This document shows, one piece after another, positions 1-64,000 of a stretch of DNA of 64,000 nucleotides. Each line of letters opens with the position of its first letter. The first letter of the stretch is position 1. The position numbers were made by a program, and so were the translations under genes. The notes under the pieces were generated by a model. It had not been told where the DNA came from. It worked only from the letters and a program-made list of their open reading frames with translations, and searched no databases. The stretch spans positions 248,001 through 312,000 of the forward strand of contig NZ_CP066171.1 in NCBI RefSeq assembly GCF_028867705.1. The letters are read 5' to 3'. Source of the DNA: Thermoleophilum album. GTDB lineage: Bacteria; Actinomycetota; Thermoleophilia; Solirubrobacterales; Thermoleophilaceae.

Positions 1-57
1 GGGTGGCGAGCAAACGGCGGCGGGCGGGCGGCTGATCCGCGGACATCGCGCGCAGGG

Positions 58-63
58 TATCTT
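58..63 (+). promoter_or_regulatory. -10 box of lysC, leaderless geometry
   Basis: TATCTT ends eight bases before the GTG at 72. No Shine-Dalgarno sequence fits between them, so transcription would start at or next to the start codon. No clear -35 box is visible. Confidence 0.5.
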
Positions 64-71
64 TCGCCCAC

Positions 72-1457
72 GTGGCGACCGGCCGATCCGACGAGCGCAC
101 GACAGCTTCGGAGCGCCGGTCGACCCGTGGCGCCGCCGAGACGCAAGTGCAGCGACCGATAGTCGTGATGAAGTTCGGCGGCACCTCGGTCGCCGACGCC
201 GAGCGCATTAAGCGGGCCGCCCGCCGCATCGCCGAGCGACACGCCGAGGGGAACGCCGTCGTCGCTGTTCTTTCGGCGCGCGGCAAGCACACCGACGAGC
301 TGATCGCGCTCGCTCACGAGGTCTCGTCGCGACCGCACCCGCGAGAGATGGACATGTTGCTTTCGACCGGCGAGCGGATCTCCTGCGCGCTCGCGGCGAT
401 GGCGATCAACGATCTCGGCTACGAGGCGATCTCGCTGTCGGGTTCGCAGGCCGGGATCGTCACCGACTCGACGCACACCAAGGCGCGGATCATCGACGTG
501 CGAGCGGACCGTATCCGGCGCGCGCTTGCGGAGGGCAAGATCGTGCTTGTCGCCGGTTTCCAAGGGGTCTCGCAGGATTCACTTGACGTGACGACGCTTG
601 GCCGTGGCGGATCCGACACCACGGCTGTCGCCCTCGCCGCGGCGTTGGGCGCCGAGGTGTGCGAGATCTTCACCGACGTCTCGGGTGTCTTCAGCGCCGA
701 CCCGCGTATCGTTCCTGATGCGCGCAAGCTGCCGCTGCTCACCTTCGAGGAGATGCTCGAGATGGCGGCGTCAGGTGCGCGTGTGCTGCAGCTGCGTTCG
801 GTCGAGTACGCCCGCAACCACGGCGTCACGATTCACTGTCGTTCGAGTTTCGAGGAAGGGCCAGGCACCTTCGTCGTCGACGAGGCAACAACCATGGAGA
901 GACCACTAGTCACCGCCGTCACGCACTCGACCGATGAGGCGCGGATCACGCTCACCGGCCTTCCCGATCGGCCCGGTATCGCTGGCCGGGTGATGACGGC
1001 GCTGGCCGAGCGCGCGATCAACGTCGACATGATCATCCAGAACGAGCCGGTGTCGGAAGGGCATCGCGCCGACATGTCGTTCACCGTTCCCCGTGCCGAC
1101 CTCGAGCTGGCCCGCGAGACGCTCGAACCGCTTCGCGACGAGCTCGGTTTCGGCGACATCGCGACCGACGAGCGGATGGGCACCGTGTCGCTGATCGGTG
1201 CCGGCATGCGCAGCCATCCGGGCGTCGCCGCGAAAGCGTTCAGCGTTCTCGGCGACGCCGGGATCAACATCGAGATGATCTCCACCTCGCCGATCAAGAT
1301 CTCCTGCGTGATACGCGAAGAGGACGTGCCGCGAGCGGTGCGCGCCCTACACGACGCCTTCGGTCTGGCCGAGGGAGCCGACGGCGCCGACCTCGTCGGT
1401 CCGGCAGCGGCCGCGCGTTCGCGTCCGGCTAGCGGCGAAGAGGACGGGCGACGGTGA
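72..1457 (+). CDS. lysC: aspartate kinase
   Basis: Phosphorylates L-aspartate to 4-phospho-L-aspartate, the first step towards lysine/diaminopimelate, threonine and methionine. The amino-acid kinase domain covers about residues 30-265, with KFGGTS at 34-39, STGE at 98-101 and GRGGSDTT at 177-184. Two ACT domains follow (about 290-350 and 370-440), the usual site of feedback by lysine or threonine. At 461 residues it is longer than most single-chain aspartokinases because of a 29-residue polar N-terminal extension. GTG 72 is chosen for its upstream -10 box; a start at 165/168 directly before the kinase core cannot be excluded. It overlaps asd by a GTGA, so the two consecutive pathway enzymes are translationally coupled. 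Confidence 0.95.
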
Positions 1458-2479
1458 GAGTTGCTGTTGTCGGCGCTACCGGCGCCGTCGGCCGAACGAT
1501 CCTGAGCGTGCTGGAGGAGCGGGAGTTTCCCGCCAGCGAGGTCGTTCCCTTCGCGTCGGAGCGATCTGCTGGCCGCGAGATCGCGTGGCGAGGCGGCACT
1601 CTGCGCGTCGAGCCGCTGGTCGACGGCGCCGAGGAAGGTTTCGACATCGCGCTGTTTTCGGCCGGCTCGGCCGTGTCTGGCGAGTGGGCGCCGCGCTTCG
1701 CACGGGCCGGCGCGGTGGTCGTCGACAACTCCTCGCGCTGGCGGATGGAGCCTGAGGTGCCCCTCGTCGTCGCCGAGGTCAATCCCGAGGCGCTCGACGA
1801 CCACCGCGGCATCGTCGCCAATCCGAACTGCTCGACGATGCAGATGGTGGTGGTGCTGAAGCCGATTCTCGACGCGGTCGGGATCGAGCGCGTGGTCGTC
1901 TCCACCTATCAGGCGGTGTCAGGCACCGGGCAGCGCGCGATCGAGGAGCTCCACCGCCAGACGGAGGCGCTGATCGCAGCCCAGGAGCTACCGCCGCCGA
2001 GCGTCTACCCGCACCGCATCGCCTTCAACGTGCTGCCACAGGTCGAGACGTTCAAAGACGGCGACGACTACACCACCGAGGAGCGCAAGATGATGAACGA
2101 GACGCGCAAGATCCTCGGTCGCGACGACATCGGGGTGTCCGCGACGTGCGCGCGGGTCCCGGTGTTCAGCTCACACTCGGAGTCGATCAACGTGCAGACG
2201 CGGGAGCCGCTGTCGCCCGAGCGGTGCCGCGAGTTGCTCGCCAGCGCTCCCGGGATCGTCGTCGTCGACGACCCCCACAACGGGCGCTATCCGCTGGCGA
2301 TTGATGCCGCTGGTCGCGACGAAGTGTTCGTGGGACGCATCCGCCGCGACCCCTCGCACGAGCGCTGCCTCAACATGTGGGTGGTCGCCGACAACCTGCG
2401 CAAAGGCGCGGCCACCAACGCCGTGCAGCTCGCCGAGCTGCTTGTCGAGCGCGGCCTGGTCGGCAGCGCGGCGCGCTGA
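1454..2479 (+). CDS. asd: aspartate-semialdehyde dehydrogenase
   Basis: NADPH-dependent reduction of aspartyl phosphate (the LysC product) to aspartate semialdehyde. The N-terminal Rossmann motif is GATGAVG (7-13) and the catalytic cysteine is C126 in NPNCST. A later [13 protein letters not shown] segment belongs to the substrate-binding domain of this family. The 341-residue length is normal. It starts with GTG inside the lysC stop (GTGA), and the gene ends 18 bases before the convergent sdh operon, with a hairpin between them. Function is secure from motifs and neighbour. Confidence 0.96.
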
Positions 2480-2485
2480 ACTCGA

Positions 2486-2506
2486 GGCCGCCTTCTCTAG
2501 GCGGCC
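2486..2506. terminator. bidirectional hairpin between asd and sdh operon
   Basis: GGCCGCC (2486-2492) pairs with GGCGGCC (2500-2506) around the loop TTCTCTA. It lies between two convergent genes and overlaps the last codons of the minus-strand one. There is no strong T-tract, so it is a plausible but weak intrinsic terminator. Confidence 0.5.
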
Positions 2507-3411
2507 GCGGCGACTGGCAGGCTCTCGACCCGCTCGGCGATCTCGCGCGTCGAGACGACGTGCTTGCCCATCCCGAGCTCCTTCGGCGAGAGTCCGAGCG
2601 CCAAACCGAGCAGCTGCGGGAAGTGCAGGACCGGCACCCCCAGGTCGTGGCCGACGAACTTCGCCGCCTCCGGCTGCTGCATGTCGAGGTTGAGGTGGCA
2701 GAGCGGGCACGGCGTCACGAGACAGTCGGCGCCGGCCTCGATCGCGTCGGCGAGGTGTCGACCCGCCTGGCGCAGCGAGGTGCGTCGGTTCATCGTGATG
2801 ATCGGGAAGCCACAGCACTTGTGCGAACCCGCGTACTCGACCGGTTCGGCACCGAGCGCCTCGATCACCATCGAGAGGTACTTGTCGCGGTCGGGGTAGC
2901 GGTCGAAACCGAGCCTGCGGGTGGGGCGCACGATGTAGCAGCCGTAGAAGGGCGCGACCTTGAGGCCGGTGAGCGGCCGCACAACCTTCGACCGCAGCGT
3001 CTCGAGGCCGATCTCTTCGACGACGAGCCACAGCAGGTTCTTGTTCCACCACTCGTCGTCCTTGCGGTAACTCAGCCCTTCGGGCGCAAGGTGCTTGTTG
3101 ATGTGCTCGCGGTAGGACGCTGACGCGTCGAGGCGCTCGCGGCACTCGCTCTGCGCACCCTGGCAGGTCGAGCAGATGTTCATCATGCCCGCCGCCCCCT
3201 CGACGCGCTGGGCGAGCGCGAAGGTGCGGGCGTTGAGGGTGTCGGCGAGCTCCTGGCTGTGTTCGGCGATCACGCCGGCCCCGCAGCAGTTCGCGCGATC
3301 GAGCTCGACTAGCTCAATGTCAAGCAGCGGCGCAACCTTCGCGACGGCACCGTGGAGCTCGGGTGCGAACCCACGCGCGACGCAGCCAGGCCAGTAGGCG
3401 ACCTTGATCAC
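2497..3411 (-). CDS. CCG-domain subunit of non-classical succinate dehydrogenase (SdhE/HdrB-like)
   Basis: Belongs to the heterodisulfide reductase subunit B (HdrB) / SdhE family, which replaces the usual haem-bearing membrane anchors in the E-type succinate:quinone oxidoreductases of archaea and some bacteria. Two cysteine-rich CCG modules are visible: C10, C42-C43, C80, C83; then YGC, HKCCGF and TPCPLC in the second half. These bind an iron-sulfur cluster in HdrB relatives. No transmembrane helix is evident, so membrane contact would be peripheral. 304 residues is typical. It starts with GTG in a GTGA overlap with sdhB and is the last gene of the sdhA-sdhB-this operon. Role in the complex is inferred from order and family. 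Confidence 0.88.
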
Positions 3412-4523
3412 GAGTCCTGCCTCCCTTCAGCCGCAGCGATCGCCGCCGTCGTGGCGGCATCTTCCTCGTCGCCGCCCTCGCCGACGATGTAAAGGTTGAG
3501 CTCGATGCGCTCGCCGTGGCGCTCGATCTCGCGGAAGATTCGCTTGATCTCTTTCTGGTCGGGCAATCGCGGGTGGAAGAACGCCTTCCTCGGTGTCACC
3601 TTGCCCGACTTCAAACCGCGGAGCGCCGTCGGCAAGTTCTCGAGCAGCTGCTTGACGGCACCGGGCTCGGTTTGGCCCTTCACGAGCGAGCCGTCGCCGA
3701 AGGTCCGCGGCAGAAGCTGCGCTTCGTGAAGCGTGCCGTACTTCTCGATCAGCTTCGTGAACGCGACCGCGTGCCCGTAGCCGTTGTTGCGGTCCTTGAT
3801 TCCGAAGTCCTCGGCGGCGCGGCGACGCAGGCGCATGATCTGGTTCATCGGCGCCACGTCCTTCGGGCAGACCTCGACACAGGAGAAGCAGTGCGTGCAG
3901 TCGTAGAGGCCGTGTGGGTCCTCGGCGAGGTCGCGCAGCCGCTCCTCGGTCATGCCGTCGCGCGGGTCGCCGACGAAGCGATACGCCTTGGCCAGCGGCG
4001 CGGGCCCGACGAACTCGGGATCGGCCTCGAGCGAGAGGCAGGCGGACATGCAAACGCCGCACTGGATGCAGGCCATGGTCTGCGTGACGTCAAGCATCGC
4101 CTCCGCCGGCACTGTGTACTCGCGGTCGGCGGGCGGTTCCTCCGCGGGGATCAGCCACGGGGTGACGCGGCGGATCTTCTTCCAGTGCACCGACTCCATG
4201 TCGGTGACGAGGTCTTTAACGACCGGCATGTTCGCCATCGGTTCGATGACGATCACGCCGTCACGGGCTGTTTCCTGCGCCTCACCGACCTTGGTGTTGC
4301 AAGCCAGCGCCGAGCGGCCGTTGATGCGCACACCGCAGGAACCGCAGATCGCGGCGCGACACGAGCAACGGATCGCGATCGAACCGTCTTCCTGGCCTTT
4401 GGCGGTGAGGATGGCCTCGAGGACCGAGCGCTCGGGAGCGAGCTCGACCTTGTAGTCACGCCAGTACGGCGGCTCGCCCGACTCGGGGTCGAAGCGGCGG
4501 ATCCTGAGCGTGTACTCGGGCAT
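3408..4523 (-). CDS. sdhB: succinate dehydrogenase iron-sulfur subunit, E-type
   Basis: Carries electrons from the SdhA flavin towards quinone. The N-terminal third is a plant-type [2Fe-2S] ferredoxin fold (cysteines in [10 protein letters not shown] and SALAC). The middle holds two full C-x2-C-x2-C-x3-C motifs, [11 protein letters not shown] and [11 protein letters not shown]. Classical SdhB has a three-cysteine [3Fe-4S] motif in the second position; the fourth cysteine here predicts a second [4Fe-4S], as in E-type enzymes. A C-terminal extension of about 120 residues makes it 371 residues, longer than the usual 230-250. The start is ATG 4523 in a TGATG overlap with the sdhA stop. An ATG at 4550 also exists but lies inside sdhA. 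Confidence 0.93.
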
Positions 4524-6205
4524 CAGTAGACCCTTTCCTGGGGCTGCCAACGCGTGATCGTCACCGGCGCGTAGCCGATCGATGGCCCGTCACCGTTGTA
4601 GGTGAGGGTGATGTGGCGGAGCCACTCGTCGTCGTTGCGCTTCGGGAAGTCGGTGCGGTAGTGGGCGCCGCGGCTCTCCTTGCGCTCGAGTGCGGCGGTG
4701 ACGATGCACTCGGCGTTGTCGAGCATGAACTGCAACTCGAGCACGCCGAGCACGTCCTGGTTGAAGACAGTGCCCTTGTCGTCGACGGCGACCGTGCGCG
4801 CCTCCTCCTTGAGCCGCTTGACGGTTTCGAGCGCCTTCTCGAGCCCTTCCTGATCGCGGAAGACGCCCACATAACGGTCCATCGTCGTGCCGAGCTCGTC
4901 CTTGATCTCGGCGACGCGTCGCCCCGAGCGATCGCGGCGGACGATCGCATCGATCATCCGCTCCTCGTCGGCGAGAGCGGCTTCGGACGCGCGCGGCATC
5001 GGCACCTCGCGCGCAATCTCGCCGGCGTGCGTACCCGCGCGGCGGCCGAAAACGAGGGTGTCGAGCAGCGAGTTGGCGCCGAGCCGGTTACCGCCGTGAA
5101 CCGACACGCAAGCGCACTCGCCGGCCGCGTAGAGCCCGGGGATAGCGGTGCGGCCGAGGGGGTCCGTCTTGATGCCACCCATGATGTAGTGGTTGCCGGG
5201 CTTTACGCGGATCGGTTCTTTCGTGATGTCGACACCGGCGAAGTCGCGCGCGACGTTGACGATCTCGCGCAGCGCCTCGTGGATGCGCTTGCGCCCGACG
5301 ACGGTGATGTCGAGCGCCACCGTTCCATCGGGGAAGCCGCGGCCCTCGAGAATCTCGGTGGCCTCGGCGCGCGAAACGACATCGCGCGACGCCAGCTCGA
5401 GCTTGTTCGGCGCGTACTTCTCCATGAAGCGCTCGCCCTTGGCGTTGTAGAGGTGAGCGCCTTCGCCGCGCGCGCCCTCGGTGATCAAAAGACCGGTGCC
5501 GGCGAGCGTGGTCGGGTGGTACTGGACCATCTCCATGTCCATCAGCGGTGCGCCGATGCGGTAGGCCATGGCGATGCCGTCACCGGTACAGATCAGGGCG
5601 TTGGTGGTGGGCTTGTACACCTGACCGTTGCCGCCGGTGGCGAGGATCACGCACTTGGCGCGGAACAGCGCCATCGAGCCGTCGACGATGTTGCGGGTTA
5701 CGACGCCGGCGATGCGTCCGTCGTCGTCCTGGACGAGGCGCGTGCAGAACCACTCCTCGTAGCGCACGACCTCGCTGTGCTTCATCAGTTGCTCGTACAG
5801 GACGTGCAGGATCGCCTGGCCGGTGATGTCGGCGACGTAGTAGGTGCGCGCTGCCGATGCGCCGCCGAAGGCGCGCTTGCCGAGCCGACCGTCGGCGCGG
5901 CGGTGGAACGTCACGCCCAGGTGCTCGAGGCGCACGATCTCGCGCGGCGCCTCTTGGCACATGATCTCGATCGCGTCCTGGTCGCCGAGATAGTCGGACC
6001 CCTTGACGGTGTCGAACGCGTGCGACTCCCACGAGTCCTCGGGGTCGAGAGCGGCGTTGATGCCGCCCTGGGCAGCGTTGGAGTGGGAGCGGACCGGGTG
6101 GACCTTCGAGATGATCCCTACGGATGCGCCCTGCTGCGCCGCTGCGAGGGCTGCGCTCTGGCCGGCTAGTCCGGCGCCTATTACGAGAACGTCGTGCTCG
6201 GGCAT
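4523..6205 (-). CDS. sdhA: succinate dehydrogenase flavoprotein subunit
   Basis: Oxidises succinate to fumarate in the TCA cycle with covalently bound FAD. The N-terminal [10 protein letters not shown] is the FAD Rossmann motif. [10 protein letters not shown] carries the FAD-linking histidine (H41). The active-site elements are present: [19 protein letters not shown] (proton-shuttle arginine), HYIMGG, and RLGANSLLD near the C-terminal half. 560 residues is normal. It is the first gene of a three-gene minus-strand operon and is preceded by tandem dyad repeats and a TAAGAA -10 candidate, suggesting its own regulated promoter although rip lies upstream on the same strand. Confidence 0.97.
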
Positions 6206-6229
6206 CTGCGAAGCAGTCGGGATTCTTAC

Positions 6230-6266
6230 CAGACGGTACGCCTGTCTCGCAGACAGTACGCGTGTC
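6230..6266 (-). promoter_or_regulatory. tandem dyad operator candidate upstream of sdhA
   Basis: Two 17-base direct repeats 20 bases apart: CAGACGGTACGCCTGTC (6230-6246) and CAGACAGTACGCGTGTC (6250-6266), 14 of 17 identical. The junction is a perfect dyad, CTGTCT-CGC-AGACAG (6242-6256). On the minus strand they lie just upstream of a TAAGAA -10 candidate (6222-6227), about where a -35 box and an upstream activator or repressor site would be. The regulator is not identified. Confidence 0.55.
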
Positions 6267-6302
6267 CGCTTGCGGCTGGACGACAGACCGGCAGCGCTCG
6301 CG

Positions 6303-7481
6303 TCACGCGAGCGCGGGCGCCACTAAACCGCGCAGGGCGCGGCGCAGGTCCTCGGCCGTCACGACCCCGCGCAAATACCCCTGCGCATCGATCGCGAGGA
6401 CCGCACCGAGACGCGTGAGCGCCTTGCTGGTGAACAGACGCTCGAGAGGAGCGTCTGTGGGCACGCTGATCGCCTCGAGCTCGTCGCCGCGCGCGTGCGC
6501 CATGACTTCCTCGATGCGGATGGATGAGCGGCGCTCGAAGTCGACGTCGTCGACGGCCTTGCGTGGAACGAGTCCGACCAACCGCCCGCTCGTGTCCACC
6601 ACCGGGAACCACTGCCAGCCGTAGCGCAGGAAGAACTCCTCGAAGGCGTGCTCGACGGTTGCGGTCGCGGGGATGGCGACCGGTTCGTCGTCCATCACGT
6701 CGGCGACGGTCATCCCCGCGAACGGCTCGCCGATCCGCGCTCTGAGCGCCTCGTCGCGGGCGGCGCGGTAGAGGAAGTACCCGATGAAGAGAAGCCAGGC
6801 GCCGGCGATCAGCGACCCGCTGGCGAGCCGCGCGACACCGAAGGCGATCAGGGCGAGGCCGAGCAGGCGGCCGAGTCCGGCAGCAAAGCGCGTGGCCCGC
6901 TCGCGGTTGCCCGTCAATCCCCACACGAGCGAGCGCAAGATGCGGCCGCCGTCGAGCGGGAAGGCGGGTAACAGGTTGAAGACCAAAAGCGCGGCGTTGA
7001 TGAACGCGAGGTAGGCGAGCAGCGCCGGCAGCTCGCCGAGCGCTGCGCGCTCGAAGAAGGTGGCGTGGAGCATTTCGCGCGGCGCGGTGAGGAGCGCCCC
7101 GGCGCCGAAGCAGGCAGCAGCGACGAGCGCCGTCACCAGCGGACCGGCGGCTGCCACCCGGAACTCGACTCCGGCTCGAGGCGCGTCGCGATCGAAACGG
7201 GCGATGCCGCCGAACAGCCACAGTTCGACGCCGAGGATGCCAATGCCGTTACGCCTCGCTACCGCCGCGTGTCCGAGCTCGTGCAAAAGCACAGAGGCGA
7301 AAAAGAGCAGCGCGCTGGCGCAAGCGAGAAGGAAAGCGGTCGTCTCGCGGCCCGGGAAGAGCGAACGGTAGTAGCCGGTGAGCGACCATGTGATCAAGAA
7401 CAACACCAGGAACCAGCTCGGGTCGACGCCGACGCGGATACCGGCGATCCGCCCGAGCTCGATCGATCCGCCTCCGGGCAT
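6303..7481 (-). CDS. M50 (site-2 protease) membrane metalloprotease with two CBS domains
   Basis: Intramembrane zinc protease of the Rip3 / sporulation SpoIVFB-type group. Numbering from ATG 7481, HELGH (67-71) supplies two zinc ligands and the catalytic glutamate, and [12 protein letters not shown] (about 169-180) supplies the third ligand. Several hydrophobic segments surround these, and two CBS domains fill about the last 140 residues; in this family they usually sense adenine nucleotides. Such proteases cut membrane-bound regulators or anti-sigma factors; no substrate gene is seen here. An upstream ATG at 7553 would add 24 residues without family character. A CACTAT hexamer nine bases before 7481 is a weak leaderless -10 candidate. 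Confidence 0.9.
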
Positions 7482-7606
7482 AACACGGCGATAGTGACAC
7501 ACGCTGTGCGCGAAACCGCGCCACTCGCTCGCGGCTGCCGCGCGATAATCCACCCACCCGACGGGGGTCAGCGGGTCTCACGATTTGTAGAGAGGGGTAG
7601 ATCGCT

Positions 7607-8704
7607 TTGGCACACAAGGTGACTTTCATTCCAGGCGACGGAATCGGCCCGGAGATCGCCGAGGCCACCCGCCGCGTACTCGAGGCGACCGGCGTCGAGT
7701 TCGACTGGGACTTCCAGGAGGCGGGGATCGATGTCTACGAGCGCGAGGGAACCCCGCTACCCGACAGCACTCTGGAGTCGATCCGGCGCAACAAGGTGGC
7801 GATCAAGGGGCCGACGACGACGCCGGTAGGAACCGGGCACCGCTCAATCAATGTGGCGCTCCGGCAGGCGTTCGATCTCTACGCGTGCATCCGGCCTTGC
7901 AAGGCGTACGAGGGTGTGCGCACGCGTTTTCCCGAGACCGACATCGTCATCGTTCGCGAGAACACCGAGGACCTTTACGCGGGCATCGAGTTCGAGCGCA
8001 ACAGCGCCGAGTGCGAGCGCTTGCGGCGGTTCCTCGCCGACGAGCTGGCGTCGCCTGTGCGCGACGACGCCGGCATTTCGATCAAGCCGATCTCGGTGTT
8101 CGGTTCGGAACGGGTCGTCGAAGCCGCCTTCCGTTACGCGAAAGACAACGGGCGCCGCAAGGTGACCGCGGCCCACAAGGCCAACATCATGAAGTTCACC
8201 GACGGGCTGTTCTTGGAAGTCGCTCGGCAGGTGGCCGAGCGTCACCCCGAGATCGAGTTCGAGGACCGCATCATCGACAACCTGTGCAACCAGCTCGTCT
8301 CGCGGCCCGACGAGTACGACGTGATCGTGTTGCCCAACCTCTACGGCGACATCGTCTCCGACCTCGGCGCGGGGATGATCGGCGGGCTGGGGCTCGCTCC
8401 CGGTGCCAACATCGGCGAGGGGTGCGCGATCTTCGAGGCCACGCACGGTTCGGCGCCGAAGTACAAGGGTCTCAACAAAGCGAACCCGACGGCGCTGATG
8501 CTGTCGGGAGTACTGATGCTTCGCTATCTCGGCGAGAGCGCCGCCGCGGATCGTCTCGAGCGGGCGATCGCCGAGGTGATCCGCAAGGGCGAGAAGGTCA
8601 CCTACGACCTAAAGCCGCGCCGCGACGACCCCACGGCGGTGGGAACGAGCGAATACGCCGACGCGGTGATCGAGGAGATGCAACGCCTCGGTGCCGCTGT
8701 CTGA
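7607..8704 (+). CDS. icd: isocitrate dehydrogenase (isocitrate/isopropylmalate dehydrogenase family)
   Basis: Oxidative decarboxylation of isocitrate to 2-oxoglutarate. Typical motifs are PGDGIGPE near the N-terminus, VGTGHRSINVALR (substrate serine and arginines), RENTEDLYAG, AHKANIMK and LYGDIVSDL. The 365-residue length matches short bacterial and mitochondrial-type IDH. Coenzyme choice is unclear: K285-Y286 and Y333 correspond to three of the four NADP determinants of E. coli IDH, but the fourth (Arg395) is proline. The start is TTG 7607, preceded by GAGAGGGG as ribosome-binding site, so this gene has a leader. mdh follows 71 bases downstream, making a TCA pair. Homoisocitrate dehydrogenase is an outside possibility. 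Confidence 0.9.
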   Translation: MAHKVTFIPGDGIGPEIAEATRRVLEATGVEFDWDFQEAGIDVYEREGTPLPDSTLESIRRNKVAIKGPTTTPVGTGHRSINVALRQAFDLYACIRPCKAYEGVRTRFPETDIVIVRENTEDLYAGIEFERNSAECERLRRFLADELASPVRDDAGISIKPISVFGSERVVEAAFRYAKDNGRRKVTAAHKANIMKFTDGLFLEVARQVAERHPEIEFEDRIIDNLCNQLVSRPDEYDVIVLPNLYGDIVSDLGAGMIGGLGLAPGANIGEGCAIFEATHGSAPKYKGLNKANPTALMLSGVLMLRYLGESAAADRLERAIAEVIRKGEKVTYDLKPRRDDPTAVGTSEYADAVIEEMQRLGAAV

Positions 8705-8724
8705 ACGCGTAGCGGCAAGAAGCT

Positions 8725-8739
8725 CGCTCGCTGCGAGCG
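8725..8739 (+). other. small hairpin between icd and mdh
   Basis: CGCTCG-CTG-CGAGCG forms a tight 6-bp stem with a 3-base loop and no T-tract. It may be a partial terminator or mRNA processing/stability element between the two genes. Confidence 0.3.
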
Positions 8740-8775
8740 CTGCACCTGACCACGGAGACCGGAGGAACAACCACG

Positions 8776-9780
8776 ATGAGCACGAGCAAGCAGCCGGTAA
8801 AGGTAGCCGTCACCGGAGCTGCCGGACAGATCGCCTACAGCCTGTTGTTCCGCATCGCGAACGGGGACATGTTGGGTCCCGACCAGCCCGTTCATCTGAA
8901 CATGCTGGAAATCCCACAAGCTCTCGGCGCGCTCGAAGGCGTGTGCATGGAGCTGGAAGACTGTGCGTTCCCGCTTCTGCGTGGCATGGACACGTTCGAC
9001 GATCCGGCCCGTGCCTTCGATGGTGCCAGCTACGTGTTGTTGGTAGGAGCGCGTCCGCGCACCAAGGGGATGGAGCGCAAGGATCTGCTCGAGGCGAACG
9101 GTCGCATCTTCACGGAGCAGGGCCGTGCGCTCAACGACAACGCCCCGGAAGATGTTCGCATTCTTGTCGTCGGTAACCCGGCCAACACCAACTGCCTTGT
9201 GGCGATGGAGAACGCTCCCGATATTCCACGTGAGCGTTTCACCGCTATGACGCGCCTCGACCACAACCGTGCGTTGGCGCAGCTTGCGCGCAAGGCTGGC
9301 GTCGCCGTCACCGACATTCGTCGGATGACGATCTGGGGTAATCACTCGACCACTCAGTACCCCGACCTCTTCCATGCCGAGGTGGCGGGCCGACCCGCCT
9401 TCGATGCGATCGGGCAGGATCGGGCGTGGATCGAGAACGAGTTCATTCCGACCGTGCAGAAGCGCGGGGCCGCGGTGATCGAGGCGCGTGGAGCGTCCTC
9501 CGCTGCGTCCGCCGCCAACGCCGCGATCGACCACGTGCGCGACTGGGCGCTGGGCACTGCCGACGGTGACTGGGTCTCTATGGCCGTGCCGTCGGACGGC
9601 TCCTACGGCGTCGACGAGGGCCTCGTCTCGTCGTTCCCGTGCCGTACCCGCGGGGGCGAGTGGGAGATCGTTCAGGGCCTCGAGCTCGACGACTTCTCGC
9701 GGGCACGGATCGACGCCAGTGTCGCGGAGTTGCGCGAGGAGCGCGACGCTGTGCGGTCGCTCGGCTTGGTTCCCGCTTAG
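8776..9780 (+). CDS. mdh: malate dehydrogenase
   Basis: Interconverts malate and oxaloacetate with NAD(H). The N-terminal [16 protein letters not shown] is the Rossmann loop, [13 protein letters not shown] carries the substrate arginine and aspartate, and [13 protein letters not shown] carries the catalytic histidine. This layout is that of the cytosolic-type bacterial/actinobacterial MDH, and 334 residues fits. A strong GGAGGA ribosome-binding site lies before ATG 8776. It is followed by a clear bidirectional terminator, so icd-mdh is a complete unit. Confidence 0.96.
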
Positions 9781-9812
9781 TCCCCGCGAGCGACAAAGAC
9801 GATCGTGAAAAA

Positions 9813-9845
9813 CGCGGCGGCCGGCGTACGCCGGCCGCCGTTCTT
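9813..9845. terminator. bidirectional intrinsic terminator (mdh / wHTH gene)
   Basis: CGGCGGCCGGCG (9815-9826) is perfectly complementary to CGCCGGCCGCCG (9829-9840). On the plus strand TTCTTCC follows; on the minus strand the hairpin is followed by a T-run (complement of GAAAAACG). It sits between convergent genes and can serve both. Confidence 0.85.
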
Positions 9846-9908
9846 CCTCGCGCTGGGCGAGAAGGGATGCGATCGCTTTCCGACCGCTCCCCTGTTTGTG
9901 TCGCTTGC

Positions 9909-10337
9909 TCAGGCGGTGGGGTGTCCGACAGTGCTCTCCCCGACGCTGCCGAACGCTGACACGGGCTGCTCCTTGATGTAGATCCCGCCGTCGCGGCGCT
10001 CGACCTTGCCCTCGCTCTCGAGTTTGGGGAGCAGTTGGTAGACGTAGTTGGGCGTGATTTGCATGCGGTCGGCGAGTTCCCGCACCTTGATGCCCGGATT
10101 CTGCGAGATCAACTCGAGCGCCTCTTGGGTGCGTGACCCGCGTGGGCGACGCGGCCCCCGGCGTCCACCAGTAGTGCGTCGACGGGTCCGCCGAGTGCTC
10201 TCGACCTGAGGTCTGGCTGCCGTACCGCGGAGAGCGGCCAAAGCCTTTTCAAGGCGCTTGTACTCGTCGACTAGCGGACGGAGCTCGCGCAGGCGAGCTT
10301 CCATCTCTTTGATCTTCTCGTCGAGGAAATCAGCCAT
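9909..10337 (-). CDS. winged-helix DNA-binding protein with N-terminal coiled coil
   Basis: Residues 1-40 are a charged coiled coil (heptad leucines), likely for dimerisation. About 45-72 form a very Arg/Gly/Pro-rich linker, resembling basic nucleoid-protein tails. About 72-125 form a winged helix (PGIKVRELADRMQI.. then a wing at RDGGIYI) of the MarR/TrmB-like type. The combination suggests a local regulator or nucleoid-associated protein; no ligand domain is visible. It has a real leader, with GGGAGG before ATG 10337, and its upstream region contains several dyads that could be autoregulatory. Target genes are unknown. Confidence 0.75.
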   Translation of the reverse strand: MADFLDEKIKEMEARLRELRPLVDEYKRLEKALAALRGTAARPQVESTRRTRRRTTGGRRGPRRPRGSRTQEALELISQNPGIKVRELADRMQITPNYVYQLLPKLESEGKVERRDGGIYIKEQPVSAFGSVGESTVGHPTA

Positions 10338-10370
10338 CTGTTTACCTCCCTGGGCAGCGCGTGCCCCACC

Positions 10371-10389
10371 GTTCAGCGGTCAACTGAAC
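10371..10389 (-). promoter_or_regulatory. dyad upstream of the wHTH gene
   Basis: GTTCAG-CGGTCAA-CTGAAC, a perfect 6-7-6 inverted repeat about 35 bases upstream of the start codon. Further upstream lie AGTTAACT (10418-10425) and GTAG-TAA-CTAC (10427-10437). This is the most AT-rich patch in the neighbourhood and looks like a promoter with operators. Confidence 0.45.
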
Positions 10390-10536
10390 TGTAACGGAAG
10401 CGTCTACTGATCTCGTAAGTTAACTGGTAGTAACTACAAGAACAGCTGTCTAGAACGCGCTCCGTCGGCGACATCAAGCGCACGACAGCTGGGCTGTCTG
10501 CACAACGACACCTGTGCTGACGTATCCGGTCGGCGA
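10390..10536. other. intergenic region with AT-rich dyads
   Basis: Gene-free. It contains the dyads at 10418-10437, an ACAGCTGT palindrome (10442-10449) and a second CAGCTG about 45 bases further on. I see no ORF or RNA structure here beyond these. Confidence 0.4.
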
Positions 10537-10983
10537 TCAGCTTTCGCGCTCGATCAGCGCTCGCAAACGCTCGAGCGAGGCGTCGGCTTCGCGGCGTGCT
10601 AGCGGCGCCACGGAGCGCGCAGCTACCTTCCCGAGCGGCCCGCCGGGGAGGTCGAACTCGTTCAAGTACTCGAAGCGCGTACGCCCGTTACCGAGCGGCT
10701 CGAGACGGTACAAGGCCCGCGCCCTCGAGCCAAGAGGTCCCCTGCCTAGCCACTCGATTAACCGTGGCGGGTCGAGTTTCTCGACGCGCCAACGCACCTC
10801 GACGCCGCGTCCCGCCAAACGCACGACCTGGACCATCTCGGCGCCCTTCGCGAGCGGCAGCTGCGGCGCTTCGATGATGCGCTCGTGGATAGTCACCCAC
10901 TCGCCCAAACGTTCCGGATCGGTGACGAGAGCGAAACAGCGTTCGGGTTCTGCGGGCAGGTCGATCGATGTTTCTACGCGCAC
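10537..10983 (-). CDS. SRPBCC (START-like) family protein
   Basis: 148 residues with the pattern of the polyketide-cyclase/START superfamily: an N-terminal IDLPAEPERCFALVTDPER (first strand and helix), alternating strands to about residue 105, and a long amphipathic C-terminal helix. These proteins bind hydrophobic ligands in a cavity or act as cyclases; nothing here fixes the ligand. The start is GTG 10983. Immediately upstream is an inverted repeat (11001-11018) and an AAGAAT -10-like hexamer. It may be read with the NAD(P)-binding gene upstream on the same strand. Confidence 0.75.
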   Translation of the reverse strand: MRVETSIDLPAEPERCFALVTDPERLGEWVTIHERIIEAPQLPLAKGAEMVQVVRLAGRGVEVRWRVEKLDPPRLIEWLGRGPLGSRARALYRLEPLGNGRTRFEYLNEFDLPGGPLGKVAARSVAPLARREADASLERLRALIERES

Positions 10984-11000
10984 GGTGCAGGGATTCTTGT

Positions 11001-11018
11001 TTGCGAGCAGTCTCGCAA
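11001..11018 (-). promoter_or_regulatory. 7-4-7 inverted repeat between two minus-strand genes
   Basis: TTGCGAG-CAGT-CTCGCAA. It lies after the NAD(P)-binding gene and just before the promoter position of the SRPBCC gene. It could be a terminator without T-tract or an operator. Confidence 0.4.
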
Positions 11019-11047
11019 GTGTGCAGGTCTGTGTTGCACGCCGTTGC

Positions 11048-11962
11048 TCACCGAGCGGCTAGCGGCCGTTCCGCTTCGAGTTCCGCCAATGCTCGCTCGA
11101 TCGCGCGCTCGAGCGGCCGCGGCCGGATGCCGTAGATCTCCTCGACCGCTTTGCGGTCGCGCGGCACGATGTCAGCTTCGAGGCTCTCCATCAAGGGACG
11201 CACCAGCGCCAGCGGCACGCCGGTGATGCGACTGACCACCGGAGCTGCGAGCGGCGTGTGTTCCCCTGGTAGGGACAGTGGCAGGCGGCCGACGCCGAGA
11301 TGCTCGGCGACGAGCAGAACCAGTTCGCCGAAGGTGACGGTTTCGGGTGCGGCGATGTCGATCGAGCGACCGGCGGCGGCCGGCGTAAACGGCGTGCGGG
11401 CGAGGCAAGTGACGACGTCGCGCTCGTCCACCGGGGCGGTCCGTCGATCCCGCCAAGACGGCAGCGGCAGCACCCGCAAGCGCTCGACCAGCCGCACGAT
11501 CACCTGGAACGACGCACTGCGAGCGCCGATCACGATCGACGCGCGCAGGGCTGTCGCGCCGGGCAAGCCGCGCAAAAGGATGCGCTCTACAGCTAGCCGA
11601 GACGCGAGGTGGCGGGAACGGCGCCCGCGCGGGGCGATGCCGCCGAGATACACGCAGCGCTCGAGGCCGCTGCGCTGGGCGGCGGCGACGAAGTTCTTGG
11701 CGCAGAGTTGCTCGATCCGCTGGAAATCGCGTTCCCGCCCCGACTCCATCGAGTGCGCGAGGTAGTAGGCGAAGGTCGCGCCAGCTAACGCTTCCCTCAA
11801 ACCGCGACCGCTCGCCAGGTCGCCCTCGACAATCTCGACCCCGGTCTCGACCGCGAGTCGCGAACGGTCGCGAACCAGCACCCGCACCGGGCGCCCCTCG
11901 GCTATGAGCTGGCGGAGCAAGCGGCCCCCCACGTACCCGGTTGCCCCGACGATCAGCTCCAC
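11048..11962 (-). CDS. NAD(P)-binding atypical SDR / NmrA-like protein
   Basis: The N-terminal VGATGYVGGRLLRQL is the GxxGxxG Rossmann motif of extended or atypical short-chain dehydrogenases. RVLVRDRSR follows as the second strand. The region around the usual Tyr-x3-Lys reads YLAHSMESGRERDF, so the classical catalytic pair is not obvious and the protein may bind NAD(P) as a redox sensor or epimerase-like enzyme. About 304 residues from GTG 11962, chosen because AAGGA sits seven bases upstream. An ATG at 12130 would add a stretch of atypical composition. Substrate unknown. Confidence 0.75.
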   Translation of the reverse strand: MELIVGATGYVGGRLLRQLIAEGRPVRVLVRDRSRLAVETGVEIVEGDLASGRGLREALAGATFAYYLAHSMESGRERDFQRIEQLCAKNFVAAAQRSGLERCVYLGGIAPRGRRSRHLASRLAVERILLRGLPGATALRASIVIGARSASFQVIVRLVERLRVLPLPSWRDRRTAPVDERDVVTCLARTPFTPAAAGRSIDIAAPETVTFGELVLLVAEHLGVGRLPLSLPGEHTPLAAPVVSRITGVPLALVRPLMESLEADIVPRDRKAVEEIYGIRPRPLERAIERALAELEAERPLAAR

Positions 11963-12016
11963 GCTCACATCCTTGCGTACGGTCTGCGTCGCCCGGCCGG
12001 CGCTCGCAGCAGGCGC

Positions 12017-12054
12017 GCAAATTCCGGGAACAAAGGCGACGTTCCTGCAAATTC
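12017..12054. repeat. direct repeat GCAAATTC, 30-base spacing
   Basis: GCAAATTC followed by (C)GGG occurs at 12017-12024 and 12047-12054, in the spacer between a minus-strand and a plus-strand gene. AT-rich octamers are rare in this sequence, so a pair of regulator half-sites three helical turns apart is possible. Confidence 0.35.
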
Positions 12055-12166
12055 GGGCCTTTTTCGTTTTCCCGTACGTAGCGGGAATCGACCCGTCCAA
12101 GCGCTCGCGAGTGCGCGACGATCCGCGCACACCGGAACGCGAGCTGCAGGAGGTCTGTTCGGCACG

Positions 12167-12388
12167 ATGCGACGTCAGGGACGCAAGCCCCGTTGCGAAG
12201 ACTGCTTCTTCGAACAGCGTGGGTTGTGCGCGCTCCGGCGCAAGCAGCCGTGCCCGACGTTTCGGCCCGCAGACCGCGGTTTGCGTCCCGACCCCCAGCT
12301 GACTTTCGTTTTCCGCTTCGACTGGGGGTCGGAACAGGACGACGAGAGCGTCGCCGACGCCGCCCGTCCGGTGCCGGCTTGGGGTTGA
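12167..12388 (+). CDS. small four-cysteine protein
   Basis: 73 residues. The basic N-terminus is followed by CEDCFFEQRGLC and then QPCPTFRP, giving C-x2-C-x8-C-x8-C, a pattern able to hold one zinc ion or an iron-sulfur cluster. The rest is polar and acidic. The start is ATG 12167 with AGGAGG about 13 bases upstream, a rather long spacing. It is not a member of a family I can name. A 14-base palindrome follows its stop. Confidence 0.6.
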   Translation: MRRQGRKPRCEDCFFEQRGLCALRRKQPCPTFRPADRGLRPDPQLTFVFRFDWGSEQDDESVADAARPVPAWG

Positions 12389-12402
12389 GCGCCGATCGGC
12401 GC
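12389..12402. other. 14-base perfect palindrome
   Basis: GCGCCGATCGGCGC begins at the base after the stop of the four-cysteine gene. It can form a short hairpin but lacks a T-tract; weak terminator or protein-binding site. Confidence 0.35.
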
Positions 12403-12516
12403 AGACCGGCCGCCCGAACGCAGCGTCTAGAGAGATGTGTGCATCGGGTGGCAGCGGCGTGTCCGACGTAAGAGCACGCTGGCGCAGCGAGCGCGTCGTG
12501 GCGGCGGCGGCGGCGC

Positions 12517-12522
12517 TATCGT
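12517..12522 (+). promoter_or_regulatory. -10 box of MBL-fold gene, leaderless geometry
   Basis: TATCGT ends nine bases before ATG 12532; no ribosome-binding site is seen. Confidence 0.45.
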
Positions 12523-12531
12523 CGCGCGGTC

Positions 12532-13323
12532 ATGCGCCTGACGGTGCTCGGGAAGTCACCCTCCTGGGAAGATGCCGGCGGGGCCTGCTCTGGCTACCTG
12601 CTCGAGCAGCAGGGGCACGCGGTGCTGCTCGAGTGCGGAAACGGGGTGTTCGCGAAGCTCCGCCTCTACCGCGACTACCGAACGGTCAGCGCGGTCGTGG
12701 TCTCGCACTTTCACGGCGACCACGTGCTCGACCTCGTCCCCTTCTCCTACGCCCTCACCTACAGCCCACGGCGGAGACCCGATGAACAGCGGCCGCGGCT
12801 CTTGGCACCGCCGCGGACACGCGAGCGCTTGCGCACAATCGCGAGCACCTTCGAAGACCCCGAGCTCGTCGAACGGGCTTTCGACATCGTCGAATATGCG
12901 CCCGACGGCGAGTTCCGCCTTGGCCCCTTCCTGTTCCGCACGCGATCGGTGCCGCACTTCACGGACACGTTCGCTCTCGCGGTCAGCAGCCAGGACCAGG
13001 CTGAAACCGGCAGCGACACGCGCTTCGTGTTCGGCGCCGACTGCGGGCCGTCGCGGGAGCTCGTCGAGTTCGCCCGCGGCGCCAGTGTGCTGATGCTCGA
13101 GGCGACGCTGATCGAACCGGAGGCGCCGGACCCGGGTCGCCGACGCGGCCACCTGACCCCCCGCGAGGCGGGCGAGCACGCCCACGCTGCCGGCGTCGAG
13201 CGCCTTGTCTTGACGCACATAAGCGATGAGGTCGATCCGGCGTGGGCGCGAGCCGAGGCCGAAGCTGCCTTCGCGGGCGAGGTGGTGGTCGCCCACGAAG
13301 GGCTCGTGATCGATCTCGTCTAA
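12532..13323 (+). CDS. MBL-fold metallo-hydrolase (RNase Z/ElaC-like)
   Basis: The metallo-beta-lactamase metal motif is SHFHGDHVLD (HxHxDH) near residue 60. Further ligands lie at SVPHFTDT, FGADCGPS and the C-terminal THISDEVD. The long AAPP-type insert and the order of motifs resemble the phosphodiesterase/RNase Z branch, but the exosite arm of tRNase Z is not evident. It likely hydrolyses a phosphodiester or lactone; the substrate is unknown. 263 residues is normal. The gene stands alone, with a hairpin after its stop. Confidence 0.82.
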   Translation: MRLTVLGKSPSWEDAGGACSGYLLEQQGHAVLLECGNGVFAKLRLYRDYRTVSAVVVSHFHGDHVLDLVPFSYALTYSPRRRPDEQRPRLLAPPRTRERLRTIASTFEDPELVERAFDIVEYAPDGEFRLGPFLFRTRSVPHFTDTFALAVSSQDQAETGSDTRFVFGADCGPSRELVEFARGASVLMLEATLIEPEAPDPGRRRGHLTPREAGEHAHAAGVERLVLTHISDEVDPAWARAEAEAAFAGEVVVAHEGLVIDLV

Positions 13324-13338
13324 ACGGTGCTGCACTCT

Positions 13339-13361
13339 GCCCGGGGGCACCCCTCCCGGGC
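13339..13361. terminator. hairpin between MBL gene and hsp20
   Basis: GCCCGGG (13339-13345) pairs with CCCGGGC (13355-13361) across a nine-base loop, 15 bases after the MBL stop and directly before the hsp20 -10 box. No T-tract. It could terminate the upstream gene or affect the hsp20 promoter. Confidence 0.4.
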
Positions 13362-13366
13362 GCGGC

Positions 13367-13372
13367 TATGCT
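13367..13372 (+). promoter_or_regulatory. -10 box of hsp20-lon, leaderless geometry
   Basis: TATGCT ends six bases before GTG 13379. No CIRCE or HAIR operator is visible around it. Confidence 0.45.
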
Positions 13373-13378
13373 CGCGCC

Positions 13379-13852
13379 GTGGCCGCTAACCGCCGTGTGC
13401 ACAGCCGTTTTCTGCGCCTGCGGTTCGATGTCGACGAAGGTTTCGGCGACGTTCTCGACTGGCTGGGCGGGGGGCGCGGCGGTTTCGCTCCTCCCGTCGA
13501 CGTCTTCCACGATGAACAGCAGCAACGTGTGGTCGTTGTCGCAGAACTCGCCGGCGTCGACCCGCGCGCGGTGTCGGTCGTAGTCCACGGTCGTCGCCTC
13601 GTGATCAGCGGCGAGCGACCGTTGGTGGAAACGCCCGGCGCGCACCTGTCCTACCAGCAGGTCGAGATCGAGCGGGGACGCTTCCGGCGGCTGATCGAAC
13701 TCGGGGCCGACGTCGAGGCGCGCGGTGCGCGCGCGGCTTACGTCGACGGGATGCTCAGGATCGAGCTGCCGCTGCGCGATCGGTCGGCGGCGAAGGATCG
13801 CAAGCGGGTTGCGATCAAGCCCGCTGGGCGTGACGGGGGCGAGCGGGCGTGA
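13379..13852 (+). CDS. Hsp20 / alpha-crystallin small heat-shock protein
   Basis: 157 residues. The alpha-crystallin domain spans about 38-140, starting at PPVDVFHDEQQ and including VVVVAELAGVDP and VHGRRLVISGER. The family GxL motif appears as DGMLRIELP near 122-130. The C-terminal I-x-I oligomerisation motif is not obvious. It holds unfolding proteins for refolding or degradation. It overlaps lon by a GTGA, so holdase and protease are made from one transcript with coupled translation, an arrangement that suggests hand-over of clients. GTG start supported by the upstream -10 box. Confidence 0.9.
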   Translation: MAANRRVHSRFLRLRFDVDEGFGDVLDWLGGGRGGFAPPVDVFHDEQQQRVVVVAELAGVDPRAVSVVVHGRRLVISGERPLVETPGAHLSYQQVEIERGRFRRLIELGADVEARGARAAYVDGMLRIELPLRDRSAAKDRKRVAIKPAGRDGGERA

Positions 13853-16362
13853 GCGAGACGGACGCGAGCAAGATCACGATCCCCGACCCCCACGGCGGGG
13901 CGCTGATCGTTCGCGGCAAGCTGCCGGACGCGCTGCCGATCCTGCCGCTGCGTGACACCGTGCCTTTCCCGCACATGGTGATGCCGCTCGTCGTCGGCCA
14001 GGAGCGGTCGGTCAAGCTCGTCAACGACGTCCTCGGTGGCACGCGCATGCTTGCCTTGGTGGCGTCGCGTACGCCCGAAGAGGAGCGCCCCGGTCCGGAC
14101 GACATCTACAAGGTCGGGGTCGCCGCAACGGTCGCGCGGATGCTACGGATGCCCGATGGCACGCTGCGCGTTCTCGTGCAGTGTGGCGAGCGTGTGCGCT
14201 TCGGACGGTTCGTCGCGACCGAGCCTTACCTCGTCGCGACCGTCGAGGAGTTACCCGACGTAGTCGAGCCGTCGCCGGAGCTCGAGGCGCTCGAGCGTGC
14301 CGTGCGCGACAACTTCGTGCGCGTCGTCGAACAGTCGCCGCAGCTCCCCGACGAGCTGCGGATCGCCGTTCAGAACATCGACGATCCGGCCGAGCTCGCC
14401 CACCTGATCGCCGGTGCGCTGCGCATCAAAACCGAGGAGAAGCAAGAGCTGCTCGAGATGCGCGACCTCGGCGCGCGGCTGCGTCGGCTGGCCGAGATCC
14501 TCGCCCGCGAGCTCGAACTGATCTCGATCGGTTCGCGTATCCAGTCGCAGGTTCAGTCCGAACTCGAGCGCGGCCAGCGCGAGTACTTCCTGCGCCAGCA
14601 GCTGAAAGCGATCCGCGAAGAGCTCGGCGAGACCGACGACGAGCACGCGGAGGTCGAGGAGCTCAGGCGCATGATCGAAGAGGCGGGGCTGCCGGAGCAC
14701 GCCCGCCGCCAAGCCGAGCGCGAGCTGCGCCGCTTCGAGCGCTTGCCCCCACAGTCGGCCGAGCACGGTGTGATCCGCACCTACCTCGAGTGGATCGCGT
14801 CGCTGCCGTGGTCGCGTGCGACCGAAGACCGCATCGATCTCGAGCACGCGCGCGCGGTGCTGGACGAGGACCACTACGACATCGAACGCATCAAGGAGCG
14901 GATCCTCGAGTTCCTCGCCGTGCGCAAGTTGAAGCCCGACGCGCGCGCCTCGATTCTCTGCTTCGTCGGTCCGCCTGGCGTCGGCAAGACGTCGCTCGGA
15001 CGCTCGATCGCGCGGGCGATGGGACGCAAGTTCGAGCGCATCTCGGTCGGCGGCGTGCGCGACGAAGCCGAGATCCGCGGCCACCGCCGCACCTACATCG
15101 GCGCGATGCCGGGTGTGATCATTCGCGCGCTGCGCGACGCCGGGGCGAACAACCCGGTGTTGATGATCGACGAGATCGACAAGATGGGCGCCGACTTCCG
15201 TGGCGACCCGGCGAGCGCGATGCTCGAGGTTCTCGATCCCGAGCAGAACTCCTCCTTCCGCGACCACTACCTGGACTTGCCGTTCGACCTCTCGAACGTG
15301 CTCTTCATTTGCACCGCGAACACGCTCGAGACGATCCCGCCCGCGCTGCGCGATCGCATGGAGGTGATCGAGCTCTCGGGCTACACGCACGAAGAGAAGC
15401 GCGAGATCGCTCGCCGCTACCTGGTGCCGCGGCAGATCGAGCAGCACGGCCTGCGGCGGTCGCAGATCGAGTTCACCGACGAGGCGCTCGACGTGATCAT
15501 CGAGGGCTACACGCGCGAGGCCGGTGTGCGCGAGCTGGAGAGACAGATCGGCGCGATCTGCCGCAAGGTGGCGCGCGAGTTCGCCGAAGGCAAGCGCAAG
15601 GCGAAGCGCGTGATCAAGCCACGCCAGGTACGCGAGCTGCTCGGCCCGCGCCGCTACCAACCCGAGACGGCGCGTCGCACAAGCCAGCCGGGTGTCGCCA
15701 CGGGCCTCGCCTGGACGCCGACCGGCGGCGACGTGTTGTTCGTCGAGGCAACAGCGTTCCCCGGCGACGGCCGCTTGCAGCTCACCGGCCAGCTAGGCGA
15801 CGTGATGCGCGAGTCGGCACAGGCCGCTCTCTCGTACGTGCGCCGTCACATCGACGAGATCGCCCCGTCGGCGCCGCGCGATTGGTTTCGCAGCCACGAC
15901 ATCCACCTGCATGTGCCGGCTGGGGCGATACCGAAGGACGGCCCGAGCGCGGGCATCACGATGGCGGTGGCGCTCGCGTCGCTGGTATCGGAGCGACCGG
16001 TGCGCGCTGACACGGCGATGACCGGCGAGATCACGTTGACCGGGCAGGTTCTGCCGGTCGGCGGCATCAAAGAGAAGGTGCTCGCGGCCCAACGTGCCGG
16101 AATCCGCCACGTGATCATGCCGAAACGCAACGAGGCGGATCTCGAGGAGATCCCAGAGCATCTCCGCCGAGAGCTCGACTTCACGTTCGTCGAGAACGTC
16201 GAGGAGGTGCTCGCCGTGGCCTTCGACGACAGCAAGTCGACGAAGCGCCGCCCCCGCCGACGGCGCGGTGCCGCCACGACGAGACCGCAGGCCGTGGCCG
16301 CTGCCCCGGCGCGTAATGCCGGGCACCGCACCGGCAGCGCCAGCGCTTGCGCCACTGTCTAG
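13849..16362 (+). CDS. lon: ATP-dependent Lon protease
   Basis: AAA+ serine protease that degrades misfolded and regulatory proteins in the cytosol. The N-terminal LON substrate-binding domain covers about 20-225, followed by a coiled-coil linker. The AAA+ module has Walker A GPPGVGKT near 374-381 and Walker B MIDEIDK. In the protease domain the catalytic serine is S700 in KDGPSAG, and the lysine lies in GGIKEK (741-743). 837 residues is slightly long owing to an Arg/Ala-rich tail of about 40 residues. Coupled to hsp20 upstream. Confidence 0.97.
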
Positions 16363-16439
16363 TCAGCAGCGGATTAGGCGTGGGACGTCGGTTGCGGCCG
16401 GACAGCTGGGCGGCTGCTGGCGCTGGCGAGCGGCACGGC

Positions 16440-16445
16440 TAAGGT
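16440..16445 (+). promoter_or_regulatory. -10 box upstream of 166-residue membrane protein
   Basis: TAAGGT lies about 40 bases before the start codon, and a GAGGAGAG ribosome-binding site follows, so this unit has a conventional leader. Confidence 0.4.
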
Positions 16446-16484
16446 TCGCGTAACCGAGGTCAACCTGGACGACGAGGAGAGCCA

Positions 16485-16985
16485 ATGGCACGAAAAAGCG
16501 CCGGTCGGCTCGGGGGTTTGGTGGCAGTGGGCAAGAGCGCCCGCTCCAACCAGTACGTGCAGCGCGTACTCGAGGACCCCGAGCTGCGTTCCAACCTGGC
16601 GGCCGCGCTGACCGCGGCCCGCAAGGCGTACAAGCGTCTGCAGAACGGCCGCGCGCCGGCGCGTGCGCTACTCGAGGACCGCAAGCTGCAGCGCCAGCTG
16701 CGCGAGGCCGCGACAGCGTTGCAGCTCGCCGGCGAGGGGCTGCGCGGCAAGCGCCGGCGTCGTCGCGGCATGCGCGCGCTCGCGCTCGTCGTGGTGGGCG
16801 CGGGTCTCGCTCTGGCGTTGAGCGAGAGCGCACGCAAGAAGGTGCTCGATCTCGTTTTCGGAGCCGAAGAGGAGTTCGAGTACACCGGCACGACGACGCC
16901 GAGCGCGTCCAGCAACGGTGCCAGCGCAGCAGCTGACCCGGGTGCGCAAGCTGGCGCCGAGTCGACGGTGTCGAGCGGGGAGTAG
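16485..16985 (+). CDS. hypothetical single-span membrane protein
   Basis: 166 residues of unknown family. The first 90 are basic, Ala/Leu/Arg-rich and helical, with repeated amphipathic stretches (YVQRVLEDPELRSNLAAAL and a second similar helix around 60-85). A membrane segment follows at about 95-113, bounded by Arg/Lys clusters, then an acidic patch and an Ala/Ser/Thr-rich disordered tail. The layout resembles small actinobacterial membrane-anchored proteins with a cytosolic helical part. The start is ATG 16485 with a good ribosome-binding site. A textbook terminator follows, so it is a single-gene unit. Confidence 0.7.
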   Translation: MARKSAGRLGGLVAVGKSARSNQYVQRVLEDPELRSNLAAALTAARKAYKRLQNGRAPARALLEDRKLQRQLREAATALQLAGEGLRGKRRRRRGMRALALVVVGAGLALALSESARKKVLDLVFGAEEEFEYTGTTTPSASSNGASAAADPGAQAGAESTVSSGE

Positions 16986-17008
16986 CCGCGCCGACAGGTC
17001 GTTCCAAG

Positions 17009-17042
17009 GCGAGGGGGCGCGCGACGCCCCCTCGCTCTTTTT
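17009..17042 (+). terminator. intrinsic terminator
   Basis: A perfect 11-bp stem, GCGAGGGGGCG (17009-17019) with CGCCCCCTCGC (17025-17035), loop CGCGA, followed by TCTTTTT. This is the clearest terminator in the window. Confidence 0.95.
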
Positions 17043-17230
17043 CGGGGGCGTGAACACGTTGCGCAACGTGTGCTGCGGAGGCGGCGACCGGGGCGCTGTG
17101 GCGAGCTCAGTCGGCGTCGACCGGGTCGGCGCAAGGTGGGACGCGGCGGTATCTTCTGCCGTGTTTCGGGGGTTTTGTGCGGCGGATTGTTCGGGGCGTA
17201 ACCGTGCGGGGCCCCCGGCGGGCATCTGGT

Positions 17231-17240
17231 TGGCTAGCCA
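17231..17240 (+). promoter_or_regulatory. palindromic operator candidate overlapping tetR -10
   Basis: TGGCTAGCCA is a perfect 10-base palindrome ending six bases before GTG 17247; its TAGCCA half sits where a -10 box would be. A TetR protein binding here would block its own promoter. Confidence 0.5.
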
Positions 17241-17246
17241 GCTAAA

Positions 17247-17879
17247 GTGGTGGGCGAGGTGGAAGCTTCAGCGGTTCGCAGCGGCGAGCGTCGGCTTGAT
17301 GGCGACAAGGCCCGACGGATCATCCAGGCGATGCGCAAGAGCGTCGGGCAGCGCGGCGCGGCTGCCTCGACGTTCGATCGCGTCGCTCGCGAAGCAGGCG
17401 TCTCGCGCGGCTTGCTCCACTACTACTTCGGCTCGAAAGAGCGACTCCTCGCCGAGGTGGTGCGCCACGACTGCGAGGTGCGGCTCGAGCAGCTCGACAA
17501 GCGCCTGGCTGGCGCGACGACGGTCGAGGATGTCGTCAAGGCGCTCGTCGAGCAGCTCGAGGCGTTTCTCGGTGAGGACCCCGAGAACCAGGCGGTCATC
17601 TACGAGCTACTGAGCGCTTCCCGCCGCAGTCCCGAGATCCGCGCCGAGCTCGCCCAGCTCTACAGGCGCTGGCGCGATCACCTGGCGCAAGCGCTGCGTG
17701 AGAAAGAGGAGCAGGGCGTGCTGCGGCTCGCGGGCGACCCCGAAGCGGTCGCTTCGGTGCTGTACGCGCTCGCCGACGGCATGGGCATCCAACTGCTGGC
17801 GGACCCCGACTGGGACTCGAGCAAGGTGTTCGAGTTCGGGATGCGGATGCTCCGCGACCTGCTCGCCGCCCCGGCGTAA
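17247..17879 (+). CDS. TetR/AcrR-family transcriptional regulator
   Basis: 210 residues. The N-terminal helix-turn-helix (about 25-70) includes STFDRVAREAGVSRGLLHYYF, the hallmark TetR recognition region, then GSKERLLAEVV. The C-terminal helical domain would bind an unknown effector. It is followed 21 bases later by an MMPL exporter on the same strand, so it most likely represses that exporter and itself. GTG 17247 is the only start that leaves room for the palindrome upstream. Confidence 0.92.
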   Translation: MVGEVEASAVRSGERRLDGDKARRIIQAMRKSVGQRGAAASTFDRVAREAGVSRGLLHYYFGSKERLLAEVVRHDCEVRLEQLDKRLAGATTVEDVVKALVEQLEAFLGEDPENQAVIYELLSASRRSPEIRAELAQLYRRWRDHLAQALREKEEQGVLRLAGDPEAVASVLYALADGMGIQLLADPDWDSSKVFEFGMRMLRDLLAAPA

Positions 17880-17900
17880 GCGCGATCCCCAAGCGCCGCG

Positions 17901-20165
17901 GTGCAAGCGCTGATCGAACGCATCCACGGCCTAGTCGTTCGCCGCTGGCCGGTGGTGCTGCTCGTGTGGCTCGCGGTGATCGCCGTATCGCTGCCCTTCG
18001 CCGCCCGCCAGACCGAGCACCTGACGAGCGGCGGCTTCTCCGTGCCCGGCTCCCAGTCGCAACGTGTCGACGAGCTCCTCGGCCGTTTCGAGCGCGTGCC
18101 GGGCGGAGCGGCGGCGATCGTGATCGAGGCGGCGCGCGGCTCCTCGACCCGAGCCGTCGACCGTGAGCTCGAGCGCGCGGCCCGGATCGTCGAGCGGTTC
18201 CGCCGTGCGCGCCTCGCGGCCGGGGCCTACGCCGCGGCCAAGGGGCGACTTGCGCGCGCGAGCGACGGCGCTCGCTTGCCACGCGGTTTGGTGCTGGTTC
18301 TACCCGTACAGCTTGGTATCGGCGACAGCGACGCGAGCGCCGACGCCGCCGAGTTGCGCCGCCAGCTCGACGTCGGCCGACGCGGCCAGGTTGCCCTCTA
18401 CTTCGCAGGAGAGGGTGGGCTGTCTGCCGCTCTCCAAGAGCAGTCGCGCCGCGATCTCCACGACGCCGAGCTGGTCGGTTTCCCGCTCATCGCCTTCGTG
18501 CTTTTGCGCGTCTTCGGTTCCTTCGCGGCGATGGGGCTGCCGTTGGCGCTCGGGTTCGCTGCGGTGTCGCTCGCCGGAGCGGTGATCTGGGCGCTCTCGC
18601 AGCTTTTCACGATGTCGGTGTTCGTCACCAACATGGCGTCGATGATCGGGCTCGGCGTGGCGGTCGATTACTCCCTGTTCGTGCTCGCCCGCTATCGCGA
18701 AGAGCTGGCGCGGGGCGCTGCGCGCCGCGAAGCGCTGCGCGTCGCGCTCGGCACGTCAGGCATCGCCGTGGCGTTTGCCGGTCTCACCGTGGTGCTCGCG
18801 CTCGCCTCGCTGTTTTTGGTCGACTCGCGACTGATCCGCTCGATGGCGGTGGGGGCGGTGATCGTCGTTGTGCTCTCGATAGCCGGTGCGCTGACACTGC
18901 TGCCAGCGCTGGCGCTCGTCGCTGGCCGCCGTTTGCGACCGCGCCCCGGACTGCTGCAGCGCGCGCGGTCGCGCGTCGCTCGCCGCCGCGGCGGCCGTGG
19001 GCGGGACGAGGAGCGGTACGAGGGGGCCAACACCGGCCCCTGGCAGCGCTGGACCGAGGCTGTCGTCCGCCGACCGCTGCTCGCAGCTCTCGCCAGCGCT
19101 GCGTTGATGTTGGCCCTCGCTGCTCCGGCACTGTCAATGCGTCTCGGCGACGGCATCAAGAACCAGCTGCCGGCCAACAGTTTCGACGTCCGCGGGCAGG
19201 AGCTCGCCGAGCGGGTGCTCGGTCCGCGCGCCTCGGGTCCCTTGCTCGTCGCCTTCGAGGCACGGGGCGCAAACACTTTCTCGCGGCCGCCGGCGCGCGC
19301 TGAGCTCGAGCGCTGGCGACGTTGGCTTGCGCGCCAGCCGCACGTCGCCGTGGTCGAGCGGCCGCTTTTCGACCGCGCTCAACGCACCGCCTTGATCGCC
19401 GTCTACAGCCGTGGCGGCGCCGAAAGCGCGGGGGCGCGCGCCCTGCTCGGGACGTTGCGCTCGCAGGGTGCGGAGCGCATCGCCACGACCGCTCGCCTCT
19501 CGGTGGGCGGTGCGACGGCGGCGATGGAGGACTTTCGGGCGCTGGTTGCCGGTTCGCTGTGGAAGGTGCTGGTGTTCGTGGCTGTTCTCAGCTCGCTGGT
19601 GCTTGTCGTTTTGCTGCGCTCTCTGGTTTTGCCGCTCAAGGCGGCGGTGATGAACTTGCTGTCGGTCGGCGCGGCGTACGGCGTGCTCACGGCCGTGTTC
19701 CAGCACGGCTGGCTCGAGCCGCTCGGCGTCGCCGCCCACGGTCACGTTCATTCGGTGACGCCGACGCTGCTTCTGGCGATCACCTTTGGCTTGTCGATGG
19801 ACTACGAGGTCTTTCTACTCACGCGTGTCAAGGAGCGCTACGCAGTCCACGGCGACACGGTGCGGGCGGTCGCCGAGGGGCTTCAGGCCAGCGCGCGCAC
19901 GATCTCGAGCGCGGCGTTGATCATGGTCGCGGTGTTCGCCGTCTTCGCCTTCGTCGGGGTGCCGACGATCCGCGAGATGGGCCTCGGTTTGGCGGTGGCG
20001 ATCGCTCTCGACGCGACGGTCGTGCGCCTCGTGCTGGTGCCAGCGATGATGGTGCTGTTCGGCCGCTGGAACTGGTGGCTACCGGCGTGGCTCGAGCGGC
20101 TCTTGCCGCGCGTCGACGCCCACCCGGAAGTGCGCGCACCGGCGCTCGCCGCGCACGAGAGCTAG
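17901..20165 (+). CDS. MMPL-family RND transporter
   Basis: 754 residues with two similar halves. Each has one N-terminal helix (VVLLVWLAVIAVSLPFAA at about 16-33), a periplasmic loop, and a cluster of five to six helices (about 190-330 and 545-720). Each half carries the family GxxxDY motif: GLGVAVDYSLF and GLSMDYEVFLL, with the proton-relay Asp-Tyr pair. In actinobacteria such proteins export lipids, glycolipids or toxic hydrophobic compounds by proton motive force. The adjacent TetR gene suggests inducible export. The cargo is unknown. Confidence 0.92.
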   Translation: MQALIERIHGLVVRRWPVVLLVWLAVIAVSLPFAARQTEHLTSGGFSVPGSQSQRVDELLGRFERVPGGAAAIVIEAARGSSTRAVDRELERAARIVERFRRARLAAGAYAAAKGRLARASDGARLPRGLVLVLPVQLGIGDSDASADAAELRRQLDVGRRGQVALYFAGEGGLSAALQEQSRRDLHDAELVGFPLIAFVLLRVFGSFAAMGLPLALGFAAVSLAGAVIWALSQLFTMSVFVTNMASMIGLGVAVDYSLFVLARYREELARGAARREALRVALGTSGIAVAFAGLTVVLALASLFLVDSRLIRSMAVGAVIVVVLSIAGALTLLPALALVAGRRLRPRPGLLQRARSRVARRRGGRGRDEERYEGANTGPWQRWTEAVVRRPLLAALASAALMLALAAPALSMRLGDGIKNQLPANSFDVRGQELAERVLGPRASGPLLVAFEARGANTFSRPPARAELERWRRWLARQPHVAVVERPLFDRAQRTALIAVYSRGGAESAGARALLGTLRSQGAERIATTARLSVGGATAAMEDFRALVAGSLWKVLVFVAVLSSLVLVVLLRSLVLPLKAAVMNLLSVGAAYGVLTAVFQHGWLEPLGVAAHGHVHSVTPTLLLAITFGLSMDYEVFLLTRVKERYAVHGDTVRAVAEGLQASARTISSAALIMVAVFAVFAFVGVPTIREMGLGLAVAIALDATVVRLVLVPAMMVLFGRWNWWLPAWLERLLPRVDAHPEVRAPALAAHES

Positions 20166-20247
20166 CCCCTAGCGCCCCCGGGCTGTGGGCGCGTACGGTG
20201 CGGTGGGGACCGACGCGCGCAGGCGACGCTAGGTGCGGGTGCGACGT

Positions 20248-20577
20248 CTAGACCGGTTCGATGCGGTAGCCGGACGGCGTCGAGCGCAGCGACGCGGCAA
20301 GCGCGCGGTGTGCGCCACTGCCCCCCGGCGCGCTGCCGGAGCGCGGCTTTCGCTGCGGTTCACCGCCTTCCGGCGAGCCGCCCGAACCCTCGGGCGAGCG
20401 CGGCGGCTGGAACAGCCCCTCGCCGCGCAGACCAGCGGTGTAAGCGATGCGCGCGAGCGCGGCTTCGCGCACATACTGGGCGACGCTCACGCCGCTGCGT
20501 GCCGCCTCGCGCTCGAGCAGCTCCCACAGGTCGGCGCTGAAGCGGACCGTCGTTGCTCGCATCCGTCGAGGTGACAC
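20248..20577 (-). CDS. ribbon-helix-helix (CopG-like) DNA-binding protein
   Basis: 109 residues. Residues 6-45 fit a ribbon-helix-helix: strand TTVRFSADLW, helix ELLEREAARSG, then VSVAQYVREAALARIAY. The remaining 60 residues are Pro/Gly/Ser/Arg-rich and look disordered. Such proteins are repressors or antitoxins, but no toxin gene is next to it. GTG 20577 is preferred over the ATG six codons later because TACGCT (20585-20590 on minus) ends seven bases before it. Confidence 0.75.
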   Translation of the reverse strand: MSPRRMRATTVRFSADLWELLEREAARSGVSVAQYVREAALARIAYTAGLRGEGLFQPPRSPEGSGGSPEGGEPQRKPRSGSAPGGSGAHRALAASLRSTPSGYRIEPV

Positions 20578-20584
20578 AGCGGTC

Positions 20585-20590
20585 AGCGTA
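20585..20590 (-). promoter_or_regulatory. -10 box of RHH gene, leaderless geometry
   Basis: Reads TACGCT on the minus strand, seven bases before GTG 20577. Confidence 0.45.
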
Positions 20591-20662
20591 CAGGCCGAAA
20601 GCCGCTGCAGAGCGCGGTTTTAAGGGCCGGTAGCGCTTCCGAGAGCGGATCCTGTGCAGTGC

Positions 20663-20698
20663 CTACAAAAACCTGACAGCTGCACAAAAAATTGCAGC
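20663..20698 (-). terminator. terminator downstream of glyS
   Basis: On the minus strand, GCTGCA and TGCAGC (20693-20698 with 20679-20684) form a 6-bp stem with an 8-base loop. A T-run (complement of CAAAAACC, around 20665-20672) follows shortly after. Placed just past the glyS stop. Confidence 0.65.
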
Positions 20699-20700
20699 CG

Positions 20701-22071
20701 TCACACTGGCCGCGTCCACGGCGCCTGCAGGCGCCGGGCAAGCTCGTCGCGCAGCGCGGCGGCAGGAACGCGCACCTGCTGGAGCGTGTCGCGGTCGCGC
20801 AAAGTCACCGTGTCGTCCTCGAGCGTCTGGCCGTCGACAGTGGCGCACCACGGCGTGCCGATCTCGTCCTGGCGGCGGTAGCGGCGGCCGATCGAACCGC
20901 CTTCGTCGTACTCGCAGAAGAAGTGCGCGCGCAGCTCTTCGTAGATGCGGCGCGCGCGTTCGGGCATGCCGTCGCGCGACACCAGCGGCAGTACGGCGAG
21001 CTTCACGGGCGCAAGGCGCGGATGCAGGCGCAGCACCGTGCGCTTGCGTCCCTCGACCTCCTCCTCGTCGTAGGCGTCGACGAGGAAAGCGAGCAACGCG
21101 CGGTCGGCGCCTGCCGACGGCTCGATCACGTGCGGCACGTAACGCTCGCCGGTGGCCGTGTCTACGTACTCGAGCTTCTCGCCCGAGAACTCGGCGTGGC
21201 GGCGCAGGTCGTAGTCGCCGCGGTTGGCGATGCCCTCGAGCTCGGCCCAGCCCATCGGGAACAGGTACTCGATGTCCGACGTCGCGCTCGAGTAGTGGGA
21301 GAGCTCGTCCGGTCCGTGGGCGCGCAGCCGCAGGTGCTCGGCGCGGATCCCGAGCTCGCGGTACCAGCGCAGCCGCTCCTCCATCCAGTAGCGGTGCCAC
21401 TGCTCGGCTTCCGCCGGCGGCACGAAGAACTCGATCTCCATCTGCTCGAACTCGCGCGTGCGGAAGATGAAGTTCCCCGGGGTGATCTCGTTGCGGAAGG
21501 CCTTGCCGACCTGGGCGATGCCGAACGGCGGCTTGCGGCGCGCGAACTGCAAGACGTTGCGGAAGTTGACGAAGATCCCCTGCGCCGTTTCCGGGCGCAG
21601 GTAGACGACCGCCGCCTCCTCCTCGACCGGCCCCATGTGCGTCTTGAACATGAGGTTGAACTGGCGTGGCTCGGTCAGCTCGCCGCCGCACTCGGGACAG
21701 CGGATCTCGCCTTCGGCGCGGTCGGAGCCGAGCTGGGCGGCGCGCAGCTCGTCTTCGCGCCAGCGCTTCTTGCACTTGCCAAGACACTGCACGAGCGGGT
21801 CAGTGAACCCTTCGAGGTGGCCGGACGCCTCCCACACGCGCGGGTGCATGAGGATCGCTGCATCCAACGCGACCATGTCGTCGCGCTCCTGCAGCACCGC
21901 GCGCCACCACTCCTGCTTGACGTTCTGCTTGAGCAGCACGCCGTAGTGGGCGTAGTCGTAGGTCGACGCGAGCCCGCCGTAAATCTCCGACGACTGGAAG
22001 ACGAAACCGCGGCGCTTGCAGAGCGCGACGACCTGCTCCATCGTGACCGTTCGCGGTTTAGCCTCGGCCAT
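20701..22071 (-). CDS. glyS: glycyl-tRNA synthetase, dimeric type
   Basis: Charges tRNA-Gly. Class II synthetase of the alpha-2 (eukaryote/actinobacteria-like) type, not the alpha2-beta2 form. Motif 2 is seen in FRNEITPGNFIFRTREF, motif 3 in PSAGADRALLAFL, and the zinc-like cysteines in CLGKCKKRW and CPECGG. About 456 residues from ATG 22071, the normal size. A longer reading to 22311 would run through the divergent FmdB gene and its operator, so it is rejected. TACCCT on minus (22081-22086) ends nine bases before ATG 22071. Confidence 0.95.
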   Translation of the reverse strand: MAEAKPRTVTMEQVVALCKRRGFVFQSSEIYGGLASTYDYAHYGVLLKQNVKQEWWRAVLQERDDMVALDAAILMHPRVWEASGHLEGFTDPLVQCLGKCKKRWREDELRAAQLGSDRAEGEIRCPECGGELTEPRQFNLMFKTHMGPVEEEAAVVYLRPETAQGIFVNFRNVLQFARRKPPFGIAQVGKAFRNEITPGNFIFRTREFEQMEIEFFVPPAEAEQWHRYWMEERLRWYRELGIRAEHLRLRAHGPDELSHYSSATSDIEYLFPMGWAELEGIANRGDYDLRRHAEFSGEKLEYVDTATGERYVPHVIEPSAGADRALLAFLVDAYDEEEVEGRKRTVLRLHPRLAPVKLAVLPLVSRDGMPERARRIYEELRAHFFCEYDEGGSIGRRYRRQDEIGTPWCATVDGQTLEDDTVTLRDRDTLQQVRVPAAALRDELARRLQAPWTRPV

Positions 22072-22080
22072 GCGCTTCGC

Positions 22081-22086
22081 AGGGTA
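22081..22086 (-). promoter_or_regulatory. -10 box of glyS, leaderless geometry
   Basis: Reads TACCCT on the minus strand, nine bases before ATG 22071. Confidence 0.45.
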
Positions 22087-22151
22087 CAGCGGTACACGGG
22101 CGGAGCACGCAAGCGGCGCCGGGCCGAGCGCCCCGGGCGTGGCAGTTTGCC

Positions 22152-22178
22152 TTGGCACTCCTATACTGAGAGTGCCAT
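22152..22178 (+). promoter_or_regulatory. CIRCE-like HrcA operator overlapping promoter and start codon
   Basis: TTGGCACTC (22152-22160), nine bases, GAGTGCCAT (22170-22178). The inner inverted repeat GGCACTC-N9-GAGTGCC is perfect. The heat-shock operator CIRCE is TTAGCACTC-N9-GAGTGCTAA, so the spacing is exact and the core matches. The spacer contains TATACT (22162-22167), a -10 box nine bases before ATG 22177, and the right arm runs into that ATG. HrcA bound here would cover the promoter. Confidence 0.8.
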
Positions 22179-22446
22179 GCCGATCTACGAGTACCGCTGC
22201 GAGCGCGGACATACCTTCGAAGTGATGCAGCGCATGAGCGACGAGCCGCTCACGAGCTGCTCGACCTGCGAGGCGCCGGCACGGCGCGTGCTCCACCCGG
22301 TCGCCGTGCACTTCAAGGGCAGCGGCTTCTACACCACCGACTACGGGCGCAACCGCACCAAGCGCATCGGGGGTGACGCTCCCGAAGGCGAGTCGAAGAG
22401 CTCGGGGTCGAGCAGCGACAGCTCGGGTTCCGCGAGCGACGACTGA
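22177..22446 (+). CDS. FmdB-family zinc ribbon protein
   Basis: 89 residues. It begins MPIYEYRCERGHTFEV, the family signature, and continues with SCSTCEAPARRVLHPV; the C-x(n)-H and C-x2-C pairs form a zinc ribbon. A Ser/Asp/Gly-rich acidic tail of about 25 residues ends it. FmdB proteins are small putative regulators of unclear role; in several bacteria they sit beside chaperonin genes. Here the upstream CIRCE-like site suggests heat-shock control by HrcA. The mRNA is probably leaderless. Confidence 0.88.
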   Translation: MPIYEYRCERGHTFEVMQRMSDEPLTSCSTCEAPARRVLHPVAVHFKGSGFYTTDYGRNRTKRIGGDAPEGESKSSGSSSDSSGSASDD

Positions 22447-22477
22447 GCGCGTCCGCTGCGCTGACTCCTACCTCGCG

Positions 22478-23539
22478 CTAGCGACCGAGCAGATAGTCGA
22501 GGGCGTCGCGCTTCGCGCCCTCGGAGACGATGATGCTGCTGCCCGGGCCGCAGGACAGGCAGGAGGGCTCGAGGACGTGTGCGTTGCCCCCGGAGCCGCC
22601 CACTGCCATGTCGGCGAAAAGTGCCAGGAGCGCCGGCCCTTTCATGTCCGTGACCAGCGCTTTCGGTGCCCGCCAGGCAACGAGCGGCAGGCGGAAAAAC
22701 GTCGTCGGTGCCAGCAGGCGGCGGCGGATAGCGTTTACGACCTCCTGTTGCCGTTCGGCGCGGTTGAGGTCGGTCTCGTTCGGGGCGCAGCGGTTCTTGC
22801 GCACACGGGCGAAACCGAGCGCCCGCTGGCCATCGAGGTGGACTTTGCCCTTCGGGAAGTTGATCCCGCGCCAGAAGTTGTCGAACGGCGGCGAGCAGAT
22901 CCGCGACTTGTTCTCGACCGTGATTCCGCCGAGAGCGTCGATCAGCTTCGGGAAGTCGGCGAAGTCGAGCTGCACGACGTGGTCGATGCGCACCGCGCCC
23001 CCGAAGAAGTTCTCGACCGTCTCGATCATGAGCGGCGCGCCCCCGAGCGCAAAGGCGGCGTTGATCTTCTGCGCGGGATGGCCGGGGATCTCGGCGTACG
23101 TGTCGCGCGGTATCGACAGCTTGCGCACGCCGCCGAGACTGGCGCGCATGAGCATGATCGAATCGGCGCGCGGCGGCCCGGTCTGGGAGCGGTCGATCGA
23201 CGCGCCCGTGCGCTCGTCGGTGCCGAGTACGAGCACCGTCGCCCCGGTCAAGAGGTTGCCGCCACCGCCGAGCGCCTGCTCGGTCTCCGGTCCTGGACCG
23301 GCCTCGAGCTGGGCGCTCAGCAAAAAGAGCACGAGCGACAGCAGCACCCAGCCGATCGCAGCGACCACGAGCCAACGCAAGACGCGACCGACCGTGAGCG
23401 GCCCGCGCGGCCGCAGCGGCGTGCCGCTCTTGCGGCGCTGTCGTAGTGCCTCGAGGCCGGCCGTGCGCGTGCGCGCGAAACGGCGCGCGCGGTAGACGCG
23501 ATACTGCGGCGGTCCGGGTGGCTGTGGCGCGGCGGCCAT
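22478..23539 (-). CDS. LytR-CpsA-Psr (LCP) family cell-wall glycopolymer ligase
   Basis: Transfers polyprenyl-phosphate-linked glycopolymers onto peptidoglycan. The cytosolic N-terminus (about 50 residues, Arg/Pro-rich) precedes one transmembrane helix at about 53-75. The extracellular LCP domain has LGTDERTG, PRADSIMLMR, KLSIPRDTY and KINAAFALGG, which include the conserved Asp/Arg residues that hold the pyrophosphate and lipid. 353 residues is normal. Its promoter region is shared with the divergent ROK gene through a palindromic -10. A pair of cysteines near the C-terminus (CLSC) is unusual. Confidence 0.93.
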   Translation of the reverse strand: MAAAPQPPGPPQYRVYRARRFARTRTAGLEALRQRRKSGTPLRPRGPLTVGRVLRWLVVAAIGWVLLSLVLFLLSAQLEAGPGPETEQALGGGGNLLTGATVLVLGTDERTGASIDRSQTGPPRADSIMLMRASLGGVRKLSIPRDTYAEIPGHPAQKINAAFALGGAPLMIETVENFFGGAVRIDHVVQLDFADFPKLIDALGGITVENKSRICSPPFDNFWRGINFPKGKVHLDGQRALGFARVRKNRCAPNETDLNRAERQQEVVNAIRRRLLAPTTFFRLPLVAWRAPKALVTDMKGPALLALFADMAVGGSGGNAHVLEPSCLSCGPGSSIIVSEGAKRDALDYLLGR

Positions 23540-23548
23540 CTGTGCCTG

Positions 23549-23558
23549 CTGTATACAG
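23549..23558. promoter_or_regulatory. palindromic -10 shared by divergent LCP and ROK genes
   Basis: CTGTATACAG reads TATACA on both strands. It ends eight bases before TTG 23566 on plus and ten before ATG 23539 on minus. One element can therefore serve as the -10 box for both leaderless divergent genes. It may equally be a repressor site. Confidence 0.6.
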
Positions 23559-23565
23559 AGTCCGC

Positions 23566-24663
23566 TTGGCCGAACCTGCCCGCGACAACGAGCACCCCGC
23601 TGGGTCCGCGGCCGGCGGCTCGCAGCGGCCGGTCGGGGAGGTCCGCGGGTGCGGTGCGCGTCGAGGCCCGGTCGTCGGGGTCGATGCCGGCGGGACGAAG
23701 GTCCTGGCGGTGCGGCTCGGCCCCGATCTTGCCGTCGAGCGCGAGCTTCTGCGGCAGTGGCAGGAGCGCAGCCGCGAGGCGGTTATAGATCTCCTGTTGA
23801 CGGTCTGTCGCGAGCTCGTGGATGGGGAGGATCCGCTCGCCTTCGGTTTCGGTCTGCCGGCGCTGGTACCGAAAGAGCGCGGCGCGATTCCATACTCGAC
23901 GCACCTGCCGCTCGAGGACGTCGATTTTCGGGCGCTCGCCGAAGCGGCGCTTGGACGTCCCGTCGCCGTCGATAACGACGTCAACTGTGCGCTGCGCGGC
24001 GAGGCCGCACTCGGGGCCGCCCGGGGCACGCGCGACGCCGTCATGCTCACGCTCGGCACGGGTATCGGCGGAGCGATCCTCTGCGACGGGCAGCTCTTTC
24101 GCGGCGCGCGCGGCTTCGCGGGCGAGCTCGGCCACATCCCGGTCGCCGGGCGAACCGAGCGCTGTCAAGGGAAGTGTCCGGGCGAGGGTTGTCTAGAGGC
24201 CGTCGCCTCGGGCGGGGCGCTCGACCGTGCGGCGCGCGAGGCGGCCGAACGCGGGACGATCGCCGCCCTCGCCGCGCGTGCCCGCCGCGGGGAAGCTGTC
24301 GACGGCGCGCTCGTTACCGAGCTCGCGCTTGCAGGCGACGCCGACTGCCGGGCGCTGCTCGCGACGCTCGGCGAGCAGCTGGGCGCCGGTCTCGTCGCCG
24401 TTGCCAACGCTTTCGATCCCGAGGTGATCGTGATCGGTGGTGGACTGGCTCGCGCCGGCGAACTCCTGCTCGCGCCGGCGAAGCGAGTTTTGCGACAGCG
24501 GGCGCTGCCCGGCATAGGCGACTCGGTGCGCGTCGAGCGCGCCCAGCTCGGGGAGCGTGCCGGCGCCGTCGGTGCTGCGATCATGGCGTTAGAGATGGCG
24601 ACCGGCGGCAGCGAGAGATCGGTTACGGAGGGTGCCGCGCCCAGCGGGGGCAGCGATGGCTGA
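23566..24663 (+). CDS. ROK-family sugar kinase (probable glucokinase)
   Basis: Phosphorylates a hexose, probably glucose, with ATP. VVGVDAGGTKV is the phosphate-binding DxGGT motif, DNDVNCA is the active-site region, and LGTGIGGAI follows. GELGHIPV with CQGKCPGEGC and CLE is the ROK zinc-binding motif. About 365 residues with an N-terminal polar extension of about 40 before the kinase core. TTG 23566 is inferred from the TATACA hexamer eight bases upstream. It overlaps rsmI by eight bases. Polyphosphate-dependent activity cannot be excluded. Confidence 0.85.
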   Translation: MAEPARDNEHPAGSAAGGSQRPVGEVRGCGARRGPVVGVDAGGTKVLAVRLGPDLAVERELLRQWQERSREAVIDLLLTVCRELVDGEDPLAFGFGLPALVPKERGAIPYSTHLPLEDVDFRALAEAALGRPVAVDNDVNCALRGEAALGAARGTRDAVMLTLGTGIGGAILCDGQLFRGARGFAGELGHIPVAGRTERCQGKCPGEGCLEAVASGGALDRAAREAAERGTIAALAARARRGEAVDGALVTELALAGDADCRALLATLGEQLGAGLVAVANAFDPEVIVIGGGLARAGELLLAPAKRVLRQRALPGIGDSVRVERAQLGERAGAVGAAIMALEMATGGSERSVTEGAAPSGGSDG

Positions 24664-25483
24664 GGGCCGCTTGATCGTCTGTCCGACGCCGATCGGCAAC
24701 CTCGAGGACGTCACGCTGCGGGTGCTCTCGGCTCTGCGGTCGGCCGACATCGTCGCTTGCGAAGACACCCGCCGCACGCGCCAGCTCCTCGACCGTTACG
24801 GCGTGCGCGCTGAGCTCGTCTCCTACCACGAGCACAACGAGCGCGAGCGTGCTAGCGAGCTCGTCGCGCGGATGCAGCGGGGGGCGGTGGTCGCGCTCGT
24901 GTCGGATGCCGGCATGCCGCTGATCTCCGATCCCGGTTACCTGCTTGTGCGCGCCTGTGTCGCCGCCGGCCTGCCGGTCGAGGTCCTGCCCGGCCCCTCG
25001 GCGGCGACGACCGCCCTCGTCGCTTCCGGGTTCAGCAGCGCCGAGTGGCATTTCGCTGGCTTCCTGCCGCGCAAGAGCGGAGATCTCCAACGGCTGCTCG
25101 AACAGCACCGCGAGACGGTTGTGGCGTTCGAGTCGCCGAAGCGCCTGGCAGCGACGCTGGCGACGATCGCCGAAAGCGACCCGGAGCGGCCGGTCGCTGT
25201 TTGCCGGGAACTGACGAAGTTGCATGAGGAGGTCGTGCGCGGGACTGCTGCCGAGCTCGCCGAGCGCTACCGCGACCAGGTGCCGAAGGGCGAGATAGCG
25301 CTTGTCATCGGGCCGGCCTCGGGTACGTCGAAGACGACGGTCGACGAGCGCTCCGTGCGCGCCGTGAAGCGTCTCGTCGCCGCCGGCGCCAAACCGCGTA
25401 CCGCGGCGTCGGTCGTAGCGGAGCTGACCGGGGCGAGCGCCAACGATCTCTACCGCGCGGCAACGAGCGCAAACGGCGCGTAA
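24656..25483 (+). CDS. rsmI: 16S rRNA 2'-O-ribose C1402 methyltransferase
   Basis: SAM-dependent methylation of C1402 in the 16S rRNA decoding centre. It has the tetrapyrrole-methylase fold: IVCPTPIGNLEDVTLR at the start, CEDTRRT, VSDAGMPLISDPG (SAM loop) and VLPGPSA. 275 residues from ATG 24656, which lies inside the ROK gene end. A start at 24632 would add eight residues. Neighbouring metG, rsmA and ispE are its usual actinobacterial companions. Confidence 0.95.
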   Translation: MAEGRLIVCPTPIGNLEDVTLRVLSALRSADIVACEDTRRTRQLLDRYGVRAELVSYHEHNERERASELVARMQRGAVVALVSDAGMPLISDPGYLLVRACVAAGLPVEVLPGPSAATTALVASGFSSAEWHFAGFLPRKSGDLQRLLEQHRETVVAFESPKRLAATLATIAESDPERPVAVCRELTKLHEEVVRGTAAELAERYRDQVPKGEIALVIGPASGTSKTTVDERSVRAVKRLVAAGAKPRTAASVVAELTGASANDLYRAATSANGA

Positions 25484-25535
25484 CGGGCGCGAGACAACGG
25501 AGCTACGCGGCCTTCCCGCGCACGCTTTGCGCTCG

Positions 25536-25541
25536 TAGCGT
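25536..25541 (+). promoter_or_regulatory. -10 box of M23 gene, leaderless geometry
   Basis: TAGCGT ends six bases before ATG 25548. Confidence 0.45.
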
Positions 25542-25547
25542 CGCGCC

Positions 25548-26882
25548 ATGCCCCGACGCGTTCTTCGCCCCCGCGGCGCTGCCTACACCACCCGTGATCC
25601 GTTCGACGCCGTTCGGTCGCTCGCCAAAGCGCTCCTGTTGCAGTTTCCGTTTGCGCTTGTGCTCTGGCTTGTGTCGGGTGCGCCGGTCGCTGCGGCCGAG
25701 CGGGTGTGGCCGCTCGATGGCCCCGTCGTCCGTTCGTTCCTTGTCGCGAGCTCTCCCTACAGCAGCGGCCAGCACCGCGGCATCGACATCGCCGGGGCGC
25801 CCGGCGAGGCGGTGCGCGCGGCAGCGGCCGGCGTGGTCACGTACGCGGGGCGTGTAGCAAGGCAAGGGCTGGTGGTCACGGTGGCGCTGCCCGCGGGTGA
25901 GCTCGAGACGACATATCTCCATCTCGGTTCTTTGACCGTCGCGAAGGGGGACCGTGTCGATGCCGGTGAGACGATCGGCCGGCTTGCAAGCGAGCCGCCG
26001 CCGGGGAGCACGTACGTGCACTTGCACTTCGGGGTCCGCAAAGCCGGCGAGCGGCACCGCTACCTCGATCCTCTCGCCTTTCTCCCCGCGCGCCACGACG
26101 CTCCCGCGGCACCGCAGACGCCCGTCGGCGACACCCGCTCGCCGGTCCCGGCGGGGGTTCCAGACCGGGCGACCGGCGCACCCGGGCAGGCTCGCGAAGC
26201 GCCTACGCGGGACGTACCTGCCGCGGTGCCCACCGTCGACGGGGGCGGTGCACAGCGGAACCGCTCGGCACGTCGCTCGAGAGCTGCCCACCGCGCTGTC
26301 GAACGGTCCGCAGCCCCACCCCGGCAGCAGGTGCGCGCCGCCCGCCCGCGTCCGCTTCGTGCGGCTCTGCGCGGCGGTCGGTCGGTGTCGCCTGCCGCGC
26401 GCCTGTCGCGCCCGCGCGAGCGGGGTACGCCGGGGCTCGCGTCCGGAACACGACCCAGGCTGCGCGCCACCGTGCCACCGGTACGCGAACGGGGTAGCGG
26501 CAGCCCAGCCCGGGGCGTGCACGGCGGCGGTAGCGAGCTGCGATCGCGGACGGTCCGTCCCGGAGCGGTAGCGGGGACAGTGCGCGGTCGCCGAGAGGCC
26601 GGCACGCGCGCGCACGGCACGGCAGTGCCCAAAGCGCTCGTAGCGCTGGCTGGCGCGCTGCTCGTGGCGCTGGCCCTCGTGCGCACTCGTCCTGCCCGAC
26701 CGCGGTCGGCGGATAGCATCGACGCGGATGGCCTACTACGTCACGACGCCGATCTACTACGTCAACGCCGAACCCCATCTGGGCCACGCCTACACCACGA
26801 TCGCTGCCGACGTTCTGGCCCGCCACATGCGCCAGCGCGGCGAGGAAGTGTTCTTTCTCACGGGCACGGACGAGCACGGTGA
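25548..26882 (+). CDS. M23-family peptidoglycan endopeptidase with long basic tail
   Basis: Zinc metallopeptidase acting on cell-wall peptides. A signal or anchor helix (about 28-48, LLLQFPFALVLWLVSGAPVA) precedes the LytM domain at about 60-175. HRGIDIAG holds the first two metal ligands and TYVHLHFG the HxH pair, so the site is complete. Residues 185-355 are Pro/Arg/Ala-rich and low complexity, followed by a second hydrophobic helix (PKALVALAGALLVALALV). The frame stays open 155 bases into metG; the last 50 or so residues are probably not real, and a frameshift in the tail is possible. In other actinobacteria a resuscitation factor gene sits in this cluster. Confidence 0.8.
   Translation: MPRRVLRPRGAAYTTRDPFDAVRSLAKALLLQFPFALVLWLVSGAPVAAAERVWPLDGPVVRSFLVASSPYSSGQHRGIDIAGAPGEAVRAAAAGVVTYAGRVARQGLVVTVALPAGELETTYLHLGSLTVAKGDRVDAGETIGRLASEPPPGSTYVHLHFGVRKAGERHRYLDPLAFLPARHDAPAAPQTPVGDTRSPVPAGVPDRATGAPGQAREAPTRDVPAAVPTVDGGGAQRNRSARRSRAAHRAVERSAAPPRQQVRAARPRPLRAALRGGRSVSPAARLSRPRERGTPGLASGTRPRLRATVPPVRERGSGSPARGVHGGGSELRSRTVRPGAVAGTVRGRREAGTRAHGTAVPKALVALAGALLVALALVRTRPARPRSADSIDADGLLRHDADLLRQRRTPSGPRLHHDRCRRSGPPHAPARRGSVLSHGHGRAR
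26714..26719 (+). promoter_or_regulatory. -10 box of metG, leaderless geometry
   Basis: TAGCAT ends eight bases before ATG 26728. It lies inside the open frame of the M23 gene. Confidence 0.5.
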
Positions 26883-28242
26883 GCCCGTCGCGCAGGCAGC
26901 CGAGCGACAGGGCGTCTCGCCGCGCGAGCTCGCCGACCGCAACTCGGAACGGTTTCGCGAGCTGGCACGGGCTGTCGGTGCCACCAACGACTTTTTCATC
27001 CGCACCACCGACGCCCCCCACGAGCACAAGGTCCAGGAGCTTGTGCAGCGCATCTACGACAACGGCTACGTCTACCGTGGCTCGTACGAGGGTTGGTACT
27101 GCCCACGCTGCGCCGACTTCAAGACCGCGAGCGAACTCGCCGAAGGCAACCGCTGTCCGATCCACCTCGTCGAGCTCGAGCGCGAGCGGGAAGAGAACTG
27201 GTTCTTCCGGCTCTCTGCGTTCCAGGAGCCGCTCGAGAAGCTTTTCCGCGAGCGTCCCGACTTCGTCAAGCCGGAGGCCAAGTACAACGAGGCGCGCGCC
27301 TTCATCGAACAGGGCTTGCAGGACCTGTCGCTGTCGCGCGCCCGCCTCACGTGGGGCGTGCCGGTGCCATGGGACCCGACGCAGGTGATCTACGTCTGGG
27401 TCGACGCTCTCTTCAACTACTACACCGCCCTCACCTATGCCCGCCCTGGCGAGGATCTCGCACGAACCTTCTGGCCGCCGACTGTCCACCTGATCGCGAA
27501 GGACATCCTCAAGTTCCACGCCGTCATCTGGCCTGCGCTGCTGCTCGCCGCGGGGCTCGAACTGCCCCGGCGAATCTTCACGCACGGGTACCTGTTGATG
27601 GACGAGCACAAGATGTCGAAGTCGCTCGGCAACGTGATCGATCCGTTCCAGGTGATCGACACCTTCGGTTCCGACGCGCTCCGCTTCTACCTCCTGCGCG
27701 AAGTGACGTTCGGGCAGGACGGATCGATCTCGCCCGAAGGGTTCGAGACGCGCTACACGACCGAGCTCGCCAACGAGCTCGGCAACCTCGCCAGCCGCAC
27801 GATCGCGATGGTCGAGCGCTACCGCGCTGGGCGTGTTCCCGCCGGCAGCGTCGAACGTGGCTTGACGGAGTCCTTCGCGAACCTGCCCGAGACCGTGGCT
27901 CGGCGGCTCGACGACATCGACGTGAGCGGCGCGCTCGACGAGATCTGGCGGCGGGTCAAGCTCCTCAACCGATACGTGCAGGACCGGCGCCCCTGGGAGC
28001 TCGCCAAACAGGGCAACGACGGTGCGCTCGACGACGTGCTTTACGGGCTCGTCGACGGGTTGCGGGTGGTCGCGATTCTCGCCGCGCCGTACCTGCCCGA
28101 CGCCAGCGCGCGCCTCTTGCGCGCCCTGGCTTCCGAGAACGACGGTCTCGCCGAAGCGAAGCTCGGCGCGGGCGCTGCGGGTCGTTCGGTCGCGAGCGTC
28201 GGCCAGTTGTTCCCGCGCGTCGCGGGGGCGCCTGCTGGATGA
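26728..28242 (+). CDS. metG: methionyl-tRNA synthetase
   Basis: Charges tRNA-Met. Class I signature HLGHAYTT near residue 17 and KMSKS at 295-299. The zinc/knuckle insert reads CPRC followed by CPIH, the single-knuckle form. 504 residues, with no C-terminal EMAP-like tRNA-binding domain, as in the short bacterial form. It begins within the apparent 3' end of the M23 frame and is followed by tatD through an ATGA overlap. Confidence 0.97.
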   Translation: MAYYVTTPIYYVNAEPHLGHAYTTIAADVLARHMRQRGEEVFFLTGTDEHGEPVAQAAERQGVSPRELADRNSERFRELARAVGATNDFFIRTTDAPHEHKVQELVQRIYDNGYVYRGSYEGWYCPRCADFKTASELAEGNRCPIHLVELEREREENWFFRLSAFQEPLEKLFRERPDFVKPEAKYNEARAFIEQGLQDLSLSRARLTWGVPVPWDPTQVIYVWVDALFNYYTALTYARPGEDLARTFWPPTVHLIAKDILKFHAVIWPALLLAAGLELPRRIFTHGYLLMDEHKMSKSLGNVIDPFQVIDTFGSDALRFYLLREVTFGQDGSISPEGFETRYTTELANELGNLASRTIAMVERYRAGRVPAGSVERGLTESFANLPETVARRLDDIDVSGALDEIWRRVKLLNRYVQDRRPWELAKQGNDGALDDVLYGLVDGLRVVAILAAPYLPDASARLLRALASENDGLAEAKLGAGAAGRSVASVGQLFPRVAGAPAG

Positions 28243-29069
28243 GCGACCCCCGTTCGCGGCAAGCGAGCCGATCTGCGACCGGCGAGTCGACCGACGGCGC
28301 GCTGAGCACGCCGCTCGCGCTCGTCGACACCCACTGCCACCTCGATCTCTGCGAGGGCGATGCCGCCTCGGTGGTGCAACGGGCGCGAGAGGCGGGTGTC
28401 GAACGTATCGCGACGGTCGCGATCGAACCAGCCGGCGCTGGCGCAGCGCTCGAGCTCGCCACGGCCCACCCGGAAGTGCACGCGATCGTCGGCTGCCACC
28501 CCAACAGCGCGTCGGCGCTCGACGACGCTGCTCTCGCGCAGCTCGCCGACAGTGCACGCCACGCGCGCGTCGTTGCGATCGGCGAGACCGGGCTCGACTA
28601 CTACCGTGAGCGCGCTCCGCGCGCCACGCAGGTCGCCGCTTTCCGCGCCCAGCTCGAGCTGGCGCGCGAGCTTCAGCTTCCGGTCGTCGTGCACGCCCGT
28701 GCCGCAAGCGACGACACGCTGCGCGTACTCGCCGACCACGACAGCGCGACCCCGGTCGTGCTCCACTGTTTCGGGATGCCGGAGCGGGTCGGCGAGTGCA
28801 TCGAACGTGGCTACTACTGCTCGTTCGCCGGCAACGTCACCTACCGGAACGCCCGCGATCTGCAAGCAGCTGCTCGGCAGGTGCCCGACGAGCTCTTGCT
28901 CGCTGAGACCGACGCTCCCTTCCTGAGCCCGCAACCGCTCAGAGGGCGGCCCAACGAGCCGGCCAACGTCGCCCACACCGTGGCGACGCTCGCCGCGCTG
29001 CGCGGCGACGATCCCGCACGGCTCGCGCGACAGATCGCCGACAACGCGCGGCGAGTGTTCGGCTGGTGA
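28239..29069 (+). CDS. tatD: TatD-family metal-dependent deoxyribonuclease
   Basis: The amidohydrolase-fold motif DTHCHLD near residues 30-36 gives the first metal ligands; GETGLDYYR, VVHAR, LHCFG and ETDAPFL follow in the usual order. 276 residues is typical. Members act as 3'-5' DNA exonucleases or D-aminoacyl hydrolases in DNA repair and turnover. The start is ATG 28239 in the metG stop and the end overlaps rsmA (GTGA), so it is a middle gene of the operon. Confidence 0.94.
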   Translation: MSDPRSRQASRSATGESTDGALSTPLALVDTHCHLDLCEGDAASVVQRAREAGVERIATVAIEPAGAGAALELATAHPEVHAIVGCHPNSASALDDAALAQLADSARHARVVAIGETGLDYYRERAPRATQVAAFRAQLELARELQLPVVVHARAASDDTLRVLADHDSATPVVLHCFGMPERVGECIERGYYCSFAGNVTYRNARDLQAAARQVPDELLLAETDAPFLSPQPLRGRPNEPANVAHTVATLAALRGDDPARLARQIADNARRVFGW

Positions 29070-30178
29070 CCGCTCGTCGAGATCGCGTCGTCGGTGCCGG
29101 CGCTCCCGCCCGAAAGCGCGACCCCGGCGCGGCCGCTCCCGCCCGAAAGCACGGCCCCGACGCGGACGGGTCCGCCCTAAAACGCGACCCAGGCGCCGGC
29201 GTTTCCACCCGAGCGCCCGCGGCTCGTGGGGCGACGCTCGCCGACTGGACGCGGGCGACGCTGGCGGAGCTCGGTATCGCACCCAAGCGACGGCGCGGCC
29301 AGAACTTCCTCGTCGACCGCAACCTGCGTGACGCGATCCTCGACGACGCCGCTGTCGGCGGTGACGATGTCGTGCTCGAAGTGGGCGGCGGGCTGGGCGT
29401 GCTGAGCGGCGAGCTCGCCCGGCGAGCGCGCTTCTTGCACGTGGTCGAGATCGAACCACGTCTCGCCGACTACCTCGCTGGCGTCCTCCCGGCCGGCAAG
29501 GCGCGCGTCTGGCGCCGCGACGCGCTCGAGCTCGACGCGGCGCTGCTCGAGCCGCGGCCGACGCGAATAGTCGCCAACCTGCCCTACGCCGTCGCCCAGA
29601 CGTTCCTGGTCGCCTCTCTGACCGCGTTTCCCGAAGTGCGACACTGGTTCGTGATGGTGCAGCTGGAAGTGGCCGAGCGGCTCGCGGCGCCCCCAGGGAC
29701 ACGCCTTCGGGGAACAGCGTCGGCGCTTGTGCAGGCGGCCTGCGACGTGCGCATCGAGCGCAAGCTGCCACCTGACGTGTTCCTTCCCCGCCCGCGCGTC
29801 TGGTCGGCGCTTTTGCGGCTAGAGCGCGTGCGTCCGCCGCTCGACGAGCGCGCGGTCCGGCTCGTGCGAGCCGGGTTCGCGCACCGCCGCAAGCCGCTAG
29901 CCAACGCGCTTTCGCGCGCAGGCGTCGTCGGCGCCGCCGACCGCGCGCGCGTGCGCGACGCGCTCGCCGCCCTCGGCTACCCGCCCGACGCCCGCGCCGA
30001 GGCGCTCGCCGCCGATGCGTGGCGACGCCTCGCCGACAAGCTCGCTGGCGCCGGCCCAGAGCGCCAGCGCGGCGGCCCACGAGCCGCGAGCTCTGGCGCA
30101 GCGTCCGCGACCGGCGAGGGCGCTGGGCGGGGTGGGACCCGACAAGGGCTCGACGGGAGCGACCACCCGGGTGCGTGA
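29066..30178 (+). CDS. rsmA: 16S rRNA dimethyladenosine transferase
   Basis: Dimethylates A1518 and A1519 of 16S rRNA late in small-subunit assembly. The Rossmann core starts at KRRRGQNFLVDRN; VLEVGGGLGVLSGEL is the SAM loop, IEPRLADYL binds the ribose, and NLPYAVAQ is the catalytic NLPY motif. At 370 residues it is long for the family (about 270-290). The extra length is an N-terminal tract of three 11-residue repeats (about residues 12-45) and a Gly/Ser-rich tail of about 40. GTG 29066 overlaps the tatD stop; a start nearer the core is possible but no better signal exists. Confidence 0.93.
   Translation: MTARRDRVVGAGAPARKRDPGAAAPARKHGPDADGSALKRDPGAGVSTRAPAARGATLADWTRATLAELGIAPKRRRGQNFLVDRNLRDAILDDAAVGGDDVVLEVGGGLGVLSGELARRARFLHVVEIEPRLADYLAGVLPAGKARVWRRDALELDAALLEPRPTRIVANLPYAVAQTFLVASLTAFPEVRHWFVMVQLEVAERLAAPPGTRLRGTASALVQAACDVRIERKLPPDVFLPRPRVWSALLRLERVRPPLDERAVRLVRAGFAHRRKPLANALSRAGVVGAADRARVRDALAALGYPPDARAEALAADAWRRLADKLAGAGPERQRGGPRAASSGAASATGEGAGRGGTRQGLDGSDHPGA
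29101..29199 (+). repeat. three 33-base tandem repeats in rsmA 5' end
   Basis: Units begin at 29101, 29134 and 29167. The first two share CGCTCCCGCCCGAAAGC exactly; the third has diverged (CGGGTCCGCCCTAAAAC). Each encodes 11 residues of the type GAPARKRDPGA, so repeat loss or gain keeps the frame. Confidence 0.8.
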
Positions 30179-30197
30179 GGGAAAGCGGGTATATGTC

Positions 30198-31274
30198 GTG
30201 AGTGCGGATGGCGGGGGAGCGCAAGTGACAGGGGCGGCGCGGCGCGCGGGGCTCGGTGGTCACTACACGGGGTTTGCCGCACCCCGCAGGCTGCGCGAAC
30301 AAGCGCCGGCGAAACTGAACTTGCTGTTGCGGGTCGGTCGCGCGCGCGCCGACGGGATGCACCCGCTCGTCTCGGTGTTCGCCCGGCTCGAGCTCGCCGA
30401 CACCGTCGAGATCGAGCTCGACCCTGCGCTAGCCGAGGACGTCGTTGTCTGTCCGGGGGTGGCAGGCGAGAACCTCGTCGCGCGCGCACTGCAAGCACTG
30501 CGCGGCCTGCTTCCGACGCTGCCGCCGCTGCGTGCCACGATCGACAAGCGCATACCCGTGGCAGCCGGGCTCGGCGGCGGTTCGGCCGACGCAGCGGCCG
30601 CCCTGCGCGCCGCGCTGGCGTTAGCGCGCGATGCGCTGGGGCGCAGCGCGGCGGGGGCAAGCGCCGAAACGCCAAGCCCCCTCGCCACCACCGGGCAGCG
30701 CGCGGCCTTTGTGGAAAGCGAAGAACTCGCGAGGCTCGCTCTCGCGCTCGGCGCGGACGTGCCCTCCCAGCTCGAACCACGACACTTGTTGGTGTGGGGG
30801 GTGGGCGAGCATTTCGAGCCGCTCACGCTGCCGCCGCTCGCGGTCGTGCTCGTGCCGCACACGCACGGTCTCGCCACCGCGCACGTCTACCGGGAGTTCG
30901 ACCGTCGCCATCCGCAACCGCCCCCGCTGCCCGACCTGGACACGGTGCGGGCGCTCTTCGCCACAGCTAGCCCCGAGCAGATCGCCGCCGCCGTCGCCAA
31001 CGACCTTGCGCCCGTCGCTGCCGCCCTGGTGCCCGAGATCGCGGTGGCCCTCGATGCCGTGCGCAGAAGCGGTGCGCTCGCTGCCTCTGTGTCAGGATCG
31101 GGACCGACCGTCTTCGGTCTCTACCGTTCCCGTGCTGAGGCCCGCACTGCGGCCGCTGCGCTGCGGGCCGAGCTGCCGAGCGGTTTCGAGGAGCCGATAG
31201 TGACCGCCATCGCCGATCGATCGACGCCGGCGCCCGCCCTGTCGGTGCAGGGAGGGACAGCGGGGTGCGCGTAG
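30198..31274 (+). CDS. ispE: 4-diphosphocytidyl-2-C-methyl-D-erythritol kinase
   Basis: GHMP kinase of the MEP isoprenoid pathway. APAKLNLLLRV holds the substrate lysine, PVAAGLGGGSADAAAAL is the ATP phosphate loop, and SGSGPTVFGLY is motif 3. About 358 residues, longer than the usual 280-310 because of an N-terminal leader and a low-complexity insert after the ATP loop (around 150-180). GTG 30198 is chosen because it follows a GAGGGAAAG ribosome-binding site. The end overlaps the DedA-PAP2 gene. Confidence 0.93.
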   Translation: MSADGGGAQVTGAARRAGLGGHYTGFAAPRRLREQAPAKLNLLLRVGRARADGMHPLVSVFARLELADTVEIELDPALAEDVVVCPGVAGENLVARALQALRGLLPTLPPLRATIDKRIPVAAGLGGGSADAAAALRAALALARDALGRSAAGASAETPSPLATTGQRAAFVESEELARLALALGADVPSQLEPRHLLVWGVGEHFEPLTLPPLAVVLVPHTHGLATAHVYREFDRRHPQPPPLPDLDTVRALFATASPEQIAAAVANDLAPVAAALVPEIAVALDAVRRSGALAASVSGSGPTVFGLYRSRAEARTAAAALRAELPSGFEEPIVTAIADRSTPAPALSVQGGTAGCA

Positions 31275-32962
31275 CTGGCTACGCGCTCGCCGCGCTGCTC
31301 GTAGCAGCTGTGGTGCCGCTCCGGCGGCGCCTCGGCTGGCCCGCTGCGCTCGCCGCGCTCGTCGCGGCAGCGGCAGTGGTCGTGGTGGCGAGCGGTTTGC
31401 TCCCGCACCCGCCAGATCCCAAAAAGCTGATCCGCGACACCGCGCAGGCGCTCGGGCCCTGGTCGTACCTGCTCGTCGGAACGCTCGCCTTCCTCGAGAC
31501 GGGAGCTTTCGTCGGCCTCGTCGTTCCTGGCGAAACAGTGGTGATCGTCGGCGGTGTCATCGCCGGCCAGGGTGAGATCGACCTGCTGCTGCTGATCGGG
31601 GTGACGTGGTTCGCAGCGATCGCCGGCGACAGCGTTTCCTTCCTGCTCGGCCGCAAGCTCGGGCGGCCGTTCGCGCTCAAGCACGGGGGACGCTTCCGAA
31701 TCACCGAGGAGCGCCTAGAGCAGGTCGAGCGCTACTTCGATCGCCACGGCGGCAAGACGATCCTGATCGGGCGCTGGATCGGCGTGGTGCGCGCACTCGC
31801 TCCCTTCATCGCCGGGTCTTCACAGCTTCCCTACAGCCGTTTCATCCCCTACAGCGTGATCGGCACCGGCATCTGGTCGACGACGTTCTGCGTGCTCGGT
31901 TTCGTTTTCTGGCACTCCTTCGACACCATCGCGAGCCTGGCGAGCCGTGCGACCGCCGCCTTCGGGATGCTGGTGGCGCTCGTCGTCGCGACGATCGTCG
32001 CTTACCGCCTACTGCGGCAAGAAGAGCGGCGGCAGCGGCTGCTGTTGGCGCTGGCGCGAGCGAGCGCGCGGCCGTACGCCGGCGCGCCGCTGCGCGTCGC
32101 GGCACGCCTGTGGGTGCGCGTGTTGCTGCCCAGCGGCCGCGTGCTCGCACCGCGCGTGCGTTTCCTGGTCGACCGCCTCACGCCGGGCGATCTCGGTCTC
32201 GAGTTCACGACGCCGGTCGCGATCGCCGGAGCTGGCGCCTACGTGCTGACCCTGGAAGCGACGCGCGTCGCTGCCACACCCGGCGCGAGCAGGCTCGACG
32301 AACTCGCCGCCGAGGCTGCCGCCGACCTGCATTCGGCCCTGCTCGTCGACGTCGCCAAGGTCGTCACCGACCTCGGCGGCCCCACGATCGTGCTCGGGGT
32401 ATTGGCGTTCGCCGTCGTGCTGCTTGTCGCTCGTCGCCGCTGGGCTGACGCGGCGGCGCTGGCGCTCGGGGCGGTGGTGCTGGTCGTCGCGGTGGATCTC
32501 CTCAAGGACGCGATCGCCCGGCCGCGGCCTCTCGGCGGCCACGACGCCGTCGAAGGTTCGGCGTTCCCGAGCGGGCACGCCGCTTACGCAACGGCCTGGG
32601 TGGCCGTCGCCGTGGTGGCGGCACGGGCGGTGCCCGGGCTCGCGCACGGAGCAGCGCTCGTCGCTAGCGGTGTCGCGATCTGCGTGGTCGTCGGTCTGAC
32701 ACGCATCTATCTCGGCGTTCACTATCTCTCCGACGTGGTAGCTGGCTGGGCGCTCGGTGCCACCGCATTCGGCGGTGTGGCCGCCGTCTTCGTGCTCGCG
32801 TCGCATCTGCGCACGCGGCGCGGCGCGTTGGGCGTGGCTGGCGGTGCGCGCGCGTCGGAAACCGGGTCCAGCACAGGAAAGCAACCGGTCGTCGACAGCG
32901 GCCCGCCGCCAACACCGGCCGCCGAGAGTTCGCCCCCTGCGAGCGCGCGGGCGCCGCGGTGA
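31265..32962 (+). CDS. DedA (VTT) - PAP2 phosphatase fusion
   Basis: 565-residue membrane protein with two enzyme-like halves. About 55-235 is a DedA/VTT domain (GETVVIVGG.. and GRWIGVVRALAPFIAG), a family linked to undecaprenyl-phosphate or phospholipid flipping. About 365-525 is a PAP2 phosphatase: KDAIARPRP, PSGHAAYATA and LTRIYLGVHYLSDVVAG keep the catalytic Lys, Arg and two His. The combination suggests dephosphorylating a polyprenyl or lipid pyrophosphate and recycling the carrier, consistent with ispE just upstream. A disordered Pro/Ser-rich tail ends it. Exact lipid unknown. Confidence 0.9.
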   Translation: MRVAGYALAALLVAAVVPLRRRLGWPAALAALVAAAAVVVVASGLLPHPPDPKKLIRDTAQALGPWSYLLVGTLAFLETGAFVGLVVPGETVVIVGGVIAGQGEIDLLLLIGVTWFAAIAGDSVSFLLGRKLGRPFALKHGGRFRITEERLEQVERYFDRHGGKTILIGRWIGVVRALAPFIAGSSQLPYSRFIPYSVIGTGIWSTTFCVLGFVFWHSFDTIASLASRATAAFGMLVALVVATIVAYRLLRQEERRQRLLLALARASARPYAGAPLRVAARLWVRVLLPSGRVLAPRVRFLVDRLTPGDLGLEFTTPVAIAGAGAYVLTLEATRVAATPGASRLDELAAEAAADLHSALLVDVAKVVTDLGGPTIVLGVLAFAVVLLVARRRWADAAALALGAVVLVVAVDLLKDAIARPRPLGGHDAVEGSAFPSGHAAYATAWVAVAVVAARAVPGLAHGAALVASGVAICVVVGLTRIYLGVHYLSDVVAGWALGATAFGGVAAVFVLASHLRTRRGALGVAGGARASETGSSTGKQPVVDSGPPPTPAAESSPPASARAPR

Positions 32963-32972
32963 GGTCGTACCG

Positions 32973-33191
32973 GTGGGGCTCGGGCGGATCGAGATCGCGT
33001 TGCTGCTGGCGGCCGCCGTCGTCGTAGTGGCCTACGTGATCTACGTCCTCCAACCGGCGGTCACGAGCTACGAACGAACGTGGCAGCGGGCCGCGGCAGC
33101 CTTCCTCACCCTCTACATCCTCGTGACCTTGCTCGCGATCGGGGGCCTCGCGGGCTTGCTCGTCGTCTGGTTCTACGACCGCTGGGCGTGA
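32973..33191 (+). CDS. small two-helix membrane protein
   Basis: 72 residues from GTG 32973: a first hydrophobic helix (about 7-26), a short loop with TSYERTWQR, and a second helix (about 43-66) ending in WFYDRW. No family recognised. It starts 10 bases after the DedA-PAP2 gene and ends one base before the PucR-like gene, so it belongs to the same transcript. The hydrophobic pattern and tight spacing support it as real. Confidence 0.65.
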   Translation: MGLGRIEIALLLAAAVVVVAYVIYVLQPAVTSYERTWQRAAAAFLTLYILVTLLAIGGLAGLLVVWFYDRWA

Positions 33192-33192
33192 G

Positions 33193-34434
33193 ATGGAGAT
33201 GAGTGGGCCGGCCGCCCGCGACGGTCTGGCGGGCCTCGCGGCGGTATCAGAGATGATCGAGGCGGGGGCCGGTCTATCGGCGGTCGCCCGCGCTGCGTCG
33301 CGCGCCCTCGGCGCGAGCCTGCTGGTCGCTGACGAGCGCGGCGCACCGCTCGTCGTCGCATCGGCATCGAGCGCGGAAGAGCGCGCGCTGCGCGCGGCGA
33401 GCGAGGAGGTGGAGCGCGTCGCGCTGCGCGTCGCCGACCGCACGGTGGGCGAGCTGCGGCTGCGCTACCGCCGCCAACCGGCGGCCCCTGAGATCGTGCG
33501 CGCGATCGCGGCACTGATCGCGCTCGAGGTCGAGCGTGGCGCGGCGCCCGACGCCGCCAGCGAGCGATCGGCGCGCCAACTCGTCGCGGCGCTCGCCTCC
33601 GGCGACGAGCACGGTGTCGAGCGCGCGCTTGCGGCGCTCCAAGTCGACCTCGCTGGCGGGGCAACGGTCCTGCTGTTGCGCGCCCGTCCCCCGTCGGCCG
33701 AGACTGGCGACTGGCGCGAGCGTTTGCGGAGAGCTGTCGCGCGCACCGTGCGGGCCACGGTCCGCGGCAGCGTGGCGGCGCCGCTGCCGGCCGAGCGCGG
33801 GCGCGAGCGCACGAGCGAGCAGATCGTGCTGTTGGTTCCGGGCGCACCCTCTCGCGACAACGGGGAGCGGGTGCGGCGAGCGCTCTACGCCGAGCTCGAA
33901 GCTTCGTTCCCCGGCTACAGCCACGCGCTCGGAATAAGTCGGCCGGCAGACAGCCCGGGCGGGCTTGCGCGCGCGCTGCGCGAAGCGGAGCTCGCCGCCA
34001 ACGTCGCCGAGGCGCACGGCGAGCGCGAGCTCGCCTTCGACGACACCGGTTCCTACCGACTGCTATTGCCGGCGCTCGCCAACGACGCCACCGAGCTCGA
34101 GCGCTTCTACCGCGAAACGATCGCCCCGATAGCCGCCTACGACGAGCAGTACGAAACCGAACTCGTGCGCACGCTCGAGACCTTTCTCGAGCTCGACGGC
34201 AGCTTCGCGCGCACCGCCGAGCGCCTCTACACCCACCGCCACACGATCCGCTACAGGCTCGAGCGGGTGCGCGAACTGACCGGGCTCGATGTGGCGTCGA
34301 GCGAGGGACGCGAGCGGCTGTCGCTAGGTCTGAAAGCGATGCGCGTGCTGGGCATCGTTCCGCCTGGCGGACCTGCCCATGAGCCGGGCGCGGCCGCCGG
34401 ACGCGTGCCACGCGGCGGCGACGGACGCGACTGA
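33193..34434 (+). CDS. PucR/CdaR-type transcriptional regulator
   Basis: 413 residues. The N-terminal half looks like a degenerate GAF-type sensor (about 15-120: SLLVADERGAPLVV..). The C-terminal third is a PucR helix-turn-helix (about 330-390), with LETFLELDGSFARTAERLY and THRHTIRYRLERVRELTGLD, the family hallmark. Relatives control use of purines, sugar acids or other nitrogen and carbon sources. It precedes the nitrate reductase gene by 102 bases on the same strand, making that gene the obvious candidate target. ATG 33193 or the second ATG two codons on. Confidence 0.85.
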   Translation: MEMSGPAARDGLAGLAAVSEMIEAGAGLSAVARAASRALGASLLVADERGAPLVVASASSAEERALRAASEEVERVALRVADRTVGELRLRYRRQPAAPEIVRAIAALIALEVERGAAPDAASERSARQLVAALASGDEHGVERALAALQVDLAGGATVLLLRARPPSAETGDWRERLRRAVARTVRATVRGSVAAPLPAERGRERTSEQIVLLVPGAPSRDNGERVRRALYAELEASFPGYSHALGISRPADSPGGLARALREAELAANVAEAHGERELAFDDTGSYRLLLPALANDATELERFYRETIAPIAAYDEQYETELVRTLETFLELDGSFARTAERLYTHRHTIRYRLERVRELTGLDVASSEGRERLSLGLKAMRVLGIVPPGGPAHEPGAAAGRVPRGGDGRD

Positions 34435-34523
34435 GCGCTGGCGCGCCGGACCGCGGCCGACGCGTACACGGCGTCGGAGGCAGCTTCTACCGATCGTCGA
34501 ACGGCGAGCGCTCGCGCCGCTCG

Positions 34524-34529
34524 TAGGGT
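34524..34529 (+). promoter_or_regulatory. -10 box of nitrate reductase gene, leaderless geometry
   Basis: TAGGGT ends seven bases before GTG 34537. Confidence 0.5.
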
Positions 34530-34536
34530 CGGGCCG

Positions 34537-37500
34537 GTGGCGGCCGCACCCTCCGCGCGGGAGACCAGGACCACTTGCCCGTACTGCGGGACGGGCTGCG
34601 GTTTGCTTGTGCGGAGCGAGGGTGGCCGCCTGCGCGCAGTGCGGGGCGACCCGCTTCACCCGGTCAACCGTGGCCGCACATGCCGCAAACCGCTCGAGCT
34701 GCCGGCCGCTGTCCACGCCCGCGATCGTGCGACCGTGCCGCTGTGGCGCGACGATCGCGAACGCCGCTTCGAGAAGGTCGACTGGGAGCAGGCGATCGCG
34801 CGACTCGCCGAGCGGATAGCGACGACGATCGATCGCCACGGCCCCGACTCCGTCGCCTTCTACATCTCGGGTCAGCTCACGACCGAGGACTACTACGTCG
34901 TCAACAAGCTCGCCAAGGGCTTCCTCGGCACCAACAACGTCGACTCGAACTCGCGCCTTTGCATGTCCTCCGCTGTCGCGGGGTACGCCGGCGCGTTCGG
35001 GAGCGACGGCCCGCCCGCCAGCTACAGCGACATCGCGCTCGCCGACTGCTTCCTCCTCGTCGGCACGAACACCGCCGCCTGTCACCCGATCGTCTGGTCA
35101 CGCATCCGGGACCGCCAAGCCGAGGGCGCGACCGTTATTTGTGTCGATCCGCGCCCGACCGAGACCGCCGTCGCCGCCGACATCCATCTCGCGCTCCGCC
35201 CCGGGACCGACATCGAGCTGCTTTTGGCGATGCTCCACGTCGTCGTCCGCGAGCAGCTCGTCGACCGCCACTTCGTCGCCCGTTGCACGCATGGGTTCGA
35301 GGAGGCGGCCGCGTTGGCTGCCGCCTGGCCGCCCGAGCGTGCCGCTGCAGCGTGCGGTGTCGCGGCCGCCGACATCGAGCGGGCAGCGCGCGTCTTCGCA
35401 CGGGGGCGGAGCCTCGCCCTGTGGTCGATGGGCGCTAACCAGTCGCGCGTCGGCACGCTCAAGAACCGCGCGATCATCAACCTCTGTCTGGCGACCGGCA
35501 ACGTCGGGCGGCCAGGGCGCGGTCCCCTCTCGCTGACCGGCCAGCCGAACGCGATGGGCGGTCGCGAGGTCGGCGGCCTCGCCCACTTGCTGCCCGGCTA
35601 CCGCCGAGTGGACCGCGCCGAGGACCGCGCCGCGCTTGAGCGCTCGTGGGGGTTGCGACCCGGGTCGATCTCTCCGCGCCCCGGCCTCGCGGCCGTCGAG
35701 TTGTTCGACGCGGTGCGGGCTGGACGTGTGCGAGCGATCTGGATTGCCGCGACCAACCCGGTCGTTTCGCTGCCGCGCTCCTACCGCGCGCGCGAAGCAT
35801 TGGCGCGGGCCGAGCTCGTGGTCGTGCAGGACGCCCACCACCCGACCGAGACGTCGGCGCTCGCGCACGCTGTCCTACCGGCCGCAGCCTGGCCGGAAAA
35901 GGACGGGACGATGACCTGCTCGGAGCGGCGACTTTCGCCGCTGCGGCGGGCGCTCGACCCGCCAGGCGAGGCGCTGCCCGATTGGCGCATCTGGCAGAAA
36001 CTCGCGCACGCGCTCGGGTTCGGCGCAGCCTTCGCCTGGGAGAGCGCCGACGAGGTGTTCGCCGAGTTCGCCGCCCTGACCGCGGGGCGCCCGTGCGACA
36101 TAAGCGGCGTCGACCGTGAGCTGCTCGTGCGCCGCGGTAGCGTCCAGTGGCCTCTCTCGCGCAGCGCACGCTCACAGGGAGACGAGGAGGGTGCGCCCCG
36201 CCTCTACGAGGACGGCCGTTTCAACACCCCCGACGGCCGCGCCCGCTTTTGTGCGACTCCGCCGTTGCCGCCTGACGATCCGCTCGACGAGTCGTTCCCG
36301 CTAGTGCTCGTGACCGGCCGTGTGGCCGAGCACTGGCACACGCTGTCGCGCACCGGCAAGTCGCCGAAGCTGCGCGCGTTGAGCCCCGCCCCGGTGCTCG
36401 AGCTCGCTCCCGGCGACGCGCGCCGCGCCGGGGTGCGTGACGGCGACGAAGTACGGGTCGTTTCGCGACGGGGCAGCGTCCGCCTACCCGTGCGGATATC
36501 GCCTGCGCTCGCCGAAGGTGTCGCGTTCGCGCCCTTCCACTGGGGCGCGCTGCACGCGCCGCCGGGCGCGGGAACGGTAAACGATTTGACGAACCCGGCG
36601 GTCGATCCCGAGTCGAAACAACCCGAGCTCAAGTTCGCCGCTGTCCGGCTCGAGCCCGTGCGTGTTCGCGGCTCTGCGAAAAGCGGTGCGGTCAGTGCGC
36701 CGCGAGCGACGGGTTCGCACCGCCGTGCGCGCCGTCGCCGTCGCCGGATCGTCGTCGTCGGTGGCGGACCGGCAGCGGTCGCCTGCTGCGAGGAGGTACG
36801 GCGGCGCAAAGGGCCGGAGAGTGTCGATCTCACCGTGCTCGCAGCCGAGCCGCACCTGCCGTACGACCGCGTGCGGCTGTCGACGGTGCTCGCCGGCGGA
36901 CAGAGCGCGAGTGCGCTGGCGCTGCGTCCCCGGGAGTGGTGGCGCGCGCAAGCGATCGATCTTCGGCTAGCGACGGCGTGCACGGCGATCGACGTCGACC
37001 GCAGCGAGGCGGTGGCCGCCGACGGCTCGCGCTACCGCTACGACACGCTCGTCCTCGCCACCGGGTCGCATCCTTTCCTGCCGCCGATCGCGGGCATCGA
37101 TAGCGAGCACGTAGTCGCCTTTCGCACTATCCAGGACTGCGAGCGGATCCTTGCTGCCGCCCGCTCGGCCCAGCGGGCGGTGGTCGTGGGTGGCGGCTTG
37201 CTCGGCATCGAGGCCGCCGCCGGGCTGGCAGCGCACGGCGTGGCGGTCACGGTCGTAGAGGGCGCTGCCCACATCCTGCCGCAGCAGCTCGACGCTGGAG
37301 CCGCGGCGATCGTCGCTGGCGAGCTCGCGGCGCGCGGAATCGCCAGCGAGTGCGGCACCACGGTCGAACGCATCGACCGCCGCACGGTCACGCTCGGCGA
37401 CGGACGCGAGCTCGCCGCCGATCTCGTCGTCGTCGCTTGCGGCGTGCGGCCCGCCAGCGAGCTTGCGCGCGCTACCGGGATCGGCTGCCGGCGCGGCATC

Positions 37501-38112
37501 GTCGTCGACGAACAGATGCGCACCGACGCGCCGCGCGTTCTTGCCTGTGGCGAGTGCGCGGAGCACGAGGGTGTAGTCGCCGGGCTCGTGGCGCCGGCGA
37601 CGAGCCAGGCGCGTGTAGCGGCGGCGGTCGCTTGCGGCGACCCTTGCGGCTATCACGGCACGGTCCCGGCGGCGCGGCTGAAAGTCGCTGGGCTCGACGT
37701 CTTCGCGGTCGGTGTTTCCCGCGGTGACCCCGAGCTCGAGGTGGCGTGGCGCGACGGTCGCGGTCGCGTGTACCGCAAGCTCGTCTTCGCTCGTGACGGC
37801 GCGCTCGCGGGCGCGGTGTTCGTCGGCGACCTCGCCGGCGCTCCCACGGTGGCGGAAGCTGTGCGCCAAGGCGAGGCGGTCGATCCCGGTGTCTGCCTGC
37901 CCGAGGCGCTGCGCGGTTCCGCCACCGGCGTCGAGCTCGATCCCGAAACAACGGTCTGTTCGTGCAACCACGTGAACGCCGGCACGATCCGTGAAGCGGT
38001 GCGCAAGGGGGCGCGGACGTTGGCCGAGATTCAGCGTGCGACACGCGCGTCGACCGGCTGCGGATCGTGTGCCGCGGACGTCGAGCGCATCCTCCGCGAG
38101 GTGGCGGCGTGA
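34537..38112 (+). CDS. assimilatory-type nitrate reductase fused to NirB/NasB-like flavoprotein
   Basis: 1191-residue fusion. Residues 1-715 are a Mo-bisMGD oxidoreductase of the NasA/NarB group: C14, C17, C21 and C49 bind a [4Fe-4S]; C142 in SRLCMSS is the predicted Mo ligand; a molybdopterin-binding domain ends at about 715. Residues about 735-1130 are an FAD/NAD(P)H oxidoreductase (IVVVGGGPAAV; second Rossmann AVVVGGGLLGIEAA). Residues about 1138-1190 are a BFD-like [2Fe-2S] domain (CSC and CGSC). The chain would pass electrons from NAD(P)H to nitrate in the cytosol. Nitrate as substrate is inferred; no nitrite reductase gene is in the window. Confidence 0.88.
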   Translation: MAAAPSARETRTTCPYCGTGCGLLVRSEGGRLRAVRGDPLHPVNRGRTCRKPLELPAAVHARDRATVPLWRDDRERRFEKVDWEQAIARLAERIATTIDRHGPDSVAFYISGQLTTEDYYVVNKLAKGFLGTNNVDSNSRLCMSSAVAGYAGAFGSDGPPASYSDIALADCFLLVGTNTAACHPIVWSRIRDRQAEGATVICVDPRPTETAVAADIHLALRPGTDIELLLAMLHVVVREQLVDRHFVARCTHGFEEAAALAAAWPPERAAAACGVAAADIERAARVFARGRSLALWSMGANQSRVGTLKNRAIINLCLATGNVGRPGRGPLSLTGQPNAMGGREVGGLAHLLPGYRRVDRAEDRAALERSWGLRPGSISPRPGLAAVELFDAVRAGRVRAIWIAATNPVVSLPRSYRAREALARAELVVVQDAHHPTETSALAHAVLPAAAWPEKDGTMTCSERRLSPLRRALDPPGEALPDWRIWQKLAHALGFGAAFAWESADEVFAEFAALTAGRPCDISGVDRELLVRRGSVQWPLSRSARSQGDEEGAPRLYEDGRFNTPDGRARFCATPPLPPDDPLDESFPLVLVTGRVAEHWHTLSRTGKSPKLRALSPAPVLELAPGDARRAGVRDGDEVRVVSRRGSVRLPVRISPALAEGVAFAPFHWGALHAPPGAGTVNDLTNPAVDPESKQPELKFAAVRLEPVRVRGSAKSGAVSAPRATGSHRRARRRRRRIVVVGGGPAAVACCEEVRRRKGPESVDLTVLAAEPHLPYDRVRLSTVLAGGQSASALALRPREWWRAQAIDLRLATACTAIDVDRSEAVAADGSRYRYDTLVLATGSHPFLPPIAGIDSEHVVAFRTIQDCERILAAARSAQRAVVVGGGLLGIEAAAGLAAHGVAVTVVEGAAHILPQQLDAGAAAIVAGELAARGIASECGTTVERIDRRTVTLGDGRELAADLVVVACGVRPASELARATGIGCRRGIVVDEQMRTDAPRVLACGECAEHEGVVAGLVAPATSQARVAAAVACGDPCGYHGTVPAARLKVAGLDVFAVGVSRGDPELEVAWRDGRGRVYRKLVFARDGALAGAVFVGDLAGAPTVAEAVRQGEAVDPGVCLPEALRGSATGVELDPETTVCSCNHVNAGTIREAVRKGARTLAEIQRATRASTGCGSCAADVERILREVAA

Positions 38113-38378
38113 GCACGGGCGACGCGAGCGCTCGCGAACCCCGGACGGCGGCAGGCGCCGCACGTCCAACTGCGCGCGAGTGGCTTGCACGTTTCGCCGC
38201 CGCGCTCGGGCTCGAACCGCCCGACGACGCGCAGTTCACGGCACTCCTCGAGCTCGCCGCGGAGGCGGCGCACGCATCCGAGCGCGCAGCGGCCCCGGTC
38301 GCCTGCTGGCTGTGCGGCCGCGCCGGCACCGACCCGCTAGCGGCCGCTCGCGTCGCCCGGCAGGTGGCGGACCGATAA
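38109..38378 (+). CDS. DUF6457 family protein
   Basis: 89 residues: a polar N-terminus, then REWLARFAAALGLEPP and ALLELAAEAAHASERAA with APVACWLCGRAG. This matches the small DUF6457 domain, which in actinobacteria is often attached to or beside MobA-type molybdopterin guanylyltransferases. It starts in the stop of the Mo-dependent reductase (GTGA), supporting a role in cofactor insertion or maturation. Function is inference from association only. Confidence 0.7.
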   Translation: MSTGDASAREPRTAAGAARPTAREWLARFAAALGLEPPDDAQFTALLELAAEAAHASERAAAPVACWLCGRAGTDPLAAARVARQVADR

Positions 38379-38448
38379 GCAGTCTCCGCATCGGCGTCGG
38401 ACGGCTGCTGCCGTTCCCGCTACTCGGCACCCGTCACACTGTCGGGCG

Positions 38449-39171
38449 ATGCCAGACCCGTCCCGCGAGACCGGACCGAGCGAGGCGACTGCGGTGGTCG
38501 CTGCGCGGGCGGAGCCTGACGCCGAGCCGGCTTCGCCTTCGCCGCGGCTGGGAGTGCGCGTCGCCGCAGCGCTCGTAGCGGGTGCCTTCATCGCCTTGCT
38601 CGTCTACGGGCTCCTGTCGCGCCCGGGCGGCGGCACTATCGACAGCCGGCTGGCGCGCGGCGAGACACCGACCGCGCCGCGTTTCGCGCTGCCGCTGCTC
38701 GTCACCGGCGACCGCCAAGCCCTGGCGCCGCGGCTGCAGCGCGCGCTCGCCGACGGGCGGCTCGGCCTCGACGAGCTGCGCGGAACGCCGGTAGTCCTCA
38801 ACTTCTGGGCGTCGTGGTGCCCGCCGTGTCGCAGCGAAGCGCCGACCCTCGAGCGCGTGTGGCGGAGGGAGCGGCGCAGCGGCGTGCTCTTTCTGGGCCT
38901 GAACATGCAGGACGTGCGCGACGACGCGCGCGCTTTCGTGCGCGACTTTGGCCTCACCTACCCCAGCGTGCGCGAGCCCGACAACGAAACCGCTCGCCGC
39001 TACGGCGTCACCGGCCTGCCCGAGACGTTCTTCATCGACGCGCGCGGCCGCGTGGTCGGGCACGTGATCGGCGAGGTGACGGGCGAGCAACTGACGAGCG
39101 GTGTTGCGGCGGCGAGACGCGGCATCGCTCTCGGCAGGCGCAGCGGCGGCGATCGCCGCACGACGCGCTAG
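38449..39171 (+). CDS. TlpA-like membrane-anchored thioredoxin
   Basis: 240 residues: cytosolic N-terminus of about 33, one transmembrane helix at about 34-56 (VRVAAALVAGAFIALLVYGL), then an extracytoplasmic thioredoxin fold with the active site WCPPC in NFWASWCPPCRSEAP near residue 125, and cis-proline region VTGLPETFFID. TlpA/ResA proteins reduce disulfides in cytochrome c or copper-site maturation. The CopC-CopD fusion starts five bases after its stop, pointing to a copper or cytochrome-oxidase context. CACACT eight bases before ATG 38449 is a weak leaderless -10. Confidence 0.9.
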   Translation: MPDPSRETGPSEATAVVAARAEPDAEPASPSPRLGVRVAAALVAGAFIALLVYGLLSRPGGGTIDSRLARGETPTAPRFALPLLVTGDRQALAPRLQRALADGRLGLDELRGTPVVLNFWASWCPPCRSEAPTLERVWRRERRSGVLFLGLNMQDVRDDARAFVRDFGLTYPSVREPDNETARRYGVTGLPETFFIDARGRVVGHVIGEVTGEQLTSGVAAARRGIALGRRSGGDRRTTR

Positions 39172-39175
39172 CGCC

Positions 39176-41422
39176 GTGGGGAGCGCGATCGCCACGCACA
39201 AGCGTGCTCGCCTGGCGCGCCGCGCGCTGGCGCTCGCCGTACTCGCGCTGCTCGGAGCGTTCGCGCTGCCCGCGAGCGCGCTCGCCCACGCGTCGCTCGT
39301 GGCGAGCGATCCGGCGCCCGGCTCGCGCCTCGAGCGGGCGCCCGATCGGATCGAGCTGAGCTTCGCCGAGCCGCTCGCGCCACGGCTGTCGCGCGCCGTG
39401 CTTGTCGACGAGCGCGGTCGCGCGCTCGCGGCACGTACCGTCGTCGCCGGCAAGCGCATCGTGGTCTTCCCGGCGCGGCCGCTAGCGCGCGGCGGCTATC
39501 GCCTCGAATGGAGCACCGTATCGACGGTCGACGGCCACACCCTCGCCGGCAGCGTCGGTTTCGGCGTGCGCGCCCCCGCGCCCGGCTCGACCGGGGCGGC
39601 GGCCGCCACCGGACCGTTCGACGTCGGCGGTGTGCTCGGTTTTCTCGGTCGCGCGCTGCTCTATGTCGGCCTCGTCGCGTACGCCGGCCCGCTGTTCGCC
39701 GCTGCTGCGCTCGGCACGGGCACGCCCGGCCGTTGGCTGGTTCCCGACACGCTCGCCCCACGCGCCGGTTGCGACGCGAGCGCTCTCGCCCGCCGACGGC
39801 GGGCGGTCGAGCGTCTGCACGCTCGCGCCGGGCTGGCCGCGCTCGTCGGCGCGGTCTGCGTGGCACTCGCCGACGCAACTCGCGCTGCCGGAGCGTTCGA
39901 TCCCGCCGCTCTCAGTGACTTCCTGTTGCAGAGCAGGGCGGGCGTGGGGCGCACGGCGGTGATAGCGGCGCTGGCGCTAGCGCTGTTCGCGCCCCGCCGC
40001 GGCCCCGCGCGCCAGCTCTTTTGCCTCGTCGCGATCGCTGCGCTCGCGCTGTCCGGTCACGCTGCATCGGCCGATCCGCAGGCGATAGCGGTAGCTGCCG
40101 TTTTCGTGCACGTCGTCGCGGGATCGGCGTGGCTCGGCGGCATCCTTGCGCTCGCCGCCGCCTGGTGGCGCGAGCTCGGGAGCGAAGGCCCACTCCGTCG
40201 TGCTCTCGTGCCGGCCGTGCTCGAACCGTTCGGGCTTGTGGCGCTACCGGCGTTTCTGCTGGTCGTCGTCGCAGGCGGCGCGAACGCGGCGCTCAGCATC
40301 GGGTCGCCACGGGAGCTCTGGGAGAGCGACTGGGGGCGCGTGTTGCTGTTGAAGATCGAACTGGTGGCGCTAGTCGCTGCGGTCAGCGGGGCGCACGCCC
40401 TGGTGCTGCGGCCACGCCTCGGACGCAGCGGTGCGAGCACGACGACCGAGCGACGGCACTGGCGCTTGGTGCGCGGCGAGTCGTGGATCGCGCTCCCGGT
40501 GTTGGCGGCGAGCGCGGCGCTGGCAGGCTTCGCGTTGCCGCCGCGACAGGTGCAGGCGACAGCGGCCAGCGCCGATCCCTTCGGTTGTGTCGGCTGTCCG
40601 CCCCGGGCGCCGGACCCAGGCGAGATCGCTGTCGCCGACCACGCCGGCCCCGTGCTCGTCGCGGCGTGGCTGCGGCATGCGAGCAGGCAGCGCGTCGCAT
40701 TCGAGTTGCGCCTGCGCGACCTTCGCGGTCGCGCCTGGGATAGCGAGCCGCGAGTGTCGGGCGCGCGCGCGCTCGCCCAGTGCGGCCCGGGCTGCTGGAC
40801 CGGGACAGCGCGCGTGACAGGTGGGGAGCTCGCCGTGACCCTCGCCGATCGATCCGCGGGCACGGCACGCGCGCCGGCACGCGCGGTGCTGCCCGCCAGC
40901 TTCGATCCCGGTGGGGCGCGACGCGCCCGGCGGGCGCTCGCTCGCGCCGAGCGCACGATGCGCCGCTTGCCGGCGGTCGCCGAATACGAAACGCTGACGA
41001 GCGGGATCGGGCGCCCCGTCGCCACCCGCTACCTCTTAGTCGCTCCCGACCGTCTTGCGTTCCGCTTCTCAACCGGTGGTGGCGGCGTCGTGATCGGCCC
41101 GCGCCAGTGGCGCCTGCTGCCCGACGGCCGCGTCACGAGCGGCCCCTACTACGGGCGTTTCCGCAGTGCCTCGTGGTTCCGGTGGAGCGCCTACGCCCGC
41201 TACGTCGCTTGGCTCGGCGCGACCGCCACCACGATAAGGATCGCCCTCTTCGATCCGGCGACGCCGGTGTGGTACCGGCTCGAGATCGATCGGCGCAGCG
41301 CGCGCGTGCGCCGCGTGCGGATGATCGCTCCCGCCCACTTCATGACCCAGGTCTTCACCCTGCCGCGGCGCGTGCCGGCGATTCGCCCACCGACGGACGC
41401 GTTCCCCGTGCCCGCTCCCTAG
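39176..41422 (+). CDS. CopC-CopD copper protein with C-terminal YtkA-like and LolA-like regions
   Basis: 748 residues. The signal peptide ends ALPASALA, so the mature chain would begin HASLVASD, giving the N-terminal copper-binding histidine of CopC; the partner ligands are in VDGHTLAG. About 155-440 is the multi-helix CopD membrane domain. About 470-590 is a Cys-containing extracytoplasmic segment with CVGC and CGPGC that resembles YtkA/FixH-like beta domains. About 600-748 resembles LolA-like beta-sheet domains (VATRYLLVAPDRLAFRF, WRLLPDGRVTSGP). Copper uptake or delivery is the family role. The GTG at 39176 was chosen over 39101, which lies in the tlpA-like gene. Confidence 0.82.
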   Translation: MGSAIATHKRARLARRALALAVLALLGAFALPASALAHASLVASDPAPGSRLERAPDRIELSFAEPLAPRLSRAVLVDERGRALAARTVVAGKRIVVFPARPLARGGYRLEWSTVSTVDGHTLAGSVGFGVRAPAPGSTGAAAATGPFDVGGVLGFLGRALLYVGLVAYAGPLFAAAALGTGTPGRWLVPDTLAPRAGCDASALARRRRAVERLHARAGLAALVGAVCVALADATRAAGAFDPAALSDFLLQSRAGVGRTAVIAALALALFAPRRGPARQLFCLVAIAALALSGHAASADPQAIAVAAVFVHVVAGSAWLGGILALAAAWWRELGSEGPLRRALVPAVLEPFGLVALPAFLLVVVAGGANAALSIGSPRELWESDWGRVLLLKIELVALVAAVSGAHALVLRPRLGRSGASTTTERRHWRLVRGESWIALPVLAASAALAGFALPPRQVQATAASADPFGCVGCPPRAPDPGEIAVADHAGPVLVAAWLRHASRQRVAFELRLRDLRGRAWDSEPRVSGARALAQCGPGCWTGTARVTGGELAVTLADRSAGTARAPARAVLPASFDPGGARRARRALARAERTMRRLPAVAEYETLTSGIGRPVATRYLLVAPDRLAFRFSTGGGGVVIGPRQWRLLPDGRVTSGPYYGRFRSASWFRWSAYARYVAWLGATATTIRIALFDPATPVWYRLEIDRRSARVRRVRMIAPAHFMTQVFTLPRRVPAIRPPTDAFPVPAP

Positions 41423-41522
41423 ACTCGGGGACGCGCAGCGCGGCGCGCGCCGCTCTCCCCGCTCGCTACCCGTTCGCGAAGCGAGCATGGGGTGAGACGG
41501 GCGTGCGCGGCGCGATCCTTGC
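41423..41522. other. spacer upstream of tRNA-Gln
   Basis: Contains GCTCGCT (41461-41467) and AGCGAGC (41480-41486), a 7-bp inverted repeat without T-tract, possibly ending the CopC/CopD transcript. No clear -10 for the tRNA is seen. Confidence 0.35.
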
Positions 41523-41593
41523 TGGGGAGTGGTCTAACGGCAAGACGCGGGCCTTTGGAGCCCTGAGATCCCGGTTCGAATCCGGGCTCCCCA
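41523..41593 (+). tRNA. tRNA-Gln (UUG)
   Basis: 71 bases. Acceptor arms TGGGGAG and CTCCCCA pair fully; the T arm is CCCGG-TTCGAAT-CCGGG. The anticodon loop CTTTGGA gives anticodon TTG, reading CAA. The U1 start with an A at position 72 is typical of bacterial tRNA-Gln. The 3' CCA is not encoded. The D arm is short. Confidence 0.95.
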
Positions 41594-41623
41594 TCTGCCC
41601 AGGCCAGCCGCCACCCCTCTGCG

Positions 41624-42178
41624 ATGCCCGCCGCTGCACCCGCGCCACTGCCCGTCGACCCGGCGAGCGATGTCGTGCTCGAGCTCGGCGTGCCAGGGTG
41701 GGTTTACGTGGCGGGCGCTCCGTACGAACTGCGTGCGCGGCGGGGGGAGCGCGCGCTAGCGCGCGCCCGCGGGCCCTTCGTCGAGGTCAGCGGTCCCGAC
41801 CGTGCCGAGCGCGGCAAGGCGCTCGCCCGCTGGTACCGCCGTACGGCGCGCGAACTGCTCGGCAGCGCGCTCGCCGCCGACGCTGAGCGCCTAGGTCTGC
41901 GCCCGCAGCGGCTCGCGATCCGCGACCAGCGCACCCGCTGGGGCTCCTGCTCGACGCGCGGGACGGTGTCGCTGAACTGGCGGTTGGTGATGGTGCCGCC
42001 ACCGGTGGCGCGCTACGTGATCGTCCACGAGCTCTGCCATCTCGAGCACCCCAACCACTCGCCCGCCTTCTGGCGGGCGCTCGCGGCGGCGCTGCCCGAG
42101 TGGCGCGACGGTCACCGCTGGCTTCGCCGCCACGCGCTCGCGCTGATGAGCTATCGCCCCGCCCACTCGGCACTCTGA
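41624..42178 (+). CDS. YgjP-like M48-type zinc metalloprotease
   Basis: 184 residues. The zinc motif HELCHLEHPNHS (HExxH with a later histidine) and the preceding RTRWGSCSTRGTVSLNWRL are the hallmarks of the YgjP/DUF45 family, compact soluble metallopeptidases of largely unknown role. The start is ATG 41624, 30 bases after the tRNA; it may be read with the tRNA or from an unrecognised promoter. The N-terminal half is a small Ala/Arg-rich beta region. Confidence 0.88.
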   Translation: MPAAAPAPLPVDPASDVVLELGVPGWVYVAGAPYELRARRGERALARARGPFVEVSGPDRAERGKALARWYRRTARELLGSALAADAERLGLRPQRLAIRDQRTRWGSCSTRGTVSLNWRLVMVPPPVARYVIVHELCHLEHPNHSPAFWRALAAALPEWRDGHRWLRRHALALMSYRPAHSAL

Positions 42179-42216
42179 TCGCTCCGCGCGCGGTGCGGTG
42201 GGAGCAGGCTCGGCGC

Positions 42217-42222
42217 TACGCT
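42217..42222 (+). promoter_or_regulatory. -10 box of glmU, leaderless geometry
   Basis: TACGCT ends eight bases before GTG 42231. Confidence 0.5.
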
Positions 42223-42230
42223 GCCTGCGC

Positions 42231-43619
42231 GTGGCACCGATCCCCTTCGACTGCTTGATCCTGGCCGCGGGGCAGGGCACGCGCATGCGCTCGCGGCTCG
42301 CGAAGGTTCTCCACCCGCTCTGCGGGAGACCGATGCTGTGGTGGGTTGTGGAGGCCGCCCGCGCCGCCGGGGCGGCGCGCATCGCCTGCGTCGTGCGGCC
42401 AGGCAGCGGCGTCGGTGAGCGCCTCCCGGCCGGCGTAGAGGAGATCGAGCAGCGGGTCGGCGAGGGCACCGGCGCGGCAGTGTTGGCGGCGCGCGAGTGG
42501 GCCGATCGCGAACGCCCGCTGGTGTTGCTGTCGGGCGACCACCCCCTCGTCAGCGCCGAGGTGGTGCGTGCGCTGGTTGCCGAGCACGCCGAAAGCGGCG
42601 CGGCGGCGACGCTGCTCACGAGCGACGAGCTCGACCCGAGCGGCTACGGCCGCGTCGTGCGCGGCGCCGACGGCAGCGTCGAGCGGATCGTCGAAACCAA
42701 GCACAGCGAGGGAGTTCCCGACGAGATCCTCGCCATCCGCGAGGTGAACATCGGCATCTACGCCTTCCGTCCGGAGCCGCTTTTTGCCGCGCTCGAGCGC
42801 GTGCGCGAGGAGCGCGGCGAGCGCTACTTGACGGCCGTGTTCCCGCTGCTCGCCTCGGCTGGCGAGCGCGTCGCGGCCGTTCCCACCACCGACGTCGCCG
42901 CTGCCTTCGGCGTCAACACGCGCGTCGACTTGATGCGCGCCGAGGCGGTCGCGCGTGAACGGCTGATCGAACGCTTGGCGCTGGCCGGCGTGACGTTCGA
43001 AGCGCCGCAAGCCACGGTCATCGAAGTCGACGTCGAGATCGGTCCCGACACCGTGATCGGCGCTGGCTGCACGTTGCGCGCAGGCACGCGTGTCGGCAGC
43101 GACTGTCGGATCGGGCCGTGCGCGACACTCGAGCGCGCGCGGGTCGGCGACGGCGTCACCATCGAGCACGCCCGCCTCGTCGACTGCGAGGTGCACGACG
43201 GGGCGACGGTCGGGCCGTTCGCCTATCTGCGACCGGGCACGGTCGTGCGCGCCGGCGCCAAGATCGGCACCTTCGTGGAGGTCAAGAACGCCGACATCGG
43301 CGAACGCGCCAAGGTGCCGCACCTGTCGTACCTCGGCGATGCAGAGGTCGGCGCCGACGCCAACGTCGCTGCCGGCAACATCACCGCCAACTACGACGGT
43401 CGCGCCAAGCACCGCACCGTCATCGGCCCGCGCGTTCGTACGGGTGTCGACACGGCGTTCGTGGCGCCGGTAACTATCGGCGAGGGGGCGTACACTGGGG
43501 CTGGTTCCGTGATCACCAAGGACGTGCCGCCCGGCGCGCTCGCGATTGCCCGTGCTCGCCAGCGGAACGTCGAAGGTTGGGTCGAGCGCTTCCACGGGAG
43601 GGACGACAAGAAGGCATGA
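42231..43619 (+). CDS. glmU: bifunctional UDP-GlcNAc pyrophosphorylase / GlcN-1-P acetyltransferase
   Basis: Makes UDP-GlcNAc for peptidoglycan. The N-terminal nucleotidyltransferase has LAAGQGTRMRSRLAKVLH. The C-terminal half is a left-handed beta-helix of hexapeptide repeats ending with HLSYLGDAEVG and AAGNITANYDG, the acetyltransferase active site. About 462 residues from GTG 42231; a GTG at 42198 would add 11 residues but lies upstream of the -10 box. Overlaps prs by an ATGA, the classic actinobacterial pair. Confidence 0.96.
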   Translation: MAPIPFDCLILAAGQGTRMRSRLAKVLHPLCGRPMLWWVVEAARAAGAARIACVVRPGSGVGERLPAGVEEIEQRVGEGTGAAVLAAREWADRERPLVLLSGDHPLVSAEVVRALVAEHAESGAAATLLTSDELDPSGYGRVVRGADGSVERIVETKHSEGVPDEILAIREVNIGIYAFRPEPLFAALERVREERGERYLTAVFPLLASAGERVAAVPTTDVAAAFGVNTRVDLMRAEAVARERLIERLALAGVTFEAPQATVIEVDVEIGPDTVIGAGCTLRAGTRVGSDCRIGPCATLERARVGDGVTIEHARLVDCEVHDGATVGPFAYLRPGTVVRAGAKIGTFVEVKNADIGERAKVPHLSYLGDAEVGADANVAAGNITANYDGRAKHRTVIGPRVRTGVDTAFVAPVTIGEGAYTGAGSVITKDVPPGALAIARARQRNVEGWVERFHGRDDKKA

Positions 43620-44656
43620 GCCGCCCGATCGATGCCGCGCCTGCGGTACTTCCAGAGACAATCATCTCGGCGGGCTACGAGAAGCGTCTCATGGTCACCG
43701 CTGGCCGTGCCAGCCTCGACCTCGGCGCGAAGATCGCCGACCGCCTCGGCGTGCGGCTTACCGACGCCGGTCTCAAGACGTTCTCCGACGGCGAGGTCTA
43801 CTGCCGCTACAAGGAGTCGATCCGCGGCGCCGACCTCTTCATCGTCCAGTCGATCTGCGGCTCCGAGCGCGAGGGCTTGACGGTCAACGATGCGCTCGTC
43901 GAGCTGCTGCTGATGGTCCATGCTGCCAAGCACGCGTCGGCGCACCGCATCGTCGCGGTCTGCCCCTGGTACGGCTACTCGCGCCAGGACAAAAAGTCCG
44001 CCCCGCGCGAGCCGATCTCGGCGCGGCTGGTGGCCGAGACGCTAGAGGTGGCGGGCATCGACCGGATGGTGACGATGGACCTGCATGCCGGGCAGATGCA
44101 AGGCTTCTTCTCGAAACCGGTCGACCACATGACGGCGATGCCGATCCTCGTCCAGTACGTGCAGGACCAGCTTTTGCCGCAGCACGGCGACCTCGTGATC
44201 GTCGCTCCCGACGCCGGCCGAGTTAAGCTCGTGCGCAAGTTCGCCCAGAAGGTCGGTGCTCCGTACGCGCTGCTCGAAAAAGAGCGGCCGGCGCAGCAGG
44301 TCGCCGAGATTGGCCACGTGATCGGCGACGTCAAGGGCAAGGTGGCGGTGATCGTCGACGACATCATCGACACCGGGGGGACGCTCGCGGTTGCCGCCGA
44401 AACCGTGCTCGACGAGGGCGCGCGCGAGGTCTACGCGGTCGCCACCCACGGCATCTTCTCTGGACGTGCCTACGAGATCCTCGGCAACTCGCCGCTGTCG
44501 GGCATCGTCGTCACCGACACCGTGCCGCTCAAGGCGGGAGCGCCACCGCTGATCCGCCAGCTCACCTGCGCCGACATCCTCACCGACACGATCCGGCGGA
44601 TCTTCACCGACGATTCGGTGTCGGAGATCTTCGCCGGCGAGAACCAGCTCTTCTGA
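43616..44656 (+). CDS. prs: ribose-phosphate pyrophosphokinase
   Basis: Makes PRPP from ribose-5-phosphate and ATP for nucleotide, His and Trp synthesis. FSDGEVYCRYKESIRG, the ATP-site CPWYGYSRQDKK, DLHAGQMQGFF, and the PRPP loop VIVDDIIDTGGT are all in order. 346 residues, with an N-terminal extension of about 25. Coupled to glmU through ATGA. The usual next gene (rplY) is 6.9 kb away here. Confidence 0.97.
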   Translation: MSRPIDAAPAVLPETIISAGYEKRLMVTAGRASLDLGAKIADRLGVRLTDAGLKTFSDGEVYCRYKESIRGADLFIVQSICGSEREGLTVNDALVELLLMVHAAKHASAHRIVAVCPWYGYSRQDKKSAPREPISARLVAETLEVAGIDRMVTMDLHAGQMQGFFSKPVDHMTAMPILVQYVQDQLLPQHGDLVIVAPDAGRVKLVRKFAQKVGAPYALLEKERPAQQVAEIGHVIGDVKGKVAVIVDDIIDTGGTLAVAAETVLDEGAREVYAVATHGIFSGRAYEILGNSPLSGIVVTDTVPLKAGAPPLIRQLTCADILTDTIRRIFTDDSVSEIFAGENQLF

Positions 44657-44667
44657 CGCTCGCGACG

Positions 44668-44690
44668 GCGCCGCTGCGCCTCAGCGGCGC
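44668..44690. terminator. bidirectional hairpin between prs and UbiB-like gene
   Basis: GCGCCGCTG (44668-44676) pairs with CAGCGGCGC (44682-44690) around CGCCT, between convergent genes and overlapping the last codon of the minus one. No T-tract. Confidence 0.55.
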
Positions 44691-46087
44691 ACGAGCGGCT
44701 CGCGGCGCGTTCCGCGTGCTTCGAAGTACTCCCACTCCGCTTCGCCGAGCTCGGTCGCGGGCGGGTCGCCGAACCACCACTCGCGCCCGATCCGGTGCCA
44801 GTTGCGGGTAGCGCGGAGCTTGCCGAGCACGGCGAGCACGCCCGTCTCCATGCGCCGGCCGAGCAGCTCGTTGGCTGGGAGGCTTTCGCGGCGCAAAAGG
44901 TCGTAGAAGCCCGAGCGCGGGTCCGACATCGCCGCGATCACACTCATCACGAGCGGCGGATCGATCGTCACTTCGCGGTCTTCGAGGTACCAGCCGGCAA
45001 CCGCGCGCACATGCTCCATCAGCCGTTCGGCATCGACCTTGCGCGGGTTGCGCAGAAAACCGAGCTCGTGGAGGGCGCGCCGGGCACGTTCGGGGTCGCC
45101 GGCGACGACAGCGTCGAGCGCCGCGACCTCGAGCTGGATCTGCTCGCGGTCGAGCTGTTTGGTCATACCGAAGTCGAGGAAGGCGACGCGACCGTCGTCC
45201 ATCAGCAGGTAGTTGCCGGGATGGGCGTCGGCGTTGAACTGCTGCAGGTGGTAGATCGAGCCGTAGTGGTAGCGGTAGACGATCTCGCCGAAACGGTCGC
45301 GTTCGGGCTGGGGGAGGGTGCGGACGTGCTCGAAGTCGTGCCCGTCGACCCACTCGGTCACCAGCACCAGGCGTCGTGACAGCCGCGTGACGACGTCGGG
45401 CACGTAGATGAACGGGTGGCCGCGGTAGGCGCGCGCGAAGGTGCGCTGGCGTTGCGCCTCGAGCTCGTAGTCAAGCTCCTCTTCGACGCGCTCGCGCAGC
45501 TCGCGCGCCACCGCACGGGCGTCGAGGCCGGGCGCTATCGCCTTCGCGAAACGCAGCACGACACCGGCGTTCTGCAGGTCGGCGCGAAGCGCCTCGGCGA
45601 TCCCCGGGTACTGGACCTTGACAGCGACGCGCCGACCGTCGTGAAGCAGCGCACGGTGGACCTGGCCGATCGAGGCGGCGGCCGCTGCCTCCTCCTCGAT
45701 CTCAGCGAACGCCTCGGCGAGCGGCATCTCGAGCTCGCGCTCGATCACCTTCCGCACCTTGCGCCACGGGAGCGCAGGTGCGTGGGCGCGCAGCTGCGCG
45801 AGCTTGCGCTGGTAGAGGTCGGCGTACTGGGGCGGCAGGAACTCGGTGTCGATGAACGACGCCAGCTGGCCGAGCTTGAGCGCGGCACCCTTCATCCGCC
45901 CGAGGGTCTCGACCATCCGCTCGGCCGCCTCCTCGTGGAGCTCCTCGAGCGCGCGCTCGGCCTCGCTGCGGCTACGGGTCAGGTTGCGCGCCCGCGTCGA
46001 GGCGTAGCGTGCGCCCTCGCGACCGAGCACCGACCCCACCGCCACCGTGCGGCGCAGGCGTCCACGGGGAAGTTCGTCTTTCGCCAC
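44681..46087 (-). CDS. ABC1/AarF (UbiB-like) atypical kinase
   Basis: 468 residues. Family elements: KGAALKLGQLASF (KxGQ), the alanine-rich loop AAAASIGQVH in place of a Gly-rich loop, VKVQYPG (nucleotide lysine), FNADAHPGNYLL (catalytic loop) and FLDFGMTK (DFG). UbiB-type proteins aid extraction or synthesis of quinones and other prenyl lipids through ATPase activity. No quinone gene is nearby. GTG 46087 is supported by TACGCT seven bases upstream on minus. Confidence 0.92.
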   Translation of the reverse strand: MAKDELPRGRLRRTVAVGSVLGREGARYASTRARNLTRSRSEAERALEELHEEAAERMVETLGRMKGAALKLGQLASFIDTEFLPPQYADLYQRKLAQLRAHAPALPWRKVRKVIERELEMPLAEAFAEIEEEAAAAASIGQVHRALLHDGRRVAVKVQYPGIAEALRADLQNAGVVLRFAKAIAPGLDARAVARELRERVEEELDYELEAQRQRTFARAYRGHPFIYVPDVVTRLSRRLVLVTEWVDGHDFEHVRTLPQPERDRFGEIVYRYHYGSIYHLQQFNADAHPGNYLLMDDGRVAFLDFGMTKQLDREQIQLEVAALDAVVAGDPERARRALHELGFLRNPRKVDAERLMEHVRAVAGWYLEDREVTIDPPLVMSVIAAMSDPRSGFYDLLRRESLPANELLGRRMETGVLAVLGKLRATRNWHRIGREWWFGDPPATELGEAEWEYFEARGTRREPLVRR

Positions 46088-46094
46088 CGCTGCA

Positions 46095-46100
46095 AGCGTA
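46095..46100 (-). promoter_or_regulatory. -10 box of UbiB-like gene, leaderless geometry
   Basis: Reads TACGCT on the minus strand, seven bases before GTG 46087. Confidence 0.45.
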
Positions 46101-46119
46101 GGCGCCCGCGCCCTTCAAG

Positions 46120-47004
46120 TTGCGAACTGTCGCTCCGACTAACGGGGCGCCTGCCTCCGCCGACGGACGAGCCATGCAAGCGCGAGCTGCCACCACCACC
46201 CCTACGCACTTCGAGCCGTTAGCGGTGCCGGACGCTGGCCCCGAGCGCCACGACGAGCGCGCGCATCTCGACGCGATCGCCGCCCGCTTCTCGAGCCACG
46301 ACGGTTTCAACGCCCGGCTCGTCGACTTCCGCTTCGAGACACTCGAGCCGTGGCTCGCGGGTGCCGAGCGGGTGCTCGAGCTGGGGTGCGCCGACGGTCG
46401 CATGACGGAACGGTTGGCGCGGTGCGTGCGCCACCTAACCGCGGTCGACGGTTCGAGCGAACAGGTCCGGCGGCTGCGCGCGCGTCTGCCCGCGGTCGAG
46501 GTGGTGCACGCGCTGTTCGAGGAGTACGTCCCGTCGCAGCGCTTCGACCGTGTCGTGCTCGCCCACGTGCTTGAACACGTGCGCGACCCGGTCGCGCTGC
46601 TGCGCCGGGCCGCCTCCTTCGCCGAGCCCGGAGGTCTGCTCCTCATCACCGTGCCGAACGCCGACTCGTTGCACCGCCAGGCGGGGGTCGCGATGGGTCT
46701 GATCGGGGCCGTGACCGACCTCGACGAACAGGATCGTCGGATCGGCCATCGCCGCGTGTACACGCGCACCGCGCTGCTCGCCGACGTCGCCGCTAGCGGT
46801 CTCGCTGTCGAACATGTCGGCGGCGTGTTCTTGAAGCCCCTTCCGAACAGCGCGATCGAGCGTTACTGGAGCGACGAGCTGATCCGCGCCTACTTCGAGC
46901 TCGGCCGCCGTTACCCCGAAATCGCCGCCGAGATCGTCGTCGTCGCCCGCGTGCCCCAAGCGACCGAGACGGGCACGCCGGAGCCAGGAGCGGCTGAAGC
47001 GTGA
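46120..47004 (+). CDS. class I SAM-dependent methyltransferase
   Basis: 294 residues from TTG 46120, or about 276 from ATG 46174; neither has a clear signal. The Rossmann SAM motifs are VLELGCADGRMTERLA (motif I), LTAVDGSSEQV and FDRVVLAHVLEHVRDP (motif IV/post-II). The C-terminal RYPEIAAEIVVVARVP resembles methyltransferases of glycan and natural-product loci. It is the first gene of a five-gene unit, overlapping the next by GTGA. Acceptor unknown. Confidence 0.85.
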   Translation: MRTVAPTNGAPASADGRAMQARAATTTPTHFEPLAVPDAGPERHDERAHLDAIAARFSSHDGFNARLVDFRFETLEPWLAGAERVLELGCADGRMTERLARCVRHLTAVDGSSEQVRRLRARLPAVEVVHALFEEYVPSQRFDRVVLAHVLEHVRDPVALLRRAASFAEPGGLLLITVPNADSLHRQAGVAMGLIGAVTDLDEQDRRIGHRRVYTRTALLADVAASGLAVEHVGGVFLKPLPNSAIERYWSDELIRAYFELGRRYPEIAAEIVVVARVPQATETGTPEPGAAEA

Positions 47005-48059
47005 GCGGGCGGTGCGGCAAAAGGGGCCGGCGGGTGCGTGTCGGCGTCGCCGGCGCCGGTGCGATGGGCGCCAACCACGCCCGCGCGCTCAACTCCCTGC
47101 CGCATCTCTGCGAGCTCGTTGCGGTCTACGACCCCGACCACGCGCGTGCCCAGGCGGTGGCGGCGCGAACCACCGCCCGCGTCTGCTCTTCGCTCGAGGA
47201 GCTGATCGAGCGCGTCGACGCCGTCTGTATCGCCTCGCCGAGCAGCTGTCACCCGCAGCAGGTGGCGCTCGCGCTCGCCGCCGGTCGCGACGTCTTCGTC
47301 GAGAAGCCGTTGGCGCTCGAGGCAGCCGCGGCGCGCTCGCTCCGCGACGACGTCGTGCGCGGCAGCGACCGCATCGTTCAGGTCGGCCACATCGAGCACT
47401 TCAACCCAGCCGTGCGCGAGCTGCGTAAGCTCGCCGCTGGCGAACAGCTCGTCGCAGTCGAGATGCAGCGCCTCAGCCCGTGGCACGGTCGGATCGCCGA
47501 CGCCGACGTGATCCAGGACCTGATGCTGCACGATGTGCACGTGCTCCTCACCCTCGCCCGGGCGCCGATCGCCGGCCTGGCCGCGTTCGCCAGACACGTG
47601 CGCAGCGCCGATCGCAGCGCCGACCACGCCGTCGCGACCGTGGCCTTCGCCGACGGCTTGATCGCGGCGCTGTCGGCGAGCCGGGTCACCGAGGAGAAGG
47701 TGCGCCGTCTGGCGGTCACGAGCGAGCACGCCTACATCACGCTCGACTACGTGCGGCGGACGATCGAAATCTGTCGCTCGACGAGCCTCCACGCTGACGC
47801 GCGCGACCAGCGCAGCTACCGGCAAGAAAGCGTCGTCGAGCGGGTGTTCGTGCCGCCCGAAGAGCCACTCGTCGCCCAGCTGCGCGCCTTTCTCGAATGC
47901 GTGCGCGAGCGTCGCCCGCCCGAGGTCGATGTCGACGACGCCGTGCGCTGTCTCGAAGTGGTCGAGGCTCTTCGCCGCAGCGCCGGGCTGGTGCCCGGCG
48001 AGCGCGGGGAACGACCTGTCGCTGCCACGGCGAGCGTGCTGGCGGGGGTGGCCGTGTGA
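47001..48059 (+). CDS. Gfo/Idh/MocA-family oxidoreductase
   Basis: 352 residues. The N-terminal Rossmann GVAGAGAMGANHARAL binds NAD(P); VFVEKPLAL carries the family EKP lysine; IVQVGHIEHFNPAV begins the C-terminal beta-sheet dimer domain. Relatives oxidise or epimerise sugars, often nucleotide sugars or inositols. The GTGA overlaps on both sides tie it to the methyltransferase and the ATP-grasp enzyme. Substrate unknown; a sugar or sugar acid is likely. Confidence 0.88.
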   Translation: MSGRCGKRGRRVRVGVAGAGAMGANHARALNSLPHLCELVAVYDPDHARAQAVAARTTARVCSSLEELIERVDAVCIASPSSCHPQQVALALAAGRDVFVEKPLALEAAAARSLRDDVVRGSDRIVQVGHIEHFNPAVRELRKLAAGEQLVAVEMQRLSPWHGRIADADVIQDLMLHDVHVLLTLARAPIAGLAAFARHVRSADRSADHAVATVAFADGLIAALSASRVTEEKVRRLAVTSEHAYITLDYVRRTIEICRSTSLHADARDQRSYRQESVVERVFVPPEEPLVAQLRAFLECVRERRPPEVDVDDAVRCLEVVEALRRSAGLVPGERGERPVAATASVLAGVAV

Positions 48060-49222
48060 GACGGGTGCTCGTGACCGGTGTGGGCGGTCCCGCCGGCGTC
48101 AACTTCGTGCGCTCGCTGCGTGCCGCGGCGGACGACTACTACATCGTCGGCACCGACACCAACCGTCACCATCTCGAGTGGCCGGAGGTCGACGCCGCCT
48201 ACGTGGCACCCCGCTGCGACGATCCCGCCTACCCCGAGTTCTTGTGCGAGCTGGTCGCGCGCGAGGGGATCGAGTTCGTCCATCCCCAGCCCGATCCCGA
48301 GGTGCGAGCGGTGTCGGAGCTGCGCGACCGCATCCCCGCCCGCGTCTTTCTGCCCGACCGCGAGACCGTTCGCATCTGTCAGGACAAGCGCCGCTCGGGC
48401 GAGCTGTGGCAGCGCGCCGGTGTCCACACCGCGCCCTCGCTCGCAGTGCGCGACCGTGCCGATCTCGAGCGAGCTGCCGAAACGCTCGGGCTGCCGTTCT
48501 GGCTGCGCGCAAGCGGCGGGGCCGGCGGGCTCGCGGCCACGCCGGTCGCCGCTGTCGAGGCGGGCTGGCACTGGTTGCGCTACTGGCAGCTCACGCGCCC
48601 CGGGCTCGAGTTCGTGGCGCAAGAGCTGCTCCCGGGCGCGAACTTCGCCTTCACCTCGCTTTGGCGCGACGGCGAGCTGGTCTGCGCACAGCTGCGGGAG
48701 CGGCTCGAGTACATCTACCCGCACCTCACGCCGTCCGGTGTGACGGGAACGCCGGCGGTCGCGGTGACGCGCGACCGTCCCGATGTCGAAGAGATCGCGC
48801 TGCGCGCGGTGCGCGCGGTCGACCGGCACGCCAACGGTGTCTTCTGCGTCGACCTCAAAGAGGACGCGGATGGTGTAGCGCGACCGACCGAGATCAACTG
48901 CGGCCGCTTTTTCACGACGAGCTACTTCTTCACCGCCGCCGGCCTCAACATCCCCGACCTCTACGTACGGTTGGGGTTCGGTGAGGACCCGCGCCCGGGC
49001 GAGATCGGGCGGTTGCGGGAAGGGCTTTTGTGGATCCGCCACATCGACTGCCCGGCGGTGCTCGCCGACGAGCACGAGCTCGCGAGCACGGGGTACCTCG
49101 GCGCGCGGGTGGACGGGCCCGCAAGCCGTCGCAGTGCCGAAGGTGTGTCGCCCGCCGTCGACGGCGACACGGATCCACCTGCCCGAGCGGCTGCACCGGT
49201 GGCAGGAGGTGCCGAGGCGTGA
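48056..49222 (+). CDS. ATP-grasp carboxylate-amine ligase-like protein
   Basis: 388 residues. The N-terminal pre-grasp Rossmann-like fold begins VLVTGVGGPAGVNFVRSL, as in carbamoyl-phosphate-synthase-like ATP-grasp proteins of surface-glycan and peptide loci. QDKRRSGELWQRAGV starts the ATP-grasp core, WLRASGGAGG resembles the nucleotide loop, and DLKEDADG with TEINCGRFF gives the metal-binding acid/Asn region. It should join a carboxylate to an amine via an acyl phosphate; the partners are unknown. GTG 48056 lies in the preceding stop, and the end overlaps the HAD gene. An acidic Ala-rich tail is present. Confidence 0.82.
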   Translation: MRRVLVTGVGGPAGVNFVRSLRAAADDYYIVGTDTNRHHLEWPEVDAAYVAPRCDDPAYPEFLCELVAREGIEFVHPQPDPEVRAVSELRDRIPARVFLPDRETVRICQDKRRSGELWQRAGVHTAPSLAVRDRADLERAAETLGLPFWLRASGGAGGLAATPVAAVEAGWHWLRYWQLTRPGLEFVAQELLPGANFAFTSLWRDGELVCAQLRERLEYIYPHLTPSGVTGTPAVAVTRDRPDVEEIALRAVRAVDRHANGVFCVDLKEDADGVARPTEINCGRFFTTSYFFTAAGLNIPDLYVRLGFGEDPRPGEIGRLREGLLWIRHIDCPAVLADEHELASTGYLGARVDGPASRRSAEGVSPAVDGDTDPPARAAAPVAGGAEA

Positions 49223-49824
49223 CGCGCGCCGGAGGCGAGGCCTTGCCGGACGGCACCGAGCTGGTGGTGCTCGACCTCGACGGAACGCTCGCGCGGCTCG
49301 ACATCGACTGGGCCCAGCTGCGAAAGCTCGCCAACGAGCGTGGCCGCGCGCTGTTGGGAGCGGCAGCACCGGTCGGCGTCCTCGCGACACTTCGCGCGCT
49401 CGCAGCCCGCGGTCACCGCGCAGTGGCGCGCGAGCTGGAAGCGGTCGTCGCCGAGCGCGAGCGCGCCGCCGCCGCGCGCTGCGAGTTGAACGCGGCTCTT
49501 TGTGCTTGGCTCGAGCGCGAAGCGGCGGGATTGCCGCTGGCCGTTCTGACGCTCAACGACGCTGCAGCGGCGCGGACCGCGCTCGCGCGCGCCGGACTCG
49601 AGGATCGCGTGGTGGCGGTCGTGGGCCGCGGCGACGCGCCGCCGAAACCCGACCCGACGGGGCTGTTTGCGATCGTCGACAGCGTCGGCTCGCGGCCGGA
49701 GCGTGTGCTGCTGATCGGCGACTCCGAGGTCGATGCCGAGTGCGCGTTCGCCGCTGGCGCTCGCTTCCGCTGGGTCGACGAGATCGGCTGTGCTTGGACG
49801 TGCGGCGACCTGTTGCGCGCGTGA
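49219..49824 (+). CDS. HAD-family hydrolase
   Basis: 201 residues. Motif I is VLDLDGTLARLD (nucleophile Asp), motif II is the serine/threonine in LPLAVLTLND, a Lys lies in PPKPDPTGLF, and LLIGDSEVDAECA supplies the acidic motif. A small helical cap is inserted after motif I. Likely a phosphatase on a small phosphorylated metabolite, perhaps a sugar phosphate of the same pathway. GTGA overlap with the ATP-grasp gene; the GT2 gene follows three bases later. Confidence 0.85.
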   Translation: MTRAGGEALPDGTELVVLDLDGTLARLDIDWAQLRKLANERGRALLGAAAPVGVLATLRALAARGHRAVARELEAVVAERERAAAARCELNAALCAWLEREAAGLPLAVLTLNDAAAARTALARAGLEDRVVAVVGRGDAPPKPDPTGLFAIVDSVGSRPERVLLIGDSEVDAECAFAAGARFRWVDEIGCAWTCGDLLRA

Positions 49825-49827
49825 GCG

Positions 49828-51513
49828 ATGAGCGCGGCTTTCCACCGAGCGGGGATAGACGGCCGCAGCGAACGCCCGGGGCCGGGCGGGGGAACAGGTT
49901 CGGGTGCAGGTGCAGGTGCAGGTGCAGGTGCAGGTGTGGGCGCGCTACCCAAGATCAGCTGTTTGATCGTCACCTACTCCTTCGAGCGCTTCATCGTGCG
50001 CGCGATCGAGAGCGCGCTCGCTCAGGACTATCCGCGCGAGCTGCTTCAGATCGTCGTCGTCGACGACGGGTCGCCCGATCGCACCCCCGAGCTCGTGCGT
50101 CCCTACAGCGACCGCGTGCGTTACGTGCGCCAGCCGAACCGCGGCTTGGTAGCCGCCTTCAATCGCGGCCTGCGCGAGATCGACGGCGACGTTTTGATGC
50201 TCCTGTCGGGCGACGACGAGTGGCCGCCGTCGCGTGCCCGGCTGCACGCCGAGTTCCTCTCCCGCCATCCCGAGGTCGGCCTCGTCTACGGCGACATGGA
50301 GGTGATCGATGCCGACGGGGCGACGATCGAGCCGTCGTTCTGGCGGGCGACCGGGCACGTGCCGCAGCGGGGTGATGTGCTCGGCCGGCTGTTGCGCGGC
50401 AACTTCATCTCCGGCGGCGCGATGTCGGTGCGGATGAGCCTCGCCGACCGCTTCGCGCCGCTGCCCGCCGACTGCGCTTGGGAAGACTGGTGGATCGCGA
50501 CGCGCGTCGCCGCGGTCGCCGCAGTCGACTACACGCCGCAGTGCGTCTACCGCTACCGCTGGCACGGCAACAACATGAATCTCGGTGCGCGCGGCCGCCG
50601 CTTCGCCGAGCTCTTGGTGCGCGAGTTGCCCTTCCGGCGCCGGCTCCTCGCAGAGGTCGAGCTCGAACGGTTGGCTGCCGAGGACGTTTACGCCGGCGCG
50701 GTAGCGCTCGTGCGTTCGCTGGCGGTGGCAAGCGAGCGCACGTCGACACCAGCGACCGAGCTCGCGCCCGTTACCGAAGCTGACCGCGAGCGCGCCGGCG
50801 AGCGTCTCGAGCGCGCCCGCGCGGCGCTTGCCGCCGGCGCGTGGCTCGACGCGCTTGCCGACACGACGCGCGCGCTCGCTGCCGACCCGCACGACCCAAG
50901 CGCCGTCGCGCTGCTCGAGCGGTGCGCGCAAGCGCTCGGCCTGGTAACACAGGCGAGCGTGCCCGCCTCCGCCGCCAGCGGCGCCGCGGCCCAGCGGCCC
51001 GCGCCGCTCGGCGATGACGTGCGCGCAGTCGTCCTGCTCGCCGACGGGCGCGAGCTCGCGGCCGCGCCCGAGCTGATCGCTGCCTACGCCCGTGTCGTCG
51101 GCGACGACGATCCAGTCACGCTCGTGATCGCGCTGCCGCCCGACGACGGCGCGGTGGTGGCGGCGCTCGAACGTGCTGTGTCGGCGGCCGGGGCCGACGG
51201 GCCCGGCAGCCCCGACCTTCTGGCGCTGCCACTGCCGGACGATGGCTGGGAGACGCTGGCGGCGTCGGCGCACGGCTTCTACGGGCCACGGCCGTCGGCG
51301 GCGGCGCTCGCCGGGCTGCCCGCAGTCGCGCCCGCCGAGCTCGCTGCTTTCCTTGCGCGTGTCGTCGAGCGCCGGAAGCGGGCGCAAGACACGGCGGGCG
51401 CAGCCGCCCCCACGCCCAGTGCGGGCACAGTCACCGACGGGCGGCGGGCGGGCACAGCCACCGACCGCCACCGGGCGAACACAGCTACCGCCGCCCGTAC
51501 CGCAACCGCTTGA
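49828..51513 (+). CDS. GT2-family glycosyltransferase with extended C-terminus
   Basis: 561 residues. The first 45 are Gly/Ala-rich, encoded in part by a hexanucleotide repeat. The GT-A domain spans about 46-275: KISCLIVTYSFERFI, VVVDDGSPDRTPELV, LSGDDEW (DxD metal motif) and GLVYGDMEV. A helical, TPR-like stretch follows at about 310-370, then an Ala/Asp region and a low-complexity tail with repeated T-A-T units. It probably adds sugar to a lipid- or protein-linked acceptor. Last gene of the five-gene unit. Donor and acceptor unknown. Confidence 0.85.
   Translation: MSAAFHRAGIDGRSERPGPGGGTGSGAGAGAGAGAGVGALPKISCLIVTYSFERFIVRAIESALAQDYPRELLQIVVVDDGSPDRTPELVRPYSDRVRYVRQPNRGLVAAFNRGLREIDGDVLMLLSGDDEWPPSRARLHAEFLSRHPEVGLVYGDMEVIDADGATIEPSFWRATGHVPQRGDVLGRLLRGNFISGGAMSVRMSLADRFAPLPADCAWEDWWIATRVAAVAAVDYTPQCVYRYRWHGNNMNLGARGRRFAELLVRELPFRRRLLAEVELERLAAEDVYAGAVALVRSLAVASERTSTPATELAPVTEADRERAGERLERARAALAAGAWLDALADTTRALAADPHDPSAVALLERCAQALGLVTQASVPASAASGAAAQRPAPLGDDVRAVVLLADGRELAAAPELIAAYARVVGDDDPVTLVIALPPDDGAVVAALERAVSAAGADGPGSPDLLALPLPDDGWETLAASAHGFYGPRPSAAALAGLPAVAPAELAAFLARVVERRKRAQDTAGAAAPTPSAGTVTDGRRAGTATDRHRANTATAARTATA
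49903..49936 (+). repeat. hexanucleotide tandem repeat GGTGCA x5 in GT2 gene
   Basis: Five perfect copies (49903-49932) and a partial sixth. Encodes a Gly-Ala run; copy-number change would alter the N-terminal length without a frameshift. Confidence 0.9.
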
Positions 51514-51549
51514 GCCGCCGGCCGGGGCGCGGCGACGCCGTTTTGGCGC

Positions 51550-51555
51550 TACACT
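51550..51555 (+). promoter_or_regulatory. -10 box of rplY, leaderless geometry
   Basis: TACACT ends nine bases before GTG 51565. Confidence 0.5.
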
Positions 51556-51564
51556 CGCGCGCTC

Positions 51565-52218
51565 GTGGCAGGAGCCCAACGACCGCTGCTGGAAGTCGAG
51601 GAGCGCGCCGAGCTCGGCTCGCGCGCCGCCCGTCGCCTGCGCCGCGCCGGCCTGATTCCCGGCGTCATCTACGGCGCCGGGCACGAGCCGCTGCCCTTCA
51701 AGGTTCCGGCGGGCCGTCTGCGGCAGGTGCTCGCCGAGGGTGCCACCGTCATCGACGTCAAGGTCGGGAGCGGCAAGCCGGCGCCGGCGGTCGTCAAGGA
51801 GCAGCAGCTCGATCCCGTGCGCGACGTGGTCATCCACGTCGATCTGCAGCAGGTGCGGCTCGACGAGCGGGTCACCGCGGTCGTGCCGCTCGAGCTCGCC
51901 GGCGGCGACGACGCGCCGGGCGTCCGCCAGGGCGGCGTGCTCGACCACGTGCTCTGGGAGGTCGAGATCGAGGCGCTCGCCAGCGACCTGCCCGAGAAGA
52001 TCCTCGCCGACGTGTCGCGGCTCGAGCTCGGTTCGACGCTCACACTGGGCGAGGTCGAGCCGCCCGCGGGCGTGACGATCCTCGGCGATCCCGACGACGT
52101 GGTCGCGACGATCGTCCCGCCGACGCGCGAGGATGAGGGCGAGGCCGGCGCCGAAGAGGAGCCGGAGGTCGCCGGCCGCGGCGACTCCCAGGGCGAAGGG
52201 GAGGGCGAGAGCTCCTGA
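51565..52218 (+). CDS. rplY: 50S ribosomal protein L25 / general stress protein CTC
   Basis: Binds 5S rRNA in the large subunit. The N-terminal L25 domain (about 1-93) has GSRAARRLRRAGLIPGVIYG; the C-terminal TL5/CTC beta domain (about 95-190) has EVEIEALASDLPE. The Glu/Gly/Ser acidic tail is common in the long form. 217 residues. It is the first gene of the rplY-pth pair and overlaps pth by a CTGA. Confidence 0.95.
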   Translation: MAGAQRPLLEVEERAELGSRAARRLRRAGLIPGVIYGAGHEPLPFKVPAGRLRQVLAEGATVIDVKVGSGKPAPAVVKEQQLDPVRDVVIHVDLQQVRLDERVTAVVPLELAGGDDAPGVRQGGVLDHVLWEVEIEALASDLPEKILADVSRLELGSTLTLGEVEPPAGVTILGDPDDVVATIVPPTREDEGEAGAEEEPEVAGRGDSQGEGEGESS

Positions 52219-52820
52219 GCCGGCCTGCCGGCGCCGGGGCGGCGCCGTCCAGCCGGGTCGCTTTCCTTGTCGTCGGGCTCGGCAACCCCGGTCCGCGCTA
52301 CGAGCGCACGCGGCACAACGTCGGTTTCGACGTCGTTCGCGAGGTGGCGCGCCGCTGGGGTGTCGACCGTTTCGAACGGCGCTACGCCGGCGAGTTCGCG
52401 ACGGGACGCGCCGGCGCTGGCGGTCCCCGCGTCGCGCTTTTGCTGCCGCACACCTTCATGAACGAGTCGGGGCGCAGCGTCTCCGCCGCCCGCGGTGCGC
52501 TGCGCGTGGCGCCCGAACAGGTGGTGGTGGTTCACGACGAGATCGACCTCCCCTTCGGCGTCGTGCGCGTCAAACAGGGTGGCGGCACGGCCGGCCACCG
52601 CGGGCTCAAATCGGTGCGCGAGGGGCTCGCCAGCAGCGATTTCTGGCGCGTCCGCGTCGGGGTCGGGCGGCCCGACAGCACCGATCCCGAAATCGTCTCG
52701 CGCTGGGTTCTCGGGCGCTTCGACGAGCCGGAAGCGGCGGTGCGCGAACTGATCGCGGCGGCCGCTGACGCTCTCGAGCGGCTGGTCGCCGACGGCGGGC
52801 TGGGCGCCGACGGCGCGTAG
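52215..52820 (+). CDS. pth: peptidyl-tRNA hydrolase, apparent CTG start
   Basis: Releases peptides from dropped-off peptidyl-tRNA. With CTG 52215 as residue 1, the core begins LVVGLGNPG, with N24 and catalytic H34 in RTRHNVGF and the aspartate in VVVHDEIDLPFG; GGGTAGHRGLKS follows. The first in-frame ATG/GTG/TTG after the upstream stop is GTG 52344, which would remove both active-site residues. CTG 52215 overlaps the rplY stop as CTGA, like the ATGA and GTGA overlaps elsewhere here, and GGGGAGGG lies upstream. 201 residues. A sequencing frameshift is the alternative. Confidence 0.85.
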   Translation: MSRPAGAGAAPSSRVAFLVVGLGNPGPRYERTRHNVGFDVVREVARRWGVDRFERRYAGEFATGRAGAGGPRVALLLPHTFMNESGRSVSAARGALRVAPEQVVVVHDEIDLPFGVVRVKQGGGTAGHRGLKSVREGLASSDFWRVRVGVGRPDSTDPEIVSRWVLGRFDEPEAAVRELIAAAADALERLVADGGLGADGA

Positions 52821-52823
52821 AGT
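52818..52823 (+). promoter_or_regulatory. -10 box of mfd, leaderless geometry
   Basis: TAGAGT ends eight bases before ATG 52832; its first three bases are the pth stop codon. Confidence 0.4.
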
Positions 52824-52831
52824 CGCGAGCG

Positions 52832-56209
<3,378 letters not shown>

Positions 56210-56254
56210 CATCCGCCGCCGATCGCTGCGTTTCCCGGTGCGCACTATCGCTCG

Positions 56255-57511
56255 ATGACCGTGACAGCGAAGCCACGAACAGCAGCTCGCGCGATCGCGC
56301 TGCTCCTGTGCGCGACCGCGCTGGGCGCCACTGGCTGTGGCAGGTCGGTGCCCGAGGGTGCCGTCGCAAAGGTCGGCGACACGGTCATCAGCAAACAGCG
56401 GTTCGACCACTGGCTGGCGATCGCGGCGCGCTCGACCGGCACGGTCGGCCAGCGCCCGGTGGTTCCCGACCCGCCCACCTACCGGCGTTGCATCGCCGCC
56501 AAACGCGCGGCGAGCGAACCGCGTGCCAAGGGCGCGAAACCGCCCAGCGACGCCGAGCTCAAGCGCCTGTGCCGCGAGCAGTACGAGCAGCTGCGCGACG
56601 ACGTGATGCGTTTCCTCGTGCAGGGCGAGTGGTTGCGCGCCGAGGCGCGGCGCTCCGGTATCCGCGTCTCGCGGGCCGAAATCGAGCGCACTTTCGACGA
56701 GCAGCTGAGGCAGGCGTTCCCCGGCAAGAACGGCAACGCGCGCTACCAGCAGTTCCTGCGCCGCACGGGCATGACGAAGCGCGACATCCTCGAGCGGATC
56801 GAGCTGAGCCTGCTCCAGCAGCGCATCCAGCAGCGTGTGCAAGACCGTGCCGCAGCGATCGACGAGAGCGACATCGTCTCCTACTACGAGCGCAACAAGC
56901 AGCAGTTCTCGCAACCCGAGCGGCGCGACGTCGAGCTCGTCCTGACCGACACCCGCGCCCAAGCGTTGCGGGCGCGGCGCGAGATCGAGCGCGGCCGTAG
57001 CTTCGCGGAGGTCGCGAGGCGCTACTCGACCGACGACGTCTCCAAGCAGCAGGGCGGGCGGCTGACGGGTGTCACGCGCGGCAGCCAGGAGCGAGCGCTC
57101 GACAACGCGATCTTCAAGGCCCGTCGCAACCAGCTGGTAGGTCCGCTCCGCACCGCGCTCGGCTTCTACGTCTTCCGCGTCAAACGCATCAGTCCGGCTC
57201 GGACCGAGCCGCTCAACGCCACCGTCCGCGCCACCATCCGCAGCCAGCTCGAGAGCGACCAGCAGCAAAAGGCGCTGACGCTGTTCATTCAGGAGTTCAG
57301 CGAGCGCTCGCGTGCCGAGACGGTGTGCGCGGAACGTTTCGTGGTCTCGGAGTGCGACAACGGGCCGCCGCTGGCCGGTCGGCCCCGCGGGCGCACGCCC
57401 GCTTCGGGCGGTAACCCCAATCCGTCGGGCGCCGCAGCGCAACCGCAGCCGTCGCAAGCGGCAGGACTCCAGGGGCTCGGTGGGCTCGGCCAAACGCCCG
57501 GAACCCCCTAG
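56255..57511 (+). CDS. PpiC/SurA-type peptidylprolyl isomerase lipoprotein
   Basis: 418 residues. An N-terminal signal (about 10-27) ends GATGC, a somewhat irregular lipobox, suggesting a lipid-anchored extracytoplasmic protein. A SurA_N-like helical chaperone domain (about 35-200) precedes a parvulin domain at about 220-320 (ERRDVELVLTDTRAQA, FAEVARRYSTDD, GGRLTGVTRG). The tail is Gly/Pro/Gln-rich. It would assist folding of secreted proteins. CACTAT six bases before ATG 56255 is a weak -10 candidate. Confidence 0.87.
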   Translation: MTVTAKPRTAARAIALLLCATALGATGCGRSVPEGAVAKVGDTVISKQRFDHWLAIAARSTGTVGQRPVVPDPPTYRRCIAAKRAASEPRAKGAKPPSDAELKRLCREQYEQLRDDVMRFLVQGEWLRAEARRSGIRVSRAEIERTFDEQLRQAFPGKNGNARYQQFLRRTGMTKRDILERIELSLLQQRIQQRVQDRAAAIDESDIVSYYERNKQQFSQPERRDVELVLTDTRAQALRARREIERGRSFAEVARRYSTDDVSKQQGGRLTGVTRGSQERALDNAIFKARRNQLVGPLRTALGFYVFRVKRISPARTEPLNATVRATIRSQLESDQQQKALTLFIQEFSERSRAETVCAERFVVSECDNGPPLAGRPRGRTPASGGNPNPSGAAAQPQPSQAAGLQGLGGLGQTPGTP

Positions 57512-57527
57512 CGCAGAACTCTTCCCT

Positions 57528-58361
57528 GTGAGCGCGCGAGCGGACGACCACGGCGACGAACGCGCCGGCAGCTCCGCCGAAAGCGCCGAGGGGGCCGACT
57601 ACGCGCTTGCCGATACGCCGTCGCCGACCGCTGCCGTGGCGCTAGCGCGCCTCGATCGGCTAGCCCGCCGTTTGCGCCGCGACTGCCCGTGGGACCGCGA
57701 GCAGAACGAGCGCACGATCGTTCCGCACACCGTCGAGGAGGCGTACGAGGTCGCGGACGCGGCGCTCGCCGCCGACGACGCGAAACTCATCGACGAACTC
57801 GGCGATCTCCTCTACCAGGTCGTGTTCCTGGCGCTGCTTTTGGAGGAGCGCGGCGTCGGCGATTTCGCTGTCGTGGCCGACGGGCTGCGCCGCAAGCTGA
57901 TCCGCCGCCATCCGCACGTTTTCGGCGACGTGCGTGCGTCCAGCGCCGACGAGGCCGTGCGCACCTGGAGCGAAGTCAAGCGCCACCGCGAGCGCGGCGG
58001 GGCGACGTTCGCCGACATCGCCACGACCCTGCCGGCGACGCTGCGGGCACGCAAGGTGCTGCGACGGGCGCGGGCCGCCGGGCTCCTCCCCGACCGCACT
58101 GCCGCGGAGTGCGCGCACGCGCTAGCCGAGCAGGCCGACCGCGCGGGCCGCGGCCAGAGCGACGCAGAGCGCTCGGCGGCGGACAGCGCCAGCGAGCACG
58201 AAGCTGGAAGGATTCTGCTCTGCGCGGTCGAGCTCGCGCTCGCTCTCGGCGCCGATCCCGAGCTCGCTCTCCGCCGCGCAGCGGACGAGCTCGCGGCGCG
58301 GCTCGAGCCGGCCGATCGCGCTCCGCAAAAAGACAAGCGATCCCCCGACCCCGGAGGCTGA
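57528..58361 (+). CDS. mazG: MazG-family nucleoside triphosphate pyrophosphohydrolase
   Basis: Hydrolyses (d)NTPs to monophosphates, cleaning up aberrant nucleotides. DCPWDREQNERTIVPHTVEEAYEVADA is the family signature start (metal-binding Glu residues in EEAYE), and ELGDLLYQVVF the second acidic helix. HPHVFGD follows. About 277 residues from GTG 57528, with a disordered N-terminal 35 and a degenerate C-terminal helical half. Its position between mfd and eno is the standard actinobacterial one. Confidence 0.92.
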   Translation: MSARADDHGDERAGSSAESAEGADYALADTPSPTAAVALARLDRLARRLRRDCPWDREQNERTIVPHTVEEAYEVADAALAADDAKLIDELGDLLYQVVFLALLLEERGVGDFAVVADGLRRKLIRRHPHVFGDVRASSADEAVRTWSEVKRHRERGGATFADIATTLPATLRARKVLRRARAAGLLPDRTAAECAHALAEQADRAGRGQSDAERSAADSASEHEAGRILLCAVELALALGADPELALRRAADELAARLEPADRAPQKDKRSPDPGG

Positions 58362-59654
<1,293 letters not shown>

Positions 59655-59749
59655 CGGCGCCCCGCCGGCGCGGCGCGAGCGGGGCGCAGGGTCTCTTGCA
59701 TCCCCGCGCACGGGCAGGAGCGGCGCCGGCGCCAGCGAACAGCGGCTTT

Positions 59750-60085
59750 GTGGCATCGGCGGGGCGAGCGACAGCCGCGCGACGGTCGGCCGCGCGGGCG
59801 CGGATCGACTGGGACACGCTCGCGCGCCGCGCCTTGCTTGTGGTCCTGGGCACGATCCTCGCTCTCTATGTCGAGCCGGCGACGCGCTGGGTCGCCCAGC
59901 GCGCCGAGCTTCGCCGTGAGCGCGCGGCGCTCGAGCAGCTGGAGCGCGAGAACCGGCGGCTGCGCGCCCGCGCCGCCGAGCTGCGGCGCGGAACGGCTGT
60001 CGAGCGCGAGGCGCGTGCCCTCGGGATGGTGCGTGTCGGCGAGCGCCCCTACTTCGTCCTGAAGGGCGAGCGCTCGCCTCGCTGA
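59750..60085 (+). CDS. FtsB/DivIC septum-formation initiator protein
   Basis: About 111 residues from GTG 59750: basic N-terminus, one transmembrane helix (about 25-42, RALLVVLGTILALYVEP), a coiled coil of about 40 residues (RRERAALEQLERENRRLRA), and the FtsB/DivIC-type end LGMVRVGERPYFVL. It is part of the divisome bridge with FtsL and FtsQ. The start is uncertain because no ribosome site is clear. Position after eno is conserved in actinobacteria. Confidence 0.85.
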   Translation: MASAGRATAARRSAARARIDWDTLARRALLVVLGTILALYVEPATRWVAQRAELRRERAALEQLERENRRLRARAAELRRGTAVEREARALGMVRVGERPYFVLKGERSPR

Positions 60086-60162
60086 GAGCTTGCCTCCGGC
60101 CGGTTTGCGGCGGACCGAACGCCGGGCGCTCTTTCGCGCGACGGGCGAGCTTGTGTGCTGCC

Positions 60163-60168
60163 TAGGGT
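60163..60168 (+). promoter_or_regulatory. -10 box upstream of 106-residue protein
   Basis: TAGGGT lies 12 bases before ATG 60181, giving a leader of only about five bases. Confidence 0.35.
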
Positions 60169-60180
60169 TTGGAGTGCACA

Positions 60181-60501
60181 ATGGACCCCGAGGTCGAGAG
60201 CGCACTCGAACAGTGGCGAGAAGGCGAGCGGCGGCTGCTCGCCGAGCCCGACCGGCATGTCGATGATGCCGCCTGGGAGCTCACCGAGGAGCTGCGCCGC
60301 AGGCTGGGCGGGGCGTTCGCGCTCGCCGAGCTCGCGGCGCTCTACAACGACCAAAACGACTGGGCGCTAGCTGCTGCAAGCTTGCGCGTCGGCGCTCCGC
60401 GGGCGGCCTGGGCCGTCGATGTCGCCTTCGCCCGCTACGCCCGCGAAGCGGCCGACTTCGGCGGCGGTGTCGTGCGCGCCGAGCGGGGCCGGACGAGCTA
60501 G
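60181..60501 (+). CDS. conserved-looking small acidic protein
   Basis: 106 residues, helical and Ala/Glu/Arg-rich, with VDDAAWELTEELRRRLG and FALAELAALYNDQNDWA. No family named. It shares the stop sequence CTAG with the convergent mobA (both TAG). Following eno-ftsB, it sits where other actinobacteria carry small DUF genes. ATG 60181 is preferred over TTG 60169. Confidence 0.6.
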   Translation: MDPEVESALEQWREGERRLLAEPDRHVDDAAWELTEELRRRLGGAFALAELAALYNDQNDWALAAASLRVGAPRAAWAVDVAFARYAREAADFGGGVVRAERGRTS

Positions 60502-61238
60502 CGAGACAGCGCGCTCACCGGCTCCTGCGGTACCGCCGACGCGGCGGTCGGAGCGGCGGTGCAAAGCGTTGCTGCGCGTGCGAGGTCGCGCGGCGTGTCG
60601 ATATCGAAGAGCGCCGTTTCGACTAGCGACACGCCGCTCGTAACGTCGAAGGCGTCGGCGCCGGCGGTCACTCCGCGGGCGAACGGCAGCGCACGACAAC
60701 CCGCTGTCGCGAGCGCTGTGCGGAGCGACGCCCCGCGCGCGAGCATCTCCTCGAGGTGCGGCAGACAGGTGCGCTCCCAGCGGGCAGGAAAGGGGGCGAG
60801 GCCGGAGCTTGTGGCCACCGCCGCCACGCCCGCTGTGGCGGCCAGGGCGGCGATCAGGCGAGCGGGCACGAACGGCATGTCGCAGGCGACGGCGACGATC
60901 GCCTCGGCCTCGAGCGTGCGCAGCGCATGGACGATGCCGCACAGCGGATGGTGGTCGCTGTCCTCTTCGCGCAGCACCCGCACCGCGGGCGGTAGCGGAC
61001 GCGGTAGGGAGCAGCCGGGCTTGGTCACGACCGCCACCGGCAAACCGGCGCGCGCCAGAGCCGCGATCGGGTAGCGCAGAAGCGGCGTGCCGGCCAAAAG
61101 CTGCCGCGGCTTGTCGCCCCCCATGCGCGACCCCCGTCCCCCGGCCAGCACGACCCCGACGACCCCGGGGCAGCGCCCACCTCGAACTTGGCCGCGACGC
61201 TCGCGGCCGCGACGCGCACGGGCCTGCGCCGCGCTCAT
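60498..61238 (-). CDS. mobA: molybdenum cofactor guanylyltransferase
   Basis: Attaches GMP to molybdopterin to form Mo-MGD, the cofactor type used by the nitrate reductase at 34.5 kb. The nucleotidyltransferase motif VVLAGGRGSRMGGDK lies near residue 25, with the metal aspartate in VACDMPFV. 246 residues. ATG 61238 overlaps the moaA stop (ATGA). The end overlaps the preceding plus-strand gene by four bases. Confidence 0.93.
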   Translation of the reverse strand: MSAAQARARRGRERRGQVRGGRCPGVVGVVLAGGRGSRMGGDKPRQLLAGTPLLRYPIAALARAGLPVAVVTKPGCSLPRPLPPAVRVLREEDSDHHPLCGIVHALRTLEAEAIVAVACDMPFVPARLIAALAATAGVAAVATSSGLAPFPARWERTCLPHLEEMLARGASLRTALATAGCRALPFARGVTAGADAFDVTSGVSLVETALFDIDTPRDLARAATLCTAAPTAASAVPQEPVSALSR

Positions 61239-62329
61239 CCGCCGATCGCCGACATCGTCCGCTCCGGCGGGGCGAAGTGCGCCGTGCCGATGGCGTGTCC
61301 GCGCGGTTTGCGGGCGACCGCGCCGCGCACCAACGCAGCGAGCTCGCGGTCGCTCGCGCCTGCGCGCAGCGGTGTGCGCAGATCGAGCTCTTCGCTCGCG
61401 AACAAACAGGTTTTCAGCTGGCCGTCGGCGGTCAGGCGCAGGCGCGTGCAGTCGGCGCAGAACGGGGCGCTGACGGGGCTGACGAAAGCGATCGTGCCGC
61501 TGCCGTCGGCGAACCGGTACGCGCGCGCGGTGGCGCCCGCCGGGCGAGGAAGCTCCTCGAGCGCGTACCGCCGCTCGATCCGTTCGCGCAGCTCGGCGGC
61601 GGTCACGACCGCGTCCGGGCGCCACGAGCGTTCGCCGTCGAGGGGCATGAACTCGAGAAAGCGCACCTCGTAGGGGTGGGTGCGTGCCAGCTCGACGAAG
61701 GCGAAGAGCTCGCGGTCGCTGAAGTCACGCGTCGCCACGACGTTGACCTTGATCCGCTCGACGCCGGGTGTGCGCTCGAGCGCGGCGAGGCCGGCGAGAA
61801 CGCGGCGCAGCAGCGGTCGCCTCGTTATCGCTGCGAAGCGCTGTGCCGACAGGGAGTCGACACTGACGTTGAAGTGGCTGATGCCGGCCGCCGCTAGCTC
61901 AGCGGCCCGGCGCTCGAGCAGCACGCCGTTGGTGGTGATCGCAAGCCGCTCGATTCCGGGAATGCGCCGCAGCGCCGCAGCGAGATCGACGAGGTCGCCG
62001 CGCAGCAGCGGCTCGCCGCCGGTAATGCGCAGGCGCCGGATGCCGAGCCGCGCCAACAGCGCGACGAGTCGCACCGTCTCGCCGATCGTGAGGAGGTCCG
62101 TGCGCGGGGCGTAGGGCACCCCCTCGGCCGGCATGCAGTAGCGGCAGCGCAGGTTGCAGCGGTCGGTGACCGACAGACGCAGGTCGCGGGCGACCCTGCC
62201 GAAGGAGTCGACGAGCGCGGGACTGCCCATCGCTCGGCGGCTGAGCGCTGTGTGCGCGAGCGCCTCCGCACAGAGCGCCTCGTCCGCCGCCCTGGCGTCG
62301 CGCCCCGCTGCACTGCGCCGCTTGCTCAT
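61235..62329 (-). CDS. moaA: GTP 3',8-cyclase (MoaA)
   Basis: Radical-SAM enzyme that, with MoaC, turns GTP into cyclic pyranopterin monophosphate. CNLRCRYC near residue 59 binds the SAM cluster; CADCTRLRLTADGQLKTC near the C-terminus binds the second [4Fe-4S]; ITGGEPLLR is the SAM GGEP motif. The chain ends RTMSAIGG, with the C-terminal double glycine required for activity. 364 residues from ATG 62329; a start at the ATG 33 codons on is possible. Four bases separate it from moaDE. Confidence 0.96.
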   Translation of the reverse strand: MSKRRSAAGRDARAADEALCAEALAHTALSRRAMGSPALVDSFGRVARDLRLSVTDRCNLRCRYCMPAEGVPYAPRTDLLTIGETVRLVALLARLGIRRLRITGGEPLLRGDLVDLAAALRRIPGIERLAITTNGVLLERRAAELAAAGISHFNVSVDSLSAQRFAAITRRPLLRRVLAGLAALERTPGVERIKVNVVATRDFSDRELFAFVELARTHPYEVRFLEFMPLDGERSWRPDAVVTAAELRERIERRYALEELPRPAGATARAYRFADGSGTIAFVSPVSAPFCADCTRLRLTADGQLKTCLFASEELDLRTPLRAGASDRELAALVRGAVARKPRGHAIGTAHFAPPERTMSAIGG

Positions 62330-62333
62330 CGCC

Positions 62334-63095
62334 TCACGCGACCTCGGCCGCCGCTGGCAAGAACCGCGCCAGCGTCAGCGCCCGCCGCGGCGGTAGCTGA
62401 CCGCTCGCGCGTCGTCGACCGTGGCGATCGATTTCGACCTTCCACACGGCCACGCGCGCCTTGATCTCGTCGACCACCTCGCAGGCCGCGGCGAACGCTT
62501 CGCTGCGGTGGCGGGCCGCCGCCACCACGCGCAGCGAGGTCTCGCCGCGCGGCACGCGCCCCAGCCGGTGCTCGATAGACAGCCCGCGGAGGTGGTGGCG
62601 CTCGAGCGCCGTCCGCGCAATCGCTTCGAGTTCGGCGAGCGCCAGCGGCGGATGGGCTTCGTACTCGAGTGCGTCGACGTCGCGCGTGCGCCCTTCGAAG
62701 ACGACGCGCGCACCCGCGCTGCCGTCGTCGACCAGGGGGTCGGTGGGCGCGCAGCGCCCCTCGTCGCGAGGGTCGGCGTCGAGGCTCTCGAACGTGAGCC
62801 GCACGCTCACGTGCGTCGGCGGCGGCTGTCGGTCGGCGGCGCTGCCTCCGCTTACCGGCGGCACGAGCACGAGCACGTCGCCGTTGCGCAGCGCCGTGGC
62901 GGGATCGGCCCAGCGATCGTTGATCGCCAACACGAAGCGCTGTTCGAGCGCCGCGCGCGACCCGCGGCGCTGGGCGATTTCGGCGAGAGCGCGCAGCGCC
63001 GCGGCGGCATCGCTCCCGGGGTCGAGCTCGAGGTCGACGTGGCGCCGACCGAAGGCCTCGCGCAGCGAAGCGAAAAGCAGTACGCGTACACGCAC
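62334..63095 (-). CDS. molybdopterin synthase, MoaD-MoaE fusion
   Basis: 253 residues. Residues 1-84 are MoaD (ubiquitin-like) ending VSGG, G83-G84; 85-253 are MoaE, with the substrate arginines in FEGRTRD, RLGRVPRGE and the catalytic lysine in VAVWKVE. Normally MoaD needs a free C-terminal Gly-Gly to carry the sulfur, so the fusion should be cut after G84, as is known for MoaX of M. tuberculosis. GTG 63095, with TACGTT six bases before it. First gene of moaDE-moaA-mobA. Confidence 0.92.
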   Translation of the reverse strand: MRVRVLLFASLREAFGRRHVDLELDPGSDAAAALRALAEIAQRRGSRAALEQRFVLAINDRWADPATALRNGDVLVLVPPVSGGSAADRQPPPTHVSVRLTFESLDADPRDEGRCAPTDPLVDDGSAGARVVFEGRTRDVDALEYEAHPPLALAELEAIARTALERHHLRGLSIEHRLGRVPRGETSLRVVAAARHRSEAFAAACEVVDEIKARVAVWKVEIDRHGRRRASGQLPPRRALTLARFLPAAAEVA

Positions 63096-63101
63096 GGGAC
63101 G

Positions 63102-63107
63102 AACGTA
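63102..63107 (-). promoter_or_regulatory. -10 box of moaDE, leaderless geometry
   Basis: Reads TACGTT on the minus strand, six bases before GTG 63095. Confidence 0.5.
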
Positions 63108-63201
63108 GGGCGGGCGGTGCTCGGCGCTGTGTGCCGTGCTGTCGCAAACAGTGGCCGTCGCGCTCGACGGTGTGGCGAGACGGTGCCGGCTGACGGCTGC
63201 T

Positions 63202-63207
63202 TACGGT
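63202..63207 (+). promoter_or_regulatory. -10 box of moaC-moaB, leaderless geometry
   Basis: TACGGT ends six bases before GTG 63214, divergent from the moaDE promoter about 95 bases away. Confidence 0.5.
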
Positions 63208-63213
63208 GGCGCC

Positions 63214-64000
63214 GTGACGATCGAACCGAGCGACTCGGCTCCCGGTAGCGGCGGACGAGGAGCTGTGGCCGGAGCGGGCACGAATGGCAGCGCGGCGGGC
63301 GGCACGCCGGTCGCCCTGACCCACCTCGACAGCGCGGGGCGTGCGTGCATGGTCGACGTCGGCGAAAAGCCGTTGAGCGAGCGTTTTGCGCGGGCGCGCG
63401 CGACGCTGCGAGCGAGCACCGCCACCTGCGCTGCGCTTGCCGATGGCGGCCTTCCCAAGGGCGACGCGATCGCAGTGGCGCGGCTCGCCGGCATCCAGGC
63501 CGCCAAGCGCACGGCGGAGATCGTGCCGCTGGCACATCCACTGCCGCTCGCCCACGTCGACGTCGCGATCGCGCCCAAACCTGAGCTCGGCCGCGTCTCG
63601 ATCGAGGCGACAGCGCGCGCCCACGCTCGCACCGGCGTCGAGCTCGAGGCGCTTGTCGCCTGCACGAGCGCGGCCCTCGCCCTCTACGACATGGTCAAGG
63701 CGGTCGAGCCGGGGGCGGCGATAAGCGACGCGTGCGTGATCGAGAAGCGCGGAGGGCGCAGCGGCATCTGGCGCCAGGAGCCCGCACTGGTGACCACGAC
63801 CGAATGCGCCCCCGCCCACCTACCTCGCGCCGGTGCGCAGGCCGCGGCCAGCGTCGGAACGTGCGCGCTGCTCGTCGTTTCGAGCAGGGCGGCGAGCGGG
63901 GCGCGCCCCGACCGCGCCGAGCCCCATCTCCGTGCGCTCGCTCGCGCTGCGGGGCTGAGCGTCGCACGTTTCGCTGTTCTTCCCGACGATCCCCCCGCGC
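63214..64000 (+). CDS. cyclic pyranopterin monophosphate synthase MoaC fused to MoaB/MogA-like domain (partial)
   Basis: At least 262 residues; runs off the window. About 34-190 is MoaC: LTHLDSAGRACMVDV, GDAIAVARLAGI, AHPLPLAH and ALYDMVKAVEP with the catalytic Asp159 and Lys162. The usual LCHPL is LAHPL here. From about 213, GTCALLVVSSRAASG starts a MoaB/MogA molybdopterin-adenylyltransferase domain, cut off after 50 residues. A disordered N-terminal 33 precedes MoaC. Together with moaA and moaDE, all early Moco steps are present. Confidence 0.9.
   Translation, partial: MTIEPSDSAPGSGGRGAVAGAGTNGSAAGGTPVALTHLDSAGRACMVDVGEKPLSERFARARATLRASTATCAALADGGLPKGDAIAVARLAGIQAAKRTAEIVPLAHPLPLAHVDVAIAPKPELGRVSIEATARAHARTGVELEALVACTSAALALYDMVKAVEPGAAISDACVIEKRGGRSGIWRQEPALVTTTECAPAHLPRAGAQAAASVGTCALLVVSSRAASGARPDRAEPHLRALARAAGLSVARFAVLPDDPPA

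What the first reader, a model, noticed from the sequence alone, without database searches (positions are those of the whole stretch)
22152..22178. CIRCE-like HrcA operator on an FmdB zinc-ribbon gene, merged with promoter and start codon
TTGGCACTC-N9-GAGTGCCAT has the exact spacing and core of the chaperonin operator CIRCE. The -10 TATACT sits in the spacer and the right arm runs into the ATG of the FmdB gene. CIRCE normally controls groESL, dnaK or hrcA. It suggests the FmdB zinc ribbon, whose role is unclear, is a heat-shock protein in this lineage.
Basis: partly seen in the sequence, partly recalled or inferred. Interest (0 to 1): 0.7.

Follow-up and report, generated by a model that had tools for sequence, protein, structure and literature searches.

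The report
HrcA heat-shock operator on fmdB promoter
A small zinc-ribbon protein gene carries, fused to its promoter and start codon, the switch that heat-shock repressor HrcA uses on chaperone genes; its M. tuberculosis relative Ruc is already known to be an HrcA-controlled chaperone, so this is a conserved variant of a known circuit rather than a new one.

Summary
TTGGCACTC-CTATACTGA-GAGTGCCAT (22152-22178) contains a perfect CIRCE core and ends inside the ATG of an FmdB zinc-ribbon gene (22177-22446). The genome encodes HrcA. It holds only three perfect GGCACTC-N9-GAGTGCC sites, two before groES and one before fmdB. In the same family, 22 of 28 fmdB genes keep the site (18 with a perfect core); six lost it but five of those keep the -10. 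In 201 genomes of the order, 56 have CIRCE within 60 bp of an fmdB start, against 0 for the reversed control pattern.

CIRCE also precedes fmdB in many other Actinobacteria and some other phyla.

Two things seem new. In Thermoleophilia fmdB looks leaderless, and the operator sits on or just upstream of the -10, not in a 5' UTR. The zinc site is degraded (C-x3-H...CxxC) in most, and all cysteines are gone in two clades that keep CIRCE, which predicts Ruc-like chaperones controlled by transcription alone. HrcA binding, heat induction and chaperone activity were not tested here.

The parts
22152..22178 (+). CIRCE operator TTGGCACTC-N9-GAGTGCCAT (arms 22152-22160 and 22170-22178)
   Evidence: 0.02 expected by chance per window; one of 3 perfect sites in the genome, the others at groES; conserved in relatives
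22162..22167 (+). -10 element TATACT inside the CIRCE spacer
   Evidence: TATACT ends 8-10 nt before the start codon in all 27 family sequences where it was found, including 5 that lost the CIRCE arms
22139..22144 (+). weak -35-like hexamer GTGGCA, 17 bp before the -10
   Evidence: consensus match only
22177..22446 (+). fmdB / ruc-like gene, 89 aa: N-terminal beta ribbon with Cys8, His12, Cys28, Cys31, and a low-complexity tail
   Evidence: Pfam PF09723 E 2.2e-15, TIGR02605 62.4 bits against 31.3; AlphaFold pLDDT about 94-95 for residues 1-40, about 46-59 for residues 51-89
20701..22071 (-). divergent glycyl-tRNA synthetase gene (glyS) sharing the 105-bp intergenic region
   Evidence: PF00587 and PF03129; glycine--tRNA ligase annotated under the blastn match

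Best explanation
The element is a working CIRCE operator of the heat-shock repressor HrcA. At normal temperature HrcA bound at 22152-22178 would cover the -10 and the transcription start of fmdB and so block RNA polymerase. On heat or proteotoxic stress HrcA would lose activity (as in other bacteria), and fmdB would be switched on together with groES-groEL. The transcript is probably nearly or fully leaderless: the start lies about 0-3 nt before the ATG, so the left arm is not transcribed and the palindrome acts as DNA. The product is the local homologue of M. tuberculosis Ruc (Rv0991c), most likely a small partly disordered holdase chaperone. Shown here: the site, its conservation, the hrcA gene, the co-occurrence with groES, and FmdB family membership. 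Inferred: HrcA binding, repression and heat induction, the leaderless start, and chaperone activity.
For: Perfect CIRCE core with 0.02 matches expected per window. hrcA-dnaJ present. Only three perfect sites in the genome, at groES (two) and fmdB (one). In the same family 22 of 28 fmdB genes keep the site (18 perfect, 4 with 1-3 core mismatches); L225 shows a paired G:C to A:T change and L239 a paired A:T to G:C change. Six relatives lost the arms and five of these keep TATACT at the same distance from the ATG, so arms and promoter are separable and the arms are not a by-product of the promoter. In the order 56 of 201 genomes match CIRCE within 60 bp of fmdB against 0 control matches. In other Thermoleophilia the operator lies 26-39 bp upstream of the ATG, just above a shifted -10, and in other bacteria 12-54 bp upstream, before a Shine-Dalgarno: the layout changes, the pairing of CIRCE with fmdB stays. 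M. tuberculosis ruc is directly HrcA-repressed and heat-induced, and its product is a chaperone (PMC7448276; PMC8557902).
Against: No expression or binding data for this organism. The link was lost in 6 of 28 family members (G004, G011, G012, G021, G023, G059), so it is not indispensable. Two sister families in the order gave almost no matches (one, G038), and whether they lack fmdB or only the site was not resolved. The redox-zinc site that defines Ruc chemistry is altered here (three Cys plus His instead of four Cys), so the protein-level mechanism may differ.
Confidence: 0.87

Rival explanations
1. The inverted repeat is a true HrcA operator, but the FmdB product is not a chaperone: it is a zinc-ribbon transcription accessory factor (its fold resembles the RbpA zinc ribbon) that is merely co-regulated with chaperonins.
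For: The best structural neighbours of the model are RbpA or RNA-polymerase-complex chains (Foldseek E 0.044-0.061) and RbpA chain 2m6o is a weak sequence match (E 0.1). No activity test exists for the Thermoleophilia protein, and its first zinc knuckle is altered.
Against: All fold matches are above E 0.001 and small zinc ribbons resemble each other. The M. tuberculosis homologue prevents aggregation in vitro and hands clients to DnaK (PMC7448276). The flexible hydrophilic tail needed for that activity is present here.
Confidence: 0.12
2. The palindrome is not an HrcA site but the operator of another repressor, or an RNA hairpin near the start codon that controls translation.
For: The right arm overlaps the ATG, and the arms could pair if a longer transcript were made.
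Against: Exact CIRCE core and 9-nt spacing identical to the groES sites of the same genomes. The -10 lies between the arms, so a transcript from it lacks the left arm. In relatives with the operator further upstream the pairing with fmdB persists.
Confidence: 0.03
3. Chance or shared ancestry of an unselected promoter sequence.
For: In the closest relatives the region has not diverged much; part of the 27 bases is the conserved -10.
Against: The flanks just upstream differ widely among relatives while the arms are kept. Two layouts of the same pair exist in the order. The control pattern gives 0 of 201.
Confidence: 0.01

Closest known systems
M. tuberculosis ruc (Rv0991c) and its HrcA/SigH-controlled promoter (mBio 2020, PMC7448276)
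   Same: FmdB-type N-terminal zinc ribbon plus disordered tail; HrcA repression; belongs to the same regulon as the chaperonins. A mycobacterial homologue in our set (Mycobacteroides chelonae, L187) has CIRCE 28 bp upstream and 40% identity over 60 aa.
   Different: In M. tuberculosis the HrcA site overlaps a SigH site and the protein has four zinc cysteines. Here the -10 is inside the operator, the start codon overlaps the right arm, and one zinc cysteine is missing (C-x3-H...CxxC).
groES CIRCE of the same genomes
   Same: Same core and spacing. In the 10 family groES loci found with a perfect site, a -10-like TAGAGT overlaps spacer and right arm.
   Different: groES has a 5' UTR with a Shine-Dalgarno and up to two CIRCE copies; fmdB has one copy and apparently no leader.
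Hsp33 (redox-regulated holdase; comparison drawn in PMC7448276)
   Same: Works like: zinc-site, oxidation-activated holdase, as proposed for Ruc.
   Different: Unrelated in sequence according to that paper; the Thermoleophilia FmdB has an incomplete or absent cysteine set.

Membership tests
CIRCE / HrcA operator | TTAGCACTC-N9-GAGTGCTAA inverted repeat | tested here: met
   Perfect GCACTC-N9-GAGTGC; 3 of 18 positions differ from the consensus, all in the outer bases; outer bases match the G-C form of the groES sites of the same genome
CIRCE / HrcA operator | hrcA in the genome | tested here: met
   TIGR00331 235 bits; hrcA-dnaJ pair at C1:1304202-1304861
CIRCE / HrcA operator | same element at classical target groES | tested here: met
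   Two perfect copies 43 and 72 bp before the groES ATG
CIRCE / HrcA operator | position that lets the repressor block transcription | tested here: met
   Covers -10 and predicted start
CIRCE / HrcA operator | HrcA binds and represses | not testable with these tools
   Needs binding or expression assay
FmdB family | N-terminal FmdB zinc-ribbon domain | tested here: met
   PF09723 56.8 bits against 34.4; TIGR02605 62.4 against 31.3
Ruc redox-regulated chaperone | four zinc-binding cysteines (CxxC...CxxC) | tested here: not met
   Only Cys8, Cys28, Cys31; Cys11 of the family is deleted and His12 follows. It is filed as an FmdB-family protein, not as a redox-regulated Ruc chaperone
Ruc redox-regulated chaperone | hydrophilic disordered C-terminal tail | tested here: met
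   Residues 51-89 pLDDT about 46-59, Ser/Asp/Gly rich
Ruc redox-regulated chaperone | chaperone activity on oxidation | not testable with these tools
   Needs purified protein

The most novel reading that the evidence does not exclude
In Thermoleophilia, and independently in a second actinobacterial clade, the HrcA-controlled Ruc/FmdB chaperone has shed its cysteine redox switch (four Cys, three Cys plus His, or none) while keeping CIRCE, so a chaperone that is oxidation-activated in mycobacteria has become one that is always active and controlled only by HrcA; in Thermoleophilia this works from a leaderless promoter built into the operator.
Probability: 0.35. Interest if true: 0.6.

Novelty: new variant of a known kind. 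Interest (0 to 1): 0.42.

Why it matters
It places the little-known FmdB family firmly in the predicted HrcA heat-shock regulon far beyond mycobacteria, as one of only two promoters with perfect CIRCE in this genome. Lineages that keep CIRCE but have no cysteines in FmdB give a natural test of whether Ruc-type chaperones need the redox switch: in M. tuberculosis, Cys-to-Ser Ruc is active without oxidation (PMC7448276). The promoter layout also shows an operator that changed place relative to its promoter while its target stayed the same.

Tried and rejected
The list is cut by position and misses the groES sites; reading it as 'fmdB is the only site' would have been wrong (corrected). A HAIR (HspR) or CIRCE element before dnaK: none found in the 1.5 kb upstream (best HAIR match 5 mismatches; best CIRCE core 2 mismatches, not at the promoter). 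CIRCE before hrcA itself: none near its start better than 3 mismatches. Structure comparison with the PDB gave no match below E 0.001. Papers combining FmdB with CIRCE and HrcA: none of those listed holds all three; zinc ribbon with HrcA and CIRCE: none; none useful on leaderless CIRCE promoters or on comparative genomics of the HrcA regulon in Actinobacteria. CIRCE hits whose ORF is not FmdB (L107, L155, L179, L190, L201) were set aside as chance ATGCC starts.

Full report
WHAT IS THERE. Window 22152-22178 reads TTGGCACTC CTATACTGA GAGTGCCAT. The core GCACTC-N9-GAGTGC is perfect, the whole element has 3 mismatches to TTAGCACTC-N9-GAGTGCTAA, and shuffles of the window give 0.02 such matches. 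The -10 TATACT is at 22162-22167 inside the spacer, with a weak GTGGCA 17 bp upstream. The last A and T of the right arm are the first two bases of the ATG at 22177. The gene (22177-22446, 89 aa) is FmdB: PF09723 and TIGR02605 both above their curated cut-offs. It is divergent from glyS (20701-22071, -), with 105 bp between the two start codons.

IS HrcA PRESENT AND WHERE ELSE IS CIRCE. The genome (2.11 Mb, one contig) has one hrcA, followed by dnaJ. It has three perfect GGCACTC-N9-GAGTGCC sites: one at fmdB and two in front of groES; a fourth place, with one mismatch, was not followed. dnaK has neither CIRCE nor HAIR nearby and hrcA has no CIRCE. The list of weak matches is cut by position and must not be used to count strong sites.

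CONSERVATION. In the window's own family, 28 of 31 genomes have a clear FmdB relative. Of these 28 genes, 18 have a perfect core fused to the start codon (gap 1-2 nt), two have 1 mismatch (L231, L240), one has 2 (L238) and one 3 (L239). In L239 an A:T pair became G:C in both arms, and in L225 an outer G:C pair changed to A:T on both sides. Six have lost the operator (G004, G011, G012, G021, G023, G059; loci L245, L234, L227, L237, L224, L229). Five of those six keep TATACT at 8-9 nt before the ATG, so the promoter position is conserved independently of the operator. At least two of the six retain CIRCE at groES and have hrcA (G004 in L047, G023 in L039), which suggests that the fmdB link, not HrcA, was dropped.

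WIDER DISTRIBUTION. In the order, 56 of 201 genomes have CIRCE within 60 bp upstream of an fmdB start and none has the control pattern. hrcA is found in 194 of 201; most of the seven without a hit are incomplete assemblies. In the phylum, 16 of 396 genomes match the strict pattern. Some bin labels are doubtful, so the list of phyla is a lead rather than a count. The organism of the window itself is not named by the tools; its FmdB groups with those of bins labelled Thermoleophilaceae.

LAYOUT. Two groups separate (the loci were selected by CIRCE except for the family set). In Thermoleophilia-type genes (62), 58 have TAnnnT 5-13 nt before the ATG, 54 of the spacings at 9-10 nt, and only 7 have a Shine-Dalgarno-like stretch: fmdB looks leaderless. 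The operator either contains the -10 (gap 1-2 nt) or sits 26-39 bp upstream of the ATG just above the -10. In the other 84 genes, 80 have a Shine-Dalgarno-like stretch, 3 have such a -10, and CIRCE sits 12-54 nt before the ATG. So the pairing of CIRCE with fmdB has survived changes of layout. In the window's family the groES operators also carry a -10-like TAGAGT across spacer and right arm (10 of 10 loci read).

PROTEIN. AlphaFold gives a three-stranded ribbon for residues 1-40 (pLDDT about 94-95) and a disordered tail. Among 146 different homologues, 70 have CxxC...CxxC; the window protein and 47 others have C-x3-H...CxxC; 27 have no cysteine in the domain, and nearly all of these sets were found because they carry CIRCE. 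The Cys-less sequences form two separate groups on the tree (least changes 2, forced by well-supported branches). The tree has only 69 columns and includes the cysteine columns, so it is support, not proof; the two groups also differ in the downstream motif (HFKGxGFxNTDYG against TFKGGGFYKTDSG). PMC7448276 reports that Cys-to-Ser Ruc lacks zinc and is active without oxidation. Together this leads to the novel case: chaperones under HrcA control alone.

PRIOR KNOWLEDGE. PMC7448276 states that HrcA directly represses four genes in M. tuberculosis, three chaperonin genes and ruc; that Ruc rises at 45 C and in an hrcA mutant; that it is a zinc-binding chaperone activated by oxidation; and that ruc lies near chaperone genes in several phyla. 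PMC8557902 lists rv0991c-rv0990c as HrcA-controlled. The first paper's main text does not use the name FmdB, which may be why the link is easy to miss.

VERDICT. New here, as far as the held papers show, are the family-wide fusion of operator, -10 and start codon, the leaderless layout of Thermoleophilia fmdB, and the loss of cysteines under retained CIRCE. HrcA binding, heat induction, the transcription start and chaperone activity in this lineage remain inferred.

Noticed in passing
L052 around 1404-1453 (genome C1:2006231-2006282): groES has two CIRCE copies 29 bp apart, and a -10-like TAGAGT overlaps the spacer and right arm of the first; the same TAGAGT overlap is seen in all 10 family groES loci read.
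   Followed up: partly
L033, L057, L058, L060, L065, L082-L085 and others; also L098, L109, L119, L142, L172, L192: FmdB homologues without any zinc-binding cysteine, in two separate actinobacterial clades, keep CIRCE upstream.
   Followed up: partly
L224, L227, L229, L234, L237, L245: Six family members lost the CIRCE arms at fmdB; five keep the TATACT -10 at the same place, a natural set of operator losses.
   Followed up: partly
L054 1250-1490 (dnaK upstream): dnaK has neither CIRCE nor a HAIR element; how it is controlled in this genome is open.
   Followed up: no
L098, L133, L171: Metagenome bins labelled Bifidobacterium breve carry a Cys-less FmdB like that of bins labelled Acidimicrobiaceae or Actinomycetota; the species labels look wrong.
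   Followed up: no

What the first reader, a model, noticed from the sequence alone, without database searches (positions are those of the whole stretch)
46088..51513. Accessory five-gene operon inserted in a conserved block: candidate undescribed pathway
prs and rplY are close neighbours in many actinobacteria, but here 6.9 kb lies between them. Methyltransferase, Gfo/Idh, ATP-grasp and HAD genes overlap stop-to-start, and GT2 follows after three bases. Together they could oxidise a sugar (Gfo/Idh), amidate or ligate its carboxylate (ATP-grasp), dephosphorylate (HAD), methylate and transfer it (GT2). I know of no described pathway with exactly this set. Surface glycan or glycolipid decoration is my inference.
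Basis: inference. Interest (0 to 1): 0.65.

Follow-up and report, generated by a model that had tools for sequence, protein, structure and literature searches.

The report
Five-gene cassette for decorating surface sugars
Five overlapping genes inserted between two housekeeping genes of an actinobacterium form a real, inherited set that most likely builds and attaches an unusual amide- and methyl-modified sugar on the cell surface; the kind of chemistry is known elsewhere, this gene set was not found in the papers searched.

Summary
Methyltransferase (MT), Gfo/Idh, ATP-grasp, HAD and GT2 genes lie head to tail, with three 4-base GTGA overlaps and a 3-base gap. Of the 6.9 kb between prs and rplY, 1.4 kb is a ubiB-like gene that belongs there: in 19 of 26 relatives ubiB and rplY face each other 34-305 bases apart. 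The insert is about 5.4 kb. The set is not scattered. All five, in order, recur in a second species of the genus and in another family (G718); four of five in a third family (contig ends); ATP-grasp-HAD-MT-GT2 in a Planctomycetota-phylum genome beside Wzx/Wzy-like genes. A Gfo-ATP-grasp-HAD module starts 5 kb from a flagellin gene in another actinobacterium. The genes tested are under purifying selection. A surface-glycan role is well supported (about 0.85). The exact chemistry is inferred: the ATP-grasp, a subfamily with invariant W-x-R in place of the usual lysine motif, most likely forms an amide on an amino sugar; HAD, MT and GT2 trim, cap and transfer. Closest proven logic: Campylobacter jejuni HS:2 capsule amidation. 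New variant of a known kind; interest 0.4.

The parts
44681..46087 (-). flank: ABC1/UbiB-like kinase gene, normal neighbour of rplY in the order
   Evidence: Pfam PF03109 1.5e-61; divergent from rplY in 20 of 26 relatives
46174..47004 (+). class I SAM methyltransferase (start uncertain: ORF opens at TTG 46120, ATG at 46174)
   Evidence: PF13489 3e-24; relatives align only from residue about 45 on; 46% identical to the methyltransferase next to the ATP-grasp of Planctomycetales L052
47034..48059 (+). Gfo/Idh/MocA oxidoreductase (start at GTG 47034 or 47001)
   Evidence: PF01408 4.7e-28; NF040723 UDP-GlcNAc 3-dehydrogenase 169 bits, cut-off 450; E90-K91-P92 and H166-D167 invariant in 6 of 6 aligned
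48056..49222 (+). ATP-grasp ligase of a W-x-R subfamily (C-terminal 40 residues of low confidence)
   Evidence: NF009402 94 bits, cut-off 218; AlphaFold pLDDT 83.8, best folds 2pn1 and L-amino-acid ligases; W-x-R in 16 of 16 near sequences, lysine in 8 of 8 remote ones
49219..49824 (+). HAD-superfamily hydrolase (predicted phosphatase), overlaps the ATP-grasp gene
   Evidence: PF00702 3.1e-12; D19, D21, K143, D168, D172 invariant in 4 of 4 aligned
49828..51513 (+). GT2 glycosyltransferase with a glycine-alanine linker near its start and a C-terminal extension
   Evidence: PF00535 3e-26 on residues 44-155; N-terminal 304 residues 94% identical in the same species, 55% over 496 residues in G002
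51565..52218 (+). flank: rplY (bL25), then pth and mfd
   Evidence: rplY matched in 60 of 61 genomes of the order

Best explanation
A patchily inherited cassette that makes, caps and transfers one unusual sugar of a cell-surface glycan. Shown: the genes are real, overlapping, under purifying selection where tested, inserted between ubiB and rplY, and linked in the same order in other families; related sets sit in flagellin, Wzx/Wzy-like and ABC-export glycan loci. Inferred: the Gfo/Idh oxidises a ring carbon (probably C3) of a nucleotide sugar, which an aminotransferase encoded elsewhere turns into an amine; the HAD enzyme removes a phosphate from a small acid (or from the ligated product); the ATP-grasp enzyme activates a carboxylate and joins it to the amine as an amide; the MT methylates the acyl group or the sugar; the GT2 hands the finished sugar to flagellin or to a lipid-linked glycan. 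Which partner brings the carboxylate, and which acceptor is used, is open.
For: Five genes in order in G000, G002 (L035) and G718 (L168), and MT-Gfo-ATP-grasp-HAD up to the contig end in G662, with 4-base overlaps at several junctions. ATP-grasp-HAD-MT-GT2 in a Planctomycetota-phylum genome (L174), next to a Polysacc_synt flippase and 5 kb from a Wzy_C gene. Gfo-acyltransferase-ATP-grasp-HAD starting about 5 kb from a flagellin, two GTs between (L116). Sugar-amine genes beside the ATP-grasp: DegT + Gfo (L117), hexapeptide transferase (L116), DegT + phosphosulfolactate-synthase-like + MT (L052). Own genome: DegT at 29.9 and 973 kb, PseB-like dehydratase close to the first, WecB/UDP-sugar dehydrogenase/Gfo/acyltransferase locus, three flagellin-type genes, five Bac_transf genes. 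Fold nearest to 2pn1 and, among others, L-amino-acid ligases and PylC. dN/dS 0.16-0.24 within the species for the four genes testable, two of them in part only.
Against: No substrate or product is known. No aminotransferase lies in the cassette. Biotin carboxylases and PurK score as well as the amide ligases in fold. The lysine to arginine change in the ATP-binding motif could mean altered or lost activity. Flagellin is not required: G662 (98% complete) and G199 have the module but no flagellin match. In Rokubacteria L051 the ATP-grasp stands without these partners. Cassette and flagellin genes are about 0.7 Mb apart in the window's genome.
Confidence: 0.5

Rival explanations
1. Carboxylate amidation, as in the C. 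jejuni HS:2 capsule: the ATP-grasp joins a uronic acid's C6 carboxylate to a phosphorylated amine, the HAD then removes the phosphate, and the GT2 acts only on the amidated sugar.
For: Proven chemistry with the same kinds of enzyme (PMC11800379, passages read). The genome encodes a UDP-sugar 6-dehydrogenase next to a WecB epimerase.
Against: The C. jejuni ligase is TupA-like and fused to its GT2; no TupA match in the window's ATP-grasp. I saw no UDP-sugar 6-dehydrogenase beside the W-x-R ATP-grasp in the loci whose gene lists I read. Gfo/Idh has no place in that scheme.
Confidence: 0.25
2. The cassette makes a soluble or lipid-linked small molecule (compatible solute, glycolipid or secondary metabolite), not a surface glycan.
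For: Pfam finds only GT2 domains in the glycosyltransferase; the Gfo/Idh also resembles inositol dehydrogenases.
Against: Relatives sit with flagellin, Wzx/Wzy-like or ABC-export genes.
Confidence: 0.12
3. Two or more unrelated functions that happen to share a transcript.
For: Sub-sets occur: ATP-grasp alone (L051), ATP-grasp + MT without HAD (L052).
Against: Same order kept across families at 44-69% identity, and four of the genes together across phyla.
Confidence: 0.08
4. The ATP-grasp protein has lost ligase activity and serves as a binding or regulatory subunit.
For: Arginine stands in place of the second ATP-binding lysine in 16 of 16 near sequences (the role of that lysine is recalled).
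Against: First lysine, the Glu-x-Asn site and the whole fold are kept; the change is invariant, as expected for a working variant.
Confidence: 0.1

Closest known systems
Campylobacter jejuni HS:2 capsule amidation (Cj1438 GT2 + TupA-like ATP-grasp, phosphatase Cj1435), PMC11800379, passages read
   Same: GT2, ATP-grasp amide ligase and phosphatase act together on one surface sugar
   Different: ligase is TupA-like and fused to the GT2; no Gfo/Idh or methyltransferase in the steps described in the passages read
Clostridium acetobutylicum CA_C2186-2199 modified-glycan operon with an ATP-grasp ligase (PMC4000134, passages read)
   Same: predicted ATP-grasp ligase among glycosyltransferases, a flagellar-type GT and a HAD-fused acetyltransferase
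   Different: nonulosonate-type genes; no ordered MT-Gfo-ATP-grasp-HAD-GT2 set
Methanococcus maripaludis archaellin N-glycan (threonine on the third sugar, methyl on the fourth; PMC2952790, passages read)
   Same: an attached amino acid and a methyltransferase in one motility-filament glycan
   Different: archaeal N-glycan; the threonine-attaching enzyme was unidentified in that 2010 review; no sequence comparison was made here
UDP-GlcNAc 3-dehydrogenase family (NF040723)
   Same: Gfo/Idh family, best curated model, EKP and HD residues
   Different: 169 bits against a cut-off of 450

Membership tests
PRK12767 carbamoyl phosphate synthase-like ATP-grasp (NF009402) | curated score 218 bits | tested here: not met
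   94.3 bits, E 6e-27: a relative, not a member
PRK12767 carbamoyl phosphate synthase-like ATP-grasp (NF009402) | ATP-grasp fold | tested here: met
   2pn1: Foldseek E 5.4e-20; VIA Z 28.9, rmsd 2.4, 285 aligned
ATP-grasp amide ligases (L-amino-acid ligase, PylC) | carboxylate-amine ligase activity | not testable with these tools
   fold alike (3vot_A Z 28.0, rmsd 3.5, 335 aligned; 4ffr Z 27.1, rmsd 3.2, 299 aligned), but biotin carboxylase 2vpq_A (Z 29.3, rmsd 3.6, 338 aligned) is about level
C. jejuni Cj1438-type amidation system | TupA-like ATP-grasp domain | tested here: not met
   no TupA model among Pfam matches at E 0.01
C. jejuni Cj1438-type amidation system | GT2, ATP-grasp and a phosphatase-type protein encoded together | tested here: met
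UDP-GlcNAc 3-dehydrogenase (NF040723) | curated score 450 bits | tested here: not met
   169 bits
UDP-GlcNAc 3-dehydrogenase (NF040723) | EKP lysine and HD pair | tested here: met
   invariant in 6 of 6 aligned; that these are the catalytic residues is recalled
Flagellin glycosylation island | neighbour of flagellin genes | tested here: not met
   in the window's genome about 0.7 Mb apart; met in G375
Wzx/Wzy or ABC-export glycan locus | flippase, polymerase or exporter nearby | tested here: not met
   none seen between glmU and mfd; met in L174 and L119

The most novel reading that the evidence does not exclude
A new class of surface-sugar decoration: a W-x-R ATP-grasp subfamily, coupled to an overlapping HAD phosphatase, ligates a small phospho-derived acid (glycerate-, sulfolactate- or amino-acid-like) to an amino sugar and a dedicated methyltransferase caps it, giving an undescribed methylated N-acyl sugar shared by deep actinobacteria and Planctomycetota.
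Probability: 0.3. Interest if true: 0.6.

Novelty: new variant of a known kind. Interest (0 to 1): 0.4.

Why it matters
Amide-linked caps on surface sugars help decide what phages, neighbours and environment meet first, yet the ligases that make them are known in few systems. A portable, ordered gene set with a diagnostic ATP-grasp motif would let such sugars be predicted from sequence in bacteria that are hard to grow, and gives five enzymes whose order of action can be tested directly.

Tried and rejected
Flagellin-only role: rejected because G662 and G199 carry the module without a flagellin match, though G000, G082, G002, G718 and G375 have flagellin-type genes. Phage or plasmid origin: no ATP-grasp relative among 106 candidate viral stretches, and plasmids held only weak matches in 8 records. 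Phosphosulfolactate synthase (ComA) as the missing partner: present in 23 of 101 genomes of the order but in none of the three of the genus; it lies 73-187 bases from an ATP-grasp gene in five genomes (the one aligned, G001, is of the lysine type), and next to a W-x-R one only in L052, so it is kept as a hint about the kind of acid, not as part of the cassette. Composition shift as sign of recent transfer: none, GC 0.70-0.77, as around it. Promoter and terminator scans were uninformative. Literature: searches listed no paper that I recognised as describing this gene set; only the held open-licence library was searched. From PMC4307647 (passages) and PMC2824669 (passages) nothing decisive was taken. 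Recalled and unverified: an AglU/AglV assignment in M. maripaludis, ATP-grasp genes in Proteus/Providencia O-antigen loci, and a Thermoleophilum-like identity of the strain; none is used as evidence. Context genes come from a crude gene caller of mine; those named were checked with Pfam or NCBIfam where cited.
Full report
What is there. The window is 64 kb of a 2.11-Mb single-contig genome. Between an ABC1/UbiB-like gene on the minus strand (44681-46087) and rplY (51565) lie a class I methyltransferase, a Gfo/Idh oxidoreductase, an ATP-grasp protein, a HAD hydrolase and a GT2 glycosyltransferase, all on the plus strand. Three junctions are 4-base GTGA overlaps and the last is a 3-base gap.

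The empty site. rplY was matched in 60 of 61 genomes of the order and 30 loci were held. Two are the genus itself; two of the other 28 have no upstream sequence. Of the remaining 26, 20 have the ubiB-like gene next to rplY on the opposite strand (19 with 34-305 bases between, one with 870), 3 have prs there (35, 390 and 1206 bases), and 3 show neither within the 1.5 kb held. In the window that gap is 5,477 bases.

Linked or scattered. The second species of the genus (G002, L035) has glmU-prs-ubiB-MT-Gfo-ATP-grasp-HAD-GT2-rplY-pth-mfd in the same order, at 69, 72, 77, 56 and 55% identity for the five, against 78-96% for glmU, prs and ubiB and 73-83% for rplY, pth and mfd. A genome of the same species (G082) gives dN/dS 0.24, 0.20, 0.17 and 0.16 for ATP-grasp, HAD, part of GT2 and part of Gfo. 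No other of the 101 sampled genomes of the order has an ATP-grasp match above 36% identity. Across the class, 68 of 399 genomes pass E 1e-20 with the profile, but only 4 pass 1e-140: G000, G002, G718 and G662. G718, in another family, has all five in order at 59, 57, 69, 44 and 49%, followed by a second GT2; G662, in a third family, has MT, Gfo, ATP-grasp and the start of HAD before the contig ends. Overlaps of 4 bases recur at Gfo/ATP-grasp in both, at HAD/GT2 in G718 and at ATP-grasp/HAD in G662. Among 296 genomes of the phylum, 7 pass 1e-20; of the four strong ones outside the genus, G375 and G199 have Gfo, ATP-grasp and overlapping HAD, G311 has the ATP-grasp in an ABC-export glycan locus, and G287 ends at a contig edge. 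Among 246 genomes of the phylum of the Planctomycetales record L052, 8 pass 1e-20 and two pass 1e-130: G401 with ATP-grasp-HAD-MT-GT2, and L052's own genome G389 with ATP-grasp-MT.

Setting. In G375 the module starts about 5 kb from a flagellin gene, with two glycosyltransferases between and csrA beyond. In G401 it adjoins a Polysacc_synt flippase, and a Wzy_C protein lies 5 kb on. In G311 an ABC-2 exporter pair and another flippase are neighbours. L117 adds DegT; L052 adds DegT and a phosphosulfolactate-synthase-like gene at 268 bits, cut-off 280. L051 (Rokubacteria) is the exception: no such neighbours. Flagellin-type genes are matched in G000, G082, G002, G718, G375 and G389, not in G662, G199, G287, G311, G401 and G388. 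So the module serves surface glycans in general, flagellin perhaps in some.

The enzymes. The Gfo/Idh keeps EKP and HD residues in 6 of 6 aligned; its best solved relative by sequence is 7bvj, and its best curated models are UDP-GlcNAc 3-dehydrogenase and inositol 2-dehydrogenase, both below cut-off. The HAD keeps its motif residues in 4 of 4. The methyltransferase resembles 2p7h, a protein named hypothetical. The ATP-grasp model (pLDDT 83.8) matches 2pn1, L-amino-acid ligases, PylC, PurK and biotin carboxylases. Its subfamily has W-x-R where remote relatives have a lysine motif: 16 of 16 against 8 of 8 in the 24 I aligned; the first lysine and Glu-x-Asn are kept in the near group.

How it may work. 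The neighbours of the ATP-grasp outside the genus are mostly amino-sugar genes (DegT, Gfo, hexapeptide transferase), and the window's genome has DegT genes, a PseB-like dehydratase and a WecB/6-dehydrogenase/Gfo/acyltransferase locus. I therefore favour an amide formed on an amino sugar, with the HAD supplying the acid or clearing a phosphate, the MT capping and the GT2 transferring; these steps are inference. The proven C. jejuni scheme, where a ligase joins a uronic acid to a phosphorylated amine, a phosphatase follows and a GT2 accepts only the amide (PMC11800379, passages), is the main rival and shows that this kind of team is real. The genome has five Bac_transf genes, so a lipid-linked acceptor is as possible as flagellin.

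Verdict. A real, conserved, patchily distributed cassette; surface-sugar decoration is well supported by context; chemistry and acceptor are inferred. A new variant of a known kind.

Noticed in passing
L039 (G001:C104), L042 (G075:C47), L045 (G039:C47), and G027:C90, G033:C3: A phosphosulfolactate-synthase-like (ComA, PF02679) gene lies 73-187 bases from an ATP-grasp gene in five genomes of the order; ComA occurs in 23 of 101. Possible sulfolactate-type decoration.
   Followed up: partly
G000:C1:1011461-1013941 (L126) and 1039364-1040548 (L127): GT2 proteins, one with many TPR repeats, inside the flagellar gene region and next to a flagellin: candidate flagellin glycosyltransferases.
   Followed up: partly
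G000:C1:29946-34004 (L211) and 2082139-2086506 (L049): Nucleotide-sugar loci: DegT and PseB-like dehydratase; WecB, UDP-sugar dehydrogenase, Gfo and hexapeptide transferase.
   Followed up: partly
L170-L173 (G765, G760, G639, G807): A further ATP-grasp clade in one family of the class with W-x-R followed by an altered loop, 30-32% identical to the window's, with a GT2 nearby.
   Followed up: no
window 49894-49938: GCAGGT-type repeats code for a glycine-alanine linker in the GT2 ahead of its catalytic domain.
   Followed up: no
L051 7992-9062: In Rokubacteria the ATP-grasp gene overlaps the stop of a metallopeptidase-like gene and has no glycan neighbours.
   Followed up: no
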